A stretch of 64,000 nt of DNA from positions 1 through 64,000 of the forward strand of contig PWMQ01000101.1 of assembly GCA_003558125.1 (NCBI GenBank), written 5' to 3'. Below the pieces are notes generated by a model. That model was not told the DNA's origin. It saw nothing but the letters and a program-made list of their open reading frames with translations, and searched no databases. This document shows, piece after piece, positions 1-64,000 of this stretch (position 1 is the first letter of the stretch; each line of letters starts with the position of its first letter). The DNA is from Natronospira sp. (GTDB lineage Bacteria; Pseudomonadota; Gammaproteobacteria; Natronospirales; Natronospiraceae). The translations under genes and the position numbers were made by a program.

Positions 1-581
1 ACATCAACAAACCAGGCCACGGCGGTCAGGGAGACGATGGCCACCAGGGCGGGCGGGATCTTCTTGGTGATGTAGGGAAAGCCGTAGAGAATCGCCAGGC
101 CGGCGGCCACCATGAGATAGGTGGGAATGCCGTGGCCGATGAAATGCTCGAGCTGGGCCATGAAGATGAGAATGGCCAGGGCGTTGACGAAGCCCATCAT
201 CACGGTGCGTGGAATGAACATCATGTAGCGGGCCAGCTTCAGCCAGCCGGCCACGAGCTGGAAGATGCCGGTGAGAATGGTGGCGGCAAAAAGGTATTCC
301 ACGCCGTGATCGGCCACCAGGGTGATCATCAGCAGGGCCATGGCACCTGTCGCGGCCGAGATCATGCCCGGGCGGCCGCCGGTAAAGGCCAGCACCACGG
401 CGATACAGAAAGAAGCGTAGAGGCCGACCTTGGGGTCCACGCCCGCGATGATGGAAAAGGCAATGGCTTCGGGAATCAGTGCCAGGGCCACGACGATGCC
501 CGAGATCAAATCTCCACGGACATTGAAGAGCCAGGTGTTGCGGAAGGCGGACCAGTTACGCTTGATTGTCTCGGAAAGCAT
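1..581 (-). CDS. SulP family anion transporter, N-terminal part (runs off the left edge)
   Basis: Reading the minus strand from ATG at 581 gives an uninterrupted frame of about 193 residues that is still open at base 1, so the gene is cut by the window edge. It starts [10 protein letters not shown] and continues with a string of hydrophobic helices. The stretch [18 protein letters not shown], followed by VGLYASF, is the first conserved segment of SulP (SLC26-type) permeases, and [17 protein letters not shown] is the second. SulP proteins move sulfate, bicarbonate or other anions across the inner membrane. The C-terminal half, including any STAS domain, is outside the window, so the substrate cannot be guessed. 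Confidence 0.9.
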
Positions 582-1012
582 TGATGTCCCTTGAGGGTTC
601 ACGGGCGCTCGCATGACGGGCATGCGTGGAAGCCGCCATGCGCTGCCCGCCGCCAGGATGCATCGTGGCGAAAAGGGCGCTGGGCGCTTGCGAATTCAAC
701 TACTGGCAGGAAAATGCTGATAAGCCGCGTGGCCGGAGTACGCGACTCCTGGGGGATATCGAACCGGGGATATCTGTCTCGCGGCGACCAAAATGCCAAA
801 GTCGCGAAAGGCGGGAATGATACGGCGATTGGTCGGGGGTCTCAAGGAGAATAGCCCGTCAGAGTGAATTCAGTTGATTTAGGGCCGTGTTCCGGTGGGT
901 TTTCGGGAATGGCTGTGCTGTCGGAGGGTCGATGGGGTACCCTGCAGGGCATTCAGCGGCGCATCCGCTCGATGTGCCTCCGGCTAAAACAAATCTTCAA
1001 AGGCTAATTGCC
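582..1012. other. Intergenic region between divergent SulP and UspA genes, no gene seen
   Basis: This stretch of about 430 bp separates the SulP start codon from the UspA gene. Short open frames exist on both strands, but none has a convincing ribosome binding site or a recognisable protein. I see no Fnr-type box, strong hairpin or repeat. It probably holds the two divergent promoters. Confidence 0.5.
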
Positions 1013-1480
1013 ATGCTCAAGCGCATTCTCGTTCCCGTGAATTTCACCAGTGCCTCGGCCCGGGCACTGGCGGTGACCCGCTCCTTCTGCCCAGAGAATG
1101 CCGTGATTCGTCTCCTGACCATCCTGGATCCCAGTGACATCGCCGAGGCCACGGCCAATCCCGCCATCAATCCGCTGCATGCCCGCGAGGAGCGGAGCAA
1201 GGCCGAGCAGGCAGCCATGGAAAAGCTCAAGGCCTGGCACCGGGAGGGCGAGGAAGTGGCCATTGAAGTGGGCAGCGCAGCCGAGAAGATCAGCCAGCAT
1301 GCCGACCAGTGGGATGCCAGCCTGATCGCCATGGGCACCCGCAGCCGCAGTGGCCTGCAGCAGTTCCTCCATGGCTCTGCCACCGAATGGCTGGTCCGCC
1401 ACGCCAAGCAACCCGTCCTGGCCGTCCATGATGTGGACCTGGACCCCGAGCAGGCCGAGTTCCTGCCCCCGATGGATTGA
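1013..1480 (+). CDS. Universal stress protein (UspA family)
   Basis: A 155-residue cytoplasmic protein starting MLKRILVPVNFTSAS, the typical first beta strand of a Usp fold. The frame is open further upstream, but the extension looks unlike protein and the family starts at this ATG. Near the C-terminus, MGTRSRSGLQQFLHGSATEWLVRHAKQPVLAVH matches the ATP-binding loop pattern G-x2-G-x9-G-(S/T), although the first glycines are partly replaced (GTRSRSG). Single-domain Usp proteins form dimers that bind ATP and help survival under stress or energy shortage. It faces away from the SulP gene and is not obviously in an operon. No Fnr-like box was seen upstream, unlike the uspE-like gene at 63180. Confidence 0.9.
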   Translation: MLKRILVPVNFTSASARALAVTRSFCPENAVIRLLTILDPSDIAEATANPAINPLHAREERSKAEQAAMEKLKAWHREGEEVAIEVGSAAEKISQHADQWDASLIAMGTRSRSGLQQFLHGSATEWLVRHAKQPVLAVHDVDLDPEQAEFLPPMD

Positions 1481-1541
1481 ACCACTTTGGGATTGGTCAG
1501 CCGCGCCGACGGGTTGATGCCCGCCGGCGCGGTGAGCTCGT

Positions 1542-3959
1542 TTACGGCCAGGGCAGGTGGATCGGCTCGGGCCTTGGGCGTTTGGCGGGGTCATCCTGGC
1601 CGTCGAAGTAGCGCTGAATGTCGCGGCGCAGGGTGGCCCGATGGGCGTTTGTTGCCGGGGCGCGGTCGCGGCCGATGGTTAGCCAGCCTTCCTTGAGTTC
1701 CTCTTCGAGTTTCTTCAGGCGTGCTTCGATCAGGGCGCGGGCCTCGCTGTGGGCCTGCTCGTGGCCGGCCAGATCGAGCAGTCCATCCACCACGGCGCGT
1801 TGAACGATGCGGACCAGGTAAGGGTCCTGGGGATCATTGTCAGCAGTGCCCGGATTGTGTTCGAAAGCGGTGTCTACCAGTTGGTCGAGTACCTTGGCTG
1901 GCTCTGGAAAATCATTGTCCCTCGCATGGAAGGAAACAACCCGGTTGAAGCGCTCTGGGTGCAGCAAGCCGTCCACAGTCTGTTGGGCCAGGCTATGGGC
2001 CGCGTAGAGGGGGTCGAAGGCCGGGCCGGTGTTGGCGTGGAACAGGCGGTCTTCGCCGTTCCAATCCCAGCCGAAGGGGGTGGCGGCGATCTGATCGGCG
2101 ACGCTGTCCGGTACCCGCAGGTGGCTGGGTTCCAGCGTTTCGAGTACGCGGCTCAGGGCTTCTGTCTGTTCTTCCGGTGGAATGCGCCGGGTGGGCTCCA
2201 CCTGTTCACCCTTGAGCGCATAGACGAACTCCATCCCGCCCAGGTACTTGATGGCACCTTGAAGGGCAGTGCGGTGGTGGAGATAGACATGGGCGAAGCG
2301 CTTGTCCAGGAAGGAATAGGGTTCGCCGTCGTCCAGCGCTCGGTCGTCGAAGGCATTGATCAGGGCCTGGCGTACGCCCAGGGTGCGGTCCAGGGCGCTG
2401 AGCATGTCCTCGCCTTCCACCCAGACGCTGGCGTCGGGGAAGCTGCCGTCCGGTTGGGCGGCACCGCCGGTGATAAAGCGCAGCCCGTCTTCCTGGGCCT
2501 CGCTCATGATCTCGGCCAGGCCCTCCCGTTCGGCTTCTTTGTCCGGGAACCAGGTGTAGGCGTAGCGGATGGCCAGCTTGTCATGGGGGCCAGGCCCGGG
2601 GGCATAGGCATCGGCGATGTCCAGATAGCCGTTCTCGTCCAGGCGCACCAGGGGTACGGGATAGTCCATTACCGAAGCCCGGTCGTGGGTGGCGGCGATG
2701 AAGTTGTGGGCCAGGCCCAGGGCATGGCCCAGTTCGTGGGCGGTGTGCTGCAGTCGGCGCTGCATGGCCATTTCCTCGCTGGACAGCGCCAGGCCGTCCG
2801 GGCCGGCGGCGGGGCGAAAGCCCATCCAGATGTCGTGATTGACCAGTGAGCGGAAGGAATCCATCCGCACAATGGCGTGGATGATCTCGCCGGTGCGTGG
2901 ATCTTTATGGGAGGGGCCAACGGAGGGGCCCCGCTCGCGCCGATGTACCCAGTGGATCATGTTGTAGCGAATGTCCATGGGATCGGCGTCCTCGGGCAGG
3001 TCCTTTATCCGCAGGGCATTCTTGAAGCCGGCCGCTTCGAACATGTCATTAAACCAGAGGCTGCCCTCGATGAAGGTGCTGCGATAGGGCTCGGGAATGG
3101 CCGGGTCCATGTAGAAGACGATGGGCTCTTCGGGTTCAACCAGCTCACCATCCAGATAGGCCTCCTTGTCGGAAGGTACCAGGCGCCAGCGCCATAGCCA
3201 GCGCTGGCGGTAGTCGCTGTCATGGCCCTGGGCGAAGTCGAAAAAGACATGAGGGAAGATACCTGCTCGCGGGTGGAATTCCCGGGGCTGGTAGTCATTG
3301 TCAGGCAGCCGCAGGAAGCTGTGCTGCTGCTCGAAGGTTACCGAGCGCGGGTCGGGGGCGTGGTCACGCAGTGCCGAGGATGGCTCGTCGACGGCAAAAG
3401 TGAGCACGGCGCGGATCTCGCTGTTCTTCGGGAAGGCTGCGGTGTAATCCGGCTCGATATAGCTGCGCTCTGTGTCCAGGCTTGGGCGGCCAAGATTGGC
3501 GCTCCGCATCCGCTGGGCAATGTCGAAGACGTCGGAGAGGAAGAAATCGGTGGCATCGACCATCAAGGTCCCGTTGCGCGCTTCCTGGATTTCGAAGGCG
3601 GCCAGGACCGAGCGGGGGAAGGACTGCTCAACAGAGCGCTGCAACTGTTCATTGTCGCCCAGCGCCCGGTGATCGGTGTTGTCATCCACCAGCAGCACGC
3701 GGTTTCCGCGCCGCTTGAAGCGCACCAACGTCTCGTGGCCCATCTGGCCCCGATCCAACAGTGGGCCGGAGGTGCCCAGGCCCGCTGCCAGGTTGTTGGT
3801 GTAGATCAGCGGCTCATCCAGGTCTCGCACTTCCAGCAGCACCCGGCCGGTGTCTGCTTCGTAATGCACCGGCAGCATGGTTTCCTCCGCCATGACGGGC
3901 CCTGACAAGATCATCACGGCCAGGCAGGTCACGGATATCAAGTAACGCGAGGCTTTCAT
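1542..3959 (-). CDS. Secreted zinc metalloprotease of the DUF5117/DUF4953 family
   Basis: An 805-residue protein from ATG at 3959, chosen because GGAG lies just upstream and a clean signal peptide follows (MKASRYLISV...SGPVMAEE, cleavage after VMA). The frame is open 24 codons further upstream without support. The N-terminal third resembles DUF5117 (ALPVHYEADTGRVLLEV-like start and repeated beta segments). The catalytic site is HELGHALGLAH at about residues 408-418, the extended HExxHxxGxxH zinc motif of metzincins. Family members are periplasmic or outer-membrane-associated proteases of about 800-900 residues. A paralogue lies at 14190. It is divergent from the EamA transporter with about 60 bp between the starts. 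Substrate unknown; a role in using extracellular protein is an inference. Confidence 0.88.
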   Translation of the reverse strand: MKASRYLISVTCLAVMILSGPVMAEETMLPVHYEADTGRVLLEVRDLDEPLIYTNNLAAGLGTSGPLLDRGQMGHETLVRFKRRGNRVLLVDDNTDHRALGDNEQLQRSVEQSFPRSVLAAFEIQEARNGTLMVDATDFFLSDVFDIAQRMRSANLGRPSLDTERSYIEPDYTAAFPKNSEIRAVLTFAVDEPSSALRDHAPDPRSVTFEQQHSFLRLPDNDYQPREFHPRAGIFPHVFFDFAQGHDSDYRQRWLWRWRLVPSDKEAYLDGELVEPEEPIVFYMDPAIPEPYRSTFIEGSLWFNDMFEAAGFKNALRIKDLPEDADPMDIRYNMIHWVHRRERGPSVGPSHKDPRTGEIIHAIVRMDSFRSLVNHDIWMGFRPAAGPDGLALSSEEMAMQRRLQHTAHELGHALGLAHNFIAATHDRASVMDYPVPLVRLDENGYLDIADAYAPGPGPHDKLAIRYAYTWFPDKEAEREGLAEIMSEAQEDGLRFITGGAAQPDGSFPDASVWVEGEDMLSALDRTLGVRQALINAFDDRALDDGEPYSFLDKRFAHVYLHHRTALQGAIKYLGGMEFVYALKGEQVEPTRRIPPEEQTEALSRVLETLEPSHLRVPDSVADQIAATPFGWDWNGEDRLFHANTGPAFDPLYAAHSLAQQTVDGLLHPERFNRVVSFHARDNDFPEPAKVLDQLVDTAFEHNPGTADNDPQDPYLVRIVQRAVVDGLLDLAGHEQAHSEARALIEARLKKLEEELKEGWLTIGRDRAPATNAHRATLRRDIQRYFDGQDDPAKRPRPEPIHLPWP

Positions 3960-4019
3960 GGGGGATCTCCAACTGTCTGCCAAAAGCCCTGAGCATAGCG
4001 CATCTGGTAAGTTATCCGC

Positions 4020-4964
4020 ATGCCTAATCATTCAGAATCTCCATTGAATCCGTCGTCGCCAGGAAGAGTGGCTGGTTTGAGTACCTTATTTGTTGCCCTC
4101 GCTGCCCTGTGTTGGGGCTTGTCTGGCGGCATAGGCGGGATTCTCACCGGCGATGGCTGGGACCCGGTGGTGGTTTCCTTTTATCGGGGGGCGATCGGTT
4201 TTGTCTTCGTTCTGTCCTGGCTGGCCCTGCGGCCGCAAGGGAGTGGCCTGGGTAACAAGAAACTCTGGCTGTGGTCCCTGCTGGCCGGCCTGGGGGTGGC
4301 GGGGAATTTCTCCTTTTATTTTATGAGCATCGCCGAGGGAAGCGTGGCGGTGGCGGCAACCCTGATGTATTGCGCGCCGGTCATTGTCTATCTCGTTTCC
4401 TTCACCCTGAAGCTGGAGCAGCCCACGCTGTTCAAGTGGGTTGCCATCGTCATGGTGTTGTTCGGTGTGGTACTGCTTACCGGTATCTACGGCGTGGGTG
4501 CCGGGGAGGTGACGGCGATTGCCGCTGGCGCCGGTCTGCTTTCCGGCCTGTCCTACGCGGTTTTCATCTTTGGGTTCAAATGCGCCGCACCCCATGGCAG
4601 CCCTCAAGCGATTCTGGTGATTGCCTTTGCCGTCATGGCAATCATTCTCTTTCTCCTCGGTGATCCAGAGCAGACCGTCGATGTGCTCAGCACCTCGAGC
4701 TGGCCGCTATTTCTGATCCTGGGGGTTATTGGTGCGGGCCTGTCGTTCATTTTTTACATTATCGGCCTGAATCACACTGCTCCCGCCGTCGCCTCCATTG
4801 TGGCCATGGTGGAGCCGGTCACCGCCTCGCTGTTTGGCGTGGTGATTCTGGATCAGAGCCTGGGTCTGGTTCAGGTCTTGGGTATGGTCCTGATCCTGGT
4901 CACGGTGACCGCTTTGAGCGTGTACTCCAATTCTCGAGGCAAGCCCCTTCCTCCAGCGCGCTAG
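4020..4964 (+). CDS. EamA/DMT family transporter
   Basis: A 314-residue inner membrane protein with about ten hydrophobic helices arranged as two EamA halves. The first begins FVALAALCWGLSGGIGGIL; the second begins near GLLSGLSYAVFIFGFK and ends with the conserved HTAPAVASIVAMVEPVTASLFGVVILDQSLG segment. The family exports or imports small metabolites such as amino acids; the substrate here is not evident. A short polar N-terminal tail of about 20 residues precedes the first helix, and the Shine-Dalgarno sequence is weak (GGTAAG). The stop codon overlaps the end of the convergent photolyase gene by 4 bp. Confidence 0.9.
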   Translation: MPNHSESPLNPSSPGRVAGLSTLFVALAALCWGLSGGIGGILTGDGWDPVVVSFYRGAIGFVFVLSWLALRPQGSGLGNKKLWLWSLLAGLGVAGNFSFYFMSIAEGSVAVAATLMYCAPVIVYLVSFTLKLEQPTLFKWVAIVMVLFGVVLLTGIYGVGAGEVTAIAAGAGLLSGLSYAVFIFGFKCAAPHGSPQAILVIAFAVMAIILFLLGDPEQTVDVLSTSSWPLFLILGVIGAGLSFIFYIIGLNHTAPAVASIVAMVEPVTASLFGVVILDQSLGLVQVLGMVLILVTVTALSVYSNSRGKPLPPAR

Positions 4965-6487
4965 ACGGTTTCTCCCTGATGCAGTCGGTCCAGAAAACCG
5001 CTGGCCTCCTCGATGATGGTCTTGCGCTTCTCCGCATCCATCTTGTCCCAGTTGCGGTACATGGTGGCCATGCGGGGGTTGGCTTCGAAGCGCTTCCGGT
5101 GTCGGTTGAGAAAATGCCAGTAAATCACGTTGAAGGGGCAGGCCTTGTCGCCGGTTTTGTGGGTGACTTGGTAAGGGCAGCTCTGGCAGTAGTTGGACAT
5201 TCGGTTGATATAGGCCCCGGAGCTGACATAGGGCTTGGAGGCGAAAAGGCCGCCGTCGGCAAATTGGGACATACCGGCGGTATTCGGGGCTTCGACCCAT
5301 TCATAGGCATCGGCATAGACGGCCAGATACCATTCCTGGACCTGTGCCGGGTCGATGCCGGCGAGGAGGGCGAAATTGCCGGTAATCATCAGCCGCTGGA
5401 TGTGATGGGCATAGGCCAGTGATTCGGTTTGGCCGATGGCCTCGGCCATGCAATGCATATGGGTCTTGGCACCCCAGTACATGGGGGGCAGGTCCTTATC
5501 GTGTTTCAGGACATTGCGCTTGCTGTAATCCGGGCCTTCAAGGAAGTAAATGCCGCGGACAAATTCCCTCCAGCCGATGATCTGACGGATGAAGCCTTCC
5601 ACCGAATTGATGGGTGCCTGGCCCTGATGATAGGCGGCCTCGGCGGCCTGGCAGACTTCCAACGGGTCCAGCAGACCCGCATTGAGATAAGGGCTTAATA
5701 CTGAGTGGTAGAGGTAGGGCTCGCCAGTGAGCATGGCATCCTGGTAGCGGCCGAAGTCCGGCAAGGCGTGCCGGATGAAGTGATCCAGGACCTTGAGTGC
5801 CCCTTTACGGTCGGTATGGAAATTGAAGGGGCGCAGGGTGCCGAAGTTGTCGGCGAATCGCTCCTCGACCAATGCCAGTACTGCATCCAGGGTGTTGTCC
5901 GAGCCGGGCGCGGGAGGCTGCCGGCGAAACAGATCTTCGCTGGCTGCTTTTCGATTGTCGTGATCGAAATTCCATTTGCCGCCGACGGGTTTATTGCCCT
6001 CCATGAGCAGGCCGGTGTGGCGTCGCATTGTGCGATAGAAATGCTCCATGCGCAGGGTCTTGCGACCGCGCGCCCAGTCAGCGAAGGCCTGGCGGCTGCA
6101 GAGGAAGCGATCGTCCTCAAGCAGTTTCAGATCCAGAGGGCTGGCCTCCAGGGCCTGGAGCAGGCGCCACTCTCCGGGCTCGGTGGCCAGGACCTGCCGG
6201 GTTTCGAATTCCCGGGCCCGGCGCCCGAGTTCATCGGGGATGGAGCCGGTATTGTCGGGGTCATCCAGGCGGGTGTAGGCCACGGTCCAACCCTGCTGCT
6301 CCAGATGGCTGGCGAATTTGCGCATTGCCGTCAGGGTGAAGGCGATCTTCTTGGGGTGGTGGGCGACATAGCCGGTTTCGCTATCCACCTCGGCCATGAC
6401 AACCACATCATGACGTTGGTCGGCCGCCTTGAGTGCTGCCATTCTTTCACTCAGTTGGTCCCCCAGAATCAGAACCAGCCTCACCAC
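4961..6487 (-). CDS. FeS-type photolyase/cryptochrome (PhrB-like, prokaryotic (6-4) class)
   Basis: A 508-residue protein starting MVRLVLILGDQLSE, the start typical of the FeS-BCP photolyase clade (deoxyribodipyrimidine photolyase-related). Cysteines at 346, 434, 437 and 450 (motifs THMHC, YCQSC, ACPFN) have exactly the spacing of the 4Fe-4S ligands C350/C438/C441/C454 of Agrobacterium PhrB. It should bind FAD and a lumazine-type antenna and repair (6-4) photoproducts with light. The start overlaps the stop of the upstream SDR gene by 7 bp, so the two are probably translated together. A BLUF photoreceptor gene diverges from the pair, which fits a light-response group. Repair activity rather than signalling is inferred from the family. 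Confidence 0.92.
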   Translation of the reverse strand: MVRLVLILGDQLSERMAALKAADQRHDVVVMAEVDSETGYVAHHPKKIAFTLTAMRKFASHLEQQGWTVAYTRLDDPDNTGSIPDELGRRAREFETRQVLATEPGEWRLLQALEASPLDLKLLEDDRFLCSRQAFADWARGRKTLRMEHFYRTMRRHTGLLMEGNKPVGGKWNFDHDNRKAASEDLFRRQPPAPGSDNTLDAVLALVEERFADNFGTLRPFNFHTDRKGALKVLDHFIRHALPDFGRYQDAMLTGEPYLYHSVLSPYLNAGLLDPLEVCQAAEAAYHQGQAPINSVEGFIRQIIGWREFVRGIYFLEGPDYSKRNVLKHDKDLPPMYWGAKTHMHCMAEAIGQTESLAYAHHIQRLMITGNFALLAGIDPAQVQEWYLAVYADAYEWVEAPNTAGMSQFADGGLFASKPYVSSGAYINRMSNYCQSCPYQVTHKTGDKACPFNVIYWHFLNRHRKRFEANPRMATMYRNWDKMDAEKRKTIIEEASGFLDRLHQGETV

Positions 6488-7146
6488 GGAATTGTCTCCC
6501 CGGCCCAGTCAAAGAACCCCCCGGAGTCATTTCGACTCAGGCCGGTGATGACAGCCAGCAGGTTCTTGGCTGCTGTCTCCGGTGTGACCGATGGGTGACG
6601 GCCGAGATAGGGCTTGGTCAGCCTGCTGGCAACCGTGCCGGGGTGCAGGGCTACGCAAATGGCCTGCTTTCGGCTGCGGCCGAGTTCGATCGCGGCGCCG
6701 TGGATGATCATGTTCAGGGCAGCCTTGGCGGCACGATAGCTGTACCATCCCCCGGCGCGGTTATCGCCAATGGAACCCACCCGGGCGGAGAGGGCGGCCA
6801 GCACCGCCGGCTCGTCTTTGGCCAACAGGGGAAGCGCGTGTTTGATCGCCAGGGCCGGGCCCACGGCATTGACCAGAAACAGTGCCGTGAGCGCTTCCCG
6901 ATTCAGTTGTCTGAGGGTCTTCTCGGGCCGGTGGTCGTCGACCTGCAGGGCGCCGGTGGTGATCAGGATGCGGTGGAAGGGCCCGCTGAGGTTCCTGAAG
7001 TGCGCCTGGATGGAATCCTCATCGGTAATGTCCAGCCCATGCTCGGACCGGGAGAGGCCAGTCACGGCATGGCCTTCGGCTGCCATGGCCTTGGTCAGGG
7101 CACTGCCAATGCCGCCGGAGGCACCAATCACCAGGGCGTTCTTCAT
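6481..7146 (-). CDS. Short-chain dehydrogenase/reductase (SDR)
   Basis: A 221-residue classical SDR. ATG at 7146 is preferred over an in-frame upstream codon because MKNALVIGASGGIGSAL is the normal SDR start and GGAG lies about 9 bp upstream. The nucleotide-binding motif GASGGIG is at residues 8-14. The catalytic Tyr and Lys lie in WYSYRAAKAAL (YxxxK), and the upstream Ser is probably in LSARVGSIGDN. Such proteins reduce or oxidise small carbonyl or alcohol substrates with NAD(P)H; the substrate is unknown. The gene is first in a two-gene unit with the photolyase, overlapping it by 7 bp. SDR genes beside photolyase genes occur in light-induced operons of other proteobacteria. Confidence 0.9.
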   Translation of the reverse strand: MKNALVIGASGGIGSALTKAMAAEGHAVTGLSRSEHGLDITDEDSIQAHFRNLSGPFHRILITTGALQVDDHRPEKTLRQLNREALTALFLVNAVGPALAIKHALPLLAKDEPAVLAALSARVGSIGDNRAGGWYSYRAAKAALNMIIHGAAIELGRSRKQAICVALHPGTVASRLTKPYLGRHPSVTPETAAKNLLAVITGLSRNDSGGFFDWAGETIPW

Positions 7147-7285
7147 AAGACCGACTCCTGTTGCCAGATGTTTTGGGTCCGCTTTCCCGACCGGCATCCG
7201 GCTGTGGAATATATGGTTTGTACAGGTATTGTATGCTAATGTTGTGCAAATTGTCCATCAGCGGTTCCCGAACTGGAGTTGCCCC

Positions 7286-7813
7286 ATGAGCGAGCAAGCG
7301 ACTGTCAGGCTGGTCTATGCCAGCCGGGCCACATTTGAGCCCCAGAAGAATGCCAACGGCATTGAGCCCAACGTGGCCAGAATCCTGATGCAGTCCCGGC
7401 GCAATAATGCCCGCGACCGCATTGGCGGGGTTCTGCATTTTGGCGATGGCTATTTCTTCCAGTGCCTGGAGGGTGAGCGGGGCCTGGTGAATAAGGTCTA
7501 TCAGCGGATCGGGGAGGACCCTCGCCACGAGGATGTGCGGCTATTGCAGATGGAGCAGGTGGATGAGCGGAAGTTCCTCGACTGGTCCATGAAGTACGTT
7601 GCGATTGAAAGCCAGGTCCAGCGCTTGCTGGATCAGTATGGGCTGTCGGCATTTCGGCCCTATGAGTTCAACAAGCAAATGATTCACGGGCTACTGCAGG
7701 CCTGTGTCGCCGCCGAAGACCCCAGCCGAGCAGAGATACCGGATTCGCCGGTGGCTAACCGGCCCAGACAATCCGGTGGTGGTTTCTTTCGACGCCTGCT
7801 GGGTCGTGGCTGA
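7286..7813 (+). CDS. BLUF-domain blue-light photoreceptor protein
   Basis: A 175-residue protein beginning MSEQATVRLVYASRA. Residues 7-105 form a BLUF domain: Tyr11 (LVYASRA), Asn41 (SRRNNARD), Gln59 (YFFQCLEG) and Trp100 (LDWSM) correspond to the photoactive Tyr21, Asn45, Gln63 and Trp104 of AppA. The Tyr-Asn spacing is about five residues longer than in AppA. BLUF domains bind FAD and shift a hydrogen-bond network in blue light. The C-terminal 70 residues are not a known output domain and end in a basic GGGFFRRLLGRG tail, so this is a short BLUF protein that must act through a partner. GGAG precedes the ATG. It is divergent from the SDR-photolyase pair across a 139-bp gap. Confidence 0.92.
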   Translation: MSEQATVRLVYASRATFEPQKNANGIEPNVARILMQSRRNNARDRIGGVLHFGDGYFFQCLEGERGLVNKVYQRIGEDPRHEDVRLLQMEQVDERKFLDWSMKYVAIESQVQRLLDQYGLSAFRPYEFNKQMIHGLLQACVAAEDPSRAEIPDSPVANRPRQSGGGFFRRLLGRG

Positions 7814-7854
7814 GCTGTCCGGGAGGAGGTGATCAGCCATGACCCAGACGACAG

Positions 7855-8388
7855 TCAGCAGCCGTGGTAGGCCTCGGCGTAGTCGCTGTCAAAACAGTCG
7901 ATCAAGCGATCGAGCATGGGCAGGTTGGGTGGCCAGGGCATGTCCACCGGGTTGCCGAGGGTATCGACTGGAGCGAATTCTTCGGGCTCGGGAACGTCCG
8001 CCAGTCTCTCCCTTGCGGCCTTGAGGGCCTTTCGGTCGCCCTCCAGAAAGGCGATTGTGCCGTCCACATAAAAGTTCCAGCCACCTCGATCCTCGTCGTT
8101 ACGGTAGGTCTGCTCAATCAGCGGGATGGCTTTTTCGGTCTGGCCGGCCTGGGCCCGCATCTGGCCTTCGTGGAACAGCAGGATAGGGGCGTCGTTATCA
8201 TGGTGACGCCGGTAGTCCCGGATGAGATCAGCCGCTTCTTCCGTGCAACCGGCCCGATGCAGAGTGCGCCATCCACCCTCCATGTCCTGATCGAAGGCAT
8301 TCTGGTCAAGGGCCATCATGGCATCATGATCGTAGTCACATGAGGGCGCGGAAAGCGCGCTTAGCAGCAGGAGGAGAGTGGACAGCAT
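7855..8388 (-). CDS. Hypothetical secreted protein, possibly TPR-like
   Basis: A 177-residue protein with a hydrophobic start (MLSTLLLLLSALSAPSCDYD) that looks like a signal peptide; the Cys may be a lipid attachment site although the lipobox is poor (APSC). The rest is helical and acidic, with spacing that recalls tetratricopeptide repeats (GCTEEAADLIRDYRR, AQAGQTEKAIPLIEQTYRN). Several Cys pairs could form disulfides. I do not recognise a family. It lies 66 bp downstream of the TonB-domain lipoprotein gene on the same strand, so co-transcription is possible. Confidence 0.65.
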   Translation of the reverse strand: MLSTLLLLLSALSAPSCDYDHDAMMALDQNAFDQDMEGGWRTLHRAGCTEEAADLIRDYRRHHDNDAPILLFHEGQMRAQAGQTEKAIPLIEQTYRNDEDRGGWNFYVDGTIAFLEGDRKALKAARERLADVPEPEEFAPVDTLGNPVDMPWPPNLPMLDRLIDCFDSDYAEAYHGC

Positions 8389-8454
8389 GGTTTTGTACTC
8401 TGAGATGTCGGTGTCTTTGAGTATCTCTGCTTTTAGGTGCAGCCAGACATCGAC

Positions 8455-9189
8455 TTAATCCGATTCGGATGTAAACTCGAACTCCGTTTCCACCAGCACA
8501 GGTTTAGCCTCAGTGTCGTCTTCCCAATGAAATTGCCACTGGCTTACGGAGTCCAGCACGGCGGCATTGAAAACGCCACTGGGTTGCGCCTCAGCAACTT
8601 TCGCACGTGAGACTTCTCCGTTCTCTTCGACCCGCATCAGTACCTTGATTGACCCGGTGGGCAGGAGTTCACGTGCTTCTTTGCTCATTCGCACGGGAGC
8701 TGAATCAACTGCTGCAAACACAGGATCGCTCATTTCAAGCTGTTCCAGCGCTTTGTCATCTTCCGATAGTGGGTCGGGGCGATTCTTACCATCACCGAAG
8801 TGGACAAAATCGATGGTTTGAGCCACTCGGACCGATTGCGCATTCGTAGCGTCATCCGGCTGGTAGCGCCATTGCTGGACGGCCCGGATCGCAGCACGAT
8901 CGAAAATTCCCTCCGGCGTGGATTCCATGACCTCGATGTGGGTGACCTGACCATCGGCGTCGATCACCAGTCCCATTGTCACTGAGCCGGAGATACCCTT
9001 TGTGAGGGCGCTCCTAGGCCATTCGGGCGCAACCCTTGTTATTTCAGCGAAATAAGAGTTCGGATCTTCAACCTTTGGCAGCGCCTTTTTTTCCTCCGGA
9101 ATAAAGGTTTCCGGCGAGCTGGCGCAGGCGCTCATGAGAGCGATAAGGCCAACGGCGAATGCAGGACGGAATACAGATTGCTGGCTCAT
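8455..9189 (-). CDS. Lipoprotein with two TonB C-terminal-like domains
   Basis: A 244-residue protein with a lipoprotein signal peptide; the lipobox LMSAC places the lipidated Cys at residue 22. Two copies of the TonB C-terminal fold follow. The first is clear: YPQWP-like RVAPEWPRSALTKGISGSVTMGLVIDADGQVTHIEVMESTPEGIFDRAAIRAVQQWRY (about residues 53-110). The second, EVSRAKVAEAQPSGVFNAAVLDSVSQWQF, is at about 205-235. Because it lacks the transmembrane anchor and proline-rich spacer of true TonB, energy transduction is unlikely; family proteins are often annotated simply as energy transducer TonB. A periplasmic binding role is an inference. No TonB-dependent receptor lies nearby. Confidence 0.8.
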   Translation of the reverse strand: MSQQSVFRPAFAVGLIALMSACASSPETFIPEEKKALPKVEDPNSYFAEITRVAPEWPRSALTKGISGSVTMGLVIDADGQVTHIEVMESTPEGIFDRAAIRAVQQWRYQPDDATNAQSVRVAQTIDFVHFGDGKNRPDPLSEDDKALEQLEMSDPVFAAVDSAPVRMSKEARELLPTGSIKVLMRVEENGEVSRAKVAEAQPSGVFNAAVLDSVSQWQFHWEDDTEAKPVLVETEFEFTSESD

Positions 9190-9377
9190 ACGGGGTCCCC
9201 CTCCCTAAGGATCTATTATTCAATCTGCCACCATGGGGCATCATGGCCCTGGCGGACTCTGACGAGAATCGAGATTGGAATTTACTGGGCCTTTTGGGAT
9301 TTTGTCAACGGGAGGCCGAGAGCTCCGCGCCCAGAGTGCAGGTTTGGAAAAAGACCTGATTGCTGCCTTAGGGAATG

Positions 9378-9407
9378 AAAAGGGCCGCGGCAGTCTCGCC
9401 GCGGCCC
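9378..9407 (-). terminator. Rho-independent terminator of the 9429-11603 gene
   Basis: A 10-bp GC-rich stem (GGGCCGCGGC at 9382-9391 pairing with GCCGCGGCCC at 9398-9407) with a 6-base loop is followed on the minus strand by TTTT. It stands 21 bp after the stop codon of the large lipoprotein gene. Confidence 0.85.
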
Positions 9408-9428
9408 AGTCATCAGTACTGAGGTGAA

Positions 9429-11603
9429 TCAGAAACGACGGTATTGGATGACCCGGGGTGAAATGGAGATGGGGTCACCTTCTTCGTTCAAGTTGTCGAT
9501 CCGTTCCAGCAGGGAGACCCAGTCACCGTCGTCATGCAGCAAGGTCCAGCTTCGGACCATGGTCAGGTAGCAATCGACCTCCTGGGAATCGTCACAAATG
9601 GATTCCCGGCCCCACCAGACCGGACCGTCATCCCGCGGTTGCGCCCAGGCTTCCAATACGAGACGCCCGTTATCGAAGCGGTAATCGACTTCGTAATCAA
9701 TGCCCAGTACTTCGTCGGTTGCTTTCTCGATGTAACGGATGCTGCCCCAGCCATCTTCTCTGAGATCGACGGCGAAGGCATAGTCACCCGCCGTTTGGTA
9801 ATCCCACTGGACAAACAATTCACTGGCAAAGGTCTCATCCAGCCCGCCATTGGCGCTTTGTGGAGCGATCATGGAGCGAATGGAGCGGGCCTCACCATTG
9901 CTGTTTGTGGACAGGACCCTGGAGCGCCAGACGGGGAGGTGCTGTTCCGCCTTCAACGCAATTTCATGGACTGTGCCGCTGCCAAACTCGATCTGCAGCC
10001 AGCCGCTGTCGCTCAAGGACCAGTTAAAGGCCCCGGATTCGCTGGCTTCGCCGACCCCGCCGCTGGTGAAGGTCATCAGCTCGTCGCCATACCACGCCTC
10101 GCCACCGACAAGCGCGGGGAAATCGCCCGGAATGCCCCAGGTCTGATCAGCGATGTCGGCTTCCTCGAAGGCCATGAGCTGGTCCAGGTGGTGGCCGTAA
10201 AGGTCTGTCCGGAAATCCACCTCAATGCTTTCCCGGTCGGGATCGTCCGGGAATTCCCGGGTGCCGGCCTGGCTGACGGAGACGATGTCCATGCCGTCTT
10301 CTTCGGCCACCAGTGAGGCCTCGAATTCACTGAGACTCGTGACGCAGGCGGTTTGATAGGAATTGCCTTCATCGTCTTCGACCCAGCAAAAGGCTGCCGT
10401 GGTGAGTTCTCCGTCAAGATTCACTTCCAGCATGCCGTCGACGACTTCCCACTGGAAAGTGACCGAATCCACGTGATTGGAGTAGAGGCCAGTCCCATCC
10501 TCTTCGAAGCGGAACTGAGTGCCGGTGATGATATTGGGCTCCGGGCCGGTGATACCGAACCAGTCATTGGGTATCTCATCTTCGTCGATTCCCTGTACCA
10601 GGTCCTCGTCGGAGAGGATCTCACCAATGGCATTGTCGATACTGTCCGGATCGTTCTCCAGAACCTGCTCCTCATAGCTCTTTCGGCTTTCCTCTTCCTC
10701 AATCAGGCTGCTGGTGTCATCACTGCCCACCAGGGCCAATCCCGCCTGCGCCAGGGAAGCACCTGCTGCCGGGACAATGGTTCGATCCGGGTCTTCCACG
10801 GCAAGCAGGATCAACGCCGACGAGCGCAGTAGCAGGTTGGCCGACAGGCGGTCCCGAAGCGCTGTCCGTTCAGCCTCGGTTTCCGGTGCCTGACCATCGT
10901 TCTGCCAGCGCATCAGGGCGGCGTTGGCGGTACTCACATTGGTGATATTGACCCCCACGTTCTGTTCCCGGGTCAGAAGCCCGTCGTTGGTGGCAAGGGC
11001 CTGCAGTCGATTCATGTCACCAAGGTAGGACTGGAAGAGGATGAAACCATCCGTTGGGTCAGTGGCTTTAAGGCTCACCATTTCATCCGGTTCACGAATG
11101 CTGAGGCGCAGGCTGTACATGCCCTGTTCGTCGCTTCTGGCCTCATAGAGTGTTTCGCCCACCTGCGCCTCGATATCGGCATCGGCAATGATCGGGCCGG
11201 CGACCCGGCCAATCATCTGGATGGCCCCATGACAGGAAACGGCGATGTCGCTGACGTCGGCACCGGCGATCGTTCCTTCGGTGTTTTCCAGGTCACAGTT
11301 CTGGGCCGGCGCTTCCGGCAGGACCTGCGTGGCAACACTGTAACTCTCACCGTCCTCAAGCTGCGTGGCGAACTCAAATGGGCCATCCGAATCGATGGTC
11401 AATGACTCCGCATCATTGAGTCTCAGGATGAGCTGGTCTCCGCTCAGTCCGATGACTTCCCCGGCGACGGCAAAGACGGCTTCGCCATCCGGATCACCAG
11501 AGTCGCCACCATCGTCGCTGCTCGAACTGGAACTATTGCAGGCAGCGAGGGGAAGGACCAGGACAAGGGAATACAGACCTATGCGTGGATTGAATGGGGA
11601 CAT
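9429..11603 (-). CDS. Large lipoprotein of unknown function
   Basis: A 724-residue protein from ATG at 11603, supported by AAGGAGG 7 bp upstream. The signal peptide ends in the lipobox LAAC (Cys22), followed by a Ser- and Asp/Gly-rich linker (NSSSSSSDDGGDSGD), so it is probably tethered to the outer membrane. The next region (about 45-125) looks like a carboxypeptidase-regulatory or Ig-like beta domain of the kind seen in VAGEVIGLSGDQLILRLN proteins, with a Cys pair (QNCDLEN...AVSCHG). The C-terminal half repeats a motif of a short beta-rich unit (WGIPGDFP, FRFEEDGTG, WQYDYQTAGDYAF-like), which suggests lipocalin-like or repeated beta-sheet modules. No enzyme motif was found. A good terminator follows and no co-directional neighbour is close, so it is monocistronic. 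Confidence 0.8.
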   Translation of the reverse strand: MSPFNPRIGLYSLVLVLPLAACNSSSSSSDDGGDSGDPDGEAVFAVAGEVIGLSGDQLILRLNDAESLTIDSDGPFEFATQLEDGESYSVATQVLPEAPAQNCDLENTEGTIAGADVSDIAVSCHGAIQMIGRVAGPIIADADIEAQVGETLYEARSDEQGMYSLRLSIREPDEMVSLKATDPTDGFILFQSYLGDMNRLQALATNDGLLTREQNVGVNITNVSTANAALMRWQNDGQAPETEAERTALRDRLSANLLLRSSALILLAVEDPDRTIVPAAGASLAQAGLALVGSDDTSSLIEEEESRKSYEEQVLENDPDSIDNAIGEILSDEDLVQGIDEDEIPNDWFGITGPEPNIITGTQFRFEEDGTGLYSNHVDSVTFQWEVVDGMLEVNLDGELTTAAFCWVEDDEGNSYQTACVTSLSEFEASLVAEEDGMDIVSVSQAGTREFPDDPDRESIEVDFRTDLYGHHLDQLMAFEEADIADQTWGIPGDFPALVGGEAWYGDELMTFTSGGVGEASESGAFNWSLSDSGWLQIEFGSGTVHEIALKAEQHLPVWRSRVLSTNSNGEARSIRSMIAPQSANGGLDETFASELFVQWDYQTAGDYAFAVDLREDGWGSIRYIEKATDEVLGIDYEVDYRFDNGRLVLEAWAQPRDDGPVWWGRESICDDSQEVDCYLTMVRSWTLLHDDGDWVSLLERIDNLNEEGDPISISPRVIQYRRF

Positions 11604-11786
11604 TGTCAACCTCCTTGGAGTGTTTTCAGACTGCCCGACTTCCTATTCCGTGACGGAAAATGAGAGGGACGTATGGATAAGCTAGGCTGGCGGGCGCCCC
11701 GGCGCATCACCCATATAGGTGAACTCTGGCGAGAAATTTTCGAGGTTGGCGGCTGGGTGGGGCAGGCCGCTGAGAGGGATGCGGTG

Positions 11787-12956
11787 CTAGCTTGTGGAGT
11801 CGGAGGGGCTGGCGGAGATATTCCAGGGTTTGCCGGTCAGCAGGCGTATCAGTTCGGACTGGCGCCCGGTGCCGCTCTTGGTGAGTACTCTCTTTAGGTG
11901 GCTACGCAGGGTTTCCCGCGACAGCTGCCAGTGATCGCTGAGCTCGGACAGTTCGTGACCCTGGGCCAGGGCACAGGCCAGTCGGGCCTCGGCCGCTGTA
12001 AGGCCGTAAAGACTCATGAGAATGTCGCGATTGACCAGGCCTGCGTCCGCCAGGTTGCTCAGGAGCCAGACGGTTTGCACATCAGGCCATGGACCCTCCA
12101 GGCCCATCGGGCCGGGTCTGGCTGGCGTGGCCACCACCAGAATGTGGGGTCGGCCCGCTTCATGTTGGAGCAGTATTGCCTCCGGGGTAGGCGGTTGGGA
12201 AAGGGCGATCCGGTTTTTGACAGTCTCGAGCATGCCCCGGAAGCGCTTGCGGTCTCTGGGGTGGGTCACCCTGATATGGCCTGTATCAGCCATCAGGCCA
12301 TGACGTTGTTGAAGAATCTCCTCGGCCTTGTCGTTCTTGTGGACAATGCGATGCTCCCCGTCGAGTAGCACTACACCCACGGACAGGGCATTAAGGGTAT
12401 GTTCGGCAGCATTGACCTGTTGCCGGGTGAGCCTCAAGAGCTGGCCCATGTTCACGGCCCGCTGGATATGGGGGACCAGGCGGCGCATATAGTTTTTGTC
12501 TTCCTGGTCAAACGGTCCAGCGGCCAGGTGTCGCTGGACTGCGAACTTGAAAACACAGTCCTCGGTGCGCACGGCAATACCGCCACAGACGTGATAATTC
12601 TCCTGGGGCCGCATGTAATCAGCGAAAAATTCGTTGTTACGGAGTTCCCGGGGTGTGAATAGCTGTTCGGATGTGGCGATGAATCCGGCCGGGACGGTCT
12701 TGAGTACATCGAGGAAGATGTCGTGCTTGATTTAGTACTCGCTGTGAGCTCGCTGCAGCGCCGGGTCCAGGTTGTAGTGAATGTTGCTGCGAATGGCGGT
12801 GTTGCGTTCATCGATGCCCCGGATGATGCCTGACTTGGCATTCAGGGTCTGGGCCAGGTCAACGATGAAACCCTGCCAGTGGTCCGGGTCGGTGGCGGCG
12901 GTGTAGATAGACTCCACCTGGCTCGAAAATCTATCGATGTCGTGGGTCGATCTCAT
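11787..12956 (-). pseudogene. LuxR-family helix-turn-helix regulator, interrupted by one in-frame TAA
   Basis: From ATG at 12956 the frame reads MRSTHDIDRFSSQVESIY and stops at codon 75 (TAA, bases 12732-12734). Beyond the stop the same frame continues without a break (IKHDIFLDVLK ... LRNNEFFADYMRPQEN) to 11787. The total of about 389 codons matches the usual length of LuxR-type regulators with an N-terminal sensor region. The C-terminal HTH is intact: LTAAEARLACALAQGHELSELSDHWQLSRETLRSHLKRVL. Nothing else is damaged, so this is a very recent nonsense mutation, a sequencing error, or a truncated product plus a restart. The downstream part has an internal ATG at 12614. The gene follows the alpha/beta hydrolase gene by about 10 bp and probably shared its transcript. 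Confidence 0.85.
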
Positions 12957-12966
12957 GGCCGCCCCT

Positions 12967-13839
12967 TCACTGCGACGGACTCTGGTCAAAGGTATCCAGG
13001 ACCTGGTCCCAGCGCTCAAACAAGGCGAAATGGGCGCTGTCTGCCCATTGATTCAGTGGGATACCACCAAGGTGCGCTGACAGCCATTGGCCCATGGCAA
13101 TCGGCGCATTCAGGTCTCGGCTGCCATGCCAGAGGTGGACCGGGCAATTCGGTGCTTTGGGCGTGATGCCCCAGTCCGATGTCAGTGCCTGGGCGTCCGC
13201 CAGCATGCCTTCCAGGCCGGGCCGCAGACATTCGGTGAGGCTTGCGGCGTAGGCACTGGTACCCGTTTTTTCGAAAATGGCCTGGTCTTCCGGCGGTGCG
13301 CCGGCCAGAAGCAGGTCCAAGGGGGTGTCGGTGGATTCGAGACCGTCGTTGAGCATGGCGAGAAAGGCCTCGGCATCGCTACCGGCCAGTTGCCAGAATT
13401 GTTGCAGTGATTCCGGCATGCCCACCGTGGTGGCATCCGAGAATGGCGCAAGACTGCTGACCAGGCCCAGTCGGTTAATGCGTTCCGGTAGGCGCAGGGC
13501 GGCAGCCAGGGCATGGGGGCCGCCGCCGGAAAAGCCGAGAAGGCCAGTCTGGTCGAGTGCCAAGTGGTCCAGCAGGGCTGCCAGGTCGTCGGCAAAATCG
13601 GCAAGGGTACGGCCCGGGGAAGGGGAGCTTGCACCGTAGCCGGGGCGGTCCGGCACGATCACCCGCAAACCGAAAATCGCGGCCAGATCGGCCGCCGGGG
13701 CAAATTCCCAGCGTGATCCCGGCGTTCCATGGCAGTAGACGATGCCTCTGCCGTCGGCGAGGCCATATTCCGACCAGCCAAGTTGCCGATCAGCGGCAAG
13801 GCGCAGGGTGTGGTGGTTCCCGTACTGATGCCCGGTCAT
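12967..13839 (-). CDS. Alpha/beta hydrolase
   Basis: A 290-residue soluble alpha/beta-hydrolase. ATG at 13839 is chosen because AAGGGAG lies just upstream and the alternative start five codons earlier has no such site. HGTPGS (37-42) is the oxyanion loop, GFSGGG contains the nucleophile Ser104, and the acid and His are probably in HGSRDLNAPI and SAHFALF near the C-terminus. The fold is close to haloalkane dehalogenase/epoxide hydrolase and lactonase relatives, but the halide-binding Trp pair is not evident, so an esterase or lactonase is likeliest. It is transcribed with the broken LuxR-type regulator 10 bp downstream. A hydrolase next to a LuxR-type regulator invites the idea of signal degradation, but this regulator lacks a typical autoinducer-binding domain. 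Confidence 0.85.
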   Translation of the reverse strand: MTGHQYGNHHTLRLAADRQLGWSEYGLADGRGIVYCHGTPGSRWEFAPAADLAAIFGLRVIVPDRPGYGASSPSPGRTLADFADDLAALLDHLALDQTGLLGFSGGGPHALAAALRLPERINRLGLVSSLAPFSDATTVGMPESLQQFWQLAGSDAEAFLAMLNDGLESTDTPLDLLLAGAPPEDQAIFEKTGTSAYAASLTECLRPGLEGMLADAQALTSDWGITPKAPNCPVHLWHGSRDLNAPIAMGQWLSAHLGGIPLNQWADSAHFALFERWDQVLDTFDQSPSQ

Positions 13840-14189
13840 ACTGACTCCCTTCACCGGGTTTGCTAAAGCCCGGAAACGATCCCCTCCTTCTTTTTACATA
13901 TTAGACCTGCCGGGGCCTTGCTGCCACTCAAAATCGGCTTGAGGCGGGGATGTAACTCTTGGTTTGGTCCCGAGGGGCGTCAAGTCAGGTCCTTAGCTTG
14001 CGCTGAGCGCGGCTTGCCATCTTTCACCTTGGCTCCAGCCGGCCTCATGTCTGGTCGTCACTGAGGCTCCTGGTTGCCGGGGCGATATTGGAACTTGCCT
14101 GCCGGCCCGTTGTCGTCTTGCGGTCATCCGTGAGTTCCGGGAGGATGGGTTGCCATTGCCCGTCTGGAATCCCGACTTTGTGGTGTCCT
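13840..14189. other. Intergenic region between divergent genes, no gene seen
   Basis: About 350 bp between the hydrolase start and the metalloprotease start. The frame of the metalloprotease is open into this region, but the residues there do not resemble a signal peptide. No repeat, Fnr-type box or hairpin terminator was recognised. Confidence 0.5.
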
Positions 14190-16670
14190 ATGCATAAACT
14201 GCCTGGCTCTTTCTCCCCTGTCTGTTTCCCTGTTCTTTTGCTGCTTGGGCTGTTCCTGACAGCCTGTGGACCGTCCGGTGATTCATCCAATGGTCTGTCC
14301 GAGCGGGATCTGCGTGATGCCGACTCGGCCGAGGGCCTGTTCACGGTGCATCAAATCGATGAGCGGATCCTTTTTGAGATTCCCCAGGACATGCTCGGGC
14401 GCGAGATGGCGGTGATGAGCCGTTATGCCAAGGCCCAGGAAGGGCTGGCGGCCCGTGGCGGCGGGGATCGCATGACCGAGAATATGGTGGTGCAGTGGGA
14501 GCGGCGCGGTGACCGTGTTGTGCTTCGCAGTCAGAGCCATGCCAATACCGCTGATCCGGATTCCCCCCTGGCCCTGGCCGTCGCCAATTCGAATTTCTCG
14601 CCGGTCGTTGCCAGTTTCCCGGTGGAGATGGAGCGACAGGGACGGGCGGTGATTGATGTCACTGAAATGTATCTGGGAGATCATCCGGCCTTCTCCTTTC
14701 CCCGCCAACGCCGGGATGATCTGGGTATCCGACAGTTTGATGCGGAGCGAAGCTGGCTGGAGTGGAGCCGGGCTTTTCCCGGGAACATCGAGATTCGGGC
14801 CGTGCGCAGTTATGACGCGGAGAATCCGCCCTCCAATCGTCGGGGCGGTACGGTTTCCTTCGAGATCAACCACTCCATGATCCTGCTGCCGGAGGAACCC
14901 ATGATGCCCCGCCTGGCGGATGAGCGGGTTACCTACATTACCCAGCAGCAGACCGATTATTCCCGGGATTTCCAGGGGGTGCGGCCCTATGAATACCTGC
15001 GCCGCTACCGTCTGGAGCCCAAGGACATGGAGGCATTCAAGCGCGGTGAGCTGGTGGAGCCCAAGGAGCCCATCGTCTGGTATATCGACCCGGCGACGCC
15101 GGAGAAGTGGGTGCCTTACTTCAAGGCCGGGATCATGGAGTGGGAGTCGGCCTTTGAAAAAGCCGGCTTCAAGAATGCGGTGGATGTGAAGCTGGCACCC
15201 ACCGAGGAAGAAGACCCGGAGTTCAGTCTGCTGGACGCCCGCTACAACGTGATTCGCTACGTGGCCACCCCGGTACGCTCGGCCAACGCCGGCGGTGATG
15301 TGGTGGACCCCCGTTCCGGTGAGGTGATCCGCGGTCACATGAATATGTACCACGGTCTGGATGAGCGCTTGCGTTGGTGGCTGGTGTCTCAGGTGGCCAC
15401 CGCCAACCCCCGCTTCCGAACCACTGAACTGAGTGAAGAGGATCTCGGCGAGGCCCTGCGCTATGTGGTCTCCCATGAAATGGCCCATGCCATGGGGCTG
15501 CCCCATAACCAGCGGGCCAATTTTGTGTACCCGGTGGAGAGTCTGCGCGACCCGGATTTCGTGGAAGAGTGGGGCCATTCGGCTTCATCAGTCGGGCGTA
15601 CTCGTTATAACTACATCGCTCAGCCCGGTGACGACGTGTCCCCGGAGCGCCGCATCGGTCTGTGGGATGAGTTCGCCATCATGTGGGGCTATCGGCCGAT
15701 CCCGGAAGCCACCACGCCGGAAGAGGAACTGGAAACCCTCAATGAATGGATCGTCGAGCGGGCGGACAAGCCCTGGTTCCGTTCCGCCCATCCGCAGTTT
15801 GGCATGGACGTGGAATGGGACCCTTACCGCATGACCGAGGGTATTTCCGATGATCCGGTGAAAGCGGCTGAGTACGGCATGCGCAATTTGCGCGAGGCCA
15901 CCCGCAATCTGCGTGAGTGGCTTTTGAAGGCCGGCGATGACTACTACGAGCTGGAAACCCATTACCTGCAGAATCTGACCCAATGGAATCGCTACGCCGA
16001 GCATGCCGCAGCGGCCGTGGGCGGCTCCTGGACCCACCACAAGCGAGTTGGCGAGGAGGGCGCGGTTTATACCCCCATCGATCCCGACTACCAGCGCAAG
16101 GCCATGGCCTTCATCGACGAGCATGTCCTCAGCACGCCGGAGTGGGCACTGGACATGGAAACCCTGCGTCGCTTGGAGCACGCCGGCGCGGTGGAGCGTA
16201 TTCGGGCCTATCAGGAACTGGCCGTGCAGCGACTGCTAAATCATGCCCGCCTGGCTCGGATGATCGAGCACGAGGCCTTCCTGGGCGATGAAACCTATCG
16301 GCCCACCGATATGTTGGATGATGCCCGGGCCATGATCTGGCGGGAGTTGAGCGAAGGTGAGGCCATCAACACCTGGCGGCGCAACATGCAGCGAGCCTAC
16401 CTGGAACAGGCCCAATACCTGTTGCAGCAGGCCGAGTCCGAGCACTGGCAGCCGCCTGCTTCCGGCAATCTCCGGGTGGGCAGGAATGACGACCCGCCCT
16501 TGAATGCGGATCTGCACATCAGCCAGTCGGATATCCGGCCCTTAGTCCGTGAACAACTGGCTTTACTGGCTGATGAGATCGCTTCCTTTCTGGATAATGG
16601 AGTGAAAGACCGGATGACCCGAATTCATCTGCAGGATGCCCAGCGGCGCATTGAGCGGGCCTTGCGCTAG
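14190..16670 (+). CDS. Lipoprotein zinc metalloprotease of the DUF5117/DUF4953 family
   Basis: An 826-residue protein from ATG at 14190 (MHKLPGSF), placed so that a lipoprotein signal peptide with lipobox LTAC (Cys26) follows; the Shine-Dalgarno is weak. The layout matches the protease at 1542: an N-terminal DUF5117-like part (LFTVHQIDERILFEIPQDMLGREM), a middle region with IVWYIDPATPEKWVPYFKAGIMEWESAFEKAGF, and the zinc motif HEMAHAMGLPHN at about residues 429-440 (HExxHxxGxxH). A helical C-terminal region of about 300 residues follows. It is probably held at the outer membrane and digests extracellular or periplasmic peptides. The same WYIDPA...GFKNA signature occurs in both window copies, so they are paralogues although not adjacent. 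Confidence 0.88.
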   Translation: MHKLPGSFSPVCFPVLLLLGLFLTACGPSGDSSNGLSERDLRDADSAEGLFTVHQIDERILFEIPQDMLGREMAVMSRYAKAQEGLAARGGGDRMTENMVVQWERRGDRVVLRSQSHANTADPDSPLALAVANSNFSPVVASFPVEMERQGRAVIDVTEMYLGDHPAFSFPRQRRDDLGIRQFDAERSWLEWSRAFPGNIEIRAVRSYDAENPPSNRRGGTVSFEINHSMILLPEEPMMPRLADERVTYITQQQTDYSRDFQGVRPYEYLRRYRLEPKDMEAFKRGELVEPKEPIVWYIDPATPEKWVPYFKAGIMEWESAFEKAGFKNAVDVKLAPTEEEDPEFSLLDARYNVIRYVATPVRSANAGGDVVDPRSGEVIRGHMNMYHGLDERLRWWLVSQVATANPRFRTTELSEEDLGEALRYVVSHEMAHAMGLPHNQRANFVYPVESLRDPDFVEEWGHSASSVGRTRYNYIAQPGDDVSPERRIGLWDEFAIMWGYRPIPEATTPEEELETLNEWIVERADKPWFRSAHPQFGMDVEWDPYRMTEGISDDPVKAAEYGMRNLREATRNLREWLLKAGDDYYELETHYLQNLTQWNRYAEHAAAAVGGSWTHHKRVGEEGAVYTPIDPDYQRKAMAFIDEHVLSTPEWALDMETLRRLEHAGAVERIRAYQELAVQRLLNHARLARMIEHEAFLGDETYRPTDMLDDARAMIWRELSEGEAINTWRRNMQRAYLEQAQYLLQQAESEHWQPPASGNLRVGRNDDPPLNADLHISQSDIRPLVREQLALLADEIASFLDNGVKDRMTRIHLQDAQRRIERALR

Positions 16671-16795
16671 ATACAGGGTCTGGAAGGCTGGTTCTGCACT
16701 TGGATTTGAGGGGCCTGCAACCCGGAAAATAGCGGTAGCATAGACCATGATACTGATTGCCATGATTTGAAGTCCGAAATCGAGGGGGAAGGGAA

Positions 16796-17402
16796 GTGAG
16801 CCGGAATTTGATTGCTGGGGGCTTGTGTTTCTTGTTGCTGTTTGCAGCCAATGGTGTCCGTGCCACCGATATTTTTGTTGGGGGCGGTATTCTGGACGGC
16901 GGTGCCGGTACCCAGGATGATGACTGGAATCTTTTCTCTGCCCGCGATTTCAGGGGCACGGGCGGATGGGTATCGGTCGGTGCTATCGGTCGGTGCTATC
17001 GATCGGGATCTGCGCTTCTACGGCACGCTTGGTCGATTGCCATTTGATGATGCCGATCTGACTGTGGCGACCTTCGCTGGTGATTATGTCTTTGCCTACG
17101 GTGATGTGCTAAGGCCCTATATTGGGCTGTCCGCCGGCTATGGGCGGCAAAAGTGGACAGAGAACGTGCCCTTCGATGAGGACCGCATGGCCATGTTCGA
17201 TGGTGAGAGCGGGGAGGGCTTTATCTTTGGCTTTCAGGCTGGTGTGCTGCTCGAGTTCAACCGACATTGGCAGATGGATATCGGTGGGCGGGGTTACTAT
17301 TCAAGAATCAGCAGTTCGGCTGTGATCGAAGGCTTTGATGTGGCGCATCAGAGACTGGAGACGCTCAACTTCATGCATGTTTCCCTGTACTACCAGTTTT
17401 GA
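16796..17402 (+). pseudogene. Outer-membrane beta-barrel-like protein, frameshifted by a 13-bp tandem duplication
   Basis: Translation from GTG at 16796 (behind GAGGGGGAAGGGA) gives a signal peptide (MSRNLIAGGLCFLLLFAANGVRA) and a start TDIFVGGGILDGG, then goes out of frame. The other frame carries the rest: DRDLRFYGTLGRLPF, RPYIGLSAGYGRQKW, GFQAGVLLEFNRHW, and a C-terminal MHVSLYYQF with the terminal Phe and alternating pattern of outer-membrane barrels. The two frames meet in a perfect duplication of 13 bp (16971-16996). Removing one copy restores a single frame of 197 residues reading ...GGWVSVGAIDRDLRF... The gene is therefore either recently inactivated or switched by slipped-strand events. 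Function unknown; size is like small OmpA/OmpW-type porins. Confidence 0.85.
16971..17001. repeat. Direct tandem repeat of 13 bp, two copies plus a partial
   Basis: The unit TATCGGTCGGTGC occupies 16971-16983 and again 16984-16996, followed by TATCG. It causes the frameshift in the surrounding outer-membrane protein gene. Confidence 0.95.
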
Positions 17403-17426
17403 TCCTGGGTTCTTCATTGAAAGCCG

Positions 17427-18620
17427 TCAATCTGTTGGCTTTTTTCCGGTTTGCAGGCAGGTGATGGCCCGCTCCAGGCCTTCCACGGTCAGGGGGAACA
17501 TTCGCCCGTCAAGCAGCTCCCGCACCATGCCAATGCTGTAAGTCCGTTCCCAGTCTTCTTCGGGTACCGGGTTGAGCCAGATCAGGCGTTCAAAACGCTG
17601 TTTGATCTTCTCGAAGGAGGCCGCTCCCGGCTCCGGGTTCATGAAGTCGATGGCACCGAAGGGGGCGGCAATTTCGTAGGGCGACATGGAGGCATCACCG
17701 ACGAAGATCGCCTTGTAGTCGGGGCCGTAGGTGTTGAGGATCTCATCCAGTGGGGTGAGATTGTCGTGGCGCAGCTCGTTAGCCTGCCAGAGATGCTCGT
17801 AGATGAAGTTGTGGAAATAGTAGTGCTCCAGGTGCTTGAACTCGGCACGGCATGCGGTGAATAGGGCTTCGGAAAGCTGGACGTGATCGTCCATGGAACC
17901 GCCTACATCAAAAAAACTCAGGACCTTGACGGCATTGTGCCGTTCCGGTCGGGTGCGGATGTCCAGCAGGCCGGCATTGCGGGCCGTGTCCCGGATGGTG
18001 GCATCCAGGTCCAGCTCTTCCCGGGCCCCGCTGCGGGCGAAGCGTCGCAACTTGCGCAGGGCGAGCTGGATGTTGCGGCTGCCGATTTCGGATTCGTCGT
18101 CCAGGTTTCGATATCGACGCTGCTCCCAGACCTTGACCGCCCGGCGATGGCGGCCCGGTCCACCGATGCGGATGCCTTCCGGGTTGTAACCGCCATGGCC
18201 GAAGGGGCTGGTCCCGCCGGTACCGATCCAGCGGTTGCCGCCCTCGTGCCGCCCGGTTTGTTCATTGAGCCGTTCTTCCAGGGCCTTCATCAGGGCTTCC
18301 AGCCCGCCAAAGGCCTCGATCTGGCGCTTCTCCTCTTCGGAGAAATGCCGGTCCAGTTCCAGGCGCAGCCAGTCCTCGGGGAATTCGCCGCCGAGCGGGT
18401 CGGGCATGGCCTCCAGGCCTTCCTGGAAATGGGCAAAGGCCTGATCAAAACGGTCAAAGCGGGTCTCGTCCTTCACCAGGGTCATGCGGCTCAGGTGATA
18501 GAAGGCATCCATGTCACAAGCGGCAAGGTTGGCCTCCATCACCTCATGCAAGGCAATAAGATCCTTGGGGGTGACGGGGAGCCCGTGCTGGCGCAGGGTT
18601 GTGAAAAAACGGATGAGCAT
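17427..18620 (-). CDS. VWA-domain CoxE-like protein
   Basis: A 397-residue protein starting MLIRFFTTLRQHGLPVTPKDL, the usual start of CoxE-like VWA proteins. A GTG directly after the upstream stop codon (18633-18635) would add five residues and cannot be excluded. The C-terminal half holds a von Willebrand A-type domain, but the MIDAS motif DxSxS is altered to DVGGS (SFFDVGGSMDDH), keeping Asp and the last Ser. The segment GHGGYNPEGIRIGGPGRHRRAVKVWEQRRYRNLD is typical of this family. These proteins pair with MoxR AAA+ ATPases as chaperones for metal-centre or complex assembly. The partner ATPase gene ends 15 bp upstream. The client is unknown. Confidence 0.88.
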   Translation of the reverse strand: MLIRFFTTLRQHGLPVTPKDLIALHEVMEANLAACDMDAFYHLSRMTLVKDETRFDRFDQAFAHFQEGLEAMPDPLGGEFPEDWLRLELDRHFSEEEKRQIEAFGGLEALMKALEERLNEQTGRHEGGNRWIGTGGTSPFGHGGYNPEGIRIGGPGRHRRAVKVWEQRRYRNLDDESEIGSRNIQLALRKLRRFARSGAREELDLDATIRDTARNAGLLDIRTRPERHNAVKVLSFFDVGGSMDDHVQLSEALFTACRAEFKHLEHYYFHNFIYEHLWQANELRHDNLTPLDEILNTYGPDYKAIFVGDASMSPYEIAAPFGAIDFMNPEPGAASFEKIKQRFERLIWLNPVPEEDWERTYSIGMVRELLDGRMFPLTVEGLERAITCLQTGKKPTD

Positions 18621-18635
18621 GGGCGGCAGTGGCAC

Positions 18636-19478
18636 TCAGGCGCGGCGGCTCATGAAGGCCAGGCGCTCCAGCAGTTGCACGTCCTGTTCGTTCTTTACCA
18701 GGGCACCATAGAGGGGTGGCAGGGCCTCGCGGATGTCACCGCCTTTCAGGGCCTTGGCCGCAAGCTGGTCGCTGACCAGCAGTTTGAGCCAATCCAGTAG
18801 TTCGGAGGTGGAGGGCGGCTTTTTCAGGCCTGGCACCTCGCGGACCTGAAAGAACATGCGCAGGGCATCGCTTATCAGCTTTGATTCAATGTCCGGGAAA
18901 TGGACGTCAATGATGGCCTTGAGGGTGTCCGCGTCCGGAAACTCGATGTAATGGAAGAAACAGCGGCGCAGAAAGGCGTCCGGCAGTTCCTTCTCATTGT
19001 TCGAGGTGATGATCACCACGGGCCGATGCCGGGCGCGGATGGTCTCGCCGGTCTCGTAGACATGGAACTCCATTCGGTCCAGTTCCACCAGCAGGTCATT
19101 GGGAAATTCGATGTCGGCCTTGTCGATTTCATCGATCAGTAGAACGGCCCGCCGTTGGCTGGCGAAGGCCTCCCAGAGCTTGCCGGGGCGGATGTAGTTG
19201 TTGACGTCGTGGACCCGGTCATCGCCGAGCTGAGAGTCCCGCAGGCGGGAGACCGCATCGTATTCGTAGAGGCCTTGCTGGGCGCGAGTGGTGGATTTGA
19301 TGTGCCACTGAATCAGGGGCATGTCCAGACCTCTGGCGATCTCCTCGGCCAGCAGGGTCTTGCCCGTGCCGGGCTCGCCCTTGACCAGCAGGGGGCGCTC
19401 CAGGGTCATGGCGGCGTTGACGGCCAGTTGCAGCTTGTCGTCGGCGATATAGCGCGCGGATCCCTTGAATCCGGTCAT
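18636..19478 (-). CDS. MoxR-family AAA+ ATPase
   Basis: A 280-residue AAA+ protein from ATG at 19478, supported by GGAGG upstream; longer in-frame starts read into non-coding sequence. Walker A is GEPGTGKT at residues 34-41, Walker B is AVLLIDEIDKAD, sensor 1 is VIITSNNEKELPDAFLRRC with the Arg finger. The C-terminal lid domain ends RLAFMSRRA. MoxR ATPases act with VWA-domain partners, and the partner is encoded immediately downstream (17427), so the two form one unit. This subtype (short, with PLIQWHIKSTTRAQQGLYEYDAVSRLRDSQ) often sits in genomes as a stand-alone pair with no fixed client. The ATPase activity is certain by motif; the process it serves is not known. Confidence 0.92.
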   Translation of the reverse strand: MTGFKGSARYIADDKLQLAVNAAMTLERPLLVKGEPGTGKTLLAEEIARGLDMPLIQWHIKSTTRAQQGLYEYDAVSRLRDSQLGDDRVHDVNNYIRPGKLWEAFASQRRAVLLIDEIDKADIEFPNDLLVELDRMEFHVYETGETIRARHRPVVIITSNNEKELPDAFLRRCFFHYIEFPDADTLKAIIDVHFPDIESKLISDALRMFFQVREVPGLKKPPSTSELLDWLKLLVSDQLAAKALKGGDIREALPPLYGALVKNEQDVQLLERLAFMSRRA

Positions 19479-19580
19479 CGGGGGCCTCCAGGAAGTAGGG
19501 TATTCGGCGGAGGGCGCAGTGTACCCAATCCGGCCCGGGAGACCCAGGGATTCACCGGCCGGTGGCACTGAAAATGACGC

Positions 19581-19609
19581 TTGACCGGGCGCATTAGCTG
19601 ATCTACTGT
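19581..19609 (+). promoter_or_regulatory. Sigma-70-like promoter for the BON lipoprotein gene
   Basis: TTGACC (19581-19586) and TACTGT (19604-19609) are separated by 17 bp, 42 bp before the start codon at 19652. The AAAGGA ribosome site follows. Assignment is by sequence similarity only. Confidence 0.5.
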
Positions 19610-19651
19610 ATTATCTATGTAAATCACCTGATTGTTCGAGGAGAAAGGAAG

Positions 19652-20011
19652 ATGGAAGCAATGCGTGCTGCCCTGCTGAGCGGGCTGTTGGCAATTTCTC
19701 TGGGTCTCGGCGGTTGTGCCCTGGTGATTGGCAATGAGATGGGCAATACCGGCTGGGACGAGGCCTATCCGGCGGATTTCAAGGAGCAGAGCCGGAGTGA
19801 CCGGGCCATGAGCCAGGCCGTTCAGGCTGCCCTCAACCGGGATGCCGAAACCCGCCGGGCGGGTATTCGGGTCCGCAGCCGGGACGGGGAAGTCCTGCTG
19901 TTGGGCCGGACCGGTGATCCTGACGTGGTCAGCCACGCTCTGCGAGTATCGCTTGAGGTGGAAGGCGTGGAGCAGGTCACCAGCCGGATCGAACTGACCG
20001 GCAGTCGCTAG
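19652..20011 (+). CDS. BON-domain lipoprotein
   Basis: A 119-residue protein. The N-terminus is a lipoprotein signal peptide with lipobox LGGC (Cys22). Residues 52-118 form one BON domain (SQAVQAALNRDAETRRAGIRVRSRDGEVLLLGRTGDPDVVSHALRVSLEVEGVEQVTSRIEL), the phospholipid-interacting alpha/beta fold found in OsmY and DolP. DolP has two such domains; this protein has one. It is probably anchored at the outer membrane and may help envelope integrity. GAGGAGAAAGGA lies upstream of the ATG. The DUF885 peptidase gene begins 13 bp after its stop, so the two form an operon. Confidence 0.88.
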   Translation: MEAMRAALLSGLLAISLGLGGCALVIGNEMGNTGWDEAYPADFKEQSRSDRAMSQAVQAALNRDAETRRAGIRVRSRDGEVLLLGRTGDPDVVSHALRVSLEVEGVEQVTSRIELTGSR

Positions 20012-20024
20012 GGAGGCAGGGATA

Positions 20025-21854
20025 ATGAAGACGATTCAATGGAGTGTGGGCAAGGTACTGTTGTTGCTTATCGCCCTTGTTCTCGCGGCTGGCGGTGTGT
20101 TCGGCTACAAGCTGGTCTGGGGCAAGCCCTTCAGTGTTGACCATTTCTATGAGCGGGTTTTCATCCGCTTTGCCTTGCAAGACCCGGAGATGCTGACTCA
20201 GCTTGGCATTCTTGAGGGGACGCCGCTACGGGGTCATAACCGGCGTCTGACCGATGTGTCGGTGGAGCGGCAGAAGGCCCAGGTGGACCGGGCCATTCGG
20301 GATATGGAGATCCTGCGCTCCTACAGCCGGGATCGGATGACAGAGCAGCAGCGCCTGTCCGCCGACATCCTGGAATGGTTCATGGACACCAATCTGGCTG
20401 CAAGGGAGTTCATGTTTCACAACTTCCCGGTGAACCAGATGTTTGGTGTTCAGAACAATCTCCCGGAGTTCATGATTGAAACGCATCGCATCGATGATCA
20501 GCGCGGCGCGGAGGATTACGTCATTCGCCTGACGCGTTTCCCCGAAAAGTTCGGCCAGGTGATAGTAGGTCTGGATTACCGGCTGGAGCGGGACATTATC
20601 CCGCCACGCTTTGTTGTGGATCGTGTGCTGACCGAAATGAATGGCTTCATTGAGCCCGATGTGGAAAGCAACGAACTCTATACCCACCTCGCTGACAGCC
20701 TGGATGATCTGGAAGAACTGTCCGAAGAAGATCGTCAGGCGATTCTTCAGGGTGCCCGTGAAGCCCTTCAGGTGGATGTCTATCCTGCCTACCGGGACTT
20801 GATTGCCTGGTTCGAGGCAGTTCGCCCGCAGACGAGTGAAGCGGTGGGCGCCTGGACATTGCCCGATGGCGACCGCTTCTATCGCCATATGCTGCGCAGC
20901 AATACCACAACCGATATGAGCCCGGCCGAGGTCCATGAGCTGGGCCTGGAACAGGTGGACTCCATCCTATCGGAAATGGACGCCATACTGCGGGAGCAGG
21001 GCTATGAAGATGGCACGGTGGGCGAGCGCATGGATCGCCTGGCAGCCGAAGACCGCTTCCTCTATCCGGACACGGACGCGGGTCGGGAGCAGATCATTGC
21101 CGATTACCAGGCCATGGTCGATGCCCTGGAAAAGGAAATGTCACCCTATTTCGGCCGCCTCCCTAAAGCCTCGGTTGAGGTCCGACGGGTGCCCGAGTTC
21201 CGGGAGGCGACAGCAGCCGGCGCCTACTATCGGCCGCCGCCCATGGGTGGTGGCCGGCCGGGCGTGTTCTATGCCAATTTGCGTGACGTTGCCGAGGTGC
21301 CCAAGTTCGGCATGCACACCCTTGCCGTGCATGAGGCCATTCCCGGCCACCATTTCCAGATTGCCCTGCAGATGGAGATGGAAGGCCTGCCCACTTTCAG
21401 AAGTTTCCCGCTGTTCAGTGCCTACACCGAAGGCTGGGCCCTGTATGCCGAGCGCCTGGTGGATGAAATGGACCTGTATGAGGATAACTACGAGCGCCTC
21501 GGCATGCTCCAGGCGCAGCTATTCCGGGCGGTTCGTCTGGTAGTGGATACCGGCCTGCACTACAAGCGCTGGACCCGCGAGGAGGCCATTGATTACATGT
21601 TTGAAACCACCGGCATGCCCCGTGGCGATGTCGTGGCCGAGGTGGAGCGCTATGTGGTAATGCCGGGACAGGCCTGCAGCTACATGGTGGGCATGCTGCA
21701 TATCCAATCCCTTCGCGACCGCGCCGAGCAAGCCCTGGGGGAGCATTTCGAACTCTCCGACTTTCATGATGTAGTCCTGGGCAACGGTGCCATGCCCCTG
21801 TCGTTGTTGAGCAAACAGGTAGATGCCTGGATCGAGGCATCGCAGGGCGACTGA
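20025..21854 (+). CDS. DUF885 family metallopeptidase, membrane-anchored
   Basis: A 609-residue protein with one N-terminal transmembrane or uncleaved signal segment (VGKVLLLLIALVLAAGGVFGYKLV). The body is the all-helical DUF885 domain. The zinc motif HEAIPGHHFQ begins at residue 436, and the downstream AYTEGWALYAERL supplies the third ligand Glu; together they resemble the M3/M32-like gluzincin arrangement HExxxHH...E. Family members are called DUF885 peptidases and are common in proteolytic gammaproteobacteria. The gene overlaps nothing but starts 13 bp after the BON lipoprotein gene, with GGGAGGCAGGGA as ribosome site. A bidirectional terminator follows. Confidence 0.9.
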   Translation: MKTIQWSVGKVLLLLIALVLAAGGVFGYKLVWGKPFSVDHFYERVFIRFALQDPEMLTQLGILEGTPLRGHNRRLTDVSVERQKAQVDRAIRDMEILRSYSRDRMTEQQRLSADILEWFMDTNLAAREFMFHNFPVNQMFGVQNNLPEFMIETHRIDDQRGAEDYVIRLTRFPEKFGQVIVGLDYRLERDIIPPRFVVDRVLTEMNGFIEPDVESNELYTHLADSLDDLEELSEEDRQAILQGAREALQVDVYPAYRDLIAWFEAVRPQTSEAVGAWTLPDGDRFYRHMLRSNTTTDMSPAEVHELGLEQVDSILSEMDAILREQGYEDGTVGERMDRLAAEDRFLYPDTDAGREQIIADYQAMVDALEKEMSPYFGRLPKASVEVRRVPEFREATAAGAYYRPPPMGGGRPGVFYANLRDVAEVPKFGMHTLAVHEAIPGHHFQIALQMEMEGLPTFRSFPLFSAYTEGWALYAERLVDEMDLYEDNYERLGMLQAQLFRAVRLVVDTGLHYKRWTREEAIDYMFETTGMPRGDVVAEVERYVVMPGQACSYMVGMLHIQSLRDRAEQALGEHFELSDFHDVVLGNGAMPLSLLSKQVDAWIEASQGD

Positions 21855-21958
21855 AGGAGAAAGCGAGGCAGACTTGTGCAATACGACCGTATTGGACGCT
21901 GCCCGATTATTCACTGCTGGCAAGGCTTAAGCGCTAGTCAAGTGGCTGATTGCCGAGA

Positions 21959-21995
21959 AAACCCGGGCTCCGCATCTAGCAGAGCCCGGTTCCTT
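21959..21995. terminator. Bidirectional terminator between the DUF885 and DUF4097 genes
   Basis: An 8-bp stem (CCGGGCTC at 21963-21970 with GAGCCCGG at 21982-21989) has AAA on its left flank and a pyrimidine-rich TTCCTTCTTT run on its right. It lies between the two converging genes and can serve both. Confidence 0.7.
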
Positions 21996-21998
21996 CTT

Positions 21999-22889
21999 TC
22001 AATGTTCTTCCAGACGGATGTGGCCGCTGAAGCTCTGGAGGCGGACACTCAGGGAGCCAGCACCGTCCTGGAATTCCAGGGTGTTGCCGGGGCCCTGCCT
22101 GCTCCGGACAGCTTCCCCGCCCAGTTCACTCTCAATCTGCCCACTGTGACTGCGGGCAGTCAGGTTAAGAGGCAGACCGCTGGGGAGGGCCAGGCGAATT
22201 TCACCACTATGGCTCTGGGCCTCGATACTGGCACGTTGCTCGGGCTTCAGACTGGCGTGGAGTGCTGCCGATACGGTTTGCAGCCTGGCACTCCGGATAT
22301 CCCGGCCTTCAATCTCGATGACGCCGGACACATTCTCAGCCTCAACCCGGCCCTGAAGATCCCTGGCCAGAACGCGGCCACTGACCGAACGCAATCGGTT
22401 TTCTTCCTGACCGCTGCCTTTTAGGTGGATATCCCCACTGACGGTAGCCAGATCCAGGCGGGCCGGGCGGGCGTCCACGTTCAGGTCACCGCTGACAGCT
22501 TTCAATGACAGTCGCTCACCCTCAAGTCCGCGGACGGCGAATCCTCCGCTCACCACGCGGCCTTGCAGGGATATACCTTTAGGGACAGTCAAATTCAATG
22601 TGGTCCCATTGACCTGCGTGTTGCTGCTCTCATCCTTGGGCCGAAGATTGATTACCCAGGCATCACGATCGCCCCGGATCTCCAATTCCTCCACTTCCTC
22701 GCCCAGTTTGCCTGTGAGCCGAAACTCGTCGGTGTTTTCAGCCTGTATATTGATCTGGCCGACCATGGCATTGATATTTACCCGCGCATCAGCAGCTATG
22801 GGCCGTGATTCCTGCACGGGCTCGGCTAATGTGGCTGTGCTAAATAACAGGAGCGTCAGCACAATCCAGAAAAGCATCAGGGTTCTCAT
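21999..22889 (-). CDS. DUF4097-family beta-helix protein, secreted
   Basis: A 296-residue protein from ATG at 22889 with a signal peptide (MRTLMLFWIVLTLLLFSTATLA, cleaved before EPVQ). The rest consists of repeated short beta strands (VNINAMVGQINIQAEN, VSGGFAVRGLEGERLSLKAVSGDLNVDARP, LRSVSGRVLARDLQGRVEAENVSGVIEIEGRDI), the DUF4097 right-handed beta-helix pattern with a G-D/E-I at each turn. These proteins often sit beside sigma/anti-sigma pairs. The start lies 2 bp after the anti-sigma-like stop codon, so it is the third gene of that operon and a likely output or sensor of the same stress response. Confidence 0.85.
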   Translation of the reverse strand: MRTLMLFWIVLTLLLFSTATLAEPVQESRPIAADARVNINAMVGQINIQAENTDEFRLTGKLGEEVEELEIRGDRDAWVINLRPKDESSNTQVNGTTLNLTVPKGISLQGRVVSGGFAVRGLEGERLSLKAVSGDLNVDARPARLDLATVSGDIHLKGSGQEENRLRSVSGRVLARDLQGRVEAENVSGVIEIEGRDIRSARLQTVSAALHASLKPEQRASIEAQSHSGEIRLALPSGLPLNLTARSHSGQIESELGGEAVRSRQGPGNTLEFQDGAGSLSVRLQSFSGHIRLEEH

Positions 22890-22891
22890 GG

Positions 22892-23350
22892 TTATATTCT
22901 CCATTCCGGTTCCACACGATTCATGAGTTGCATTTCCCGCAGCCGGGCGTCGATCAGCAGATCCAGCAGCAAAGGGTCTCCAGGGTTTTCCGCGACGGCC
23001 TGCTCCAGTTCCAATACCGCGGCGCGATGGGTTTCCCAGCCCGGTGGGTTGCTGTGACCACCAAATGCTTCGGCGATGGCCGCCGGGGAGTGTTGCAGCA
23101 GGGCCTGACTGGCTGACTCAAGAGTGGCCCATTGCTGCTTTTCCACCTCCGGTGATTGTGGTGACGGTGCTAGCCAGACCAGCAATCCCAGGGTCAATAC
23201 GGAAGCCGCCACGGCCAGCCCGCTGAGTACACGGTGCCTTGACTGTCTCCTGATGCCCCGCTCAATGGCCTGCCAAATACCCTCTGGTGGCGCGGCCTCT
23301 CGTGGAAGAGCGTTCAGTCTGTGGTCCAGTTCCCGATCAGTGAGTGTCAT
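22892..23350 (-). CDS. Probable membrane anti-sigma factor
   Basis: A 152-residue protein with a cytoplasmic N-terminal 40 residues (MTLTDRELDHRLNALPREAAPPEGIWQAIERGIRR), one transmembrane helix (about residues 43-62, LSGLAVAASVLTLGLLVWLA) and a periplasmic C-terminal part of about 90 residues. No zinc-finger HxxxCxxC motif is present, so it is not a ZAS-type anti-sigma factor. The assignment rests on context: its start overlaps the ECF sigma gene by 14 bp, the standard arrangement. The downstream neighbour is the DUF4097 protein. Periplasmic stress probably acts through the C-terminal part, by inference. Confidence 0.75.
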   Translation of the reverse strand: MTLTDRELDHRLNALPREAAPPEGIWQAIERGIRRQSRHRVLSGLAVAASVLTLGLLVWLAPSPQSPEVEKQQWATLESASQALLQHSPAAIAEAFGGHSNPPGWETHRAAVLELEQAVAENPGDPLLLDLLIDARLREMQLMNRVEPEWRI

Positions 23351-23888
23351 GGGAAAGCACCTCCTTCAACAGTTTTCGAGCCCGATGCAACTGCGCCTTC
23401 GATGTCCCGACCGCAATGCCCGCTGTTGACGCGATCTCCTCGTGGCTCATCCCTTCCAGGTGGAATAGAACGAGCACCAGGCGGGCATTGTCAGGCAGCC
23501 CGGTAATGGCACGCTCCAGGTCCCGGTCGGCACAGGGCCAGGGTGGCTCCCCGGCAGCTTGCTCTGGGGGATTCTCCTGGGTGAGCAGCCGCGGCCGCCG
23601 TTTGTCCGCCAGGGAGATATTGACCAGCAGCCGCCGCAACCAGCCGCCAAAGGCCTGGGGATCCCGCAGCTGGCCCAACTTTTGCCAGGCTTGAAGGAAA
23701 CAGTCCTGGACCCAGTCTTCGGCCCGGCCCCGATCACCGCCGGCCAGCCGCCAGGCAGTGGCGAGGAGCCGTCCGCCGTAATGGCGGTACAGCTGGTCGA
23801 AGGCTTCCCGATCCCCCCGGCTGGCGGAAACCACCCACGCCTGCTTTGAGTCAACGCTTTGGCTGTCATTTTTGTTATCCATGCCCAT
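23337..23888 (-). CDS. ECF-type RNA polymerase sigma factor
   Basis: A 183-residue sigma-70-family protein. Region 2 is at about 22-90 (GDREAFDQLYRHYGGRLLATAWRLAGG...AEDWVQDCFLQAWQKLGQLRDPQAFGGWLRRLLVNISLADKRR) and region 4 is at about 120-178, ending with the helix-turn-helix EGMSHEEIASTAGIAVGTSKAQLHRARKLL. The middle region 3 is absent, as in ECF sigmas. ATG at 23888 or 23882 could start it. It is first in an operon with a membrane anti-sigma-like protein (14-bp overlap) and a DUF4097 protein. It probably directs its own promoter, which I could not identify with confidence in the 273-bp region before the GGDEF gene. Confidence 0.93.
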   Translation of the reverse strand: MGMDNKNDSQSVDSKQAWVVSASRGDREAFDQLYRHYGGRLLATAWRLAGGDRGRAEDWVQDCFLQAWQKLGQLRDPQAFGGWLRRLLVNISLADKRRPRLLTQENPPEQAAGEPPWPCADRDLERAITGLPDNARLVLVLFHLEGMSHEEIASTAGIAVGTSKAQLHRARKLLKEVLSHDTH

Positions 23889-24161
23889 AGGATGCGCCCA
23901 GTTCTGGCAAGGTTTGAATCATCGCCCGAATTTTTTTCCTGGTCGGGCGGCATGGAAGCTGCTTCGCGCGCTGACGGGATGGCAGGAATCAGCGGCCTAT
24001 CAGGCTGATTCCAGGTGTTTCGCTGCCGCGCAAGGCGGCGTCGGAATCAGGAGATTATGCTGCTATGCTTTGGAGAAGGCGCCCAGGGTATGCCTCGTTG
24101 CCGGGCACGGCAGGGCAACTCGGGGGCCGCAGAGCGCAGGCGGGATTTTTGGGGGGAGTGA

Positions 24162-27100
24162 ATGGGGCAGTTGTCGAGATTATCGATTGCGTCGCGACGA
24201 TTTTGGCTCGTGTCAGTTCTTCTTCTTCTGAGTTTTTCGGCCCAGGCGGGCCTGCTCAATTTTCACCACTACGATGTCCAGGATGGTCTGCCCCAGACCC
24301 AGGTCCTGAGTATTCACCAGGACTACCGGGGGTATCTATGGTTCGGTACCTATGGCGGCGTCAGTCGCTACAACGGGGTTCAGTTTGAGACTTTCACGAC
24401 TGCCAGCGGGCTGGGCGCCAATGCAGTGGAGGCCATTGCCAGCGATCCCGATGGGACTATCTGGGTGGCCACTGGTGCCGGCGTGTGCAAAAAGTCAGCG
24501 GGCGAAGCGCGCTTTTCCTGTCTTGATGTGCCGGGTCTTGACGAGGCATATGTCTATGACTTGCATTTGGATCCGGAGAGGCTTTGGGTAGCCTCCAATC
24601 GGGGATTGTTCCGCGTGCAAGGGGAGCTGTATCAGCAGTATACGGACAAGGACGGGCTTCCTGTCAGTTCCGTTCAAAGCGTGGTCACTCTGTCGGATGG
24701 CACGGTGGTGGCCGGGACGGTGGAGGGGATTGCGCAGCAGCCTCCACAAGATGACGGGTTTTCCATTCCTGAAGGGGGAGCCGAGCTGACGGTCGCCACC
24801 ATGCTGGCCCGGGATGGAAAGGTCTGGCTTGGCACGACTGCAGGACTATTTGTCTACTACCAGGGCAGTATTTTTGTATCCCCCCTGCCATCCGGGAAAT
24901 CCGGTGCTGTGGACATCGTATCCCTGGCCCTGGGCCAGGATGACGATCTCTGGGTCGCCAGTGGTTATGGCGTCTATCAGCTAGCCTCCAATGGCATCAG
25001 GCAGATCACCACTGAAAGTGGCCTCGCCGACAATAATGTCCACTCTGTCTTCGTGGACCGGGAGGGACTCGCCTGGATGGGCCATGATTATGGCTTGAGT
25101 AAACTCGTGCCGGGCCCGTTCAGGGGTTATGACAGCTCCAATGGCATGCATCATGACTTTGTCCGGGCCATTGCTGAAGATGAACGACACCGGCTGTGGC
25201 TGGGCACGAGGCAGGGCGTTCAAGTCGTGCCAAAGACCGACGAGGGTTGGGATTTTCAGCGCAGCCTGTTGATTCTCTCAGAGGATGGCCTGAGTGACCC
25301 CAGAATATTTTCCATTGATTTTCCTGCTCCAGGGGAGGCACTCATCGCCACGGTAAACGGCCTCAACCATTGGCGAGAGGGGGAAGGCATCATTGCGCGC
25401 TATTTCGACCAGGATGGTCTCCCAGGTAATCGGACACTTTCCGTTTTTGTGGATAGTCTAGACCGGGCATGGATTGGCACTCGCGAGGGGATCGTTCGAT
25501 TTGATGGCGGAGAGATACTTCCCCCGCCAACGCACCTGGAGGAGGTAAGCTATCCAATTCGTTTCAAGGAAGATGCTCATGGACGTTTATGGATTGCGAC
25601 TGTGGATGAGGGGGCCTACGTCTATGACGATTCGGGCGGCGAGAGCGACACGCTGACTCAGTACAATGCTGGCAATGGCCTCACCGGCGAGACCATTTGG
25701 GACATGGCGCCTGATGAAAGTGGTGGCATGTGGCTGGCTAGCAATGGGGATGGTCTTTTTCATGTGACAGGTGATGGCAACATTAATCGCTACAGCGTAG
25801 AAGACGGCCTTGTCGATAATTTCGGCTGGCAGGTGATTCGGGATCGGCAGGGCCAGGTTTGGGTTTATACCAATCGTGGTTTGTCCCGATTGGATTCGGA
25901 TGGAAATTTCCGGAATTTCGGTTTGGAAGATGGGCTGTTGCATTTGGAAGGCGGGGCCACAACAGCTGTCGAATGCCATACAGGGCATATCTGGTTTGGA
26001 TCCGCCGATGGTTTGGTCCAGTACGACCCGATGCATGATCACTTGAATGTCGCAGCACCACTCCCGAGAGTCGAATCAGTGGAGCTGGAAGGGGAGAGAA
26101 TTGAGGCAGGCAGTGAGATTCCCCATGGGGCGGGTAGCCTGGATTTTCATTTTGCCAGCCTGAGCTTTCAGGCGGAAGATGCCGTGCGTTACCGGTATCG
26201 GCTCAAGGGAGTGTCAGAGCAATGGAATGAACTGGAGAGCCACAGGCCGGTCACCTACGGCAATCTGGGGGGCGGTGATTATGTTTTTGAAGTCACGGCC
26301 AGCAATGCGCATGGCGTCTGGAGCGAGGAAGCCGCCAGCTTCCCCTTCAAGGTCAAGCCACCCATTTGGGCGACTCTCTGGTTCTGGCTGGCAGTAGCGC
26401 CTGCGACAATTGGGCTCTTCTGGGCGGGTGTTTCATTGCGATGGCGTCAGCTGGATGTCAGGCGGCGTGAATTGGAGACGCTGGTCAGGGATCGCACTCG
26501 AGACCTGGAAGCGGCAAATTCACAATTGGCCGCCGCCGCCATCACTGATCCTCTTACCGGTCTGAAAAATAGACGATATCTCCATAATCAGATTGGGACC
26601 GATGTTGCTCAGACCCGTCGAGCCTATGCCGGGAATGCTGAACACCCAAACCGGGATATTGTCTTCATGATGGTGGACCTGGACCATTTCAAGGAAATCA
26701 ATGATTGTTGTGGCCATAAGGCGGGTGATCAGATCCTGAAAGCCTATGCCGAAATCATTGATGATGAACTCAGGGATTCTGACTATGTTGTACGCTGGGG
26801 TGGCGAGGAATTTCTTATTGTTGCCCGTCAGACCGAGGCCGCCCGCTGTCGGGTGATGGTTGAGAGAATACGCGAAAGGGCCAGTAATCACCGTTGTCAA
26901 ATAGAAGGAGAGGGACGCGATCTGAGCTGTTCCTGCTCCATTGGCGTGTCACATCTGCCCTTCCTGCCGGGAGAGCCCGATGTGTTCAGTTGGGAGCAGA
27001 TCGTGGATATCGCCGATGTGGCAGTCTATCTCGCAAAATGGCTTGGCCGTGATGGCTGGGTTGCAATTCATGGGACCGATAAGTCTGACGTGAGTGATCC

Positions 27101-27221
27101 CGCTGAATTTATTTGGCGACTCAAGCACGACCTTTCCGGGCTCGTTGGGGAATCTCAGGTGGAGTTGGAGGCTTCTTTTGAAGATGTATCAGCTGTCATT
27201 GCGAAGCGTGATTCGAAGTAG
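24162..27221 (+). CDS. Beta-propeller diguanylate cyclase (Reg_prop, Y_Y_Y, GGDEF)
   Basis: A 1019-residue membrane protein. After a signal peptide (to about residue 29) come some fourteen Reg_prop repeats forming two seven-bladed propellers (DVQDGLPQTQVLSIHQDYRGYLWFGTYGG and similar units), a Y_Y_Y domain (about 640-725, AVRYRYRLKGVSEQWNE), one transmembrane helix (about 735-756), a short coiled coil and a GGDEF domain. The catalytic motif is GGEEF at 880-884, and the inhibitory I-site RDSD (871-874) is intact, so it should make cyclic di-GMP with product inhibition. The propeller must face the periplasm and bind an extracellular ligand. The arrangement resembles hybrid two-component receptors of Bacteroidetes but with GGDEF output. 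It overlaps the TPR lipoprotein gene by 38 bp. Confidence 0.93.
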   Translation: MGQLSRLSIASRRFWLVSVLLLLSFSAQAGLLNFHHYDVQDGLPQTQVLSIHQDYRGYLWFGTYGGVSRYNGVQFETFTTASGLGANAVEAIASDPDGTIWVATGAGVCKKSAGEARFSCLDVPGLDEAYVYDLHLDPERLWVASNRGLFRVQGELYQQYTDKDGLPVSSVQSVVTLSDGTVVAGTVEGIAQQPPQDDGFSIPEGGAELTVATMLARDGKVWLGTTAGLFVYYQGSIFVSPLPSGKSGAVDIVSLALGQDDDLWVASGYGVYQLASNGIRQITTESGLADNNVHSVFVDREGLAWMGHDYGLSKLVPGPFRGYDSSNGMHHDFVRAIAEDERHRLWLGTRQGVQVVPKTDEGWDFQRSLLILSEDGLSDPRIFSIDFPAPGEALIATVNGLNHWREGEGIIARYFDQDGLPGNRTLSVFVDSLDRAWIGTREGIVRFDGGEILPPPTHLEEVSYPIRFKEDAHGRLWIATVDEGAYVYDDSGGESDTLTQYNAGNGLTGETIWDMAPDESGGMWLASNGDGLFHVTGDGNINRYSVEDGLVDNFGWQVIRDRQGQVWVYTNRGLSRLDSDGNFRNFGLEDGLLHLEGGATTAVECHTGHIWFGSADGLVQYDPMHDHLNVAAPLPRVESVELEGERIEAGSEIPHGAGSLDFHFASLSFQAEDAVRYRYRLKGVSEQWNELESHRPVTYGNLGGGDYVFEVTASNAHGVWSEEAASFPFKVKPPIWATLWFWLAVAPATIGLFWAGVSLRWRQLDVRRRELETLVRDRTRDLEAANSQLAAAAITDPLTGLKNRRYLHNQIGTDVAQTRRAYAGNAEHPNRDIVFMMVDLDHFKEINDCCGHKAGDQILKAYAEIIDDELRDSDYVVRWGGEEFLIVARQTEAARCRVMVERIRERASNHRCQIEGEGRDLSCSCSIGVSHLPFLPGEPDVFSWEQIVDIADVAVYLAKWLGRDGWVAIHGTDKSDVSDPAEFIWRLKHDLSGLVGESQVELEASFEDVSAVIAKRDSK

Positions 27222-28422
27222 CGTAGCGGGTATTTGCTTGAGTTTTGTCATGGTCCTGCTGACGGCTTCTTGTGCTTCCCGCCCCGCCTCTGAGATTCCT
27301 TCAGATGAATCAGGGTCTGTGCCTCAGGCACCATTGCCTAATCACGCTCTCTTTGAACCAGTCGGTGATCTGAAGCCCGTTGACCAGATATTTCGGCTGA
27401 CCAAGTCACAGGAAGAGCGCTTTCTTGAAGTGTTTCATCGTCGTGGTGACCGGGTTCCCACTCATTACAGGATTCGGGACTATCTCGAGTCGCGCGTCTT
27501 TCGCCTCGACTACGTGGATTCCCCTCTCTCGGCAAGTGATGCCCTCGAACGGGGAGAGATGAACTGCATGGCAGTCGCTGCTATCAGTATTGCCATTTCG
27601 GATCTCGTCGGGCTTGAGTATGAAATCGAGATTCTGGATACCATGCCGGCCTTTGACCGAACCGAGCACGTCCTGTTGAGCATCCATCATGTACGGACCC
27701 GCATCCTGGACCCGGAATATCGGGCCACTGAGCGGGTGGTCGTTCTCCAGCGCCCGAGTGTGATCATCGATTATTTTCCATTCCGTACCGGCGTTAATAG
27801 CCGATCTTTGTCTCGGGATGAGTTTGTCGCTTTCTACTACCGGAATCTGGCGGTGGACGCGTTATTGAAAGAAGAGATTGATCGCGCATTTTCATTGGCC
27901 AATCGAGCCCTGGAGTTTGAGCCGAATCAGCCGGATGTCCTGAATCTAATGGGCATACTTCATTCCAGGCGGGGTGATGTTGTCTCGGCAGAGCATTATT
28001 ACGACTACATCATCAATGTTCACGGGCTCAGCCCAAGCGTGTTGACCAATTATCGAAATCTCCTGGTCCGGCAGGAACGATACGATGAGGCGGAGCGCTT
28101 GGAGGCGCGGTTGGAGGAAATGGAGGATCCCAACCCTTTCCACTGGGTCGAGCTGGGTGAAAGCGCCAGGGTGGCTGGGGACTACCGGCAGGCCCTGCGA
28201 TGGTTCCGCATGAGCCTGGAGCAGGCGCCGTATCTGCACGAAGCCTGGTGGCGAAAAGCCATGGTCTACGAGGCCTTGGGTGAGCCGGAGCGAAGCATTC
28301 AGGCGCTTTCCAGGGCGGTGGAGCTGGCCGGGCGACCGGCAACCGAGCGCCGGGATACCGGCAAGATGGAGGCGCTCAAGGTAAACATCGGTGACTCGGC
28401 ACGGGACCAGAGCCGGCCTTGA
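27184..28422 (+). CDS. TPR-repeat lipoprotein with a transglutaminase-like region
   Basis: A 412-residue protein from ATG at 27184, giving a lipoprotein signal peptide ending in LTASC (Cys30; the lipobox is atypical). Residues about 100-200 contain a Cys in GEMNCMAVAAISIA and a His in RTEHVLLSIHHVRTRILDPEY, in the order and spacing of a transglutaminase-like fold (Cys, His, Asp). Residues about 250-400 hold four to five tetratricopeptide repeats (DRAFSLANRALEFEPNQPDVLNLMGIL, PYLHEAWWRKAMVYEALGEPERSIQALSRAVEL). The start lies inside the last codons of the diguanylate cyclase gene, so the two are translated together and probably act in one system. The function is unknown; a periplasmic sensor or cell-wall partner is possible. 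Confidence 0.8.
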   Translation: MYQLSLRSVIRSSVAGICLSFVMVLLTASCASRPASEIPSDESGSVPQAPLPNHALFEPVGDLKPVDQIFRLTKSQEERFLEVFHRRGDRVPTHYRIRDYLESRVFRLDYVDSPLSASDALERGEMNCMAVAAISIAISDLVGLEYEIEILDTMPAFDRTEHVLLSIHHVRTRILDPEYRATERVVVLQRPSVIIDYFPFRTGVNSRSLSRDEFVAFYYRNLAVDALLKEEIDRAFSLANRALEFEPNQPDVLNLMGILHSRRGDVVSAEHYYDYIINVHGLSPSVLTNYRNLLVRQERYDEAERLEARLEEMEDPNPFHWVELGESARVAGDYRQALRWFRMSLEQAPYLHEAWWRKAMVYEALGEPERSIQALSRAVELAGRPATERRDTGKMEALKVNIGDSARDQSRP

Positions 28423-28612
28423 ACTTGCTGGGGCGTTGTCGGGAAGCGCCGAACAAGAAAGGACGGTTAAAATCGGCAGGATGAAATCCCGGACTGGCAG
28501 AACGTCCTTGCCATGTCACGCCTCATAGCAGTTATTGAGAGCGCTATCACCTTGTACGATATGTCCCATTCTTTATACACGTCTAGCCCCCAAGCAGGCG
28601 GTAAGTTCATTC

Positions 28613-30292
28613 TCAGTGGGGGCTGAACTTCTCCCGCAGGATCTCGAGGTCCGACTCAGTCCATCCCCTGGGCTCCACAAGGGCTAGCCAGGCATCAAAA
28701 TAGTGCTCGGCAGCAATGGTATGCCCATAGCCGGGGGGCGCCGTGCCGGCAGTCATGTCAGCGGCCAGTTGGAGCATGGTCACCACCGGAAACCAGCGGA
28801 GGTCCTTGCTCACATCCGGCCCCCGGGGTGACTTTAGCCAATCGGGTTCGCTGTAGAGGCTTTGGGGGGAGAAGAAGGTAATGGGGTCGCTGGCATATTG
28901 CAGGAAGGCGATACGGAAATCGCCCCAGTCTGTGGCGCCCTTCCTGAGCCCCCCGTGCTGGTTGGCGAAGCGAATAACCGAGTCATCTCTGAATCTCGGC
29001 AGCCAGGCGGGGGATCCGGGGTTGCGTCGCTCCGTGGCATCCTGCCAGGTCGGGCTGCGGAAGGGAGGGCCACTCCATAGGGCGCCATCGAAGGGATCTT
29101 CGATGATGTCATAGAAATCAAAGGAACGGTCCGAGTTGAGCGCGCCCAGGCTCAGGCCAAAGAGGTACAAAGCCGGCCGGTCATCTCTCGGAAGATTGCT
29201 CCAATGGCCATAGACGGCCTGGAACAGGGCACGGGCGCTCTCCATTCCATAGGCTCCCTCGGCCATGAGCGACACGGGGCTTGGCAGATAGGAATACTGG
29301 GCCGCCACGCTGGCAATATCCCCTCGCTTGAGATGTTCTATGGGGTTAATGCCGGCCGGATCCACCCAGCCGGTGCCTGTCGGGGTAATCAGAACGAGCA
29401 TGGAGCGTTCAAATGCACCCAGTCGCTTGAGTTCTGCGAGCGCCAGGCCGGCCCGTTCCTCCGGCGTTTCGGCGGCATTGAGGCCTACGTATACCCGGAT
29501 TACTTCGTTGCTTTCCTGTTCCGCGAAGTCCTGAAAGTCTTCCCTTGTGGGCCCACCTGCCAGGAAACGACGACCCTGTCGCCCCATGTCCTCCCAGGCC
29601 AGGAGCGAGTCGGGGCCACCGGCACGATAAGGATTGTCGGGTGCTTCTATCTCCGGTTCCATCAGCGCGTCCAGCTGTCGATGGGTCGTGTCGGCGCTTC
29701 GAAGTGCCAGTGAGAACAGGATGCCGTCGATGATCGCCCAGAACAGCAGGAAGGCCGTGGCGAGTCCCAGGATATGGGAAACCCGAGGCGGTACGATGCG
29801 TTCCAGCTGGGTAGCAAGATAGCGGAAGGTCTTGCGGAAAAGACGGGCCAGGGCAAGGCATAGAAAGAAGATGAGAACGGCAACGATAGCGACTACCAAA
29901 GAGCGAATGCCTGACGTAGGGTCCATCCCCATGAGTTCTCGAATATTGTTCTGCCAGGTATCCGCACGCCAGAGGAAGACCACAATAAGCAGGCCGGACA
30001 CGACTGCGATAAACGATTTGATTCCGTAGAAGATCCTTCGCGGTGGTGAAGGGATGCCCAGAATGGCCCAAAGCCATGTCCCCATCACCCCCAGTCCGTA
30101 TCCCGCAGCCAGGGACAGGCCGGAAATAAGCCCTTGCACCATCTCGCTTCTTGGCAACAAAGAGGGTGTCAGCGAGAAAGCGAAGAAGATAGCACCAAGC
30201 AGCAAGCCGACAATGGAAAAATGCTCGCGCAGAAAAGCAATTACCTCACCGGCGTGCCGTCGGGCTTTCTTGAGTAGCTTGTGCTTAGTCAC
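28613..30292 (-). CDS. Membrane alpha/beta-hydrolase (Abhydrolase_9 type)
   Basis: Read from GTG at 30292, which sits at the upstream gene's stop with GGGACGAG before it, the protein has 559 residues. An ATG at 30376 would add 28 residues but overlap the previous gene by 92 bp. Four or so hydrophobic helices fill the first 220 residues (VGLLLGAIFFAFSLTPSLLPR is the family signature). The C-terminal 350 residues form the hydrolase with the nucleophile in LFGLSLGALNS. The two parts match the Abhydrolase_9_N and Abhydrolase_9 families. The catalytic domain probably lies in the periplasm or cytoplasm beside the membrane; the substrate is unknown. It is the third gene of an operon with a solute-binding lipoprotein and an M12-like peptidase. 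Confidence 0.8.
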   Translation of the reverse strand: MTKHKLLKKARRHAGEVIAFLREHFSIVGLLLGAIFFAFSLTPSLLPRSEMVQGLISGLSLAAGYGLGVMGTWLWAILGIPSPPRRIFYGIKSFIAVVSGLLIVVFLWRADTWQNNIRELMGMDPTSGIRSLVVAIVAVLIFFLCLALARLFRKTFRYLATQLERIVPPRVSHILGLATAFLLFWAIIDGILFSLALRSADTTHRQLDALMEPEIEAPDNPYRAGGPDSLLAWEDMGRQGRRFLAGGPTREDFQDFAEQESNEVIRVYVGLNAAETPEERAGLALAELKRLGAFERSMLVLITPTGTGWVDPAGINPIEHLKRGDIASVAAQYSYLPSPVSLMAEGAYGMESARALFQAVYGHWSNLPRDDRPALYLFGLSLGALNSDRSFDFYDIIEDPFDGALWSGPPFRSPTWQDATERRNPGSPAWLPRFRDDSVIRFANQHGGLRKGATDWGDFRIAFLQYASDPITFFSPQSLYSEPDWLKSPRGPDVSKDLRWFPVVTMLQLAADMTAGTAPPGYGHTIAAEHYFDAWLALVEPRGWTESDLEILREKFSPH

Positions 30293-31478
30293 TGCCGCGC
30301 TCGTCCCACGGTGGTGTGGGGAATCGGGGTTCCGCTGTCGCTTGTTCTTCTGGCCACACGACGGCTTTTTCGCCATCCTGCCATTGGATCAGGATACCCT
30401 GATTGGCAATCTGGTAACCACGACTGTCAACTTCGAAGGGGCCAAACAAGGTCGTCGTTCTCATGTCCAGAAGGGCCGTACGCAGCGCTCCCGACTCAAT
30501 GCTGCCTGCCTCCTTAGCTGCCTTGGCAAACAGCCGGCAACTGCCATAGGCTCCAGCGGCATGAAAACTGGGTGCCCGATCAAAACGCTCCTGATAATCA
30601 GCCACGAAGGTTTCGATACCCGGCCGATCGAGTGTCGGTTCCCAGGCGGAAAGACCGTAGGTGTATTCACCATCCTCACCTAAAGTCTCGATATACTCCT
30701 CTACTGCGCCGGAACTGCCAAACATCTTCAAATCAATGCTGGAATCCCGGAGCTGCTCAGTCATCCGGATGAAGTCATCCAGGTTGGAAGCAGCCATGGC
30801 AAGCACTTCAACATCTCCATCGCGGATCTGACGGAGAATGGAGGAGAAGTCTTCCGTGCCACTCTCGTAGGCGGTGTGGAATACCACCTCCAGGCCCAGG
30901 TCCTCTGCTGTTTGCTGTGCGCCGGCTCCAGCAGCACGGGGGAATAATTGATCCTCCTTGACCACCGCGATCCTGTTCAGATCTCGCTCGGCGGCCAGAT
31001 GCATGACGCCGGCAAGGAAAAGCTCGGCCGGAGGCAGAACCATGAACAGATACTCCCGTCCCTGTTCCCATATGGAGGTCGTTGCCGCCAGTGGGGAGAT
31101 ATGGATCATTTCATGGGCTTCGGTGACCGGTGCCACGGCCTCGGTCAAGGTGGAGCCGTATGGCCCCATGACGGCATCTACTTCATGCTTGCTAATTAGT
31201 TTCTCGTACAGTTCTGGTGCCAGTTCCGGATCAGAGCGGTCGTCCAGGATGGTGAACTCGACAGGACGGTTCAGAATACCGCCAGCTTCATTGAGATGTT
31301 CCTGGCAGAGAAGATAACCGTTTCTGGCCGCGGTGCCCTGGGTCGCATATGCGCCACTCTCCGACATGGTGGCGCCAATACGGAGCGTATCGGGGCGGTC
31401 CGTGCATCCCATGGCAGGGAGGAGGATGATGCCGAGGCCCAGTGTGAGGCCCAGTGATCTGCGGATACTACGGTACAT
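30285..31478 (-). CDS. Amino-acid type ABC transporter solute-binding lipoprotein (LivJ-like)
   Basis: A 397-residue protein with lipobox PAMGC (Cys25), followed by a type I periplasmic-binding-protein fold (Peripla_BP_6) starting LRIGATMSESGAYATQGTAARNGYLLCQEHLNEAGGIL. Motifs such as VDAVMGPYGSTLTEAVAPV and DGDVEVLAMAASNLDDFIRM are typical of branched-chain amino acid or amide binders. No permease or ATPase gene lies nearby, so the protein may act with a distant transporter or as a sensor. The ATG lies inside the last codons of the upstream peptidase gene (11-bp overlap), and the stop overlaps the start of the next gene. Translational coupling across all three genes is therefore likely. Confidence 0.88.
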   Translation of the reverse strand: MYRSIRRSLGLTLGLGIILLPAMGCTDRPDTLRIGATMSESGAYATQGTAARNGYLLCQEHLNEAGGILNRPVEFTILDDRSDPELAPELYEKLISKHEVDAVMGPYGSTLTEAVAPVTEAHEMIHISPLAATTSIWEQGREYLFMVLPPAELFLAGVMHLAAERDLNRIAVVKEDQLFPRAAGAGAQQTAEDLGLEVVFHTAYESGTEDFSSILRQIRDGDVEVLAMAASNLDDFIRMTEQLRDSSIDLKMFGSSGAVEEYIETLGEDGEYTYGLSAWEPTLDRPGIETFVADYQERFDRAPSFHAAGAYGSCRLFAKAAKEAGSIESGALRTALLDMRTTTLFGPFEVDSRGYQIANQGILIQWQDGEKAVVWPEEQATAEPRFPTPPWDERGSD

Positions 31479-33285
31479 ACGGCTTCTCCAGGTTCAAGGA
31501 ATATCGCGGTGTCCAGGCTCTGCGAAACGCCATGAGTAGCAGGCCAAAGAGAAAAAGCAGCCAGGTGGGATCCAGGGAGCCATTGGGATTGAGGCTGCAG
31601 CCCCCGGAACCGCCACTGATGGGCGGTGAGGATTCGCGGTTCACGTCGCCGAGGTAAACCGCGGACAGACTGCCGCCGGTGCTGGGGCGTTCCTGCGATT
31701 GCCAGACCCAGCTAATCCGAGACACGTCTTTCGGGATGTCCAGCTCATGGCGGACCCATTCTTCGGGGAATTCCTCCAGGCTCAGAAGCTCTTCCTCATC
31801 TGCCATGATTCTTAGCTTGCCCTGTGTGTTAGGGGTACCACGAAGGGAAAACGCCAGCGAATCGATACCCTCGGCATCAGGTTCCCAGCGAAGCCAGGAT
31901 TCTTCTTCGGCATAGACTGGACCACTGATAACGCTCGGATGGGAATTCAGTGCCACCTGGTTCTGGGCCGTCCATAGTCCGTCACCTTCCGTGCTAACGT
32001 GCCCGGAAACGCCCAGTGCGTCGGCCAGGGAAGCCGGTGGCTGACGCCAATCAGTGGCATAGGACATACTTCGACGAAGGACCTCTGCGTTGTCTCTTTC
32101 CCCCTCAATCCCGACTGCCAGGCCGGAATCGGGATCGATGATATCCGGGTTGGAGAAGAAGTCGACACCAAAGCAGTTGTCGTAGACGCCGCCGCCGCAG
32201 CCGGGGTGATAGGCCATGACCGAGCTGAACTCATCAACTTCCACGTGGCCATAGGCAAAAGGTTCAATGAGACTTTCCGGGTCACCCGCGTTGTCCGGGT
32301 CATGAGCCAGGCCCAGGTTATGCCCCATCTCATGCGCCAGAACCTGTATTTCCTGGCAGGGATAGGCATTATTCACATTGTTAATGGATAAGCCGTTTTT
32401 AAAGCTGCGAGTGTACTCGGTAAGCAGATAGGCAACGCCACAGAAGTCTTCGAATACCCCGAAGCCGGCACCAAGATCTGCGGCGTATAGATCCAGCAGT
32501 TGTTCGACCTGGCTATCATTCCGGAAACTGTTCAAAGCCTGGAACATGCCCTCGGGATCTTCCTGGTAGGACCAATGAATCAAGCCAACGAGGCGAAAGC
32601 GGTGATCCACTTCACTATCCACTAGCGCCGTATTGGCCATGTCCAGTGCATTGGTCAGAAAAAGCCGCAGTCCGGCTTCATCTTCATGCTCAGCGATGGT
32701 GTCGTCGGTGTAAAAGGCAAGTACATCCACCACGGCGGTTTTCGCCGTTGCTCCGGCCGTCTGTGATCGAGCCTGAGGGGAGGGCTCGGTCGATCCAGTT
32801 AATAGTTGCTCCAGGTGTTTCGGGTGTTGCGCCGGGGCGGCGTCCGGGTCAATCCGATCAAGCCAGACGCGTTTTTCACCATCGGTGCTGACCCGGTATC
32901 GCCCCTCCCGGAGGCTGATCAGGCCATGAACCCGCTCCTGGCGGATTGTGAAGGTTGCTGAGCCGATGCGCTGGTCAGAGTCATGTACCTGACCATGCCA
33001 GGCGTAGGATCCGGGCCCGCGCTGTTGGATTTCTGTCTGGCGGAGCTCGAGGGCATGGCCCTTGGCGTCCAGGAAGGTCAGGTGCTCGTATTGGCTGATT
33101 GCCTCGAGATCGGCAATCAGGGGTTGGCGCTCTTTACTGTCTGATGGTGAGCGGGCTTCACTCATTCGGGGTTGGCTCTGGTCCACCTGCAGGAAAACAG
33201 GTCGTTGTTTCTCCGATAGCGCGACGGCCGTGCCGCTGCTGACGGACAGAATCAGAGCCACCAGGCCCAGGCAGCAATGACGCAT
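31468..33285 (-). CDS. Secreted M12-like zinc metallopeptidase with GlyGly-CTERM tail
   Basis: A 605-residue protein with a signal peptide (MRHCCLGLVALILSVSSGTAVA). A propeptide-like region covers about 25-180. The catalytic domain starts near VDVLAFYTDDTIAEHED and carries HEMGHNLGLAHD at residues 318-329 (HExxHxxGxxHD), with a Met-turn candidate VMAYHPGC, so it is a metzincin close to reprolysins. A beta-sandwich-like part follows. The C-terminus has the sequence GGSGGCSLNPNGS, a hydrophobic helix (WLLFLFGLLLMAF) and Arg residues, matching the GlyGly-CTERM sorting signal cut by rhombosortase. It is thus exported and held at the surface before release. It leads a three-gene operon with a binding lipoprotein and membrane hydrolase. 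Confidence 0.9.
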   Translation of the reverse strand: MRHCCLGLVALILSVSSGTAVALSEKQRPVFLQVDQSQPRMSEARSPSDSKERQPLIADLEAISQYEHLTFLDAKGHALELRQTEIQQRGPGSYAWHGQVHDSDQRIGSATFTIRQERVHGLISLREGRYRVSTDGEKRVWLDRIDPDAAPAQHPKHLEQLLTGSTEPSPQARSQTAGATAKTAVVDVLAFYTDDTIAEHEDEAGLRLFLTNALDMANTALVDSEVDHRFRLVGLIHWSYQEDPEGMFQALNSFRNDSQVEQLLDLYAADLGAGFGVFEDFCGVAYLLTEYTRSFKNGLSINNVNNAYPCQEIQVLAHEMGHNLGLAHDPDNAGDPESLIEPFAYGHVEVDEFSSVMAYHPGCGGGVYDNCFGVDFFSNPDIIDPDSGLAVGIEGERDNAEVLRRSMSYATDWRQPPASLADALGVSGHVSTEGDGLWTAQNQVALNSHPSVISGPVYAEEESWLRWEPDAEGIDSLAFSLRGTPNTQGKLRIMADEEELLSLEEFPEEWVRHELDIPKDVSRISWVWQSQERPSTGGSLSAVYLGDVNRESSPPISGGSGGCSLNPNGSLDPTWLLFLFGLLLMAFRRAWTPRYSLNLEKPYVP

Positions 33286-33355
33286 TATCTCTCCCCCATA
33301 GTCTTGTTGGAAGATTCAGTGTTTCATGGGCGAATTGGGTGTGCAAGCAGGCTCC

Positions 33356-34297
33356 CTAGGGGCTGCGGAGGCCGGATTGGACGGCCTGAGTGATCAGCCA
33401 TTGCTTGAGCAGGCGAATGGCGGGTTCGTGACGGCGGCTGGTCTTGTAGGCGAAATGAAATTCGTCGCCAGTGTCCAGTATGTGACAGGGCAGCCGAACC
33501 AGCTCGGCATCCCCTGAATCAAACATATAATCGTTACTAAGGGCGAAGCCCTGGTGGTGCCGGGCGGCTTCGTGGGCCAGCAGCATATGACTGAAATGCT
33601 GGATTCTGGTGGCGGGCGAAATGGTCAGTGAGGCACGGGCCAGCCAGCGACGCCAGTCTTCATTCTTTTTCTCGAAGATGCTGGTCGCGGAGAGCAGGGT
33701 GTATTGCTTCAAATGCCCGGGCTGAAGCTGCTCCGGTTCGGGTTCAGTGATCAGGCCTTGTTCTTGCAGGTCCCGGCAGATTTGCTGCCAGTAACGGCGG
33801 CTGCAGACAGGGAACATCTTCTCCGAATAGAGCAGCTCGGAGCTGTAGCCGCGTTGCTTAGGGTTGATTGCGATGAAGCAGTCGCCCACCCGGTCCGACA
33901 TTCTGGGCAAATCACTGAGCATTTCAAGGTCGAGATCCAGTTGAGGGTGCTGACGCTGTAGTTCCTCCATTCGGGGAATCAGCCAGCTCACGGCAAAGGA
34001 ACTGTAAGCGGCTAGCCGAATCTGACTGTCCTGCTGACCCTGCAATTGCTGCGTGGCACGGCGGATCTGGCCCAGGGCGGAGCCGATCTGCTCATAGTAC
34101 TGTGCCCCTTCGTCCGTGAGCCGGATCTGTCGGCCAGCCCGGTGGAAAAGGGTTTCGCCGAGAAAGCCCTCAAGTTGCCGGATCTGGTGGCTTACCGCGC
34201 TTTGGCTCACATGAAGTTCCTGGGCGGCCAGGGAAAAGCTGCGAAGGCGTGCCACGGCTTCGAATACAGGGAGTGTCTTCAGGGGTGGCAGTTCCAC
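33356..34297 (-). CDS. LysR-family transcriptional regulator (GcvA-like)
   Basis: A 313-residue LysR protein. The N-terminal winged helix has LPVFEAVARLRSFSLAAQELHVSQSAVSHQIRQLEGFLGETLF (about 9-52), and the PAQSAVSHQ-type recognition helix is intact. Residues 90-300 form the LysR effector-binding domain (IRLAAYSSFAVSWLIPRMEELQRQHP). It is divergent from the EamA exporter gene at 34414, the usual layout of a LysR regulator with its target. A perfect TATAAT hexamer precedes it. The effector is unknown; GcvA-like proteins often sense amino acids, which would fit an amino-acid exporter target. This is inferred from layout. Confidence 0.92.
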   Translation of the reverse strand: MELPPLKTLPVFEAVARLRSFSLAAQELHVSQSAVSHQIRQLEGFLGETLFHRAGRQIRLTDEGAQYYEQIGSALGQIRRATQQLQGQQDSQIRLAAYSSFAVSWLIPRMEELQRQHPQLDLDLEMLSDLPRMSDRVGDCFIAINPKQRGYSSELLYSEKMFPVCSRRYWQQICRDLQEQGLITEPEPEQLQPGHLKQYTLLSATSIFEKKNEDWRRWLARASLTISPATRIQHFSHMLLAHEAARHHQGFALSNDYMFDSGDAELVRLPCHILDTGDEFHFAYKTSRRHEPAIRLLKQWLITQAVQSGLRSP

Positions 34298-34342
34298 AAT
34301 AATCGACCTATGAGAAAAACTAATAGAGGGTCAATAAAGATC

Positions 34343-34348
34343 ATTATA
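34343..34348 (-). promoter_or_regulatory. -10 element (TATAAT) of the LysR-family gene
   Basis: The minus strand reads TATAAT at 34348-34343, about 45 bp upstream of the LysR start codon. No good -35 was found, as expected for an autoregulated promoter. On the plus strand a weaker TAGAAT at 34368-34373 may serve the EamA gene. Confidence 0.5.
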
Positions 34349-34413
34349 CATCATGGGTGGGCCTGGCTAGAATGAGCCCTCAATTTCAGCGAATCCCCTA
34401 GCGAGGGCGTGAC

Positions 34414-35295
34414 ATGTCCGGACGCACCGTAAACAGCGCAATTTTGCTTCTGGTGATCGGCAACTTCCTGGCCATCATCTCGGATAGCATCATCAAATGG
34501 CAGGGTGGCGATGTGGCCATCTTCCAGTTCGTGCTGCTGCGCGTGATCGCCACCCTGGTCATGCTGCTGCCCTTTCTGGCCATGATTGACCGTCGCCGCC
34601 TGTTCGAGGGCAGCCGTATCCACCTGATCCGCGCCCATGTGGGGCTGGCCGGGGTGCTGTGCATGATCGTGGCCCTGAACAGTCTGCCCCTGGCCACCGC
34701 CAATGCCATCTTCTACGCCGCCCCCGTGCTGGTGATGGTCTTTGGGGTCTGGTTCTTTGGTGAGCGCCTGACAGGCCTGAGCCTGGTGGCGGTTATCAGC
34801 GGGTTTCTCGGGATTGTGGTGATTCTGCGCCCGGTGGACCTGAGCTGGGAAAGTCTGAGTGCCCTGGGTCTGGCCATTGCCCTGGCCATCAATGCCCTGC
34901 TGGTGAGAAAGCTGCCCCGGGGGCAGAGCATGGTGCATACCCTGATGCTGACCCATGCCTATGTCCTGCCGGCGGCCATCCTGCTCGCCGTGCTGGAAGG
35001 GGCGCCCTTTGACCCCTCCCTGCTGGGCACGGCCTTTGCCTCGTCCTTCTTCATTCTCGGCTACAACATCACCATTCTGCTGGCTTATCGCCACTGCGCC
35101 GCCAACCAGGTCACCAGTGCCGAATACACCGGCTTGATCTGGGCCATGGTTGTGGGCTGGCTATGGTTCGCCGAGGTCCCGGACGTCTGGTTCTACCTTG
35201 GCTCGGCCATGATTGTCATTCCCCTGCTGTTGCAGAGCCTGGAGGAAAAACGTCGCCTTAGGATCGCCCGACAGACCTGTGAAGCCGGGTCTTAG
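34414..35295 (+). CDS. EamA/DMT family transporter
   Basis: A 293-residue membrane protein with ten hydrophobic segments, beginning MSGRTVNSAILLLVIGNFLAIISDSIIKW. The two EamA repeats are visible; in the second, YRHCAANQVTSAEYTGLIWAMVVGWLWFAEVPDVW is the conserved end. The polar tail EEKRRLRIARQTCEAGS lies in the cytoplasm. It is transcribed away from the LysR regulator and is probably its target. The family suggests metabolite export (for example amino acids or riboflavin), but the sequence alone does not tell the substrate. It shares only distant similarity with the EamA protein at 4020. Confidence 0.9.
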   Translation: MSGRTVNSAILLLVIGNFLAIISDSIIKWQGGDVAIFQFVLLRVIATLVMLLPFLAMIDRRRLFEGSRIHLIRAHVGLAGVLCMIVALNSLPLATANAIFYAAPVLVMVFGVWFFGERLTGLSLVAVISGFLGIVVILRPVDLSWESLSALGLAIALAINALLVRKLPRGQSMVHTLMLTHAYVLPAAILLAVLEGAPFDPSLLGTAFASSFFILGYNITILLAYRHCAANQVTSAEYTGLIWAMVVGWLWFAEVPDVWFYLGSAMIVIPLLLQSLEEKRRLRIARQTCEAGS

Positions 35296-35307
35296 ACTGA
35301 GAGGGGA

Positions 35308-35381
35308 ATCGTGGATTAATCCGCTCCTGCGATGGCATAGGCGTGCACCATAGGCACCGTAGGAGCGGATTCATCCGCGAT
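35308..35381. repeat. REPIN-like inverted pair, copy A
   Basis: Two 23-bp units face away from each other: a reverse unit at 35308-35330 and a forward unit at 35359-35381. The core is GAGCGGATTCATCCGC, which itself can fold into a short hairpin. The pair lies between the EamA gene and moaB. Confidence 0.85.
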
Positions 35382-35417
35382 CAAAGGCCGGAATTCCGCA
35401 CCACGCAATGGGGTTCA

Positions 35418-35951
35418 TTACACCTCATTCAGGCGAGGAATCAGGGAAATAAAATTGCACGGCCCGGTTCGACTGTCGAGCTGGTCGCCCAGAATCCGGT
35501 CCCAGGCGGTGCGGCAGGCCCCCGTGGAGCCGGGTAGGGCGAAGACGAGAGTGGCGTTGGCCGTGCCGGCGAAGGCCCGGGACTGGACGGTAGAGGTGCC
35601 GATCTCCTCAAGACTGTAGTGGCGGAAAAGCTCGCCGAAGCCCGGAATGTCCCGTATCAGCAGGGGACGGATGGCCTCGGGGGTGTTGTCCCGCCCGGTG
35701 ATTCCCGTGCCGCCGGTGATCAGCACGCAATCCACCGCCTCATCGGCAATCCAGCGCGAGACCACGGCCCGCAACTGGAAGATGTCGTCCTTCACGATCA
35801 TCCGCTCGGCCAGCTCATGCCCGGCGGTTTCCAGCCGCTCCTGCAAGGTATCACCGGAGGTGTCATTTTCCCGGGTACGGGAATCGGACACCGTCAGCAC
35901 CGCAATGCGGATGGGGCGGAAGGGTTTGTCGGCGCAACCTTTACGTGACAT
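35418..35951 (-). CDS. moaB: Molybdenum cofactor biosynthesis protein B
   Basis: A 177-residue protein of the MoaB/MogA family. The motif LITGGTGITGRDNTPEAIRPLL (about 100-121) is the molybdopterin-binding signature, and TVSDSRTRENDTSGDTLQERL starts the fold. MoaB adenylylates molybdopterin before metal insertion in some bacteria. The gene stands just upstream of moeA on the same strand (moeA at 36082 is transcribed first), 130 bp away with a REP pair between. Nitrate reductase needs this cofactor, so the position next to nar is meaningful. No moaA, moaC, moaD or moaE is present in the window. Confidence 0.93.
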   Translation of the reverse strand: MSRKGCADKPFRPIRIAVLTVSDSRTRENDTSGDTLQERLETAGHELAERMIVKDDIFQLRAVVSRWIADEAVDCVLITGGTGITGRDNTPEAIRPLLIRDIPGFGELFRHYSLEEIGTSTVQSRAFAGTANATLVFALPGSTGACRTAWDRILGDQLDSRTGPCNFISLIPRLNEV

Positions 35952-35986
35952 GGGTTTTCCTTAGCAAGATACCGAGGTTCGCCTCC

Positions 35987-36070
35987 GTGGGAGCGGATCT
36001 ATCTGCGATGGTCTGCCAGCGGGCACGTTGGCATTTCCTTGCCTGTGATCGCGAATAAATTCGCTCCTAC
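35987..36070. repeat. REPIN-like inverted pair, copy B
   Basis: A forward unit (35987-36009, with slightly diverged loop GGATCTATCTGC) and a reverse unit (36048-36070, with GAATAAATTC in its core) face each other across 38 bp. The pair lies between moaB and moeA. Confidence 0.85.
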
Positions 36071-36081
36071 GGACGCTTTGA

Positions 36082-37320
36082 TTAGCAATTCAACGCTTCA
36101 AAGGCGTAATACGCCACTGCATCGCCCAAGGCCACTGTCTCCCCGGCAGGCACCCTCGCCAAACCATCCGCCCAGCTGGCGGAGCTCAACACTCCGGAGC
36201 CCTGGTGGGGATAGGTCTGGAGGCGGCCGTCCTCGACGCGGACGCGGAGGTATTCCTCGCGCTTGCCGGGCTTCGGGCGCTCGAAGTTGGCAGGCAGTGG
36301 GACAGGCGCCGGGACGATCCTGTCCCGGCCCTGCAGATGGCGCAACAGGGGAGCGCCAAAAAGCAGAAAGGTCACGAACAGGGAGACCGGGTTGCCGGGC
36401 AGCCCCAGAAAGGCCACCTGGCGATCTTGATGGCTCACATGCCCGAAGGCCACGGGTTTGCCCGGTTTGACCGCTATCCGCCACAAATCCAGGGCACCCA
36501 GTGCCTGTACGGCGGCTTTGACGTGATCCTCGTCACCGACGGAAACACCGCCGCTGGAGATGATCAGATCCGATCGGGCGGCCGCCTCCTGCAGTGCCTT
36601 GTGTGTGGCTTCGGGGGTGTCCGCCACACGCCAGGCCGGCAGGACCTGGCAGCCCATTTCAGTGAGCAGGCCGCTCAACATGCTTTCGTTGCTGTTGTAG
36701 ATCTGGGCCGGGCCCAGGGGCTGACCCGGCTGGACCAGTTCATCGCCGGTGGACAGGATGGCCACCACCGGGCAGCGGCGGACCGTCAGTTCAGCCAGGC
36801 CGGAGCCAGCAGCAACGCCAATATCCTGCGGGCGCAGGCGTCGCCCGGCAGGCAGGATGTCGTCACCGGCCGCAATGTCCTCGCCGGCCCGGCGGATGTT
36901 GTCGCCGACTTTGATCGCACCATCGATCCATACCCGGCCATCTGATTCCCGGCAGCGTTCCTGCATGACTACCGTATCGGCGCCTGCCGGGATCACTGCG
37001 CCGGTATAGATCCGGGCTGCTGTGCCCTGTTCGAGCGGGGGGGGCGCATGGCCGGCGGGAATACGCTGACTCAGGGGCATCCCTTCACCGGCTTCGAATT
37101 CAGCCGCACGAAGTGCATAGCCATCCATGGCGCTGTTGTCCGCCGGGGGCGTGGGGCTGTCGGCAATTACCGATCGCGCCAACGTTCGGCCCAGGCAGTC
37201 GGCCAGGGGCAGCGTTTCCTCGCCAGTCAATGGCGCGACTGCCGCCAGAAGCTGGTCCCGGGCGGCCTCCACGCTCATCAGCTTGTGCGCATTGCTGTCG
37301 CAGCTGACAGGCTCAGCCAT
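36082..37320 (-). CDS. moeA: Molybdopterin molybdenumtransferase
   Basis: A 412-residue MoeA protein that inserts molybdate into adenylylated molybdopterin. Visible family motifs are DNSAMDGYAL near residue 62, GAVIPAGADTVVMQE (domain III start), PVVAILSTGDELVQPGQPL, SSGGVSVGDEDHVKAAVQALG and FLGLPGNPVSLFVTFLLFG in the substrate-binding domain. The gene overlaps the upstream unknown gene by 8 bp, so they are translated together. It lies next to moaB and about 1.5 kb from narI, and supplies the Mo-bisMGD precursor for NarG. Confidence 0.94.
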   Translation of the reverse strand: MAEPVSCDSNAHKLMSVEAARDQLLAAVAPLTGEETLPLADCLGRTLARSVIADSPTPPADNSAMDGYALRAAEFEAGEGMPLSQRIPAGHAPPPLEQGTAARIYTGAVIPAGADTVVMQERCRESDGRVWIDGAIKVGDNIRRAGEDIAAGDDILPAGRRLRPQDIGVAAGSGLAELTVRRCPVVAILSTGDELVQPGQPLGPAQIYNSNESMLSGLLTEMGCQVLPAWRVADTPEATHKALQEAAARSDLIISSGGVSVGDEDHVKAAVQALGALDLWRIAVKPGKPVAFGHVSHQDRQVAFLGLPGNPVSLFVTFLLFGAPLLRHLQGRDRIVPAPVPLPANFERPKPGKREEYLRVRVEDGRLQTYPHQGSGVLSSASWADGLARVPAGETVALGDAVAYYAFEALNC

Positions 37321-37753
37321 GTTGTGACTCCATGCTCACCGGATTGCCTTCCCGGTCAATGAACAGGAAGCGCTCCAGGCTGCCGCCGGACATGATGGTC
37401 TGGGCCATGCGCTTGAGATGATTGTCCACGTCTTCCTCGGAAGGCGGATTGGGGCCTTGGCCGGGCAGCACCGCTGTCATCATCAGGCCCCAGCCCGGCG
37501 CCCCGGCATCGGCATCCTGCTTGAGGCTGGCAAAATCCAGCTTCTCATTGATGTCGAAGCTCTTTATGGCAATTGGCACCAGCTCACCCTCGTTCTCGAT
37601 GGGACGTGTCTTGCCATCCTCACCCTGGGCGTAGGCATGGTCAATCCGCAGCAATACCGTCAGCAGCTTGTGCGGCTGCGGCTCAGCAGCGGCGATGGCG
37701 ATCATGTCGTCGAAGCCGTGGATGGTTCTTTCGGCAATCTGAGTTGTGTTCAT
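37313..37753 (-). CDS. Unknown protein of the moe/nar cluster
   Basis: A 146-residue soluble protein from ATG at 37753 (MNTTQIAERTIHGFDDMIA). The frame extends upstream into the REP pair without a start site. I do not recognise a domain. The sequence is well ordered, with clear helix and strand segments (HKLLTVLLRIDHAYAQGEDG, LVPIAIKSFDINEKLDFASLKQDADAGAPGWGLMMTAVLP, DVDNHLKRMAQTIMSGGSLERFLFIDREGNPV). The last part resembles a small alpha/beta fold. It overlaps the start of moeA by 8 bp, and therefore is likely to work with molybdenum cofactor or nitrate reductase assembly. No homologue could be searched here. Confidence 0.7.
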   Translation of the reverse strand: MNTTQIAERTIHGFDDMIAIAAAEPQPHKLLTVLLRIDHAYAQGEDGKTRPIENEGELVPIAIKSFDINEKLDFASLKQDADAGAPGWGLMMTAVLPGQGPNPPSEEDVDNHLKRMAQTIMSGGSLERFLFIDREGNPVSMESQHG

Positions 37754-37797
37754 ATTTGTCCCGGTAAAGAATCTGTACAGCGTTTCATAGGACCACC

Positions 37798-37880
37798 GTA
37801 GGAGCGAATTCATTCGCGATTCCCACAATGAGAGGGCGCCGTGCCCGCCCGAAGCCGATCGCGGATGAATCCGCTCCTAC
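37798..37880. repeat. REPIN-like inverted pair, copy C
   Basis: A forward unit (37798-37820) and a reverse unit (37858-37880) face each other. The forward unit has core GAGCGAATTCATTCGC, the reverse has GCGGATGAATCCGC, so the two halves belong to two sequence variants. It lies in the gap before ppiC-type gene end and the unknown gene start. Confidence 0.9.
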
Positions 37881-37888
37881 TGTGCTAT

Positions 37889-38704
37889 TCATTGAACCAG
37901 CGGTGAGGTCGCCGCGTCCAGGTCAATGCCTTGAATCTCTGCCTGGCCAGCCAGTATCGAGATGTATTGGCTGACTCCCCGACGGTAGACAGACTCCACC
38001 AGGTAACTCTCGATCTGAGGGCGGGCTTCCTCGAAATCCAGAGGGCGGCCTTCATCACGGTGACGGATGAGAACAATGTGAAAGCCATAGCGGCTCTCCA
38101 CGGCATGCTCGGCCACTTCACCCACGGGCAGGCGGGACAGGGCGCGTTCGAACTCCGGCGTGGTCTGGCCGCGTGCAATGATGCCCAGGTGCCCGCCTTC
38201 TTCCGCTGATGGGCAGCGGGAATGCTCCCGGGCCAGGGTCAGGAAGCTGGCATTCTCTTCTCGCAATTGACGGATCAGTTCCTTGGACTGCTTCCTGGCC
38301 TGGTCGCGCAGTTCGTCATCATCCGGCGGGGCCGGCAGCAAGATATGAGAGACCTCATGCTGATCCGGGGTCCGGAGCTTGTCGCGATTGGCGTCAAACC
38401 ATTGGCGGCAGTCCGCCTCGGTGGGTTCCGGTCGATCCACATTGCGATCCAGAAGCTCCCGGATCATGGCTTCCTCGCGGGTTTCATCCCCCTCCGGGGT
38501 GATCTCACTCAGACCCTGGCGCTCGGCCTCATCCAGTAGCAATTCCCGGACAACCAGTGCGGTGGCGGCATTTCGCCGTGCCGTGCGCAGATTGGCGGCA
38601 GGATGATACTGCACTTCCCGATTGATGCTGTCTTCGCTGATCACCCGGCCATTCACCCGAATATCCGCTGAACCGGCGCGGGGGTCATGCATTTGTACTG
38701 TCAT
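37889..38704 (-). CDS. Parvulin-type peptidyl-prolyl isomerase of the nar cluster
   Basis: A 271-residue protein with no signal peptide, so it acts in the cytoplasm. The parvulin domain covers about 118-235: HEVSHILLPAP, LAREHSRCPSAEEGGHLGIIARGQTTPEFERALSRLP and VAEHAVESRYGFHIVLIRHRDEG are the conserved strands and loops. The N-terminal 100 residues are helical (SurA/NifM-like). Genes of this type follow narI in many denitrifying gammaproteobacteria and are thought to help maturation of the nitrate reductase. It lies 142 bp downstream of narI with a REP pair between. The assignment to Nar assembly is by context. Confidence 0.85.
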   Translation of the reverse strand: MTVQMHDPRAGSADIRVNGRVISEDSINREVQYHPAANLRTARRNAATALVVRELLLDEAERQGLSEITPEGDETREEAMIRELLDRNVDRPEPTEADCRQWFDANRDKLRTPDQHEVSHILLPAPPDDDELRDQARKQSKELIRQLREENASFLTLAREHSRCPSAEEGGHLGIIARGQTTPEFERALSRLPVGEVAEHAVESRYGFHIVLIRHRDEGRPLDFEEARPQIESYLVESVYRRGVSQYISILAGQAEIQGIDLDAATSPLVQ

Positions 38705-38735
38705 TTTGGAAAAACCTCCGGTTTTTCAACATCCC

Positions 38736-38830
38736 GTAGGAGCGAATTCATTCGCGATATCCACGATGAGATGCCGTTATGGCTTCCCAATCGCATTCCC
38801 AGCTTCAATCGCGGATAAATCCGCTCCTAC
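38736..38830. repeat. REPIN-like inverted pair, copy D
   Basis: A forward unit (38736-38758) and a reverse unit (38808-38830) face each other across 49 bp, between narI and the parvulin gene. Structure is the same as in copy C. Confidence 0.9.
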
Positions 38831-38845
38831 GCTGGTCATTCGGGC

Positions 38846-39529
38846 TCAGCGAGCCCGAACGACCTGGTATGCCCGGCGAACGTATGCCACCGGCCAGCTC
38901 CAGATGTGCACCAGCCGACTGAAGGGGAAGGCGGTGAACATGATCATCCCCAGGAACATGTGCAGCTTGTAGATCCAGTGCACGTCCACAACATACTCCC
39001 AGGCGCCGGCCTGGAAGGTAACGATGGACTGTGCCCAGGAACCGAGCTGAACCATGACATAGCCGTCGGGGTGATCCACGGATACGGCAATGGTGGCCAG
39101 GCCGGTGAGCAGCTGCAGGTAGAGCAGCACCAGGATGAAAGTGTCTGCCGGGGCGCTGTTGGCACGGACCCTTTCATTGAACAATCGCCGCCATACCAGA
39201 ATGGTCATCCCGGCCAGGCAGATCATGCCGAAGATGCCACCGGCCCAGATGGCAATCTGCTGCTTGGCCGCCGTGGTGATGCCGATGGCCTGATAAACCT
39301 CCGGCGGTGTCAGCAGCCCGAAAAGATGCCCGAAGAAGAGCAAAATGATGCCCACATGAAACATCACGCTGCCCCAGCGGAAGGCTCGGCTGTTGTTTAG
39401 CGTCTGGCTGGACATGGCCCGCCAGGTGTACTGGCCCCGCTCATAACGGAGCAGGGAACCCAGGATGAAGATGGCGCCAGCGATGTAGGGAAAGACGCCG
39501 AAGAAGAATTGGTTCAGATAGATTTCCAT
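38846..39529 (-). CDS. narI: Respiratory nitrate reductase gamma subunit (cytochrome b)
   Basis: A 227-residue membrane protein with five hydrophobic helices. The four heme-ligand histidines are His58 and His68 (FHVGIILLFFGH) and His190 and His208 (LHMFLGM, LVHIWSWP), matching His56/66/187/205 of E. coli NarI. It anchors NarGH to the inner membrane and passes electrons from quinol (ubiquinol or menaquinol) through two b hemes. The last residues (RRAYQVVRAR) are basic and cytoplasmic. The gene follows narJ by 17 bp. With anaerobic ubiquinone genes nearby, the electron donor is probably ubiquinol. Confidence 0.96.
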   Translation of the reverse strand: MEIYLNQFFFGVFPYIAGAIFILGSLLRYERGQYTWRAMSSQTLNNSRAFRWGSVMFHVGIILLFFGHLFGLLTPPEVYQAIGITTAAKQQIAIWAGGIFGMICLAGMTILVWRRLFNERVRANSAPADTFILVLLYLQLLTGLATIAVSVDHPDGYVMVQLGSWAQSIVTFQAGAWEYVVDVHWIYKLHMFLGMIMFTAFPFSRLVHIWSWPVAYVRRAYQVVRAR

Positions 39530-39546
39530 GATGTGTCCTCCGACAG

Positions 39547-40287
39547 TCAGCTACGGCCAGCGCCGTTGGATGGTGATTGGCCGGGTTTCTCCATCCATTG
39601 GATGGGAACCTCCTGTTGCGGTTTGCCGCTTTGCGAGATGGGGCAGCCCTCGCCCGACTGACTCGGATCGTGGTTGGCCATGAAGGTGACCTGTTCCTCT
39701 TCCCAGATTTCATCCATCTTGGTGATGGTTTCATCCGGGCCTTCCTTCGCAGCCTGCTCCCGCATGGCCTTTGCTTCGGCCGGTTCACCACCGATTTCCA
39801 CCAGAGCCTCGAATAGCACGGCCCGGTCGGAAGCCTTTTCTCTCAGCCGGGCGCCGAGCAGCACGATCACGGCCATGGCGTCATTCAGCATGGCTTGAAT
39901 TTCCTCCCTGGAACGGGTGGAGAGAAACTCCAGCAGCAGAGGCAGATAGTCCGGCAGCTCCCGGGCATCCAGTTCCAGGCCGGATTCACGGTAGTAATTG
40001 ATCAGCTCCACCATGGCCTGTCCCCGGTCACGGGACTCACCGTGGACATGCTCGAAAAGATGCAGGGAAAGATGGCGGCCCCGATCAAACAGGGCCAGAT
40101 ACTCTTCCTGCAAAGTCATCAGCGGGGCTTCCTGTAGGCGCTGGATGAATGCCTCCAGCGTCGTCATCCGCTCTTGGCTCAGTGCCTGCTCTTTTCGGAG
40201 TGCCTTCAGCATCTCCGGAGCAGCCTGAACGGTCTCCTCGCTAGGGTAGGCCATGAGCCTGGATATGACTTTCAGCGTAAGCATCAT
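39547..40287 (-). CDS. narJ: Nitrate reductase molybdenum cofactor assembly chaperone
   Basis: A 246-residue helical protein of the NarJ/TorD chaperone group. MLTLKVISRLMAYPSEET starts it, and LSLHLFEHVHGESRDRGQAMVELINYYRESGLELDARELPDYLPLLLEFLS is the conserved core. It binds apo-NarG and delays membrane attachment until cofactors are in place. The start overlaps the end of narH by 4 bp. The C-terminus carries a polar tail (SQSGEGCPISQSGKPQQEVPIQ) that is longer than in E. coli NarJ. Confidence 0.95.
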   Translation of the reverse strand: MMLTLKVISRLMAYPSEETVQAAPEMLKALRKEQALSQERMTTLEAFIQRLQEAPLMTLQEEYLALFDRGRHLSLHLFEHVHGESRDRGQAMVELINYYRESGLELDARELPDYLPLLLEFLSTRSREEIQAMLNDAMAVIVLLGARLREKASDRAVLFEALVEIGGEPAEAKAMREQAAKEGPDETITKMDEIWEEEQVTFMANHDPSQSGEGCPISQSGKPQQEVPIQWMEKPGQSPSNGAGRS

Positions 40288-41834
40288 GCCTTCTCCCTGT
40301 CTGCTTTGATGGGGAAGAACTTGCGCTGTGCTAGCGGTTTTCCACCGAAGACATCCGGGTCACTGTGACCAGCATCACAGCCACCACCGAAGCTAAAGCC
40401 GCAGCCGCCACGCTCACTGATACCATCGTAGATGGATTCAGAGTTCTCCCGCTTGTTGGTGGGGATCACGAAGCGATCTTCGTAGTCGGCAATGGCCATG
40501 TAACGGTACATGTCTTCCACGGTCTCCACGTCCAGGCCGACCCGCTCCAGCACTTCCGGCTTTTCCACACCATCCACATGGCGTGCCCGCATAAAGGCGC
40601 GCATGGCCAGCATGCGTTCCATGGCCAGAACGACGGGCTCTTCCTCACCCGCAGTTAGCATATTGGCGAGATAACGTACCGGGATCCGTAGCGCATCCAC
40701 GTCCGGAATCTCACCGTTGAAGCCGATCTTGCCGGCGTCTGCCGCCGACTGAATGGGCGACAGGGGCGGGCAATACCAGACCATGGGCAGGGTTCGGTAC
40801 TCCGGATGCAATGGGAAGGCGACCTTCCAGTCCATGGCCATCTTGTAGACCGGCGACTGTTGGGCCGCTTCAATCCAGTTCTCAGGAATACCCTGCTTGC
40901 GGGCCTCGGCGATGATTTCCGGGTCATTGGGATCCAGGAAGACATCCAGCTGAGCCTCGTAGAGGTCCTGCTCATTGGGCACGCTGGCGGCCCCTTCGAT
41001 GCGGTCGGCGTCGTAGAGCAGCACGCCCAGGTAGCGAATCCGGCCCACACAGGTTTCAGAACAGACGGTTGGCTCACCCACCTCGATGCGCGGGTAGCAG
41101 AAGATACACTTCTCGGATTTGCCTGTTTTCCAGTTGTAGTAAATCTTCTTGTAGGGGCAACCGGAGACGCACATCCGCCAGCCTCGGCATTTCTCCTGGT
41201 CGATGAGGACAATGCCGTCTTCTTCCCGCTTATAGATAGCTCCAGAGGGGCAGGATGCCACGCAAGTGGGGTTGAGGCAGTGCTCGCAGAGGCGGGGCAG
41301 GTACATCATGAAGGTGTTTTCGAACTGCCCGTAGATCTCCTTCTGCACACCCTCGAAGTTGTAGTCCTTGGCGCGGTGTTTGAACTCGGTGCCAAGAATC
41401 TCCTCCCAGTTGGGGCCCCACTCGATTTTCTCCATACGCTTGCCGGTCAGGGCCGAGCGCGGCCGGGCCGTGGGCATGGTCTTGGTGTCCGGCGCATTCT
41501 GGAGGAAGCCGTAGTCGTAATCCCAGGGCTCGTAGTAATCGTCAATGGCCGGCATGTCCGGGTTGGCGAAGATGTTCGCCAGGATTCGCCAGCGGCCACC
41601 GATCTTGGGCTGAATGCTGCCATTGGATTTCCGTACCCAGCCGCCATTCCAACGGTCCTGGTTTTCCCACTCCTTGGGGTAACCAATGCCAGGCTTGGTT
41701 TCCACGTTATTGAACCAGGCGTACTCCATACCCTCGCGGGAAGTCCAGACATTCTTGCAAGTCACCGAGCAGGTGTGACAGCCGATGCACTTGTCAAGAT
41801 TCAGTACCTTGCCAATTTGCGCTCGAATTCTCAT
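40284..41834 (-). CDS. narH: Respiratory nitrate reductase beta subunit (iron-sulfur protein)
   Basis: A 516-residue protein with four Cys groups: CIGCHTCSVTCKN at 16-28, CEHCLNPTCVASCPSGAI, CRGWRMCVSGCPYKKIYYNW and CIFCYPRIEVGEPTVCSETCVGR. The third group has Trp in place of one Cys (CRGWRMC), as in NarH proteins that carry one 3Fe-4S and three 4Fe-4S clusters. It moves electrons from NarI to NarG. The start overlaps narG by 4 bp (ATGA). The C-terminus (GCGFSFGGGCDAGHSDPDVFGGKPLAQRKFFPI) has a Cys- and Gly-rich stretch seen in the NarH family, less conserved. Confidence 0.96.
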   Translation of the reverse strand: MRIRAQIGKVLNLDKCIGCHTCSVTCKNVWTSREGMEYAWFNNVETKPGIGYPKEWENQDRWNGGWVRKSNGSIQPKIGGRWRILANIFANPDMPAIDDYYEPWDYDYGFLQNAPDTKTMPTARPRSALTGKRMEKIEWGPNWEEILGTEFKHRAKDYNFEGVQKEIYGQFENTFMMYLPRLCEHCLNPTCVASCPSGAIYKREEDGIVLIDQEKCRGWRMCVSGCPYKKIYYNWKTGKSEKCIFCYPRIEVGEPTVCSETCVGRIRYLGVLLYDADRIEGAASVPNEQDLYEAQLDVFLDPNDPEIIAEARKQGIPENWIEAAQQSPVYKMAMDWKVAFPLHPEYRTLPMVWYCPPLSPIQSAADAGKIGFNGEIPDVDALRIPVRYLANMLTAGEEEPVVLAMERMLAMRAFMRARHVDGVEKPEVLERVGLDVETVEDMYRYMAIADYEDRFVIPTNKRENSESIYDGISERGGCGFSFGGGCDAGHSDPDVFGGKPLAQRKFFPIKADREKA

Positions 41835-44800
41835 TTGGCACCCTCCAGATACATGGCGTCGCCGGCATCGTCGTTATCCATCCAGTCCACCTTGTCCATC
41901 TTGCGGACAATGATGAATTCATCACGGTTGGCACCGACGGTTCCGTGGTAATTGAAGAAATAACTCTGCTGGGCATAGCCCCCGATCATATGGGTGGGCT
42001 TGAGCACCGCTCGGGTGACGGAGTTGTGAATGCCGCCTCGCATGCCGGTGATTTCCGAGCCGGGGGTGTTCACAATCTTCTCCTGGGCGTGGTACATCAT
42101 GGACATGCCTTCCGGAACCCGCTGACTCACCACAGCCCGGGCGGTAATTGCACCGTTGATGTTGAAGGCTTCAATCCAGTCGTTGTCCTTGATGTCTGCC
42201 TTGGCCGCATCGGTCTCGCTCATCCAGATGATGGGACCACCCCGCGACAGGGTCAGCATGAGCAGGTTGTCGGTATAGGTGCTGTGGATGCCCCACTTCT
42301 GGTGAGGCGTGATGAAGTTCAGCACCACTTCCTTGTTGCCATTGGAGCGCTTGCCTTCCATGGCATCGGTTGTCTTGAGATCCACTGGCGGCTTGTAAAG
42401 GCAGAGTTGCTCCCCAAAGGCCCGCATCCAGAGGTGGTCCTGGTAGAACTGCTGACGGCCGGTGAGGGTGCGCCAGGGGATCATCTCGTTCACATTGGTC
42501 CAGCCGGCGTTGTAGCTCACCTTCTCCGATTCAATGCCGGACCAGATGGGGGAGGTGTAGATCTTGCGTGGCTGAGCCTTGAGATCGTTAAAGCGGAGCT
42601 TTTCGGCCGCATGACCTTCCACCAGATGAGTATGGCTGCGTCCGGTTTTTTCAGACAGAGACTGCCAGGACTTCATGGCCACCTTGCCATTGGTTTCGGG
42701 TGCCAGCATGAGCACCGTCTCGGCGGCATCCACCGCTGTCTCGATCTTCGGCTGACCCTTGGCGGAACCCTTGCTCTGGATGCCATTGAGATCCCGCAGC
42801 GCTTGTACTTCCTCACTGGTATCCCATTGCATGCCCTTGCCGTTATTGCCGGCTTTCTCCATCAGAGGGCCAAGCGCGGTGAAGCGCTCGTAGGTGGCCG
42901 GGTAATCCCGCTCCACCGGTACGATGTTGGGCATGGTCTTGCCCGGAATGGGCTCACATTCGCCCTTCTTCCAGTCCTTCACATCCAGGGCCTGGGCCAG
43001 CTCCGCAGGCGAGTCATGCAACAGGGGCAGGGTCACTACATCGGTCTCGGTTCCCAGATGACCGGGAACCAGTTCCGCGAAGCGCTTGGCAATGCCCTTG
43101 TAGATATCCCAGTCGGAGCGGGATTCCCAGGCCGGATCCACGGCCGCGGTCAGCGGGTGGATGAAAGGGTGCATGTCCGACGTATTCAGGTCGTCCTTTT
43201 CGTACCAGGTAGCAGTTGGCAGGACGATGTCGGAATACATGCAGGTGGTGGACATGCGGAAATCCAGGGTGGTCAGAAGATCCAGCTTGCCCTGGGCGGC
43301 TTCCCGCCATTTGACTTCCCGGGGGTGCTTGTCGGTTTCGTCACCCAGGTCCTTGTTCTGCAGGCCGGTCTCGGTGCCCAGCAAGTACTTCAGGAAGTAC
43401 TCATGGCCCTTGCCGGACGAGCCCAGGAGATTGGAGCGCCACACGAACATATTGCGCGGGAAGTTGGCGGGGTTGTCCGGGTCTTCACAGGCGAAGCCCA
43501 GCTCGCCGGATTTCAGCTGTTCAACCACATAGTCCTTGGGGTCCTTCCCAGCCGCCTTGGCGGCCTTCCCGATCTCCAGGGGGTTCCGCCCGAGTTGGGG
43601 TGCGGAAGGCAGCCAGCCCATGCGCTCGGCTCGGACGTTGAAGTCAATCATGTGGCCCTGGAAGTCGCTTTCCTTGGCCAGGGGGGAGAGGACTTCACCA
43701 ATCTCCAGCTTCTCATGCCGCCATTGGCTTGTATGGTTGTAGAAGAATGAGGTGGAGTTCATATGCCGTGGCGGACGGTTCCAGTCCAGGGCAAAGGCCA
43801 GTGGCGTCCAGCCCGGCTGGGGACGGAGTTTTTCCTGCCCCACATAGTGGGCCCAGCCACCGCCGGAGACGCCGATGCAGCCACACATCATCAACATCTT
43901 GATCACGCCCCGGTAGTTCATGTCCATGTGGTACCAGTGGTTCATGGCGGCACCAATGATGATCATGGACTTGCCCTTGGTCTTGTGGGCGTTCTCGGCA
44001 AACTGCTGGGCTACGGCGATGACCTTCTCTCGCGGTACCCCGGTAATACGTTCCTGCCAGGCTGGGGTGTAAGGCACGTCGTCGTCATAGCTGGCGGCCA
44101 CATTGCCACCGCCCAGGCCCCGGTCGATGCCGTAGTTGGCTACCATCAGGTCGAAGACCGTGGCGACTTTGACTTCGCTACCATCGGCCAGCTTGACCTT
44201 GCGGGCCGGGACATTGCGAAGTTGCACAGGATCATGCTCGGTGTGTGACCAGTGGGCATTGCCGCCACCCCCGAAGTAGGGGAAGGCCACCGTGACCACT
44301 TCGTCCTTGCTGTCGATCTCACTGAGCTGGGGGCGGATCTCATTGCCATCGGCATACAGGGTCTCCAGATTCCAGCGGCGATCTTCCTCGCCCCAGCGGA
44401 AGCCGATGGAGCCGCGCGGCACCACGATCTTGCCGCTGCTCTCATCGCGGACCAGGGTTTTCCACTCGGGATTGTTCTTCTGGCCCATGTTATCGGCCAG
44501 GTCCGAGGCACGCAGATAACGGCCCGGTACCACCCGGCCGTCCTGTTCGTCCAGCATCACCAGGCCAGGCAGGTCGGTGTACTTGCGGACATAGTCATCG
44601 AAGTATTCACTCTTTCCCTCCACATGCCATTCCCTGAGGATGACATGCCCCATGGCCATGGCGAGGGCAGAGTCGGTGCCCTGTTTCGGGTTGAGCCAGA
44701 TGTCACCGAACTTGGATGCCTCGGAATAGTCCGGCGTCACCGTGACTGTCTTCGTTCCGCGATAGCGGGCCTCGGTCATGTAATGAGCATCCGGCGTCCG

Positions 44801-45580
44801 GGTCTGGGGCACATTGGAGCCCCACATCATCAGGAAGGTGGAGTTGAACCAGTCGGCAGACTCGGGCACGTCCGTCTGCTCACCCCAGGTCTGGGGCGAA
44901 GCCGGCGGCAGATCGCAGTACCAGTCGTAGAAGCTCATGCAGGTGCCGCCGATCAGCGACAGGTAGCGGGTACCGGCGGCGTAGGAGACCATGGACATGG
45001 CCGGGATCGGCGAGAAGCCGATGATCCGGTCAGGTCCGAATTGCTTCGCCGTGTAGATATTGGCCGCCGCAATGATCTCATTGGCCTCATTCCACTCGGC
45101 CCTTAGAAAACCACCGAGGCCACGCCGGGATTTGTAGCTTTCGGCCTTCTTCGGGTCTTCCACGATGGATTGCCAGGCGTTCACAGGATCACTGTGACTC
45201 TGCTTCGCTTCCCGCCACAGTTCCAGCAGGCGGCGGCGGATCATGGGGTATTTCACCCGGTTGGCACTGTAGATGTACCAGGAATAGCTGGCACCTCGGG
45301 CGCAGCCACGGGGCTCGTGATTGGGCAGGCCCGGGCGGGTACGCGGGTAATCGGTCTGCTGGGTCTCCCAGGTGACCAGGCCGTTCTTGACGTAGATCTT
45401 CCAGGAACAGGATCCGGTGCAGTTCACCCCGTGGGTGGAACGTACGATTCGGTCATGCTGCCAACGAGCACGGTAACTGTCCTCCCAGCGCCGACTTTCG
45501 TCGGTCTTGACGCCGTGATCTTCGGAGAAGGTTTCCTTCTCCCTTTTGAAAAAGGTCAGATTGTCGAGAAAATGACTCAT
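41831..45580 (-). CDS. narG: Respiratory nitrate reductase alpha subunit (molybdenum catalytic subunit)
   Basis: A 1249-residue Mo-bisMGD enzyme that reduces nitrate to nitrite in the cytoplasm. The FS0 cluster site is near residue 50 (RSTHGVNCTGSCSWKIYVKNG, with His then two Cys), followed by the Tat-like N-terminal remnant typical of NarG rather than a cleaved signal. Mo-cofactor binding stretches such as SMIIIGAAMNHWYHMDMNYRGVI and the C-terminal RAVVSQRVPEGMSMMYHAQEK are intact. AAGGAG lies upstream of the ATG. It is first of narGHJI, overlapping narH. It follows narK2 by 83 bp, so all may be read from the narK1 promoter, with no separate Fnr-like box seen before narG. Confidence 0.97.
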   Translation of the reverse strand: MSHFLDNLTFFKREKETFSEDHGVKTDESRRWEDSYRARWQHDRIVRSTHGVNCTGSCSWKIYVKNGLVTWETQQTDYPRTRPGLPNHEPRGCARGASYSWYIYSANRVKYPMIRRRLLELWREAKQSHSDPVNAWQSIVEDPKKAESYKSRRGLGGFLRAEWNEANEIIAAANIYTAKQFGPDRIIGFSPIPAMSMVSYAAGTRYLSLIGGTCMSFYDWYCDLPPASPQTWGEQTDVPESADWFNSTFLMMWGSNVPQTRTPDAHYMTEARYRGTKTVTVTPDYSEASKFGDIWLNPKQGTDSALAMAMGHVILREWHVEGKSEYFDDYVRKYTDLPGLVMLDEQDGRVVPGRYLRASDLADNMGQKNNPEWKTLVRDESSGKIVVPRGSIGFRWGEEDRRWNLETLYADGNEIRPQLSEIDSKDEVVTVAFPYFGGGGNAHWSHTEHDPVQLRNVPARKVKLADGSEVKVATVFDLMVANYGIDRGLGGGNVAASYDDDVPYTPAWQERITGVPREKVIAVAQQFAENAHKTKGKSMIIIGAAMNHWYHMDMNYRGVIKMLMMCGCIGVSGGGWAHYVGQEKLRPQPGWTPLAFALDWNRPPRHMNSTSFFYNHTSQWRHEKLEIGEVLSPLAKESDFQGHMIDFNVRAERMGWLPSAPQLGRNPLEIGKAAKAAGKDPKDYVVEQLKSGELGFACEDPDNPANFPRNMFVWRSNLLGSSGKGHEYFLKYLLGTETGLQNKDLGDETDKHPREVKWREAAQGKLDLLTTLDFRMSTTCMYSDIVLPTATWYEKDDLNTSDMHPFIHPLTAAVDPAWESRSDWDIYKGIAKRFAELVPGHLGTETDVVTLPLLHDSPAELAQALDVKDWKKGECEPIPGKTMPNIVPVERDYPATYERFTALGPLMEKAGNNGKGMQWDTSEEVQALRDLNGIQSKGSAKGQPKIETAVDAAETVLMLAPETNGKVAMKSWQSLSEKTGRSHTHLVEGHAAEKLRFNDLKAQPRKIYTSPIWSGIESEKVSYNAGWTNVNEMIPWRTLTGRQQFYQDHLWMRAFGEQLCLYKPPVDLKTTDAMEGKRSNGNKEVVLNFITPHQKWGIHSTYTDNLLMLTLSRGGPIIWMSETDAAKADIKDNDWIEAFNINGAITARAVVSQRVPEGMSMMYHAQEKIVNTPGSEITGMRGGIHNSVTRAVLKPTHMIGGYAQQSYFFNYHGTVGANRDEFIIVRKMDKVDWMDNDDAGDAMYLEGAK

Positions 45581-45662
45581 GCTTTGACTCCTTGCAGGCC
45601 GATTTGCCCGTCAGGCACGACTTTGGATTTAAGTATCAACTGACTCATCGTTATTTCCCGCT

Positions 45663-47276
45663 TTATGGATTCTTGACGTAGGCGTTCTTCCGAAGATAGA
45701 ACCACCAGTTGATGAAAAGGCAGACGAAGTAGAATGCAGCGAAGGCATACATGGCCACTTCCGGGCTGCCTGCTTCAATCTGTTCACCCATTACCCGCGG
45801 TGCAATGAATGCCCCATAAGCGGCCACCGCCGATGTCCAGCCCAGTACAGGACCCTTGAGCTCCTGACTGAACACCACGCCGATTGTCCTGAATGTAGAG
45901 CCGTTACCGATGCCGCAGGCAGCGAAGATGATCAGGAACAGGATGAGGAAGGTCGCGAAGTACTCATGCGGTGCTTCAGATCCATAGGCGAGCATCATCA
46001 CGTAACCCACGGCAACTGAAGCGATGACCATGACGACTGAAATCGCCTGAGTCACGATGGAGCCGCCCACCTTGTCAGATAGCCAGCCACCGATGGGCCG
46101 AATCAGGGCGCCGATAAACGGGCCAATCCAGGCAAAGGTCAAGGCACTGGGGCCATCCGGATTGGCGACCCGTTCCACCGAGCCGTCGGCCTGGACTTCG
46201 TTCATGTAGCCGAAAATAACCTCAATGGAAAGAGGAAGCGCAGCAGAGAAACCAATGAACGACCCGAAAGTAAGAATGTAGAGGATCGTCATTGACCAGG
46301 TGTGTTTGTCACTGAAGATCGTAAACTGCCGCTTGATCCCGGGGCGGATGACTTCGCCGGGCATGATGCGTAGAAGCCCCAGCGTCAGCACAATGATGAG
46401 CGGTAGAGCAAGCCACATATTGAGGACGCCAAGGCCTACCGGTCTGGGCAGGAAGAGGTAAAGGCCAATGGCCGCGGTCAGAAAACCCGCCGCATATAGT
46501 CCGGTCAATGTAGCGAAGGCGCGCAAGGGATGACCCGGACTGGGGGTAACTGTGCGAAGGTTGTTCATGCCGAACCAAGCGACAATGCACGCGGGGATGA
46601 TCAGTAGTCCCCATACCAGCGGTGCATTCTGAATCCAGGTTTCCGTACCGGCTTCGATTCGACCAATCAGGGTGCCGCTGGCCCGTTCCAGGGTCATGGG
46701 GTCCCCGGAAAGCAGCCAGAAGACCGGTGCGATCATCACCAGTGGGATGAGGATCTGCATGGTGGTGACGCCAAAGTTACCCAGGCCGGCGTTCAATCCC
46801 AGGGCCAGGCCTTGCTGGCGCTTAGGGAAGAAATTGGAAATGTTGCTCATGGATGCGGCGAAGTTGCCGCCGCCGATACCGGACAGGAAGGCGAGCAGCT
46901 GGAAAACCCACAGGGGCGTATCCGGATTCTGCAGCGCCTGCCAGGCACCCAGGCAAGGGAGCAGCATCAATGCCGTGGTAAAGAATACGGTATTTCGGCC
47001 CCCGGCAATTCGTATCATGAACGAGGCCGGGATACGCAGCGTTGCACCTGTCAGGCCGGCAATCGCCGCCAGGGTGAAGAGCTCGGTTTCACTGAACGGA
47101 AATCCCAGGTTCAGCATCTGGACCGCAATCATTCCCCACATCATCCAGACCGCGAAGGCCAGGAGCAGGTTGGGTATGGAAATCCAAAGGTTGCGGTTAG
47201 CGATGCGCTTTCCTTCCCGCTCCCAGAGGGCGTTGTCCTCCGGGTCCCAACTTTCAATATCCCGATTCGTCTTCAC
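45663..47276 (-). CDS. narK: Nitrate/nitrite transporter, MFS family (NarK2-like)
   Basis: A 537-residue MFS transporter with 12 main transmembrane helices. GTG at 47276 is chosen because CGAGGAG lies 6-8 bp upstream and the first residues (VKTNRDIESWDPEDNALWEREGKRIANRNLWISIPN) match the NarK2 start. The nitrate-signature segment is GGGNFAASMSNISNFFPKRQQGLALGLNAGLGNFGV in helix 5, and RIAGGRNTVFFT follows helix 3. NarK2-type proteins mainly exchange nitrite for nitrate. It lies between narK1 and narG on one strand, so the three sets form one transcriptional unit. Confidence 0.92.
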   Translation of the reverse strand: MKTNRDIESWDPEDNALWEREGKRIANRNLWISIPNLLLAFAVWMMWGMIAVQMLNLGFPFSETELFTLAAIAGLTGATLRIPASFMIRIAGGRNTVFFTTALMLLPCLGAWQALQNPDTPLWVFQLLAFLSGIGGGNFAASMSNISNFFPKRQQGLALGLNAGLGNFGVTTMQILIPLVMIAPVFWLLSGDPMTLERASGTLIGRIEAGTETWIQNAPLVWGLLIIPACIVAWFGMNNLRTVTPSPGHPLRAFATLTGLYAAGFLTAAIGLYLFLPRPVGLGVLNMWLALPLIIVLTLGLLRIMPGEVIRPGIKRQFTIFSDKHTWSMTILYILTFGSFIGFSAALPLSIEVIFGYMNEVQADGSVERVANPDGPSALTFAWIGPFIGALIRPIGGWLSDKVGGSIVTQAISVVMVIASVAVGYVMMLAYGSEAPHEYFATFLILFLIIFAACGIGNGSTFRTIGVVFSQELKGPVLGWTSAVAAYGAFIAPRVMGEQIEAGSPEVAMYAFAAFYFVCLFINWWFYLRKNAYVKNP

Positions 47277-47319
47277 AGGGCAAACTCCTCGTTGCAATGA
47301 TTTCTGTTGATCAGGCGGT

Positions 47320-48588
47320 TTAGTCAGCTTTTTTCACAGTGGGCTGGTGATAGCGGTCGCGGGTAAGAATTGGTTCACGCCGCTCTGTCCACCACATCCA
47401 AATGATCGATACCAGGGTGAAGCCGAAACAGAGCATCCAGATGGTGGTGGTCACGCCGGTAAGATCGATCAGGGCGCCAAACATGATCGGGAGCAGGAAG
47501 CCGCCGATGCCGCCGGCGAGGCCTACCATGCCGGACACCAGGCCAAGGTTGCGGTCGTACTCGTCAGAGAGGTACTTGAAAACCGAGGCCTTGCCGAAAC
47601 CCCACGCGATACCGACGATGAACAGCAGAGTCGTGAATAGCCATATGGGCAGTCCGAAGGAGAATTCGAGGAACTCACCATCCCGGGTTTGAATAGCGTA
47701 CTCGGTGTAGGGGTAGGACATGAAGAAGAAGCAGATCAGGCTTGACCACATGCACCACCAGGTAACGGTGTGGGCACCGAATTTGTCGGAAAGCCAGCCG
47801 CCAAAGGCACGGATGACACCGGAAGGGAGCACAAAGATAGTGGCGATTAGCGCGGCAAGCTGAATGCCGATGCCGTATTCCATCATGTAGTAACGGGTGA
47901 GATACAGGGAGACCCCCACATAGCCGCCGAAGACCACAGAGTAGTACTGGCAGTATTTCCAGACTTTGGCATCGTTCAGGACCTTGATCTGTTCGCGCAG
48001 GGTCGGGGTTGACTTGTTTTTGTGCTCCGGATTGGAGTAGGTAAAGAACCAGAAAAGGATAGCGGTGATGAGCATGATGGCAGCATAGATATTGGCCACA
48101 TGCTGCCAGCTCAAGACCACAATCACGGTGGGTGCTACGTATTTGGTGACCGCAGCGCCGGCATTACCGGCGCCGAAGATGCCCATGGCCGTTCCCTGCT
48201 GATGACGGGGAAACCATTTGGCGGTATAGCTGATGCCCACCGCAAAGGAACCGCCGGCCAGACCCACGAAGGCACCCAGGACCAGAAGCTGCCAGTATTC
48301 GGTGGCGAACTGCACGAGCCATATGGCTGGTACGGTGACCAGCATTAGAATGAAGAAAACCGGGCGACCACCGAATTTGTCAGTCCAGGCGCCAAGGGGG
48401 AGTCGCACCAGGGAGCCGATCAGGATGGGCACCGCGGTGAGAATCCCGAACTGGGTTTCGTTCAATCTCAGCTCATCGGCGATGGGCACGCCAATCTCGC
48501 CAAACATGGTCCAGACCATGAAACAGACGGTAAAGGCGATGGTATTGGCACTGAGAACCGAGTATTGCTTGAAGCGGGCCGAGGCCAT
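47320..48588 (-). CDS. narK: Nitrate transporter, MFS family (NarK1-like)
   Basis: A 422-residue MFS transporter. ATG at 48588 (MASARFKQYSVLSAN) is chosen because CAGGAG lies upstream. The nitrate-signature segment is GGSFAVGISYTAKWFPRHQQGTAMGIFGAGNAGAA in helix 5, and RLPLGAWTDKFGGRP marks the helix 2-3 loop. NarK1-type proteins act as nitrate/proton symporters that start import before nitrite accumulates. In Paracoccus the two NarK types are fused; here they are separate adjacent genes. An Fnr/Dnr-type promoter stands just upstream. Confidence 0.92.
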   Translation of the reverse strand: MASARFKQYSVLSANTIAFTVCFMVWTMFGEIGVPIADELRLNETQFGILTAVPILIGSLVRLPLGAWTDKFGGRPVFFILMLVTVPAIWLVQFATEYWQLLVLGAFVGLAGGSFAVGISYTAKWFPRHQQGTAMGIFGAGNAGAAVTKYVAPTVIVVLSWQHVANIYAAIMLITAILFWFFTYSNPEHKNKSTPTLREQIKVLNDAKVWKYCQYYSVVFGGYVGVSLYLTRYYMMEYGIGIQLAALIATIFVLPSGVIRAFGGWLSDKFGAHTVTWWCMWSSLICFFFMSYPYTEYAIQTRDGEFLEFSFGLPIWLFTTLLFIVGIAWGFGKASVFKYLSDEYDRNLGLVSGMVGLAGGIGGFLLPIMFGALIDLTGVTTTIWMLCFGFTLVSIIWMWWTERREPILTRDRYHQPTVKKAD

Positions 48589-48621
48589 GTCTTGACTCCT
48601 GTTTTGATCGTTCTGGAGTGC

Positions 48622-48663
48622 ACTGTAAGAAAGGCGGGCAAGTGCAGCCTTGACCTGTATCAA
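48622..48663 (-). promoter_or_regulatory. Fnr/Dnr-type promoter of narK1-narK2-narGHJI
   Basis: TTGACCTGTATCAA (48650-48663) is a 9-of-10 match to TTGAT-N4-ATCAA. On the minus strand a -10-like TACAGT (48627-48622) lies 22 bp beyond it, which puts the box centre near -41.5 from the likely start of transcription. This is the geometry of class II Fnr activation. Confidence 0.75.
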
Positions 48664-48751
48664 AGACGTACAAGGTTTGATTAACGACAAGGAGGCACTA
48701 AACCTAGATCAAATTTCGGAGTGTGTTTTGTTGAGGCCGCAGGAACCCGCC

Positions 48752-48765
48752 TTGATCTTGATCAA
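48752..48765. promoter_or_regulatory. Second Fnr/Dnr box upstream of narK1
   Basis: TTGATCTTGATCAA is a perfect palindromic match to the Fnr/Dnr consensus. It lies about 100 bp beyond the class II box and 29 bp after the dnr stop codon. A good -10 at the usual distance is not present, so it may assist or modulate the narK1 promoter. Confidence 0.7.
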
Positions 48766-48794
48766 GGTCAAGCTTTCAGGGGGGGATTGTTGTT

Positions 48795-49481
48795 TCAGGT
48801 GAGGTCGTCGTAGGCGCAGAATTCGCGCAGGGCGGGGATATCGGAAAGGACAATCAGACGACCACGCGACTGGACACCGCTGCTTTGCAAGCGGGAAAAG
48901 GCGCGGGAAAGGTTCTCCGGGGTCATGCCAAGCCGCCGTGCAAGCATGCCTCGCTGTTCGGGCAGTTCGATCTCATCGTGCTTGCGGTCTGTGTCGGCAA
49001 GGCTGAGAAGGTAGGATCCCAGCCGCTGCGGAGCGGACCGAAGTTTGAGATCTTTTACCTGGCGGATCATGAGTCGCCAGTGACGGCCCAGCTCCCGAGC
49101 AACAGCAAGGGATAGGCTCTGTTCCCGTTCCATCACCTCTCTGAAGCGGTTAGCCGGAATCATGAGGATTCTTGAATCCTCCACGGTCTTGGCCGACATC
49201 AGGAAAGGCAATTCAAGGATAACCGCGGGTATGATGAAGACGTCATCGGTCTGAAAGAATTCTACGACGGTTTCATCCTTGTGGTCTGAACTCCCCACGA
49301 GAGCAACCCGGCCTTCGAGAACTATCCTCAGGAAGCGGGCATCCTCACCCTGTCGAAAAAGGGTAGTGCCGGCGGGCAGCTCCAGTTCGAGCGAGTCCTC
49401 CAGTAGCTCGTTTCGAGCGCTCTCCGGGAGGGGGCCCAGGACAGGGTTTTTCTCGAGTTGCTCCAGGTCCGCCTTTTGCAT
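48795..49481 (-). CDS. Crp/Fnr-family regulator, Dnr-like
   Basis: A 228-residue protein with a cyclic-nucleotide-like beta-barrel sensor (about 20-120), a dimer helix and a winged helix. The recognition helix MTPENLSRAFSRLQ has the E-xx-SR residues that read TTGAT half-sites. There are no N-terminal cysteines (the only Cys is in EFCAYDD at the C-terminus), so it cannot bind an Fnr-type 4Fe-4S cluster and resembles Dnr/Nnr proteins that sense NO or redox through heme. It is third in the hemerythrin-DGC-dnr operon, 6 bp after the DGC gene, and that operon has a Dnr-type box in front of it. Autoregulation is therefore likely. Confidence 0.9.
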   Translation of the reverse strand: MQKADLEQLEKNPVLGPLPESARNELLEDSLELELPAGTTLFRQGEDARFLRIVLEGRVALVGSSDHKDETVVEFFQTDDVFIIPAVILELPFLMSAKTVEDSRILMIPANRFREVMEREQSLSLAVARELGRHWRLMIRQVKDLKLRSAPQRLGSYLLSLADTDRKHDEIELPEQRGMLARRLGMTPENLSRAFSRLQSSGVQSRGRLIVLSDIPALREFCAYDDLT

Positions 49482-49487
49482 TGCCTT

Positions 49488-49868
49488 TTAGTCTCCCAAC
49501 TGACGGGCCAGGCTGGCCATCTCGGAATATAGTCTACTGGCATCGACGGGATCAAAATCTTTTCCGTAACGCTTCTTGACCCCGAATTCTGACAGTACCA
49601 CATGTTTTGACGGTGACACGTCCCGTGTCTCGAGGCAGGCCTTGGTGCATGCCAGAGGGCAGCCATCAATCGCCAGAATGGGACGGCCTGCTTGAGCTGT
49701 CTTCACCAGCTTGGGCACATTGCCTCCGACCCCGGCAATACAAGACATTTCCGCCTCGCCAGCCCGGTCCAGGCGTAGGGCCAGCTCATTGGACAGCTGG
49801 GCAGCACTGGAGCAGCCGGAACAGGAATAGACCAGTGGCAGCTCCCCTTTGTGACGGCCGTGACTCAT
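49488..49868 (-). CDS. DGC-domain (putative zinc-binding) protein
   Basis: A 126-residue protein with Cys groups YSCSGCSS, MSCIAGVGG and DGCPLACTKACLE; the central DGC triplet names the family. The conserved cysteines suggest zinc or a metal cluster. Family members frequently sit near nitrate or denitrification genes and Crp/Fnr regulators, but no function has been shown that I know of. The start overlaps the hemerythrin gene stop by 4 bp (ATGA), and dnr follows after 6 bp. Such tight packing suggests that the three proteins act in one NO/O2 response. Confidence 0.85.
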   Translation of the reverse strand: MSHGRHKGELPLVYSCSGCSSAAQLSNELALRLDRAGEAEMSCIAGVGGNVPKLVKTAQAGRPILAIDGCPLACTKACLETRDVSPSKHVVLSEFGVKKRYGKDFDPVDASRLYSEMASLARQLGD

Positions 49869-50317
49869 GAGGCCTCCCGCTGATCGTGGGCGAGGAGGCG
49901 ATCCAGTCCGGAGCGAATCCGCTGGGCGGATTCCTCATCCATCAGCTTCTCCAGGATGGGGAATGCCTCTCGCTCCTCTCGCCGTACATGGTCGATAAGC
50001 ACATGGCCCAGTGCGTCCAGGCGAACCCGGTCCTGCCTGGAAGGGTCCTCCAGGACGACTCGCATGGCGTCGTGTTCCCGGTCAAGTTGCTCTACCAGCT
50101 CGTGTTGCCCCAGGCCTCTCAGCAGCGGGAAGATAACATCTTCCTCGGCTCGAAAATGGGCTGCCATCTCTTCATGCCAGAAGCGACTGAGCTGTCGCCA
50201 GACTTCGGAAATATTCCGTTCCACCCGGCTCGATGCTGCCTGTTTCGCATCACGGGCAAGTTTGAGGGCCACATTGTGTTCCCGGGAAAGGGGTCTCAGT
50301 TCAGGACTTCTTTTCAT
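49865..50317 (-). CDS. Hemerythrin HHE domain protein
   Basis: A 150-residue four-helix protein from ATG at 50317, preceded by GGAGC; an ATG ten codons upstream is also possible. His and Glu ligands of a di-iron site are visible: REHNVAL (helix 1), WHEEMAAHFRAEEDVIFP (helix 2), DREHDAMR (helix 3) and LIDHVRREEREAFPIL (helix 4). Bacterial hemerythrins of this kind bind O2 or repair iron-sulfur centres damaged by NO (Dnr/YtfE type). It opens the hemerythrin-DGC-dnr operon and has a Dnr-type box at about -41 of its predicted promoter. Confidence 0.9.
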   Translation of the reverse strand: MKRSPELRPLSREHNVALKLARDAKQAASSRVERNISEVWRQLSRFWHEEMAAHFRAEEDVIFPLLRGLGQHELVEQLDREHDAMRVVLEDPSRQDRVRLDALGHVLIDHVRREEREAFPILEKLMDEESAQRIRSGLDRLLAHDQREAS

Positions 50318-50366
50318 CCAGCCTTGCGCTCCTGCTGTTGCCAGCATTGTGTTTCCCAGCTTCCCA

Positions 50367-50408
50367 ATACTAGTGTGATTACCGAGCGGCCGACTTGATA
50401 TGTATCAA
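50367..50408 (-). promoter_or_regulatory. Dnr/Fnr promoter of hemerythrin-DGC-dnr, shared with ubiT
   Basis: TTGATATGTATCAA (50395-50408) is a perfect consensus palindrome. On the minus strand a -10-like TAGTAT (50372-50367) lies 22 bp away, the same as in narK1. On the plus side, ubiT starts 105 bp away and no good -10 is visible at the right distance, so control of ubiT by this box is uncertain. Confidence 0.75.
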
Positions 50409-50512
50409 TGAACCAGTGGTCCTATGTGGCCAGACTGAGGGACTGAGGATGCCGGCCTTTTATCCACGGGCCGAGGATTTGGGTTTCTTTTTGCCTCTTG
50501 GGTGCGGTCTCC

Positions 50513-50989
50513 ATGAAACAGATAAGGTCCATACGTTCCCCCGTTGGGGGCAGGTCACTGAGCAGTCTGCTCGCGATCCCTGCCCGATTTACACCATTGC
50601 GTTGCCAGGCCCTGTTGGTGGAGCCACTGCTCCAGCAGGTTTTCGCCGATCGAATCGAGGATGGAGATCTGGATTTCCTCAGTCGGGAGGTCGTGGAAAT
50701 CGCCATTACGGATATTGGCCTGCACTGGTTCCTGACTCTCGAAGATGGGCGCCTCAGATTGATTCCCCGGGGCCGACCCGCGGTAACGGTGGCTGGCGGC
50801 TTGCCCGAGTTCCTGCTACTGGCCAGTCGAAGAGAAGATCCGGATACCTTGTTCTTCGAACGTCGTATCACCGTGGAGGGGGATACTGAACTGGGTTTGC
50901 TGGTCAAGAATCTGCTTGACTCCATAGAACTGACTGCTCTGCCGCCCCTGCTAAGGCGTGCCGTGGAAGCAGGGGCGTCCTGGGCTTAG
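50513..50989 (+). CDS. ubiT: Anaerobic ubiquinone biosynthesis accessory factor UbiT (SCP2 domain)
   Basis: A 158-residue protein from ATG at 50513 (MKQIRSIRSPVGGRSLSSLLAIPARFTPLRCQALLVEPLLQQVFADRIEDGDLDFL). Residues 35-150 form an SCP2 lipid-binding domain (GLHWFLTLEDGRLRLIPRGRPAVTVAGG, FFERRITVEGDTELGLLVKNLLDSIE). UbiT of E. coli (YhbT) binds ubiquinone precursors in O2-independent synthesis and works with UbiU and UbiV, both encoded 0.3-2.8 kb away. The chorismate mutase gene starts 2 bp after its stop. A weak Shine-Dalgarno precedes the ATG. Confidence 0.9.
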   Translation: MKQIRSIRSPVGGRSLSSLLAIPARFTPLRCQALLVEPLLQQVFADRIEDGDLDFLSREVVEIAITDIGLHWFLTLEDGRLRLIPRGRPAVTVAGGLPEFLLLASRREDPDTLFFERRITVEGDTELGLLVKNLLDSIELTALPPLLRRAVEAGASWA

Positions 50990-50991
50990 CG

Positions 50992-51312
50992 ATGGACGCC
51001 GCTGCTGGTCTGTCTCGAAGCCGGAAAGCCATCGATGAAATAGACCGGGAGATCCTTCAACTGCTGGCCCGGCGGACAGAAATCGTCAGTGACCTGGCCG
51101 TTTACAAGCAAGCCTTGGGTCTACCCGTTCGTGTGCCGGAGCGAGAGCTAGAGAAAACGTCTGGTTTTCGTCAGCAGGCTGCAGCCCTTGGCCTGGACCG
51201 TGATTGGGCGGAACAGTTTCTGCGCATGATCATGGGGGCTTCTCGTCAGCTCCAGAGCCGTCATTTGCTCAGATGCCACCCACACAACAGCTTCAAGGGC
51301 AGCGCAAGGTAA
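50992..51312 (+). CDS. AroQ-type chorismate mutase in the ubiT operon
   Basis: A 106-residue helical protein of the monofunctional AroQ class. By alignment with the E. coli P-protein mutase domain, the active-site residues are present: Arg in SRKAIDEID, Arg in LLARRTE, Lys in YKQAL, Arg-Glu in PVRVPERE and Gln in GASRQLQS. It has no signal peptide, so it acts in the cytoplasm. It starts 2 bp after the ubiT stop, so translation is coupled. Chorismate is also the starting point of ubiquinone (through UbiC), so its placement here is unusual. The C-terminal tail HLLRCHPHNSFKGSAR is specific to this copy. Confidence 0.88.
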   Translation: MDAAAGLSRSRKAIDEIDREILQLLARRTEIVSDLAVYKQALGLPVRVPERELEKTSGFRQQAAALGLDRDWAEQFLRMIMGASRQLQSRHLLRCHPHNSFKGSAR

Positions 51313-51322
51313 TCAGAGGGTT

Positions 51323-52201
51323 CTACGCTGTAACGCTTTCCAGCATGCCGGGCTCTTCCATCCAGTAGCCATCCGCAGGTGGTGCGATCAGCCATTCCCG
51401 CTCCAATTGCATTGGTGCCGAGCCGGCAATGGCCTCGGCCCAGCGATGGACAATTTTGTTCATGTCCCGGGACTGAGGGCTGAGCCGGACCGTGTTCACA
51501 CCCATGCGATTCATGATCGGCAGGTGTCGGATCAGGTTCACGCAGTGATGGGACTGGGTCTGGATGCCATTGATGACAAGGAAGTCTTCACCTTCCTGAG
51601 TTTTCATGGCTAGTCCATCCGGGTAGGCTTTGCATACAAAACCACAGTCATCCTTGGGTCGGTTTTGGGCGCGAGCCGCGAAACAGCGGGCCGACCAGGC
51701 CAATGGCATGCGGCCAAAGGCAAAGACTTCCGTTTCGATCCCAAGGTCTGCCGAAAGCAGCGCCTGCAACTGCCGGGCGGGCATCTCCAGGGGCGGGACC
51801 CAGGCAAACATGCCGGCACGCTTGAGCACATCAATGGCCGGGCGATTGTAGAGGTTGAGACTGCTACCGCCGACGAAGGCCAGCCCCTTTTCCTCGGCGA
51901 CCGACACGGCTGAATAATCATTCGCCTCGATTTGCAGGCCACGATCACAGAGGCGCTTCAAGGCGCCGGCTTCGGAACGAGCCTCGATCAGGGTGAGTGA
52001 AGAGAGCAGAACTTCCTTGCCCGCATCAATCAGCGCCGCGCCGATCTCCAGCCAATCATCCGCCCGTAACTCCCGACGCTTGGAACAGACGGTTTCGCCG
52101 AGATAAACCCGATCCACCGGCCAGTCCCGGACCTGCTGATAGAAATCCAGCACCTCATTACGCGGCCAAAAATACAACACCGGCCCCAAACTGATACGCA
52201 T
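51323..52201 (-). CDS. ubiV: Anaerobic ubiquinone hydroxylation factor UbiV (U32 family)
   Basis: A 292-residue U32-family protein. Cysteine at residue 39 (GETVCSKRREL) and three later cysteines in ARCFAARAQNRPKDDCGFVCKAYP have the spacing of the 4Fe-4S ligands of E. coli UbiV (C39, C180, C193, C197). UbiU-UbiV form the complex that hydroxylates ubiquinone rings without oxygen, using prephenate as the hydroxyl donor in E. coli. The gene lies 69 bp after ubiU on the same strand, so they form one unit. It is convergent with the chorismate mutase gene, with 10 bp between the stops. Confidence 0.93.
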   Translation of the reverse strand: MRISLGPVLYFWPRNEVLDFYQQVRDWPVDRVYLGETVCSKRRELRADDWLEIGAALIDAGKEVLLSSLTLIEARSEAGALKRLCDRGLQIEANDYSAVSVAEEKGLAFVGGSSLNLYNRPAIDVLKRAGMFAWVPPLEMPARQLQALLSADLGIETEVFAFGRMPLAWSARCFAARAQNRPKDDCGFVCKAYPDGLAMKTQEGEDFLVINGIQTQSHHCVNLIRHLPIMNRMGVNTVRLSPQSRDMNKIVHRWAEAIAGSAPMQLEREWLIAPPADGYWMEEPGMLESVTA

Positions 52202-52270
52202 CCTTAACTCTCCTGAATCAAGCTATCCCGGTCACCGATGCCCTTGAATCATCTCGGCGCTCGTAGCGCT

Positions 52271-53266
52271 CTATTGCCATGTCCTTGCATAAGCCCCCAG
52301 CGTCGTCTGACTGCCTTCCGACAGCCGGGAGAGGGTCGCTTGGCCTTCGGCATCGGGCTGGTAGCGGGCCGGGTTCCGGTCCACCGCATCCAGCAGACGG
52401 CGCCAGACGCGAGTGACCGCCGCCACATAGGCGGGACTGCGTTGTCGGCCTTCGATTTTCACTGCCGAAATCCCCATGGCTTTCAATTCCGGTAGCAGCT
52501 CGGCGGTATTCAGGCTGGTGGGTGCTTCAAGGGCGTGGTGGCGGTGGCCCTCGGTGTAAAAGCGTCCCTTGCAGAGTGTCGGGTAGCCTGCCCGCTCCTG
52601 GGGCTGGAAACGATCAATCAACTTGCCATTGAGACGGGATTCCAGTATCTCGCCTTTCTCCTCCCAGCGAACGTGAGAGGCCGGTGAGCAGACCCCGGCG
52701 GTATTGGGGGACTGACCGGTGACATAGGACGACAGCTGGCAGCGCCCCTCGGCCATGATGCAGAGACTGCCGAAGGCAAAGACCTCAAGCTCGACGGGAC
52801 TGTCTTCGGCGAGGGCACGCACCTGCTGGACAGCAAGTACCCGTGGCAGAACAGCCCGGCGGATACCGAAATGGCGGTAATAGAAGTCCAGGGCTTCTCG
52901 TGTGGTTGCCGATGCCTGGACCGAGAGATGACGGGGCAGGTCGGGATGTTGTCGCGCGGCGTAATCCAGTACCCCGGTATCCGCCATGATGAGTGCATCA
53001 GCGCCCAGGTCCGCGGCCTGGTCCACGGCCGACTGCCAGCGCTCGACGCCGTCGGCGTGGGCATAGGTGTTGATGGCCATGTAGACCGAGGCGCCACGGT
53101 CATGGGCATAGCGCACCGCCTCGGCGATACGTTTGGGCGTGAAATTGAGGCCGGCAAAATGGCGGGCGTTGGTGGCGTCCTTCAGGCCCAGATAGACCAC
53201 ATCAGCGCCTTCATCCACCGCGGACTTCAGGGCGGGCAAGCTACCCGCCGGACAGACCAGGTCCAT
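52271..53266 (-). CDS. ubiU: Anaerobic ubiquinone hydroxylation factor UbiU (U32 family)
   Basis: A 331-residue U32-family protein starting MDLVCPAGSLPALKSAVDEGADVVYLGLKDATNARHFAGLNF. The U32 signature is ELEVFAFGSLCIMAEGRCQLSSYVTGQSPNTAGVCSPA, containing three cluster-ligand cysteines; the fourth is in TLCKGRFY. This is the pattern of E. coli UbiU (C169, C176, C193, C232). It forms a complex with UbiV. It is first in the ubiUV operon and has an Fnr/Dnr-type box and promoter upstream, consistent with anaerobic induction. Confidence 0.94.
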   Translation of the reverse strand: MDLVCPAGSLPALKSAVDEGADVVYLGLKDATNARHFAGLNFTPKRIAEAVRYAHDRGASVYMAINTYAHADGVERWQSAVDQAADLGADALIMADTGVLDYAARQHPDLPRHLSVQASATTREALDFYYRHFGIRRAVLPRVLAVQQVRALAEDSPVELEVFAFGSLCIMAEGRCQLSSYVTGQSPNTAGVCSPASHVRWEEKGEILESRLNGKLIDRFQPQERAGYPTLCKGRFYTEGHRHHALEAPTSLNTAELLPELKAMGISAVKIEGRQRSPAYVAAVTRVWRRLLDAVDRNPARYQPDAEGQATLSRLSEGSQTTLGAYARTWQ

Positions 53267-53296
53267 GACAGCCTCCGGTATCGGAACAGAAACCGG

Positions 53297-53339
53297 AGCT
53301 TACGAGGGGCGGGTCGGGTCAGTCCTTGACCCTCATCAA
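53297..53339 (-). promoter_or_regulatory. Fnr/Dnr-type promoter of ubiUV
   Basis: TTGACCCTCATCAA (53326-53339) matches TTGAT-N4-ATCAA in 9 of 10 positions. On the minus strand a -10-like TAAGCT (53302-53297) lies 23 bp beyond it, with the ubiU start codon 30 bp further. The box centre is near -42. Confidence 0.75.
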
Positions 53340-53371
53340 GGCAGGCCTCGCGCAGCAATCACAAAGGAACC

Positions 53372-53394
53372 GTAGGAGCGGATTCATCCGCGAT
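53372..53394 (+). repeat. REP-like unit, single copy E
   Basis: One forward 23-bp unit with core GAGCGGATTCATCCGC, identical to the forward unit of pair A. No inverted partner lies within 100 bp, unlike copies A-D. Confidence 0.85.
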
Positions 53395-53408
53395 TGGCGG
53401 TCAGAATC

Positions 53409-53506
53409 GAGTGCTGAGTGCTGAGTGCTGAGTGCTGAGTGCTGAGGCGGGGAATGTCGCTCCCGCCGGGAGTTACTCAGTACTCAGCACCCAGCACTCA
53501 GTACTA
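53409..53506. repeat. Heptanucleotide tandem repeat with an inverted counterpart
   Basis: Five copies of GAGTGCT run from 53409 to 53443. After a 31-bp spacer, 53475-53506 contains the inverse pattern (ACTCAGTACTCAGCAC then CAGCACTCAGTACT). The two arms can pair into a long hairpin, just after the fabA stop on the minus strand. It may help end fabA transcription and protect its mRNA, but there is no T-run. The tandem part can change in copy number. Confidence 0.85.
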
Positions 53507-53509
53507 AAT

Positions 53510-54025
53510 TCAGACCTCGTCGGCGCCGAACAGCCCCACGCGGAGGTTCTTGGCGGTATAGATGACTTCACCGTCCACGCTCATCTGGCCATCGGCGATG
53601 GCCATCTTGAGGCCACGGCGAATTACTCGCTTCATGTCGATGCGGTATTCGACCTGCTTCGCCTCGGGCATCACCTGGCCGGTGAACTTCACCTCACCCA
53701 CGCCAAGGGCACGGCCCCGACCGGGGTTGCCTTCCCAGACCAGATAAAAGCCCACCAGCTGCCACAGGGCGTCCAGGCCGAGGCAGCCGGGCATGACCGG
53801 GTCGTCCTTGAAGTGGCATTGGAAGAACCAGAGGTCCGGTTTGATGTTCAGGGTCGCGCGGATGATGCCCTTGCCATATTCCCCGCCCTCGTCACGGATC
53901 TCGTCGATCCGGTCGAACATGAGCATGGGCGGAAGGGGGAGGCGGCCGTTGCCCGGCCCGAACATTTTTCCTTCAGCACATTCAATGAGCTGGTCGTAAT
54001 CAAGACTATTGGGGCGATTGCTCAT
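53510..54025 (-). CDS. fabA: 3-hydroxydecanoyl-ACP dehydratase/isomerase
   Basis: A 171-residue FabA. ATG at 54025 is chosen; a GTG three codons upstream is in frame. The catalytic His is at 71 ([17 protein letters not shown]) and Asp at 85 (GLDALWQL), equal to His70 and Asp84 of E. coli FabA. It dehydrates 3-hydroxydecanoyl-ACP and isomerises the product to the cis-3 form, the entry to unsaturated fatty acids without oxygen. Its usual partner fabB is not in the window. Its position between ubiU and nsrR and an Fnr-like box upstream suggest oxygen-linked control, which is weakly supported. Confidence 0.95.
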
Positions 54026-54095
54026 GGGTCTCACTCTTAATTAGGGCGGCGGCTATGGTCGCCAAATCTGGCCACCGCGTCAATTCCGGCTGGCC

Positions 54096-54109
54096 TTGAT
54101 GAAGATCAT
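54096..54109. promoter_or_regulatory. Fnr/Dnr-like box upstream of fabA
   Basis: TTGATGAAGATCAT matches the consensus in 9 of 10 positions. It lies 70 bp before the fabA start and 33 bp after the nsrR stop. No good -10 was found at the distance seen in the other promoters, so a chance match cannot be excluded. Confidence 0.45.
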
Positions 54110-54142
54110 GGTTCCCTGGGTGGCCAGGGCCCAGACTCGGCC

Positions 54143-54547
54143 TCAGCGCTTGTCGTAGGCCGTGGTGGCGTCTGCCAGCGTCATTTCATCCAGGTGGCTG
54201 AGGAAATGCTGCATGGCTTCCGCCAATGCATTACGCAGGCGACAGCGATCCAGCAGGGGGCATCTGGGCTCGGTGCAATTGACCGGCTGCAGTACCGGTT
54301 CGAATTCTCGCACGATTCGGCCGATCCGGATCTCCTCCGGCCGCCGGGCCAGCACCAGGCCACCATTGCGTCCGCGCACGCTGGTGACATGTCCCAGGTG
54401 ATTGAGCCGCGCCACGATTTTGCGCAGGTGATGCCAGGAAACGGACAGCTCCCGGGCAGCAGTACTGGCGGACAGTCGCTCACCGGGTCGCTCGGCGAGC
54501 AGCATGAGCAGTCGCAGGGCGAAATCGGTCTGTTTGGTCAGTTGCAT
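54143..54547 (-). CDS. nsrR: Nitric-oxide-sensing repressor, Rrf2 family
   Basis: A 134-residue Rrf2-family regulator. The winged helix is at 1-60 (MQLTKQTDFALRLLMLLAERPGERLSASTAARELSVSWHHLRKIVARLNHLGHV). Cysteines at 91, 96 and 102 (NCTEPRCPLLDRC) are at exactly the positions of the cluster ligands of E. coli NsrR, so it should hold a NO-sensitive Fe-S cluster. It is divergent from nnrS with 32 bp between the starts. The short gap suggests that NsrR represses nnrS and itself through a site overlapping both promoters. Confidence 0.93.
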   Translation of the reverse strand: MQLTKQTDFALRLLMLLAERPGERLSASTAARELSVSWHHLRKIVARLNHLGHVTSVRGRNGGLVLARRPEEIRIGRIVREFEPVLQPVNCTEPRCPLLDRCRLRNALAEAMQHFLSHLDEMTLADATTAYDKR

Positions 54548-54579
54548 TTGGATTCCTACTTGGGTTGAGGAAACAGCCT

Positions 54580-55773
54580 ATGAGCAGCGTCAGATTTTCC
54601 CTCGAGGCGCAACGAGCCCGGTGGCCGGTGGTGCTTCAGCAGCCTTTCCGGCTTTTTTTCCTGGCAGCCGCGTGGTTCGCCGTCTTCCATGGGGCCCTGT
54701 GGGGCGGCATGTTGGCCAGCGGCAGCATGGTCATTGAGGGGAATCCTTTCCTCTGGCACGGCTATCACATGGTCTTCGGGTTTGCTGTGGCGATCGTGAT
54801 CGGCTTCCTATTGACGGCGGCCGCCAACTGGATTGGCAAGCCCGTTTCCCCGCCGGCACTCACGTTGGGCTTGTTTCTGGCCTGGTGCGTCGCGCGGCTC
54901 GGGGGTTTCCTGCCGGATTTGCTGCCCTGGGCCCTGGTTACGTTGGCAGATGCTGTTGCCCTGTGGGGAGCATGCATTGCCCTGGGGGTGGCGCTGCTGC
55001 GGGCAGGAAATCGCCGAAACTACCTCTTCATTGCGGTGTTGGCCGCGCTGGCGCTGGCTGCCACGGCCTGTTTCCTGGCCGTTACGGGGATCATATCGGA
55101 TATTCGCTTTGCACTCATGCGCATCGGCCTGGATCTGATGTTGCTGCTGATGGTGATCATGGGGCAGCGAATTATTCCCTTCTTCACCGAACGGCGCTTG
55201 CCGCATCTGGGGGTCCGGCGGTCACCGCTGCTGATGCTGCTGACACCGATGGTGGTGGCGGCCGGCCTGCTGGCCAATTACCTCGGTTGGCCCATGCCGG
55301 CCATGGCCCTGATGCTCTCCGCCGCCGTGCTTCTGCTGGTTCACATGACCCTGTGGCGAAGCTGGGGCAGTTGGCCGGAACCCATGCTCTGGATTCTCCA
55401 TCTGGGTTATCTGTGGCTGGCTCTGGCGCTGGTGCTACGTGCCGGCAGTCTGGGTTTCGGCTGGATGCCTTATTCCACCGCCGGTCACGCGGTCAGCGTC
55501 GGCGCCCTGGGAGCGCTGGGCCTGGGCATGCTGGCCAGGGTGTCGCTGGGCCATACCGGGCGGATGATTCAGGCCAAGCCCTGGATCGTCCTGGCCTTCG
55601 TGCTGGTTTCCCTGGCGGCGGTATTTCGGCTCATGACCGGCTTTCCCATCGGACTGCTCATGCAATGGCTATTCGGGCTCTCGGCCCTGAGCTGGATTCT
55701 GGCCTGGCTGATCTTCGCCATCAGCTACGCCCCCATCCTCACCGGCCCCCGCGCCGACGGTCAGCCGGGCTAA
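54580..55773 (+). CDS. nnrS: NnrS family membrane protein
   Basis: A 397-residue inner membrane protein with twelve hydrophobic helices; ATG at 54580 is preceded by TGAGGA. The NnrS fold starts PVVLQQPFRLFFLAAAWFAVFHGALWGGM, and HGYHMVFGFAVAIVIGFLLTAAANWIG, MGQRIIPFFTERRL, YSTAGHAVSVGALGALGLGMLARVSLGHTGR carry the conserved His residues thought to bind heme and copper. NnrS relieves NO stress in denitrifiers. It is divergent from nsrR, its likely repressor. No nor or nir genes are present, so NO may come from outside or from nitrite chemistry. Confidence 0.92.
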   Translation: MSSVRFSLEAQRARWPVVLQQPFRLFFLAAAWFAVFHGALWGGMLASGSMVIEGNPFLWHGYHMVFGFAVAIVIGFLLTAAANWIGKPVSPPALTLGLFLAWCVARLGGFLPDLLPWALVTLADAVALWGACIALGVALLRAGNRRNYLFIAVLAALALAATACFLAVTGIISDIRFALMRIGLDLMLLLMVIMGQRIIPFFTERRLPHLGVRRSPLLMLLTPMVVAAGLLANYLGWPMPAMALMLSAAVLLLVHMTLWRSWGSWPEPMLWILHLGYLWLALALVLRAGSLGFGWMPYSTAGHAVSVGALGALGLGMLARVSLGHTGRMIQAKPWIVLAFVLVSLAAVFRLMTGFPIGLLMQWLFGLSALSWILAWLIFAISYAPILTGPRADGQPG

Positions 55774-55816
55774 ACCCGGGGCAAGCAGGGAAGAGCCTCA
55801 CGCCAAGACGTGAAGA

Positions 55817-56005
55817 AATTCAAAAGATGGCCTCGCGCAGAGGGCGCCAAGAACGCAAAGAAAAAGCATTCTATGCTGTAGTTGCTGCCAGGCTTTCAGA
55901 CCCCCAGCCAAAAGACGGAATTTCTTGGCGATCTTGGCGCCCTCCGCGCGAGGCAATGGTTTTCTTCGCGTCTTGGCGTCTTTGCGCGAGGCCATCTTTT
56001 GAATT
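55817..56005. repeat. Composite inverted repeats between nnrS and the hydroxyproline epimerase gene
   Basis: A 22-bp perfect inverted repeat has arms 55817-55838 and 55984-56005 (arm starts AATTCAAAAGATGG). Inside it, 55830-55852 pairs with 55932-55954 with one mismatch. The left arm thus can pair with either of two right-hand partners. The DNA is rich in CTTGGCG/CGCCAAG words. It sits between converging genes and contains no convincing gene. Confidence 0.85.
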
Positions 56006-56016
56006 CGGTGCCAGGC

Positions 56017-57018
56017 TTATCGGACCTCGAAGCCGCGCCAGAAGGGATCGTCGTCGTCGACGAAGAGGGTATTGTGACCCGTGACCCGGGCCCAGCCTTC
56101 CACGCTGGGGATGATGGCCTCGTGTTGTCCCACCTGCGTACGGCCCTCCACCCGTCCCCGAAAGAGACTGCCGATGATGCTTTCATGGACGAAATCCTCG
56201 CCATCACCCAGGCGGCCGCGGGCTGCCAGCTGAGCCATGCGGGCGCTGGTGCCGGTGCCGCAGGGGGAGCGGTCAATGGCCCGTTCGCCGTAGAAAACCG
56301 CGTTGCGGGCCTGGGCTTCAGGGTTTCGGGGGGCATCCGTCCACATGGTGTGCGTCACGCCCCGCACCGTGGGGTCATCCGGATGGACGCAATCCAACGC
56401 TTCATGGGCGGCCTGGCGGACCTTTGGTGACAGGTGGAGGATGTCATCCGCGCTTATTCCGTCCAGCCCGGGCCAGTTGGTCTGTGGTTCGACGATGGCA
56501 AAGAAATTCCCACCGTAGGCGACGTCGATGGTCAGTTCTCCCAAGCCTGCCACATTGATCGATACATCACGATGGGCCAAAAAGCTGGCCACATTTCTGA
56601 TTCGCACGCTGCGGACACGATCATCGTCCATCTGGTACTCGATATGGACCTGTCCGGCGGGTACGTCCAGGATTGCCTTGCCCGGAATTTTTGGCTGCAG
56701 CAGACCTGCCTCAATGGCCGCCGTGACGGTACCAATGGTGCCGTGGCCGCACATGGGCAGGCAGCCGCTGGTCTCAATGAAAAGGATGGCGGCATCGGCG
56801 TCGTCCGAGCAAGGCGGCAACAGCAGTGAACCGGACATCACCGAATGGCCCCGGGGTTCGTACATCAGCGATTGGCGGATCCAGTCATGGTGAGCGAGGA
56901 AATCCTGGCGCTTCTCGCTCATGGTTTCACCGCGCAGCTTCGGGTAACCGCTGGTGACAAGGCGAACTGGATTGCCGCAGGTATGGGCATCAATGCAGAA
57001 AAAAGTCCCAAGTCTCAT
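56017..57018 (-). CDS. 4-hydroxyproline 2-epimerase (proline racemase family)
   Basis: A 333-residue protein from ATG at 57018. The frame is open far upstream, but that part is the shadow of the FAD gene on the other strand. MRLGTFFCIDAHTCGNPVRLV is the family start. The two catalytic cysteines are C90 (CLPMCGHGTIG) and C253 (RSPCGTGTSARMAQLA). Cys at the first site and CGTGTS at the second fit the hydroxyproline epimerase group, not the dehydratases that have Thr or Ser. It converts trans-4-hydroxy-L-proline to the cis-D isomer. The gene is divergent from the FAD enzyme with a 114-bp gap. Confidence 0.9.
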   Translation of the reverse strand: MRLGTFFCIDAHTCGNPVRLVTSGYPKLRGETMSEKRQDFLAHHDWIRQSLMYEPRGHSVMSGSLLLPPCSDDADAAILFIETSGCLPMCGHGTIGTVTAAIEAGLLQPKIPGKAILDVPAGQVHIEYQMDDDRVRSVRIRNVASFLAHRDVSINVAGLGELTIDVAYGGNFFAIVEPQTNWPGLDGISADDILHLSPKVRQAAHEALDCVHPDDPTVRGVTHTMWTDAPRNPEAQARNAVFYGERAIDRSPCGTGTSARMAQLAARGRLGDGEDFVHESIIGSLFRGRVEGRTQVGQHEAIIPSVEGWARVTGHNTLFVDDDDPFWRGFEVR

Positions 57019-57132
57019 GTTGCAGTGCTTCCCGGCTCGGTATGGATGGCTCAAGTCAGGTAGGATTACAGCTGTCGGCGAGGCGGGCAAGCCGTACATC
57101 CGTTCTTCCCCAGAATAACCACGAACAAGGCA

Positions 57133-58407
57133 ATGACTGAATCCACTATAGACACCGATTTCCTCGTTATCGGTGGTGGCATTGTCGGTGTCACGGCAGC
57201 CTTTGAACTGCAGGCTGCCGGTCGACAGGTGCTGCTGATCGACCGAGAGGCTCCCGGTGCGGGGGCATCCCGAGGTAACGCCGGCCATTTTGCCACCGAG
57301 CAGATCTTCCCCATTGCCGATGCCTCCATTCTCTGGCAGGTCCCCAAGTTGCTGCTTGACCCCCTCGGGCCGCTGGCCATCGACTGGCGCTATGCGCACC
57401 GCATTACTCCCTGGTTGCTGCGTTTCCTCTGGAACATGCGTTCCAGCCAGGTTCGGCGGACCACGGAGGGATTGGCGGCCCTGAGCGGGGGCAGCCTGGG
57501 TGCCTGGCGGGAGTTGCTGGGGCGAACCGGGGGCATGTCTCTGATCCGCAGCCAGGAATCGCTGACGGTGTTCGAGAAAAAGGGCACGGCCCGCAAGCTT
57601 GAACGAGGGATGAAACAAATGCAGGCGCATGGCGTGCCTGTTTCCCTCATTGATGGTGCTGAGGCGAGAGAGCGGGTGCCGGCCCTGGGTGAGCGTGTGC
57701 GTGGGGCGCTGCACTTTACCGCGACCGGGCATGTCACCGATCCCTTGGCCGTACTCGAGCATATCTGGACCCATTGCCTTCAGAACGGGATTGATTACCG
57801 GCAGGCCGAAGGCAGGGCGGTCCGGTTCACCGATGACGGCGTCCATGTTGAGACCGACCAGGGTGTGATCAATGCCCGCCAGGTCTTGATTGCCTGCGGT
57901 GCCCATTCCCGGCCCCTGGTCCATCAGGCAACGGGGCTGAAACCGCCGCTGGATACCGAGCGTGGCTACCATTTGATGCTGCCCGCCGAAGGTGAACGGC
58001 TGCCTATGGCCATTGCCTCGGCGGAACGGCGTTTCATCATGACGCCCATGTCCGGGGGCCTGCGTCTGGCCGGCACGGTGGAGTTTGGGGGGCTGGAACG
58101 CCCGGCCAACTGGCGTCGCGCCTGGGTTCTGCGTGAGCACGCCAATGCCTTGCTGGCGTCGTCCCTGGCGGATAGCGAGGCTGAGCCCTGGATGGGCTTC
58201 CGGCCGACCTTGCCCGATTGCCTGCCGGTCATCGACCGGCTTGGGCCCGGCGGACGGCTCTTGCTGGCTTTCGGCCACCATCACCTCGGTTTGACCCAGT
58301 CCGCCTTTACCGCCCGTATTGTCACGGCGCTGGCCAATGAGGCCGAGCCCCCGATTCCAGTTGACCCTTATCGTCTGTCCCGCTTCGGCAAGCCCAAAGC
58401 GCTGTAA
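57133..58407 (+). CDS. FAD-dependent D-amino-acid (D-hydroxyproline) dehydrogenase
   Basis: A 424-residue DAO-family flavoprotein. The FAD-binding Rossmann motif VIGGGIVGVTAAFELQ begins at residue 12, and the second FAD contact is DREAPGAGASRGNAGHFATEQIFP. The C-terminal half has the substrate domain, with GMSPM-like MTPMSGGLRLAGTVEF and the closing FAD-binding GRLLLAFGHHHLGLTQS. It probably oxidises cis-4-hydroxy-D-proline to pyrroline-4-hydroxy-2-carboxylate. The epimerase diverges on one side and the DapA-like deaminase follows after 15 bp, so the substrate is set by context. No signal peptide is present. Confidence 0.9.
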   Translation: MTESTIDTDFLVIGGGIVGVTAAFELQAAGRQVLLIDREAPGAGASRGNAGHFATEQIFPIADASILWQVPKLLLDPLGPLAIDWRYAHRITPWLLRFLWNMRSSQVRRTTEGLAALSGGSLGAWRELLGRTGGMSLIRSQESLTVFEKKGTARKLERGMKQMQAHGVPVSLIDGAEARERVPALGERVRGALHFTATGHVTDPLAVLEHIWTHCLQNGIDYRQAEGRAVRFTDDGVHVETDQGVINARQVLIACGAHSRPLVHQATGLKPPLDTERGYHLMLPAEGERLPMAIASAERRFIMTPMSGGLRLAGTVEFGGLERPANWRRAWVLREHANALLASSLADSEAEPWMGFRPTLPDCLPVIDRLGPGGRLLLAFGHHHLGLTQSAFTARIVTALANEAEPPIPVDPYRLSRFGKPKAL

Positions 58408-58422
58408 GTTGGAGGAGGCACC

Positions 58423-59310
58423 ATGACCCTGAAAGGCCTGTTCACCCCCATCGTGACCCCCTTCGACGCCAGCGGGGCGCTCAATCTGACTGCGGTGGAT
58501 GCCATTGTCGAAGCCCAGCTGGAAGCCGGAGCGAGTGGGCTGATCGCCTGTGGTACCACCGGCGAGTACTACACTCTGGATGAGTCCGAACGCCAGGCCC
58601 TGATCGAGCGGGTGGTTCGGCAGGTGAATGGTCGTGTCAGCGTCCTGGCCGGCATCAATGCCCTCAATACCCGCGAGGGCGAATTGCGGGCCCGCCAGGC
58701 CCGGGACCTGGGTTGTGATGGCCTGATGATGTCACCCCCCGCCTACAGCCTCCCCGAGCAGCATGAGATCCTCGCGCACTTCAAGGCTGTCGCCGCGGCC
58801 ACGGCGCTGCCCCTGGTGCTCTACGATTTCCCGGTGCGGGCCGGGGTACAGATTGAGGTGGATACCGTGCTGGCCTTGTCCGAGGTGGACAATATCGTCG
58901 GGATCAAGGAGAGCAGTGGTGATTTCAGCCGACTGCTGGCCCTGCGCGATCAATGCCCCTCTGATTTTCAGCTGATCTGCGGCTGTGATGACCAGGCCGC
59001 CGATCACCTCTGGTGGGGCGCGCGTGCCTGGATCAGCGGTTCGGCCAATGTCTTCCCCGCCGAACAGGCCGCCATGCTGGCGGCGGCCGAGCGGCAAGAT
59101 TTCGAGTCCGTTCGGGCCGGCATGGCAGCCATGATGCCGATCATCCGGGACATGGAAGGCGGGGGCTACAACCAGAAAGCCAAGCTGGGGACGCGCGTGC
59201 GCCTCGGCATCGAGGCCGGGGATGTTCGTCAGCCTCTGCTGCCCTTGAGTCGGAGAGAAGTCGAGGAATTTCAGTCACTTATTGCAGGTTTTGATAAAAG
59301 CACTTCTTGA
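58423..59310 (+). CDS. DapA-family lyase, probable pyrroline-4-hydroxy-2-carboxylate deaminase
   Basis: A 295-residue member of the DHDPS/N-acetylneuraminate lyase family. MTLKGLFTPIVTPFDASGALNL starts the barrel, ASGLIACGTTGEYYTL is the first phosphate-like loop, LVLYDFPVRAG carries the catalytic Tyr and VGIKESSGDFSRL the Schiff-base Lys. In hydroxyproline clusters such proteins deaminate pyrroline-4-hydroxy-2-carboxylate to 2-oxoglutarate semialdehyde. The semialdehyde dehydrogenase that would finish the pathway is not in the window. It starts 15 bp after the FAD enzyme with GGAGGAGG as ribosome site. Confidence 0.9.
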   Translation: MTLKGLFTPIVTPFDASGALNLTAVDAIVEAQLEAGASGLIACGTTGEYYTLDESERQALIERVVRQVNGRVSVLAGINALNTREGELRARQARDLGCDGLMMSPPAYSLPEQHEILAHFKAVAAATALPLVLYDFPVRAGVQIEVDTVLALSEVDNIVGIKESSGDFSRLLALRDQCPSDFQLICGCDDQAADHLWWGARAWISGSANVFPAEQAAMLAAAERQDFESVRAGMAAMMPIIRDMEGGGYNQKAKLGTRVRLGIEAGDVRQPLLPLSRREVEEFQSLIAGFDKSTS

Positions 59311-59348
59311 GTAAAGTTTCAGGACATTTTTCCAAGCTGAGGAATTTG

Positions 59349-59376
59349 TTGACTTTTTGCTTTCTGCGGCTATTCT
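59349..59376 (+). promoter_or_regulatory. Sigma-70 promoter for the small gene at 59433
   Basis: TTGACT (59349-59354) and TATTCT (59371-59376) are spaced by 16 bp, 56 bp before the start codon. Both hexamers are close to consensus. Confidence 0.6.
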
Positions 59377-59432
59377 GGGGTTGTCAGCCCAATTAACCCT
59401 GGATCAAACCGTAGTGGGTAAAGGAGTGAGGC

Positions 59433-59630
59433 ATGGACCTGAATCAATTCGTCGACCGTTTGCTGGAGCGTTTCTCCGGTCCCATCTCCCAGCAGGTATT
59501 CATCCGCATTCAGAGCGACCCGGTCCTCATGCGGGAGTATTTTGCCCTGGTAAAGGCGCACGGGGTGAGCGAGGTCAATGGCTTCATCGCCGATCGCATC
59601 CGTGAAAACCTGGAAAGCCAGGCGGCGTAG
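59433..59630 (+). CDS. Small conserved-looking protein of unknown function
   Basis: A 65-residue soluble helical protein (MDLNQFVDRLLERFSG...FIADRIRENLESQAA). A strong ribosome site (AAAGGAGTGAGG) and a good promoter support it. The helix-loop-helix pattern and amphipathic N-terminus suggest a dimer or a small binding partner. I do not recognise a family. The gene stands alone between the hydroxyproline operon and nadA and is followed by a REP unit and a terminator. Confidence 0.7.
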   Translation: MDLNQFVDRLLERFSGPISQQVFIRIQSDPVLMREYFALVKAHGVSEVNGFIADRIRENLESQAA

Positions 59631-59684
59631 CCGGCCGAAGGCCGCCAGGATAAAGGAGCAAAATCCGGGCCTCAGGGTGGCACC

Positions 59685-59707
59685 GTGGGAGCGGATTTAT
59701 CCGCGAT
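59685..59707 (+). repeat. REP-like unit, single copy F
   Basis: One forward 23-bp unit with core GAGCGGATTTATCCGC and a GTGG start instead of GTAG. It lies 55 bp after the small gene's stop and just before a terminator. Confidence 0.8.
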
Positions 59708-59744
59708 AACAATCCTTCTTCTGGCACGCCGCCCGCCAATTGAA

Positions 59745-59770
59745 AAAGCCCTGCCAACTGGCAGGGCTTT
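59745..59770. terminator. Bidirectional rho-independent terminator
   Basis: An 11-bp stem (AAAGCCCTGCC at 59745-59755, GGCAGGGCTTT at 59760-59770) with loop AACT, followed by CTTTT on the plus strand and preceded by AA. It serves the small gene on the plus strand and nadA on the minus strand. Confidence 0.9.
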
Positions 59771-59825
59771 CTTTTGTGGCTGGGTCTTCTCGCCCCTAAC
59801 CCCTCACTCCTGACCCCTTACCCCA

Positions 59826-60854
59826 TCAGGCCGCTTTCTTCCGGCCGACGTCGAGCATCCGCTGCAGCGAATCCCGCGCCCCGGCGATGACGGTGTCGGG
59901 AACGGTAACCTCGGGCGCCATGTTTTCCAGCGCTTCGAGGATCTTGGGCAGGGTGATGCGCTGCATATGGGGGCACAGGTTGCAGGGGCGGATGAAGTCC
60001 TTTTCCGGATGCTCGGCCGAGACGTTGTCGCTCATGGAGCACTCGGTGATCATCACCACCTGCTTCGCGGTCGTCTCCTCCAGATGCTTGATCATGTGGC
60101 CGGTGGAGCCCACATAATCGGCCGCCTTGAGTACATCCTGAGGACACTCCGGGTGGGCCAGAACATAGACGCCCGGGTGCTGGCGGCGATAGGTTTCGAT
60201 CTCCTCGCCGGTGAAGCGCTCGTGAACCTCGCAGGAGCCCTCGTAGAGGATCACTTCCACATCGGTCTGGGAGGCGACCCATTGGCCCAGGTACTTGTCG
60301 GGGGCAAAGATCACCCGGTCGGTACCCAGTGATTCCACGATTTCCACGGCATTGGAGGAGGTGCAGCAGATATCCGCCTCGGCCTTGACCTCCGCCGAGG
60401 TATTCACATAGACCACCACGGGAACACCGGGATAGCGCTCCTTGAGGAGCCGTACATCCGCGCCGGTGATGCCCTCGGCCAGGGAACAGCCGGCATCCAT
60501 GTCCGGGAGCAGGACCGTTTTCTCCGGCGCCAGAATCTTGGAGGTTTCGGCCATGAAGTGCACGCCGCACTGGACGATGACATCAGCATCCACTTCGGCG
60601 GCATCCCGGGCCAGACCCAGGGAATCACCGGTGATGTCGGCCACGCCGTAAAAGATGTCCGGCGTCTGGTAGTTATGGGCCAGGATCACGGCGTTGCGTT
60701 CTTTCTTCAACTCGTTGATCCGGGCGATATAGGGGGCATGGACCGCCCATTCCACTTCGGGAATGACATGGCGGACCTTCTCGTAGGCCGGCCGCAGGCT
60801 CTCGAGCAGGGCCGGTGTCACTTCTGGCAGGGGCTTTTTCGCACTCACTCGCAT
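59826..60854 (-). CDS. nadA: Quinolinate synthase
   Basis: A 342-residue NadA. ATG at 60854 (MRVSAKKPLPEVTPALLESL) is chosen; a longer in-frame start would overlap the promoter. Three cluster-ligand cysteines lie in VIVQCGVHFM, HPECPQDV and PCNLCPHMQ, the pattern of the 4Fe-4S enzyme that joins iminoaspartate and dihydroxyacetone phosphate for NAD synthesis. ILAHNYQTPDIF, CCTSSNAVEIVESLG and GSTGHMIKHLEE are other family motifs. nadB and nadC are not nearby. A perfect Fnr/Dnr box lies upstream. The bidirectional terminator at 59745 follows. Confidence 0.95.
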   Translation of the reverse strand: MRVSAKKPLPEVTPALLESLRPAYEKVRHVIPEVEWAVHAPYIARINELKKERNAVILAHNYQTPDIFYGVADITGDSLGLARDAAEVDADVIVQCGVHFMAETSKILAPEKTVLLPDMDAGCSLAEGITGADVRLLKERYPGVPVVVYVNTSAEVKAEADICCTSSNAVEIVESLGTDRVIFAPDKYLGQWVASQTDVEVILYEGSCEVHERFTGEEIETYRRQHPGVYVLAHPECPQDVLKAADYVGSTGHMIKHLEETTAKQVVMITECSMSDNVSAEHPEKDFIRPCNLCPHMQRITLPKILEALENMAPEVTVPDTVIAGARDSLQRMLDVGRKKAA

Positions 60855-60910
60855 TGTCCCGATGGTCTGGATTTCAGCCGGGGATTTTACACCATTCCGC
60901 AGCTTTTCTG

Positions 60911-60952
60911 ATTCTTCCTTGTTCCCGGGGCCGCTGCATTGATCCGCATCAA
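60911..60952 (-). promoter_or_regulatory. Fnr/Dnr-type promoter of nadA
   Basis: TTGATCCGCATCAA (60939-60952) is a perfect consensus. On the minus strand a -10-like AAGAAT (60916-60911) lies 22 bp away, again placing the box centre near -41.5. The nadA start codon is 57 bp beyond the -10. Confidence 0.7.
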
Positions 60953-61052
60953 TTTCCAGCTGGCCCAAAGGTATCAGCCTCTCCTTCTATCAGGTCGGAC
61001 AGCGGAATGCCCGAATCATTCAATAGTATGGGGGCGCTTGTGCGCGCTGTGG

Positions 61053-62372
61053 CTAGCGGTTGTCCAGAATGCCGCTGAGCTGCTCGGCGCGAGTGCCCAG
61101 CTTTCCGGCAAGATCCTGCAATCGCTGGCTGTCATTGGCATTGGCCTGAGCAGTCCGGTCGATTTCCTGTACGGCGGTGCCCAGTTCGGTGACCGCCGTA
61201 CTCTGTTCTCGCAGGGCCGTGGCAATCTCTTCCACCTGTTCGGAGACCTGTTTCACATAGCCGCTGCCTTCCTCGATATTGGCCGAGGAGCGGGCAATCA
61301 ATTTTCGGATCTGGTCAGCGGACTCCGATGTGCGATCGGACAGTCGCTTGACCTCGCTGGCGACGACGGCAAATCCCCGCCCCTCATGTCCCGCCCGGGC
61401 CGCTTCCACGGCAGCGTTCAGGGCCAGGAGATTGGTCTGAAAGGCGATCTCGTTGATCATGTCGACAATGCTGGTGATTTCCTCCGCCGAGCGGCTGATT
61501 TCATCCATGGCACCGACCGCGCTCTTGCTGGATTCGCCATCACCAATAGCGGTCAGGACTGCGGCACGGCTGTGGGCCTCACCCTGTCGGGTCAGTTCCT
61601 GGATACCGCTGAGGTTGGTGTTCATCTCCTGAATGGCGGCCGCTTCCTCCTGCGCTGCGCTGCTCAGCGATTCCACCATGCCGGCCAGTTCGCCACCCTC
61701 GCGACCCAGGGCGTCTGCCGCTTCGCGCATCCCTGACAGCATGGCCCGCATCTTGGCTCGATAATCGCCGATGTAGTCGGTTACATCCTCATGCTGCCGT
61801 TCGACCGCGATGCTTCCCGAGAGATCAAGGGTGTCCAGCAGGTCAATCAGAAAGCCATCGGTCACGGCCTGCATGTCCAGGAGCAACACCCGTTCAATGG
61901 CCTCCATCGCCCTGGCGCGGAAGAGGGGGCGATACCAGAAATCCCGCCACAGCTGGCGCCGTATGAGCTCGTAATAGAGTGCGTAGGAGCCCAGGTAGAG
62001 CTTCATCGGCAGGCCGATGTCGTTGTGCAACTTGCCGACTTGCAGCCGCTTCTCGAAATAGTCAGGACCTAGCCCCCCGCGGTCGGCGTGGTCGGTGATA
62101 TCCCGAAGGTATTGGCTCTGAGCCACCTCCAGGTGACTGCGCAGCTTGCCAAGCTTGATTCCGTGTTGGCGGGCGTGCGCGTCGAAGAAGCGCCGCGAGG
62201 CCGGGTGGGAGAACTGGAAGTCATAGAAGCTGCGCGCGATCGTTGGTGCCCGCCGGTCCATCCATTTCTTCAGACTGGCAAGGCGGTTGATCTCGGCGGG
62301 GCCAAGCTTGAGGAAACTCAGGCGCTCGGCGAGGTTGGTCTGGTTAATCCCGAGCTTCTCGGCTAGTGACAT
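61053..62372 (-). CDS. Globin-coupled methyl-accepting chemotaxis protein (HemAT-like)
   Basis: A 439-residue soluble protein from ATG at 62372 with GAGAGGTGAG upstream. Residues 10-170 form a protoglobin-type sensor ([34 protein letters not shown]); the proximal heme His is 116 ([19 protein letters not shown]), the same context as His123 of Bacillus HemAT. The MCP signalling domain follows, with the highly conserved hairpin [41 protein letters not shown]. There is no transmembrane segment or HAMP domain. It should bind O2, NO or CO and signal to CheA for aerotaxis. No che genes lie in the window. An Fnr-like box is upstream. Confidence 0.93.
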
Positions 62373-62503
62373 ACAGTGACTCACCTCTCGACTAGAGCTT
62401 GGGCCGCACATTTACGGCCGTGGCTTCGGCCTCGCAATGTGGTCACTGCGGGCCTCATGCTCAGTTTAACGACCAGTCGCCGAAAAGTTTAGATAATGCT
62501 GAT

Positions 62504-62517
62504 ATGATTTAAATCAA
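62504..62517. promoter_or_regulatory. Fnr/Dnr-like box upstream of the HemAT-like gene
   Basis: ATGATTTAAATCAA matches TTGAT-N4-ATCAA in 9 of 10 positions and is 132 bp before the HemAT-like start. No -10 at the typical distance was seen, so the role is uncertain. Confidence 0.45.
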
Positions 62518-62548
62518 TCTCATCAATAAATAAAGTCAAAAAAGCGAG

Positions 62549-63022
62549 TCACGAGGGCGAGATCACCAGCACCGGGCAGTCGGCTTGCCGCACCAGGGCC
62601 TCCGAGACGCTCCCGAGGAGCAGCGACCGGAGCCGGGATTGGCCACGCCGGCCCACCACCAGCAGGCTGTCAGGGTGCGCTCGGCAGTAGGCGAGCAGGG
62701 CGTCGGCGGGTTGTCCCGTGAGCCAGACTTCTTCCACCGGCCCGGCGAAATCCGGCAGGGCCTGTCGGATCCGGGCAAACAGTTTGCGACTGCCACGTTC
62801 CGCGGCCTTGGCGATTTCTTCGTCCGAGAGATGAACCACCCCCTCGAAGCGTTCCGGCATCTGCTCAAGTTCCAGCAGCTCCTCGGGGTGGCCCTCGAAG
62901 ACGTGCAGAAGGACCAGTCCCGTGCCCATCGCCTGTGCCAGTGCCGCGGCCTGGCGGGCGGCTTCCAGGGCATTCTCGGAGTGATCCAGGGCGACTAGCA
63001 CGGTAGAGTGGGGAATGGGCAT
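62549..63022 (-). CDS. Universal stress protein (UspA family)
   Basis: A 157-residue Usp protein (MPIPHSTVLVALDHSENALEAARQAAALAQAMGTGLVLLHVFEG). The ATP-binding loop is VVGRRGQSRLRSLLLGSVSEALVRQADCPVLVI, matching G-x2-G-x9-G-S, so it should bind ATP. It is divergent from the uspE-like gene with 157 bp between the starts, and the Fnr box in that gap is only 28 bp from this start, too close for class II activation of it. Its expression may be repressed rather than activated there. Confidence 0.92.
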   Translation of the reverse strand: MPIPHSTVLVALDHSENALEAARQAAALAQAMGTGLVLLHVFEGHPEELLELEQMPERFEGVVHLSDEEIAKAAERGSRKLFARIRQALPDFAGPVEEVWLTGQPADALLAYCRAHPDSLLVVGRRGQSRLRSLLLGSVSEALVRQADCPVLVISPS

Positions 63023-63049
63023 GGGAGCTCTCGATTGGCTGCTGTTTGT

Positions 63050-63063
63050 TTGATAACGATCAA
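63050..63063 (+). promoter_or_regulatory. Fnr/Dnr box upstream of the uspE-like gene
   Basis: TTGATAACGATCAA is a perfect consensus. On the plus strand a weak -10-like TAGGCT (63085-63090) lies 21 bp beyond it, close to the 22-bp spacing in the other promoters. The uspE-like start is 116 bp away. Confidence 0.65.
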
Positions 63064-63179
63064 ATTTAACAATCCTGGCGATGATAGGCTATGTTGATGC
63101 CGTCGCCCGGTGCTGATTCCTCAAGACATCAGCCGCCGCAGGCAGTTCGCTCATTCACCCGATGCAACAGGGGTAAGAA

Positions 63180-64000
63180 ATGGAAGCCATCAAGCATGTG
63201 GTTGCCGCCATTCGCGATGACCGCCCTGAGGGCGGCGCCATGGATCGGGCCGTGGATATCGCCCGTCGTGCCAATGCCAGGCTGAGCCTGTTCGTGTTCG
63301 CCTGGGATCGCGGGGTCAGGCGGAATATCTTCACCCGTCGGGAGACCGTGGACCGGGCCATCGCCGATCATGTGGCCGAACGTCGACAGTGGCTGAATGA
63401 GCGCGCCAAACCCCTGCGGGATGAAGGCCTGGATGTCCATACCGAGGTCATCTGGGCGGACTCCCTGTCCCGGGAAATCATCAAGATGGCGCTGACGCTG
63501 GAACCGGACCTGATCGTCAAGGATGCCGAGACCGGTCCCCGGCGGGGCTGGGCCCCGGCGGATTGGCGACTGCTGCGTCATTGCCCCTCGCCGCTGATGC
63601 TGGTTCAGCCAAGGGCCGGGACGAATGTCTCTCGGGTCCTGGCGGCGGTTGATCCCATGCACGCCTGGGGCAAACCCGAGAGCCTGGATGGCAGCATCCT
63701 GGCCGCGGCCAGCACGATTGCCGGGCTCTATCAGGCGGAAATCCATGTGGGTCATGCGGTGGAGGCCTTGCCTGCATTGCTGGAGCAACATATGGGTGAA
63801 GGGGGCAAGGGCCTGGAAGCAGCGAAACAGGACTATCGCCGCACCCAGGAAGAGGCCCTGGCCAAGGCCTGTGAAGGCAGTGGCCTGTCCCCGTCCCACA
63901 TCCACCAGCGTCAGGGCAGTCCGGAGGCGGTAATCAGTGAGTTGGCGGAGGATATCAGTGCCGATTTGCTGATCCTGGGTACGGTCAACCGGCGTGGCCT
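63180..64000 (+). CDS. Tandem universal stress protein (UspE-like), cut by the right edge
   Basis: ATG at 63180 behind AGGGG opens a frame still running at base 64000 (273 codons). The first Usp domain starts MEAIKHVVAAIRDDRPEGGAMDRAVDIARRANARLSLFVF, and the second starts near TNVSRVLAAVDPMHAWGKPESLDGSILAAASTIAG. Two joined Usp domains of about 300 residues in total are the UspE layout, so about 30-40 residues are missing at the edge. UspE proteins act in stress and anaerobic survival. The ATP-binding loop of the first domain is replaced (KDAETGPRRGWAPADWRLLRHCPSPLMLV), as often in UspE. It is divergent from the single-domain usp gene. Confidence 0.88.
   Translation, partial: MEAIKHVVAAIRDDRPEGGAMDRAVDIARRANARLSLFVFAWDRGVRRNIFTRRETVDRAIADHVAERRQWLNERAKPLRDEGLDVHTEVIWADSLSREIIKMALTLEPDLIVKDAETGPRRGWAPADWRLLRHCPSPLMLVQPRAGTNVSRVLAAVDPMHAWGKPESLDGSILAAASTIAGLYQAEIHVGHAVEALPALLEQHMGEGGKGLEAAKQDYRRTQEEALAKACEGSGLSPSHIHQRQGSPEAVISELAEDISADLLILGTVNRRG

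Follow-up and report, generated by a model that had tools for sequence, protein, structure and literature searches.

A chorismate mutase gene adjoining ubiT as a candidate dedicated prephenate source for O2-independent ubiquinone synthesis

The stretch of Natronospira sp. (family Natronospiraceae) DNA that was analysed (64,000 nucleotides of contig PWMQ01000101.1, hereafter the window) was found to possess a gene for an AroQ-type chorismate mutase (CM) lying between ubiT and the ubiVU genes (Table 1). The product of this gene is most probably a chorismate mutase dedicated to O2-independent ubiquinone synthesis, which would supply prephenate to UbiUV, a reading that draws on gene content and predicted structure. 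UbiUV are known to hydroxylate without O2 (Arias-Cartin et al., 2023; PMC10470549), with the hydroxyl in E. coli reported to come from prephenate (Ferizhendi et al., 2024, as cited in PMC11574389), and hydroxylation by TrhP and RlhA is likewise prephenate-dependent (PMC6599085). The O2-independent pathway, UbiTUV and AroQ mutases are known already, while a CM encoded beside ubiTUV and its fusion to UbiT appear to be new. No publication on either was found in the literature searched, in which Ferizhendi et al. (2024) was represented by a citing paper only, and a search of a Pseudomonadota-wide ubiTUV survey (PMC11707229) found mention of neither prephenate nor a fusion.

Table 1. Features of the ubiT-CM locus and associated FNR-type boxes in the window.
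Feature	Position	Strand	Description
FNR/Anr-type box TTGATATGTATCAA	50395..50408	+	Perfect match, 105 bp upstream of ubiT start
ubiT	50513..50989	+	ATG to stop; SCP2-domain accessory factor, O2-independent ubiquinone synthesis
AroQ-type chorismate mutase (CM), 106 aa	50992..51312	+	ATG to stop; PF01817; proposed dedicated prephenate supplier
ubiV	51323..52201	-	U32 Fe-S protein, O2-independent ubiquinone hydroxylation; NF047965 369.4 bits, cut-off 275
ubiU	52271..53266	-	U32 Fe-S partner of UbiV; NF047963 553.4 bits, cut-off 440
FNR-like box TTGACCCTCATCAA	53326..53339		1 mismatch, 60 bp upstream of ubiU

The window UbiT passed the cut-off of the UbiT equivalog NF047962 (133.6 bits vs. 46.9) and scored 61.3 bits against the Pfam profile PF02036. 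The first-pass annotation of this DNA had placed the CM gene directly behind ubiT and converging on ubiVU, and both points were borne out: ubiT ends at 50989 and the CM gene begins at 50992, leaving a gap of 2 bp, ubiV and ubiU pass their equivalog cut-offs, and the stop codons of the CM gene and ubiV lie 10 bp apart on opposite strands. A search of the interval between CM and ubiV for a terminator found none. The minus side of ubiT holds an HHE hemerythrin-like gene, a DGC-domain gene, a Crp/FNR-family regulator (FtrB-like, with a score just below the cut-off of the FtrB model), two NarK-type transporters and narGHJI. The genomic setting of the locus is nitrate respiration, a condition needing anaerobic ubiquinone (PMC10470549). 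The block of HHE hemerythrin-like, DGC-domain and FtrB-like genes adjoining ubiT/CM (48795-50347) is kept across the genus, and DGC-domain proteins were also seen upstream of many of the CM-UbiT fusions described below (L220, L228, L247). Past ubiU lie fabA and then an Rrf2/NsrR-like regulator. The fabA gene (53510-54034 in the window) adjoins ubiU, ubiT or CM in many loci (L060, L064, L066, L076, L097, L125, L277), and its adjacency was also seen at loci without CM; through this neighbourhood, the O2-independent synthesis of unsaturated fatty acids may be linked to anaerobic ubiquinone.

In addition to the two boxes of Table 1, a one-mismatch FNR box was identified 62 bp upstream of fabA and a perfect one upstream of narK. 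In total, ten matches with at most one mismatch occur in the window, compared with 1.7 expected from shuffled sequence. Two further perfect boxes were seen at 60939-60952 and 63050-63063, close to nadA and to an incomplete gene with which the window ends. Among the 12 ubiT loci identified in the order Natronospirales, to which the window belongs, the ubiT/CM promoter region holds an FNR box in eight, and the same was found at L074 and L076.

The window CM scored 76 bits against the Pfam CM_2 profile (PF01817; cut-off 27), and its AlphaFold model is a three-helix AroQ protein with a pLDDT of 94.9. The best PDB match of the model was the E. coli chorismate mutase (EcCM) structure 1ECM (TM 0.90-0.91, 0.9 A), at a sequence identity of 26%; isochorismate-pyruvate lyase PchB was also among the PDB matches. 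None of the NCBIfam chorismate mutase equivalogs reached its cut-off with the window protein, the best score being 60.8 bits vs. 273. It had been claimed initially that all expected active-site residues are present; this holds for the equivalents of R11, R28, K39, R51, E52, S84 and Q88 (EcCM numbering), but the equivalent of Asp48 is a Val. On the basis of fold and residues, the window CM is predicted to convert chorismate to prephenate.

Most other stand-alone Natronospirales CMs are without equivalents of both Gln88 and Asp48, and in several of the copies without Gln88 the last helix seems to stop early. At the C-termini of the CMs of L060-L073 a motif LLRQ[FY]xxPG[DN] often closes the last helix, with the Gln88 equivalent missing. 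Catalysis by the copies without Gln88 could consequently be weak, slow or dependent on a partner. Between the window and its sister genome G001 the identity of the CMs is only 30%, compared with 78% for UbiT, and this fast divergence relative to UbiT may reflect either weak constraint or gene replacement. The weakly resolved CM tree favours neither vertical inheritance nor replacement of the window CM.

The pairing of CM with ubiT is not peculiar to one strain, being present in the order throughout the genomes with ubiT, in two further families and, as a fusion, in family f16. Nineteen genomes of the order were surveyed, several of them incomplete assemblies. UbiT was above cut-off in 12 of these and a CM_2 gene adjoins ubiT in every one (12/12), whereas none of the seven genomes without ubiT has a CM_2 match (Fisher p = 2e-5 for co-occurrence, kinship ignored). 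The same division was observed among genomes at least 90% complete, with CM_2 in 7/7 with ubiT vs. 0/3 without it. Joint loss of CM and ubiTUV could be the result of a single deletion of the linked cluster. The orientation of the CM gene varies, as it is divergent from ubiT in sister genomes and lies downstream on the same strand in the window.

On the scale of the class, 95 of 97 ubiT loci were each searched for CM. Neighbouring CM genes were found at eight of the 95 loci, distributed over six families, compared with approximately 0.2 loci expected, and the adjacency of CM and ubiT is therefore far above chance. Outside the order they comprise ubiT-CM-fabA in tandem in G165 (L076), CM and ubiT divergent in G250 (L133), and the fusion in family f16. 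On a partly resolved UbiU tree the CM-linked lineages do not cluster, suggesting that the linkage arose or survived several times. Approximately 87 of the 95 loci are without a CM nearby, which indicates that a dedicated CM is not needed for UbiUV in general. The UbiT scan of named genomes mostly returned matches in Enterobacterales, Vibrionales, Aeromonas and Pseudomonas, and L140, a Natronospiraceae locus, is the only one of these named-genome matches where a CM lies within 10 kb of ubiT. In the class-wide CM_2 profile search, the matches listed, which are the strongest ones, were of the PheA type.

The closest association of the two proteins was found in f16, a second, large gammaproteobacterial family, in which UbiT was above cut-off in 47 of 198 genomes. 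Contig ends truncate two loci, which were excluded, among them L244, which holds the C-terminal part of a CM domain. In 44 of the 45 assessable genomes CM_2 and UbiT are encoded in one uninterrupted frame, G485 being the sole unfused case. The C-terminal half of the fusion scored above the UbiT equivalog cut-off (116-121 bits), and in the AlphaFold model a linker of low confidence joins the three AroQ helices to the SCP2 domain. Only nine columns of the CM half are the same in 42 or more of the 44 sequences, and six of these are the catalytic positions R11, R28, K39, D48, R51 and E52 (43-44/44); Q88 is kept in 41/44. Judging from these columns, selection on the CM half appears to act on catalysis. 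A second CM_2 match is present in each of the f16 genomes G030 and G182. A tblastn search of plasmids with the CM-UbiT fusion matched the UbiT halves and nothing else.

The gene content of the order was inspected for other proteins that could make or use prephenate. Prephenate dehydratase was found in only two of the 19 genomes (G000 and G002), and two different ones (G005 and G009) have a true prephenate dehydrogenase. PDH_N matches of 20-35 bits occur in most genomes of the order and were rejected as too weak, being unlikely to represent true prephenate dehydrogenases. Both enzymes are missing from 15 of the 19 genomes, which are therefore probably auxotrophic for Phe and Tyr, as would suit bacteria that feed on peptides. 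The four genomes G000, G002, G005 and G009 are exactly those with a second CM, which is encoded beside the dehydratase (as a stand-alone gene) or beside the dehydrogenase (as a DAHP synthase-CM). In G005 (L061 1477-2658, L136) and G009 (L062, L137) prephenate dehydrogenase directly adjoins a DAHP synthase that has CM as its C-terminal domain, and this branch, which is without dehydratase, is tyrosine-only.

The remaining eight ubiT genomes have a single CM, always at ubiT, and neither dehydratase nor dehydrogenase. AroH-type CM was not detected in any of the 19 genomes. Chorismate synthase was found in 18 of them (the exception being a 52%-complete genome), and chorismate, the substrate of CM, can thus be made. 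Each of the 12 ubiT genomes encodes exactly two U32 proteins, UbiU and UbiV, and the other seven encode none, which implies that TrhP and RlhA are absent, and CmoA was above cut-off in 0/19. UbiUV are therefore the only prephenate consumer found in these eight genomes, and the dedication of CM to UbiUV is supported more strongly by this gene content than by adjacency. The supply of prephenate by CM to UbiUV, as suggested in the first-pass annotation, is accordingly supported as a reading of genomes in which gene content, adjacency and fusion agree. In the window genome, however, an amino-acid CM stands next to prephenate dehydratase as well, so that the ubiT-linked CM is not the sole prephenate source there and the effect of a knock-out might be masked.

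Three other explanations were considered. The gene could encode an ordinary monofunctional CM for Phe/Tyr synthesis which lies next to ubiT by chance, as AroQ domains are common and usually serve aromatic amino acids, and prephenate dehydratase is still present in the window genome. This reading is already disfavoured and we regard it as very improbable, since the ubiT-linked CM is kept in the eight genomes without either amino-acid enzyme, a separate CM stands beside the Phe or Tyr branch wherever that branch is retained, and order genomes without ubiTUV have no CM at all. The fusion in f16, where G030 and G182 have their further CM_2 match, argues in the same direction. It is barely conceivable that the prephenate made by CM serves RNA modification instead of UbiUV: TrhP, RlhA and CmoA are the remaining known prephenate users (PMC6599085), but the U32 search returned UbiU and UbiV only, and no genome of the order has CmoA above cut-off.

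Improbable, too, is the reading that the AroQ-fold protein is no longer a mutase here, having become a chorismate-pyruvate lyase which makes 4-hydroxybenzoate, or a structural or regulatory subunit of UbiT-UbiUV which binds chorismate or prephenate. AroQ folds have been reused before, as the match to PchB illustrates, and the Gln88 equivalent is missing from most stand-alone Natronospirales copies. However, Q88 is present in the window copy and the fusions preserve both it and the other catalytic positions almost without exception. Moreover, CM tracks only the O2-independent hydroxylases and not ubiquinone synthesis as such, in which the ring precursor step is already O2-independent. The remark in the first-pass annotation that chorismate feeds ubiquinone through UbiC is background and carries no weight in the case for the role of CM.

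A dedicated CM of the UbiUV pathway would operate as follows. At low O2, an FNR-type regulator acting at the observed boxes would turn on ubiT-CM and ubiUV together. CM, with its AroQ fold and catalytic residues, would turn chorismate into prephenate, which would then be the oxygen donor in the ring hydroxylations by UbiUV, as others have reported for E. coli, while UbiT, in keeping with the known role of its family, would present the lipid intermediate. Where CM and UbiT are fused, one protein may deliver both lipid substrate and oxygen donor, possibly by channelling. Such an enzyme would uncouple prephenate for quinone synthesis from Phe/Tyr synthesis, which has been lost in most members of the order. 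A tentative extension, which we consider possible though rather doubtful, is that CM-UbiT is a bifunctional delivery protein, its SCP2 half holding the polyprenyl ring intermediate and its AroQ half producing prephenate next to UbiUV, with lipid substrate and oxygen donor channelled together, and that the CMs without Gln88 are partner-activated mutases working only within a UbiT-UbiUV complex.

The role of prephenate as an organic oxygen donor is a recent claim based on E. coli genetics and labelling. Evolution appears to have repeated the test, in that bacteria without Phe/Tyr synthesis retain one CM, always at ubiT, and have none where ubiTUV is missing. The CM-ubiT pattern offers independent support for the prephenate donor hypothesis. 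It suggests that in bacteria with a ubiT-linked or fused CM this unusual oxygen donor is made on site, while the fusion suggests that UbiT is the meeting place of substrate and donor. Genomes with one mutase and one consumer would also be a clean system for probing the chemistry.

In E. coli, prephenate comes from PheA and TyrA through their CM domains, and the ubiTUV locus is not known to have a CM, whereas that of the window includes one. The same three proteins, encoded in a compact locus with boxes of FNR type ahead of ubiT and ubiU, are otherwise found in E. coli and P. aeruginosa (Pelosi et al., 2019, PMC6747719; Arias-Cartin et al., 2023, PMC10470549). The window CM resembles 1ECM and other AroQ mutases in fold and in most catalytic residues, but CM occurs here as a stand-alone gene or as the N-terminal domain of UbiT and not as a domain of PheA, TyrA or DAHP synthase. 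Those enzymes likewise join CM to a user or controller of its product, as the DAHP synthase-CM of G005 and G009 does, although the partner in f16 is a lipid-binding SCP2 quinone accessory factor and not an amino-acid enzyme. A fusion within a pathway has similarly been taken as functional evidence for the UbiT-UbiU protein of Zymomonas mobilis (PMC6747719); however, two known pathway proteins are joined there, while here UbiT is joined to a metabolic enzyme that the published pathway does not include.
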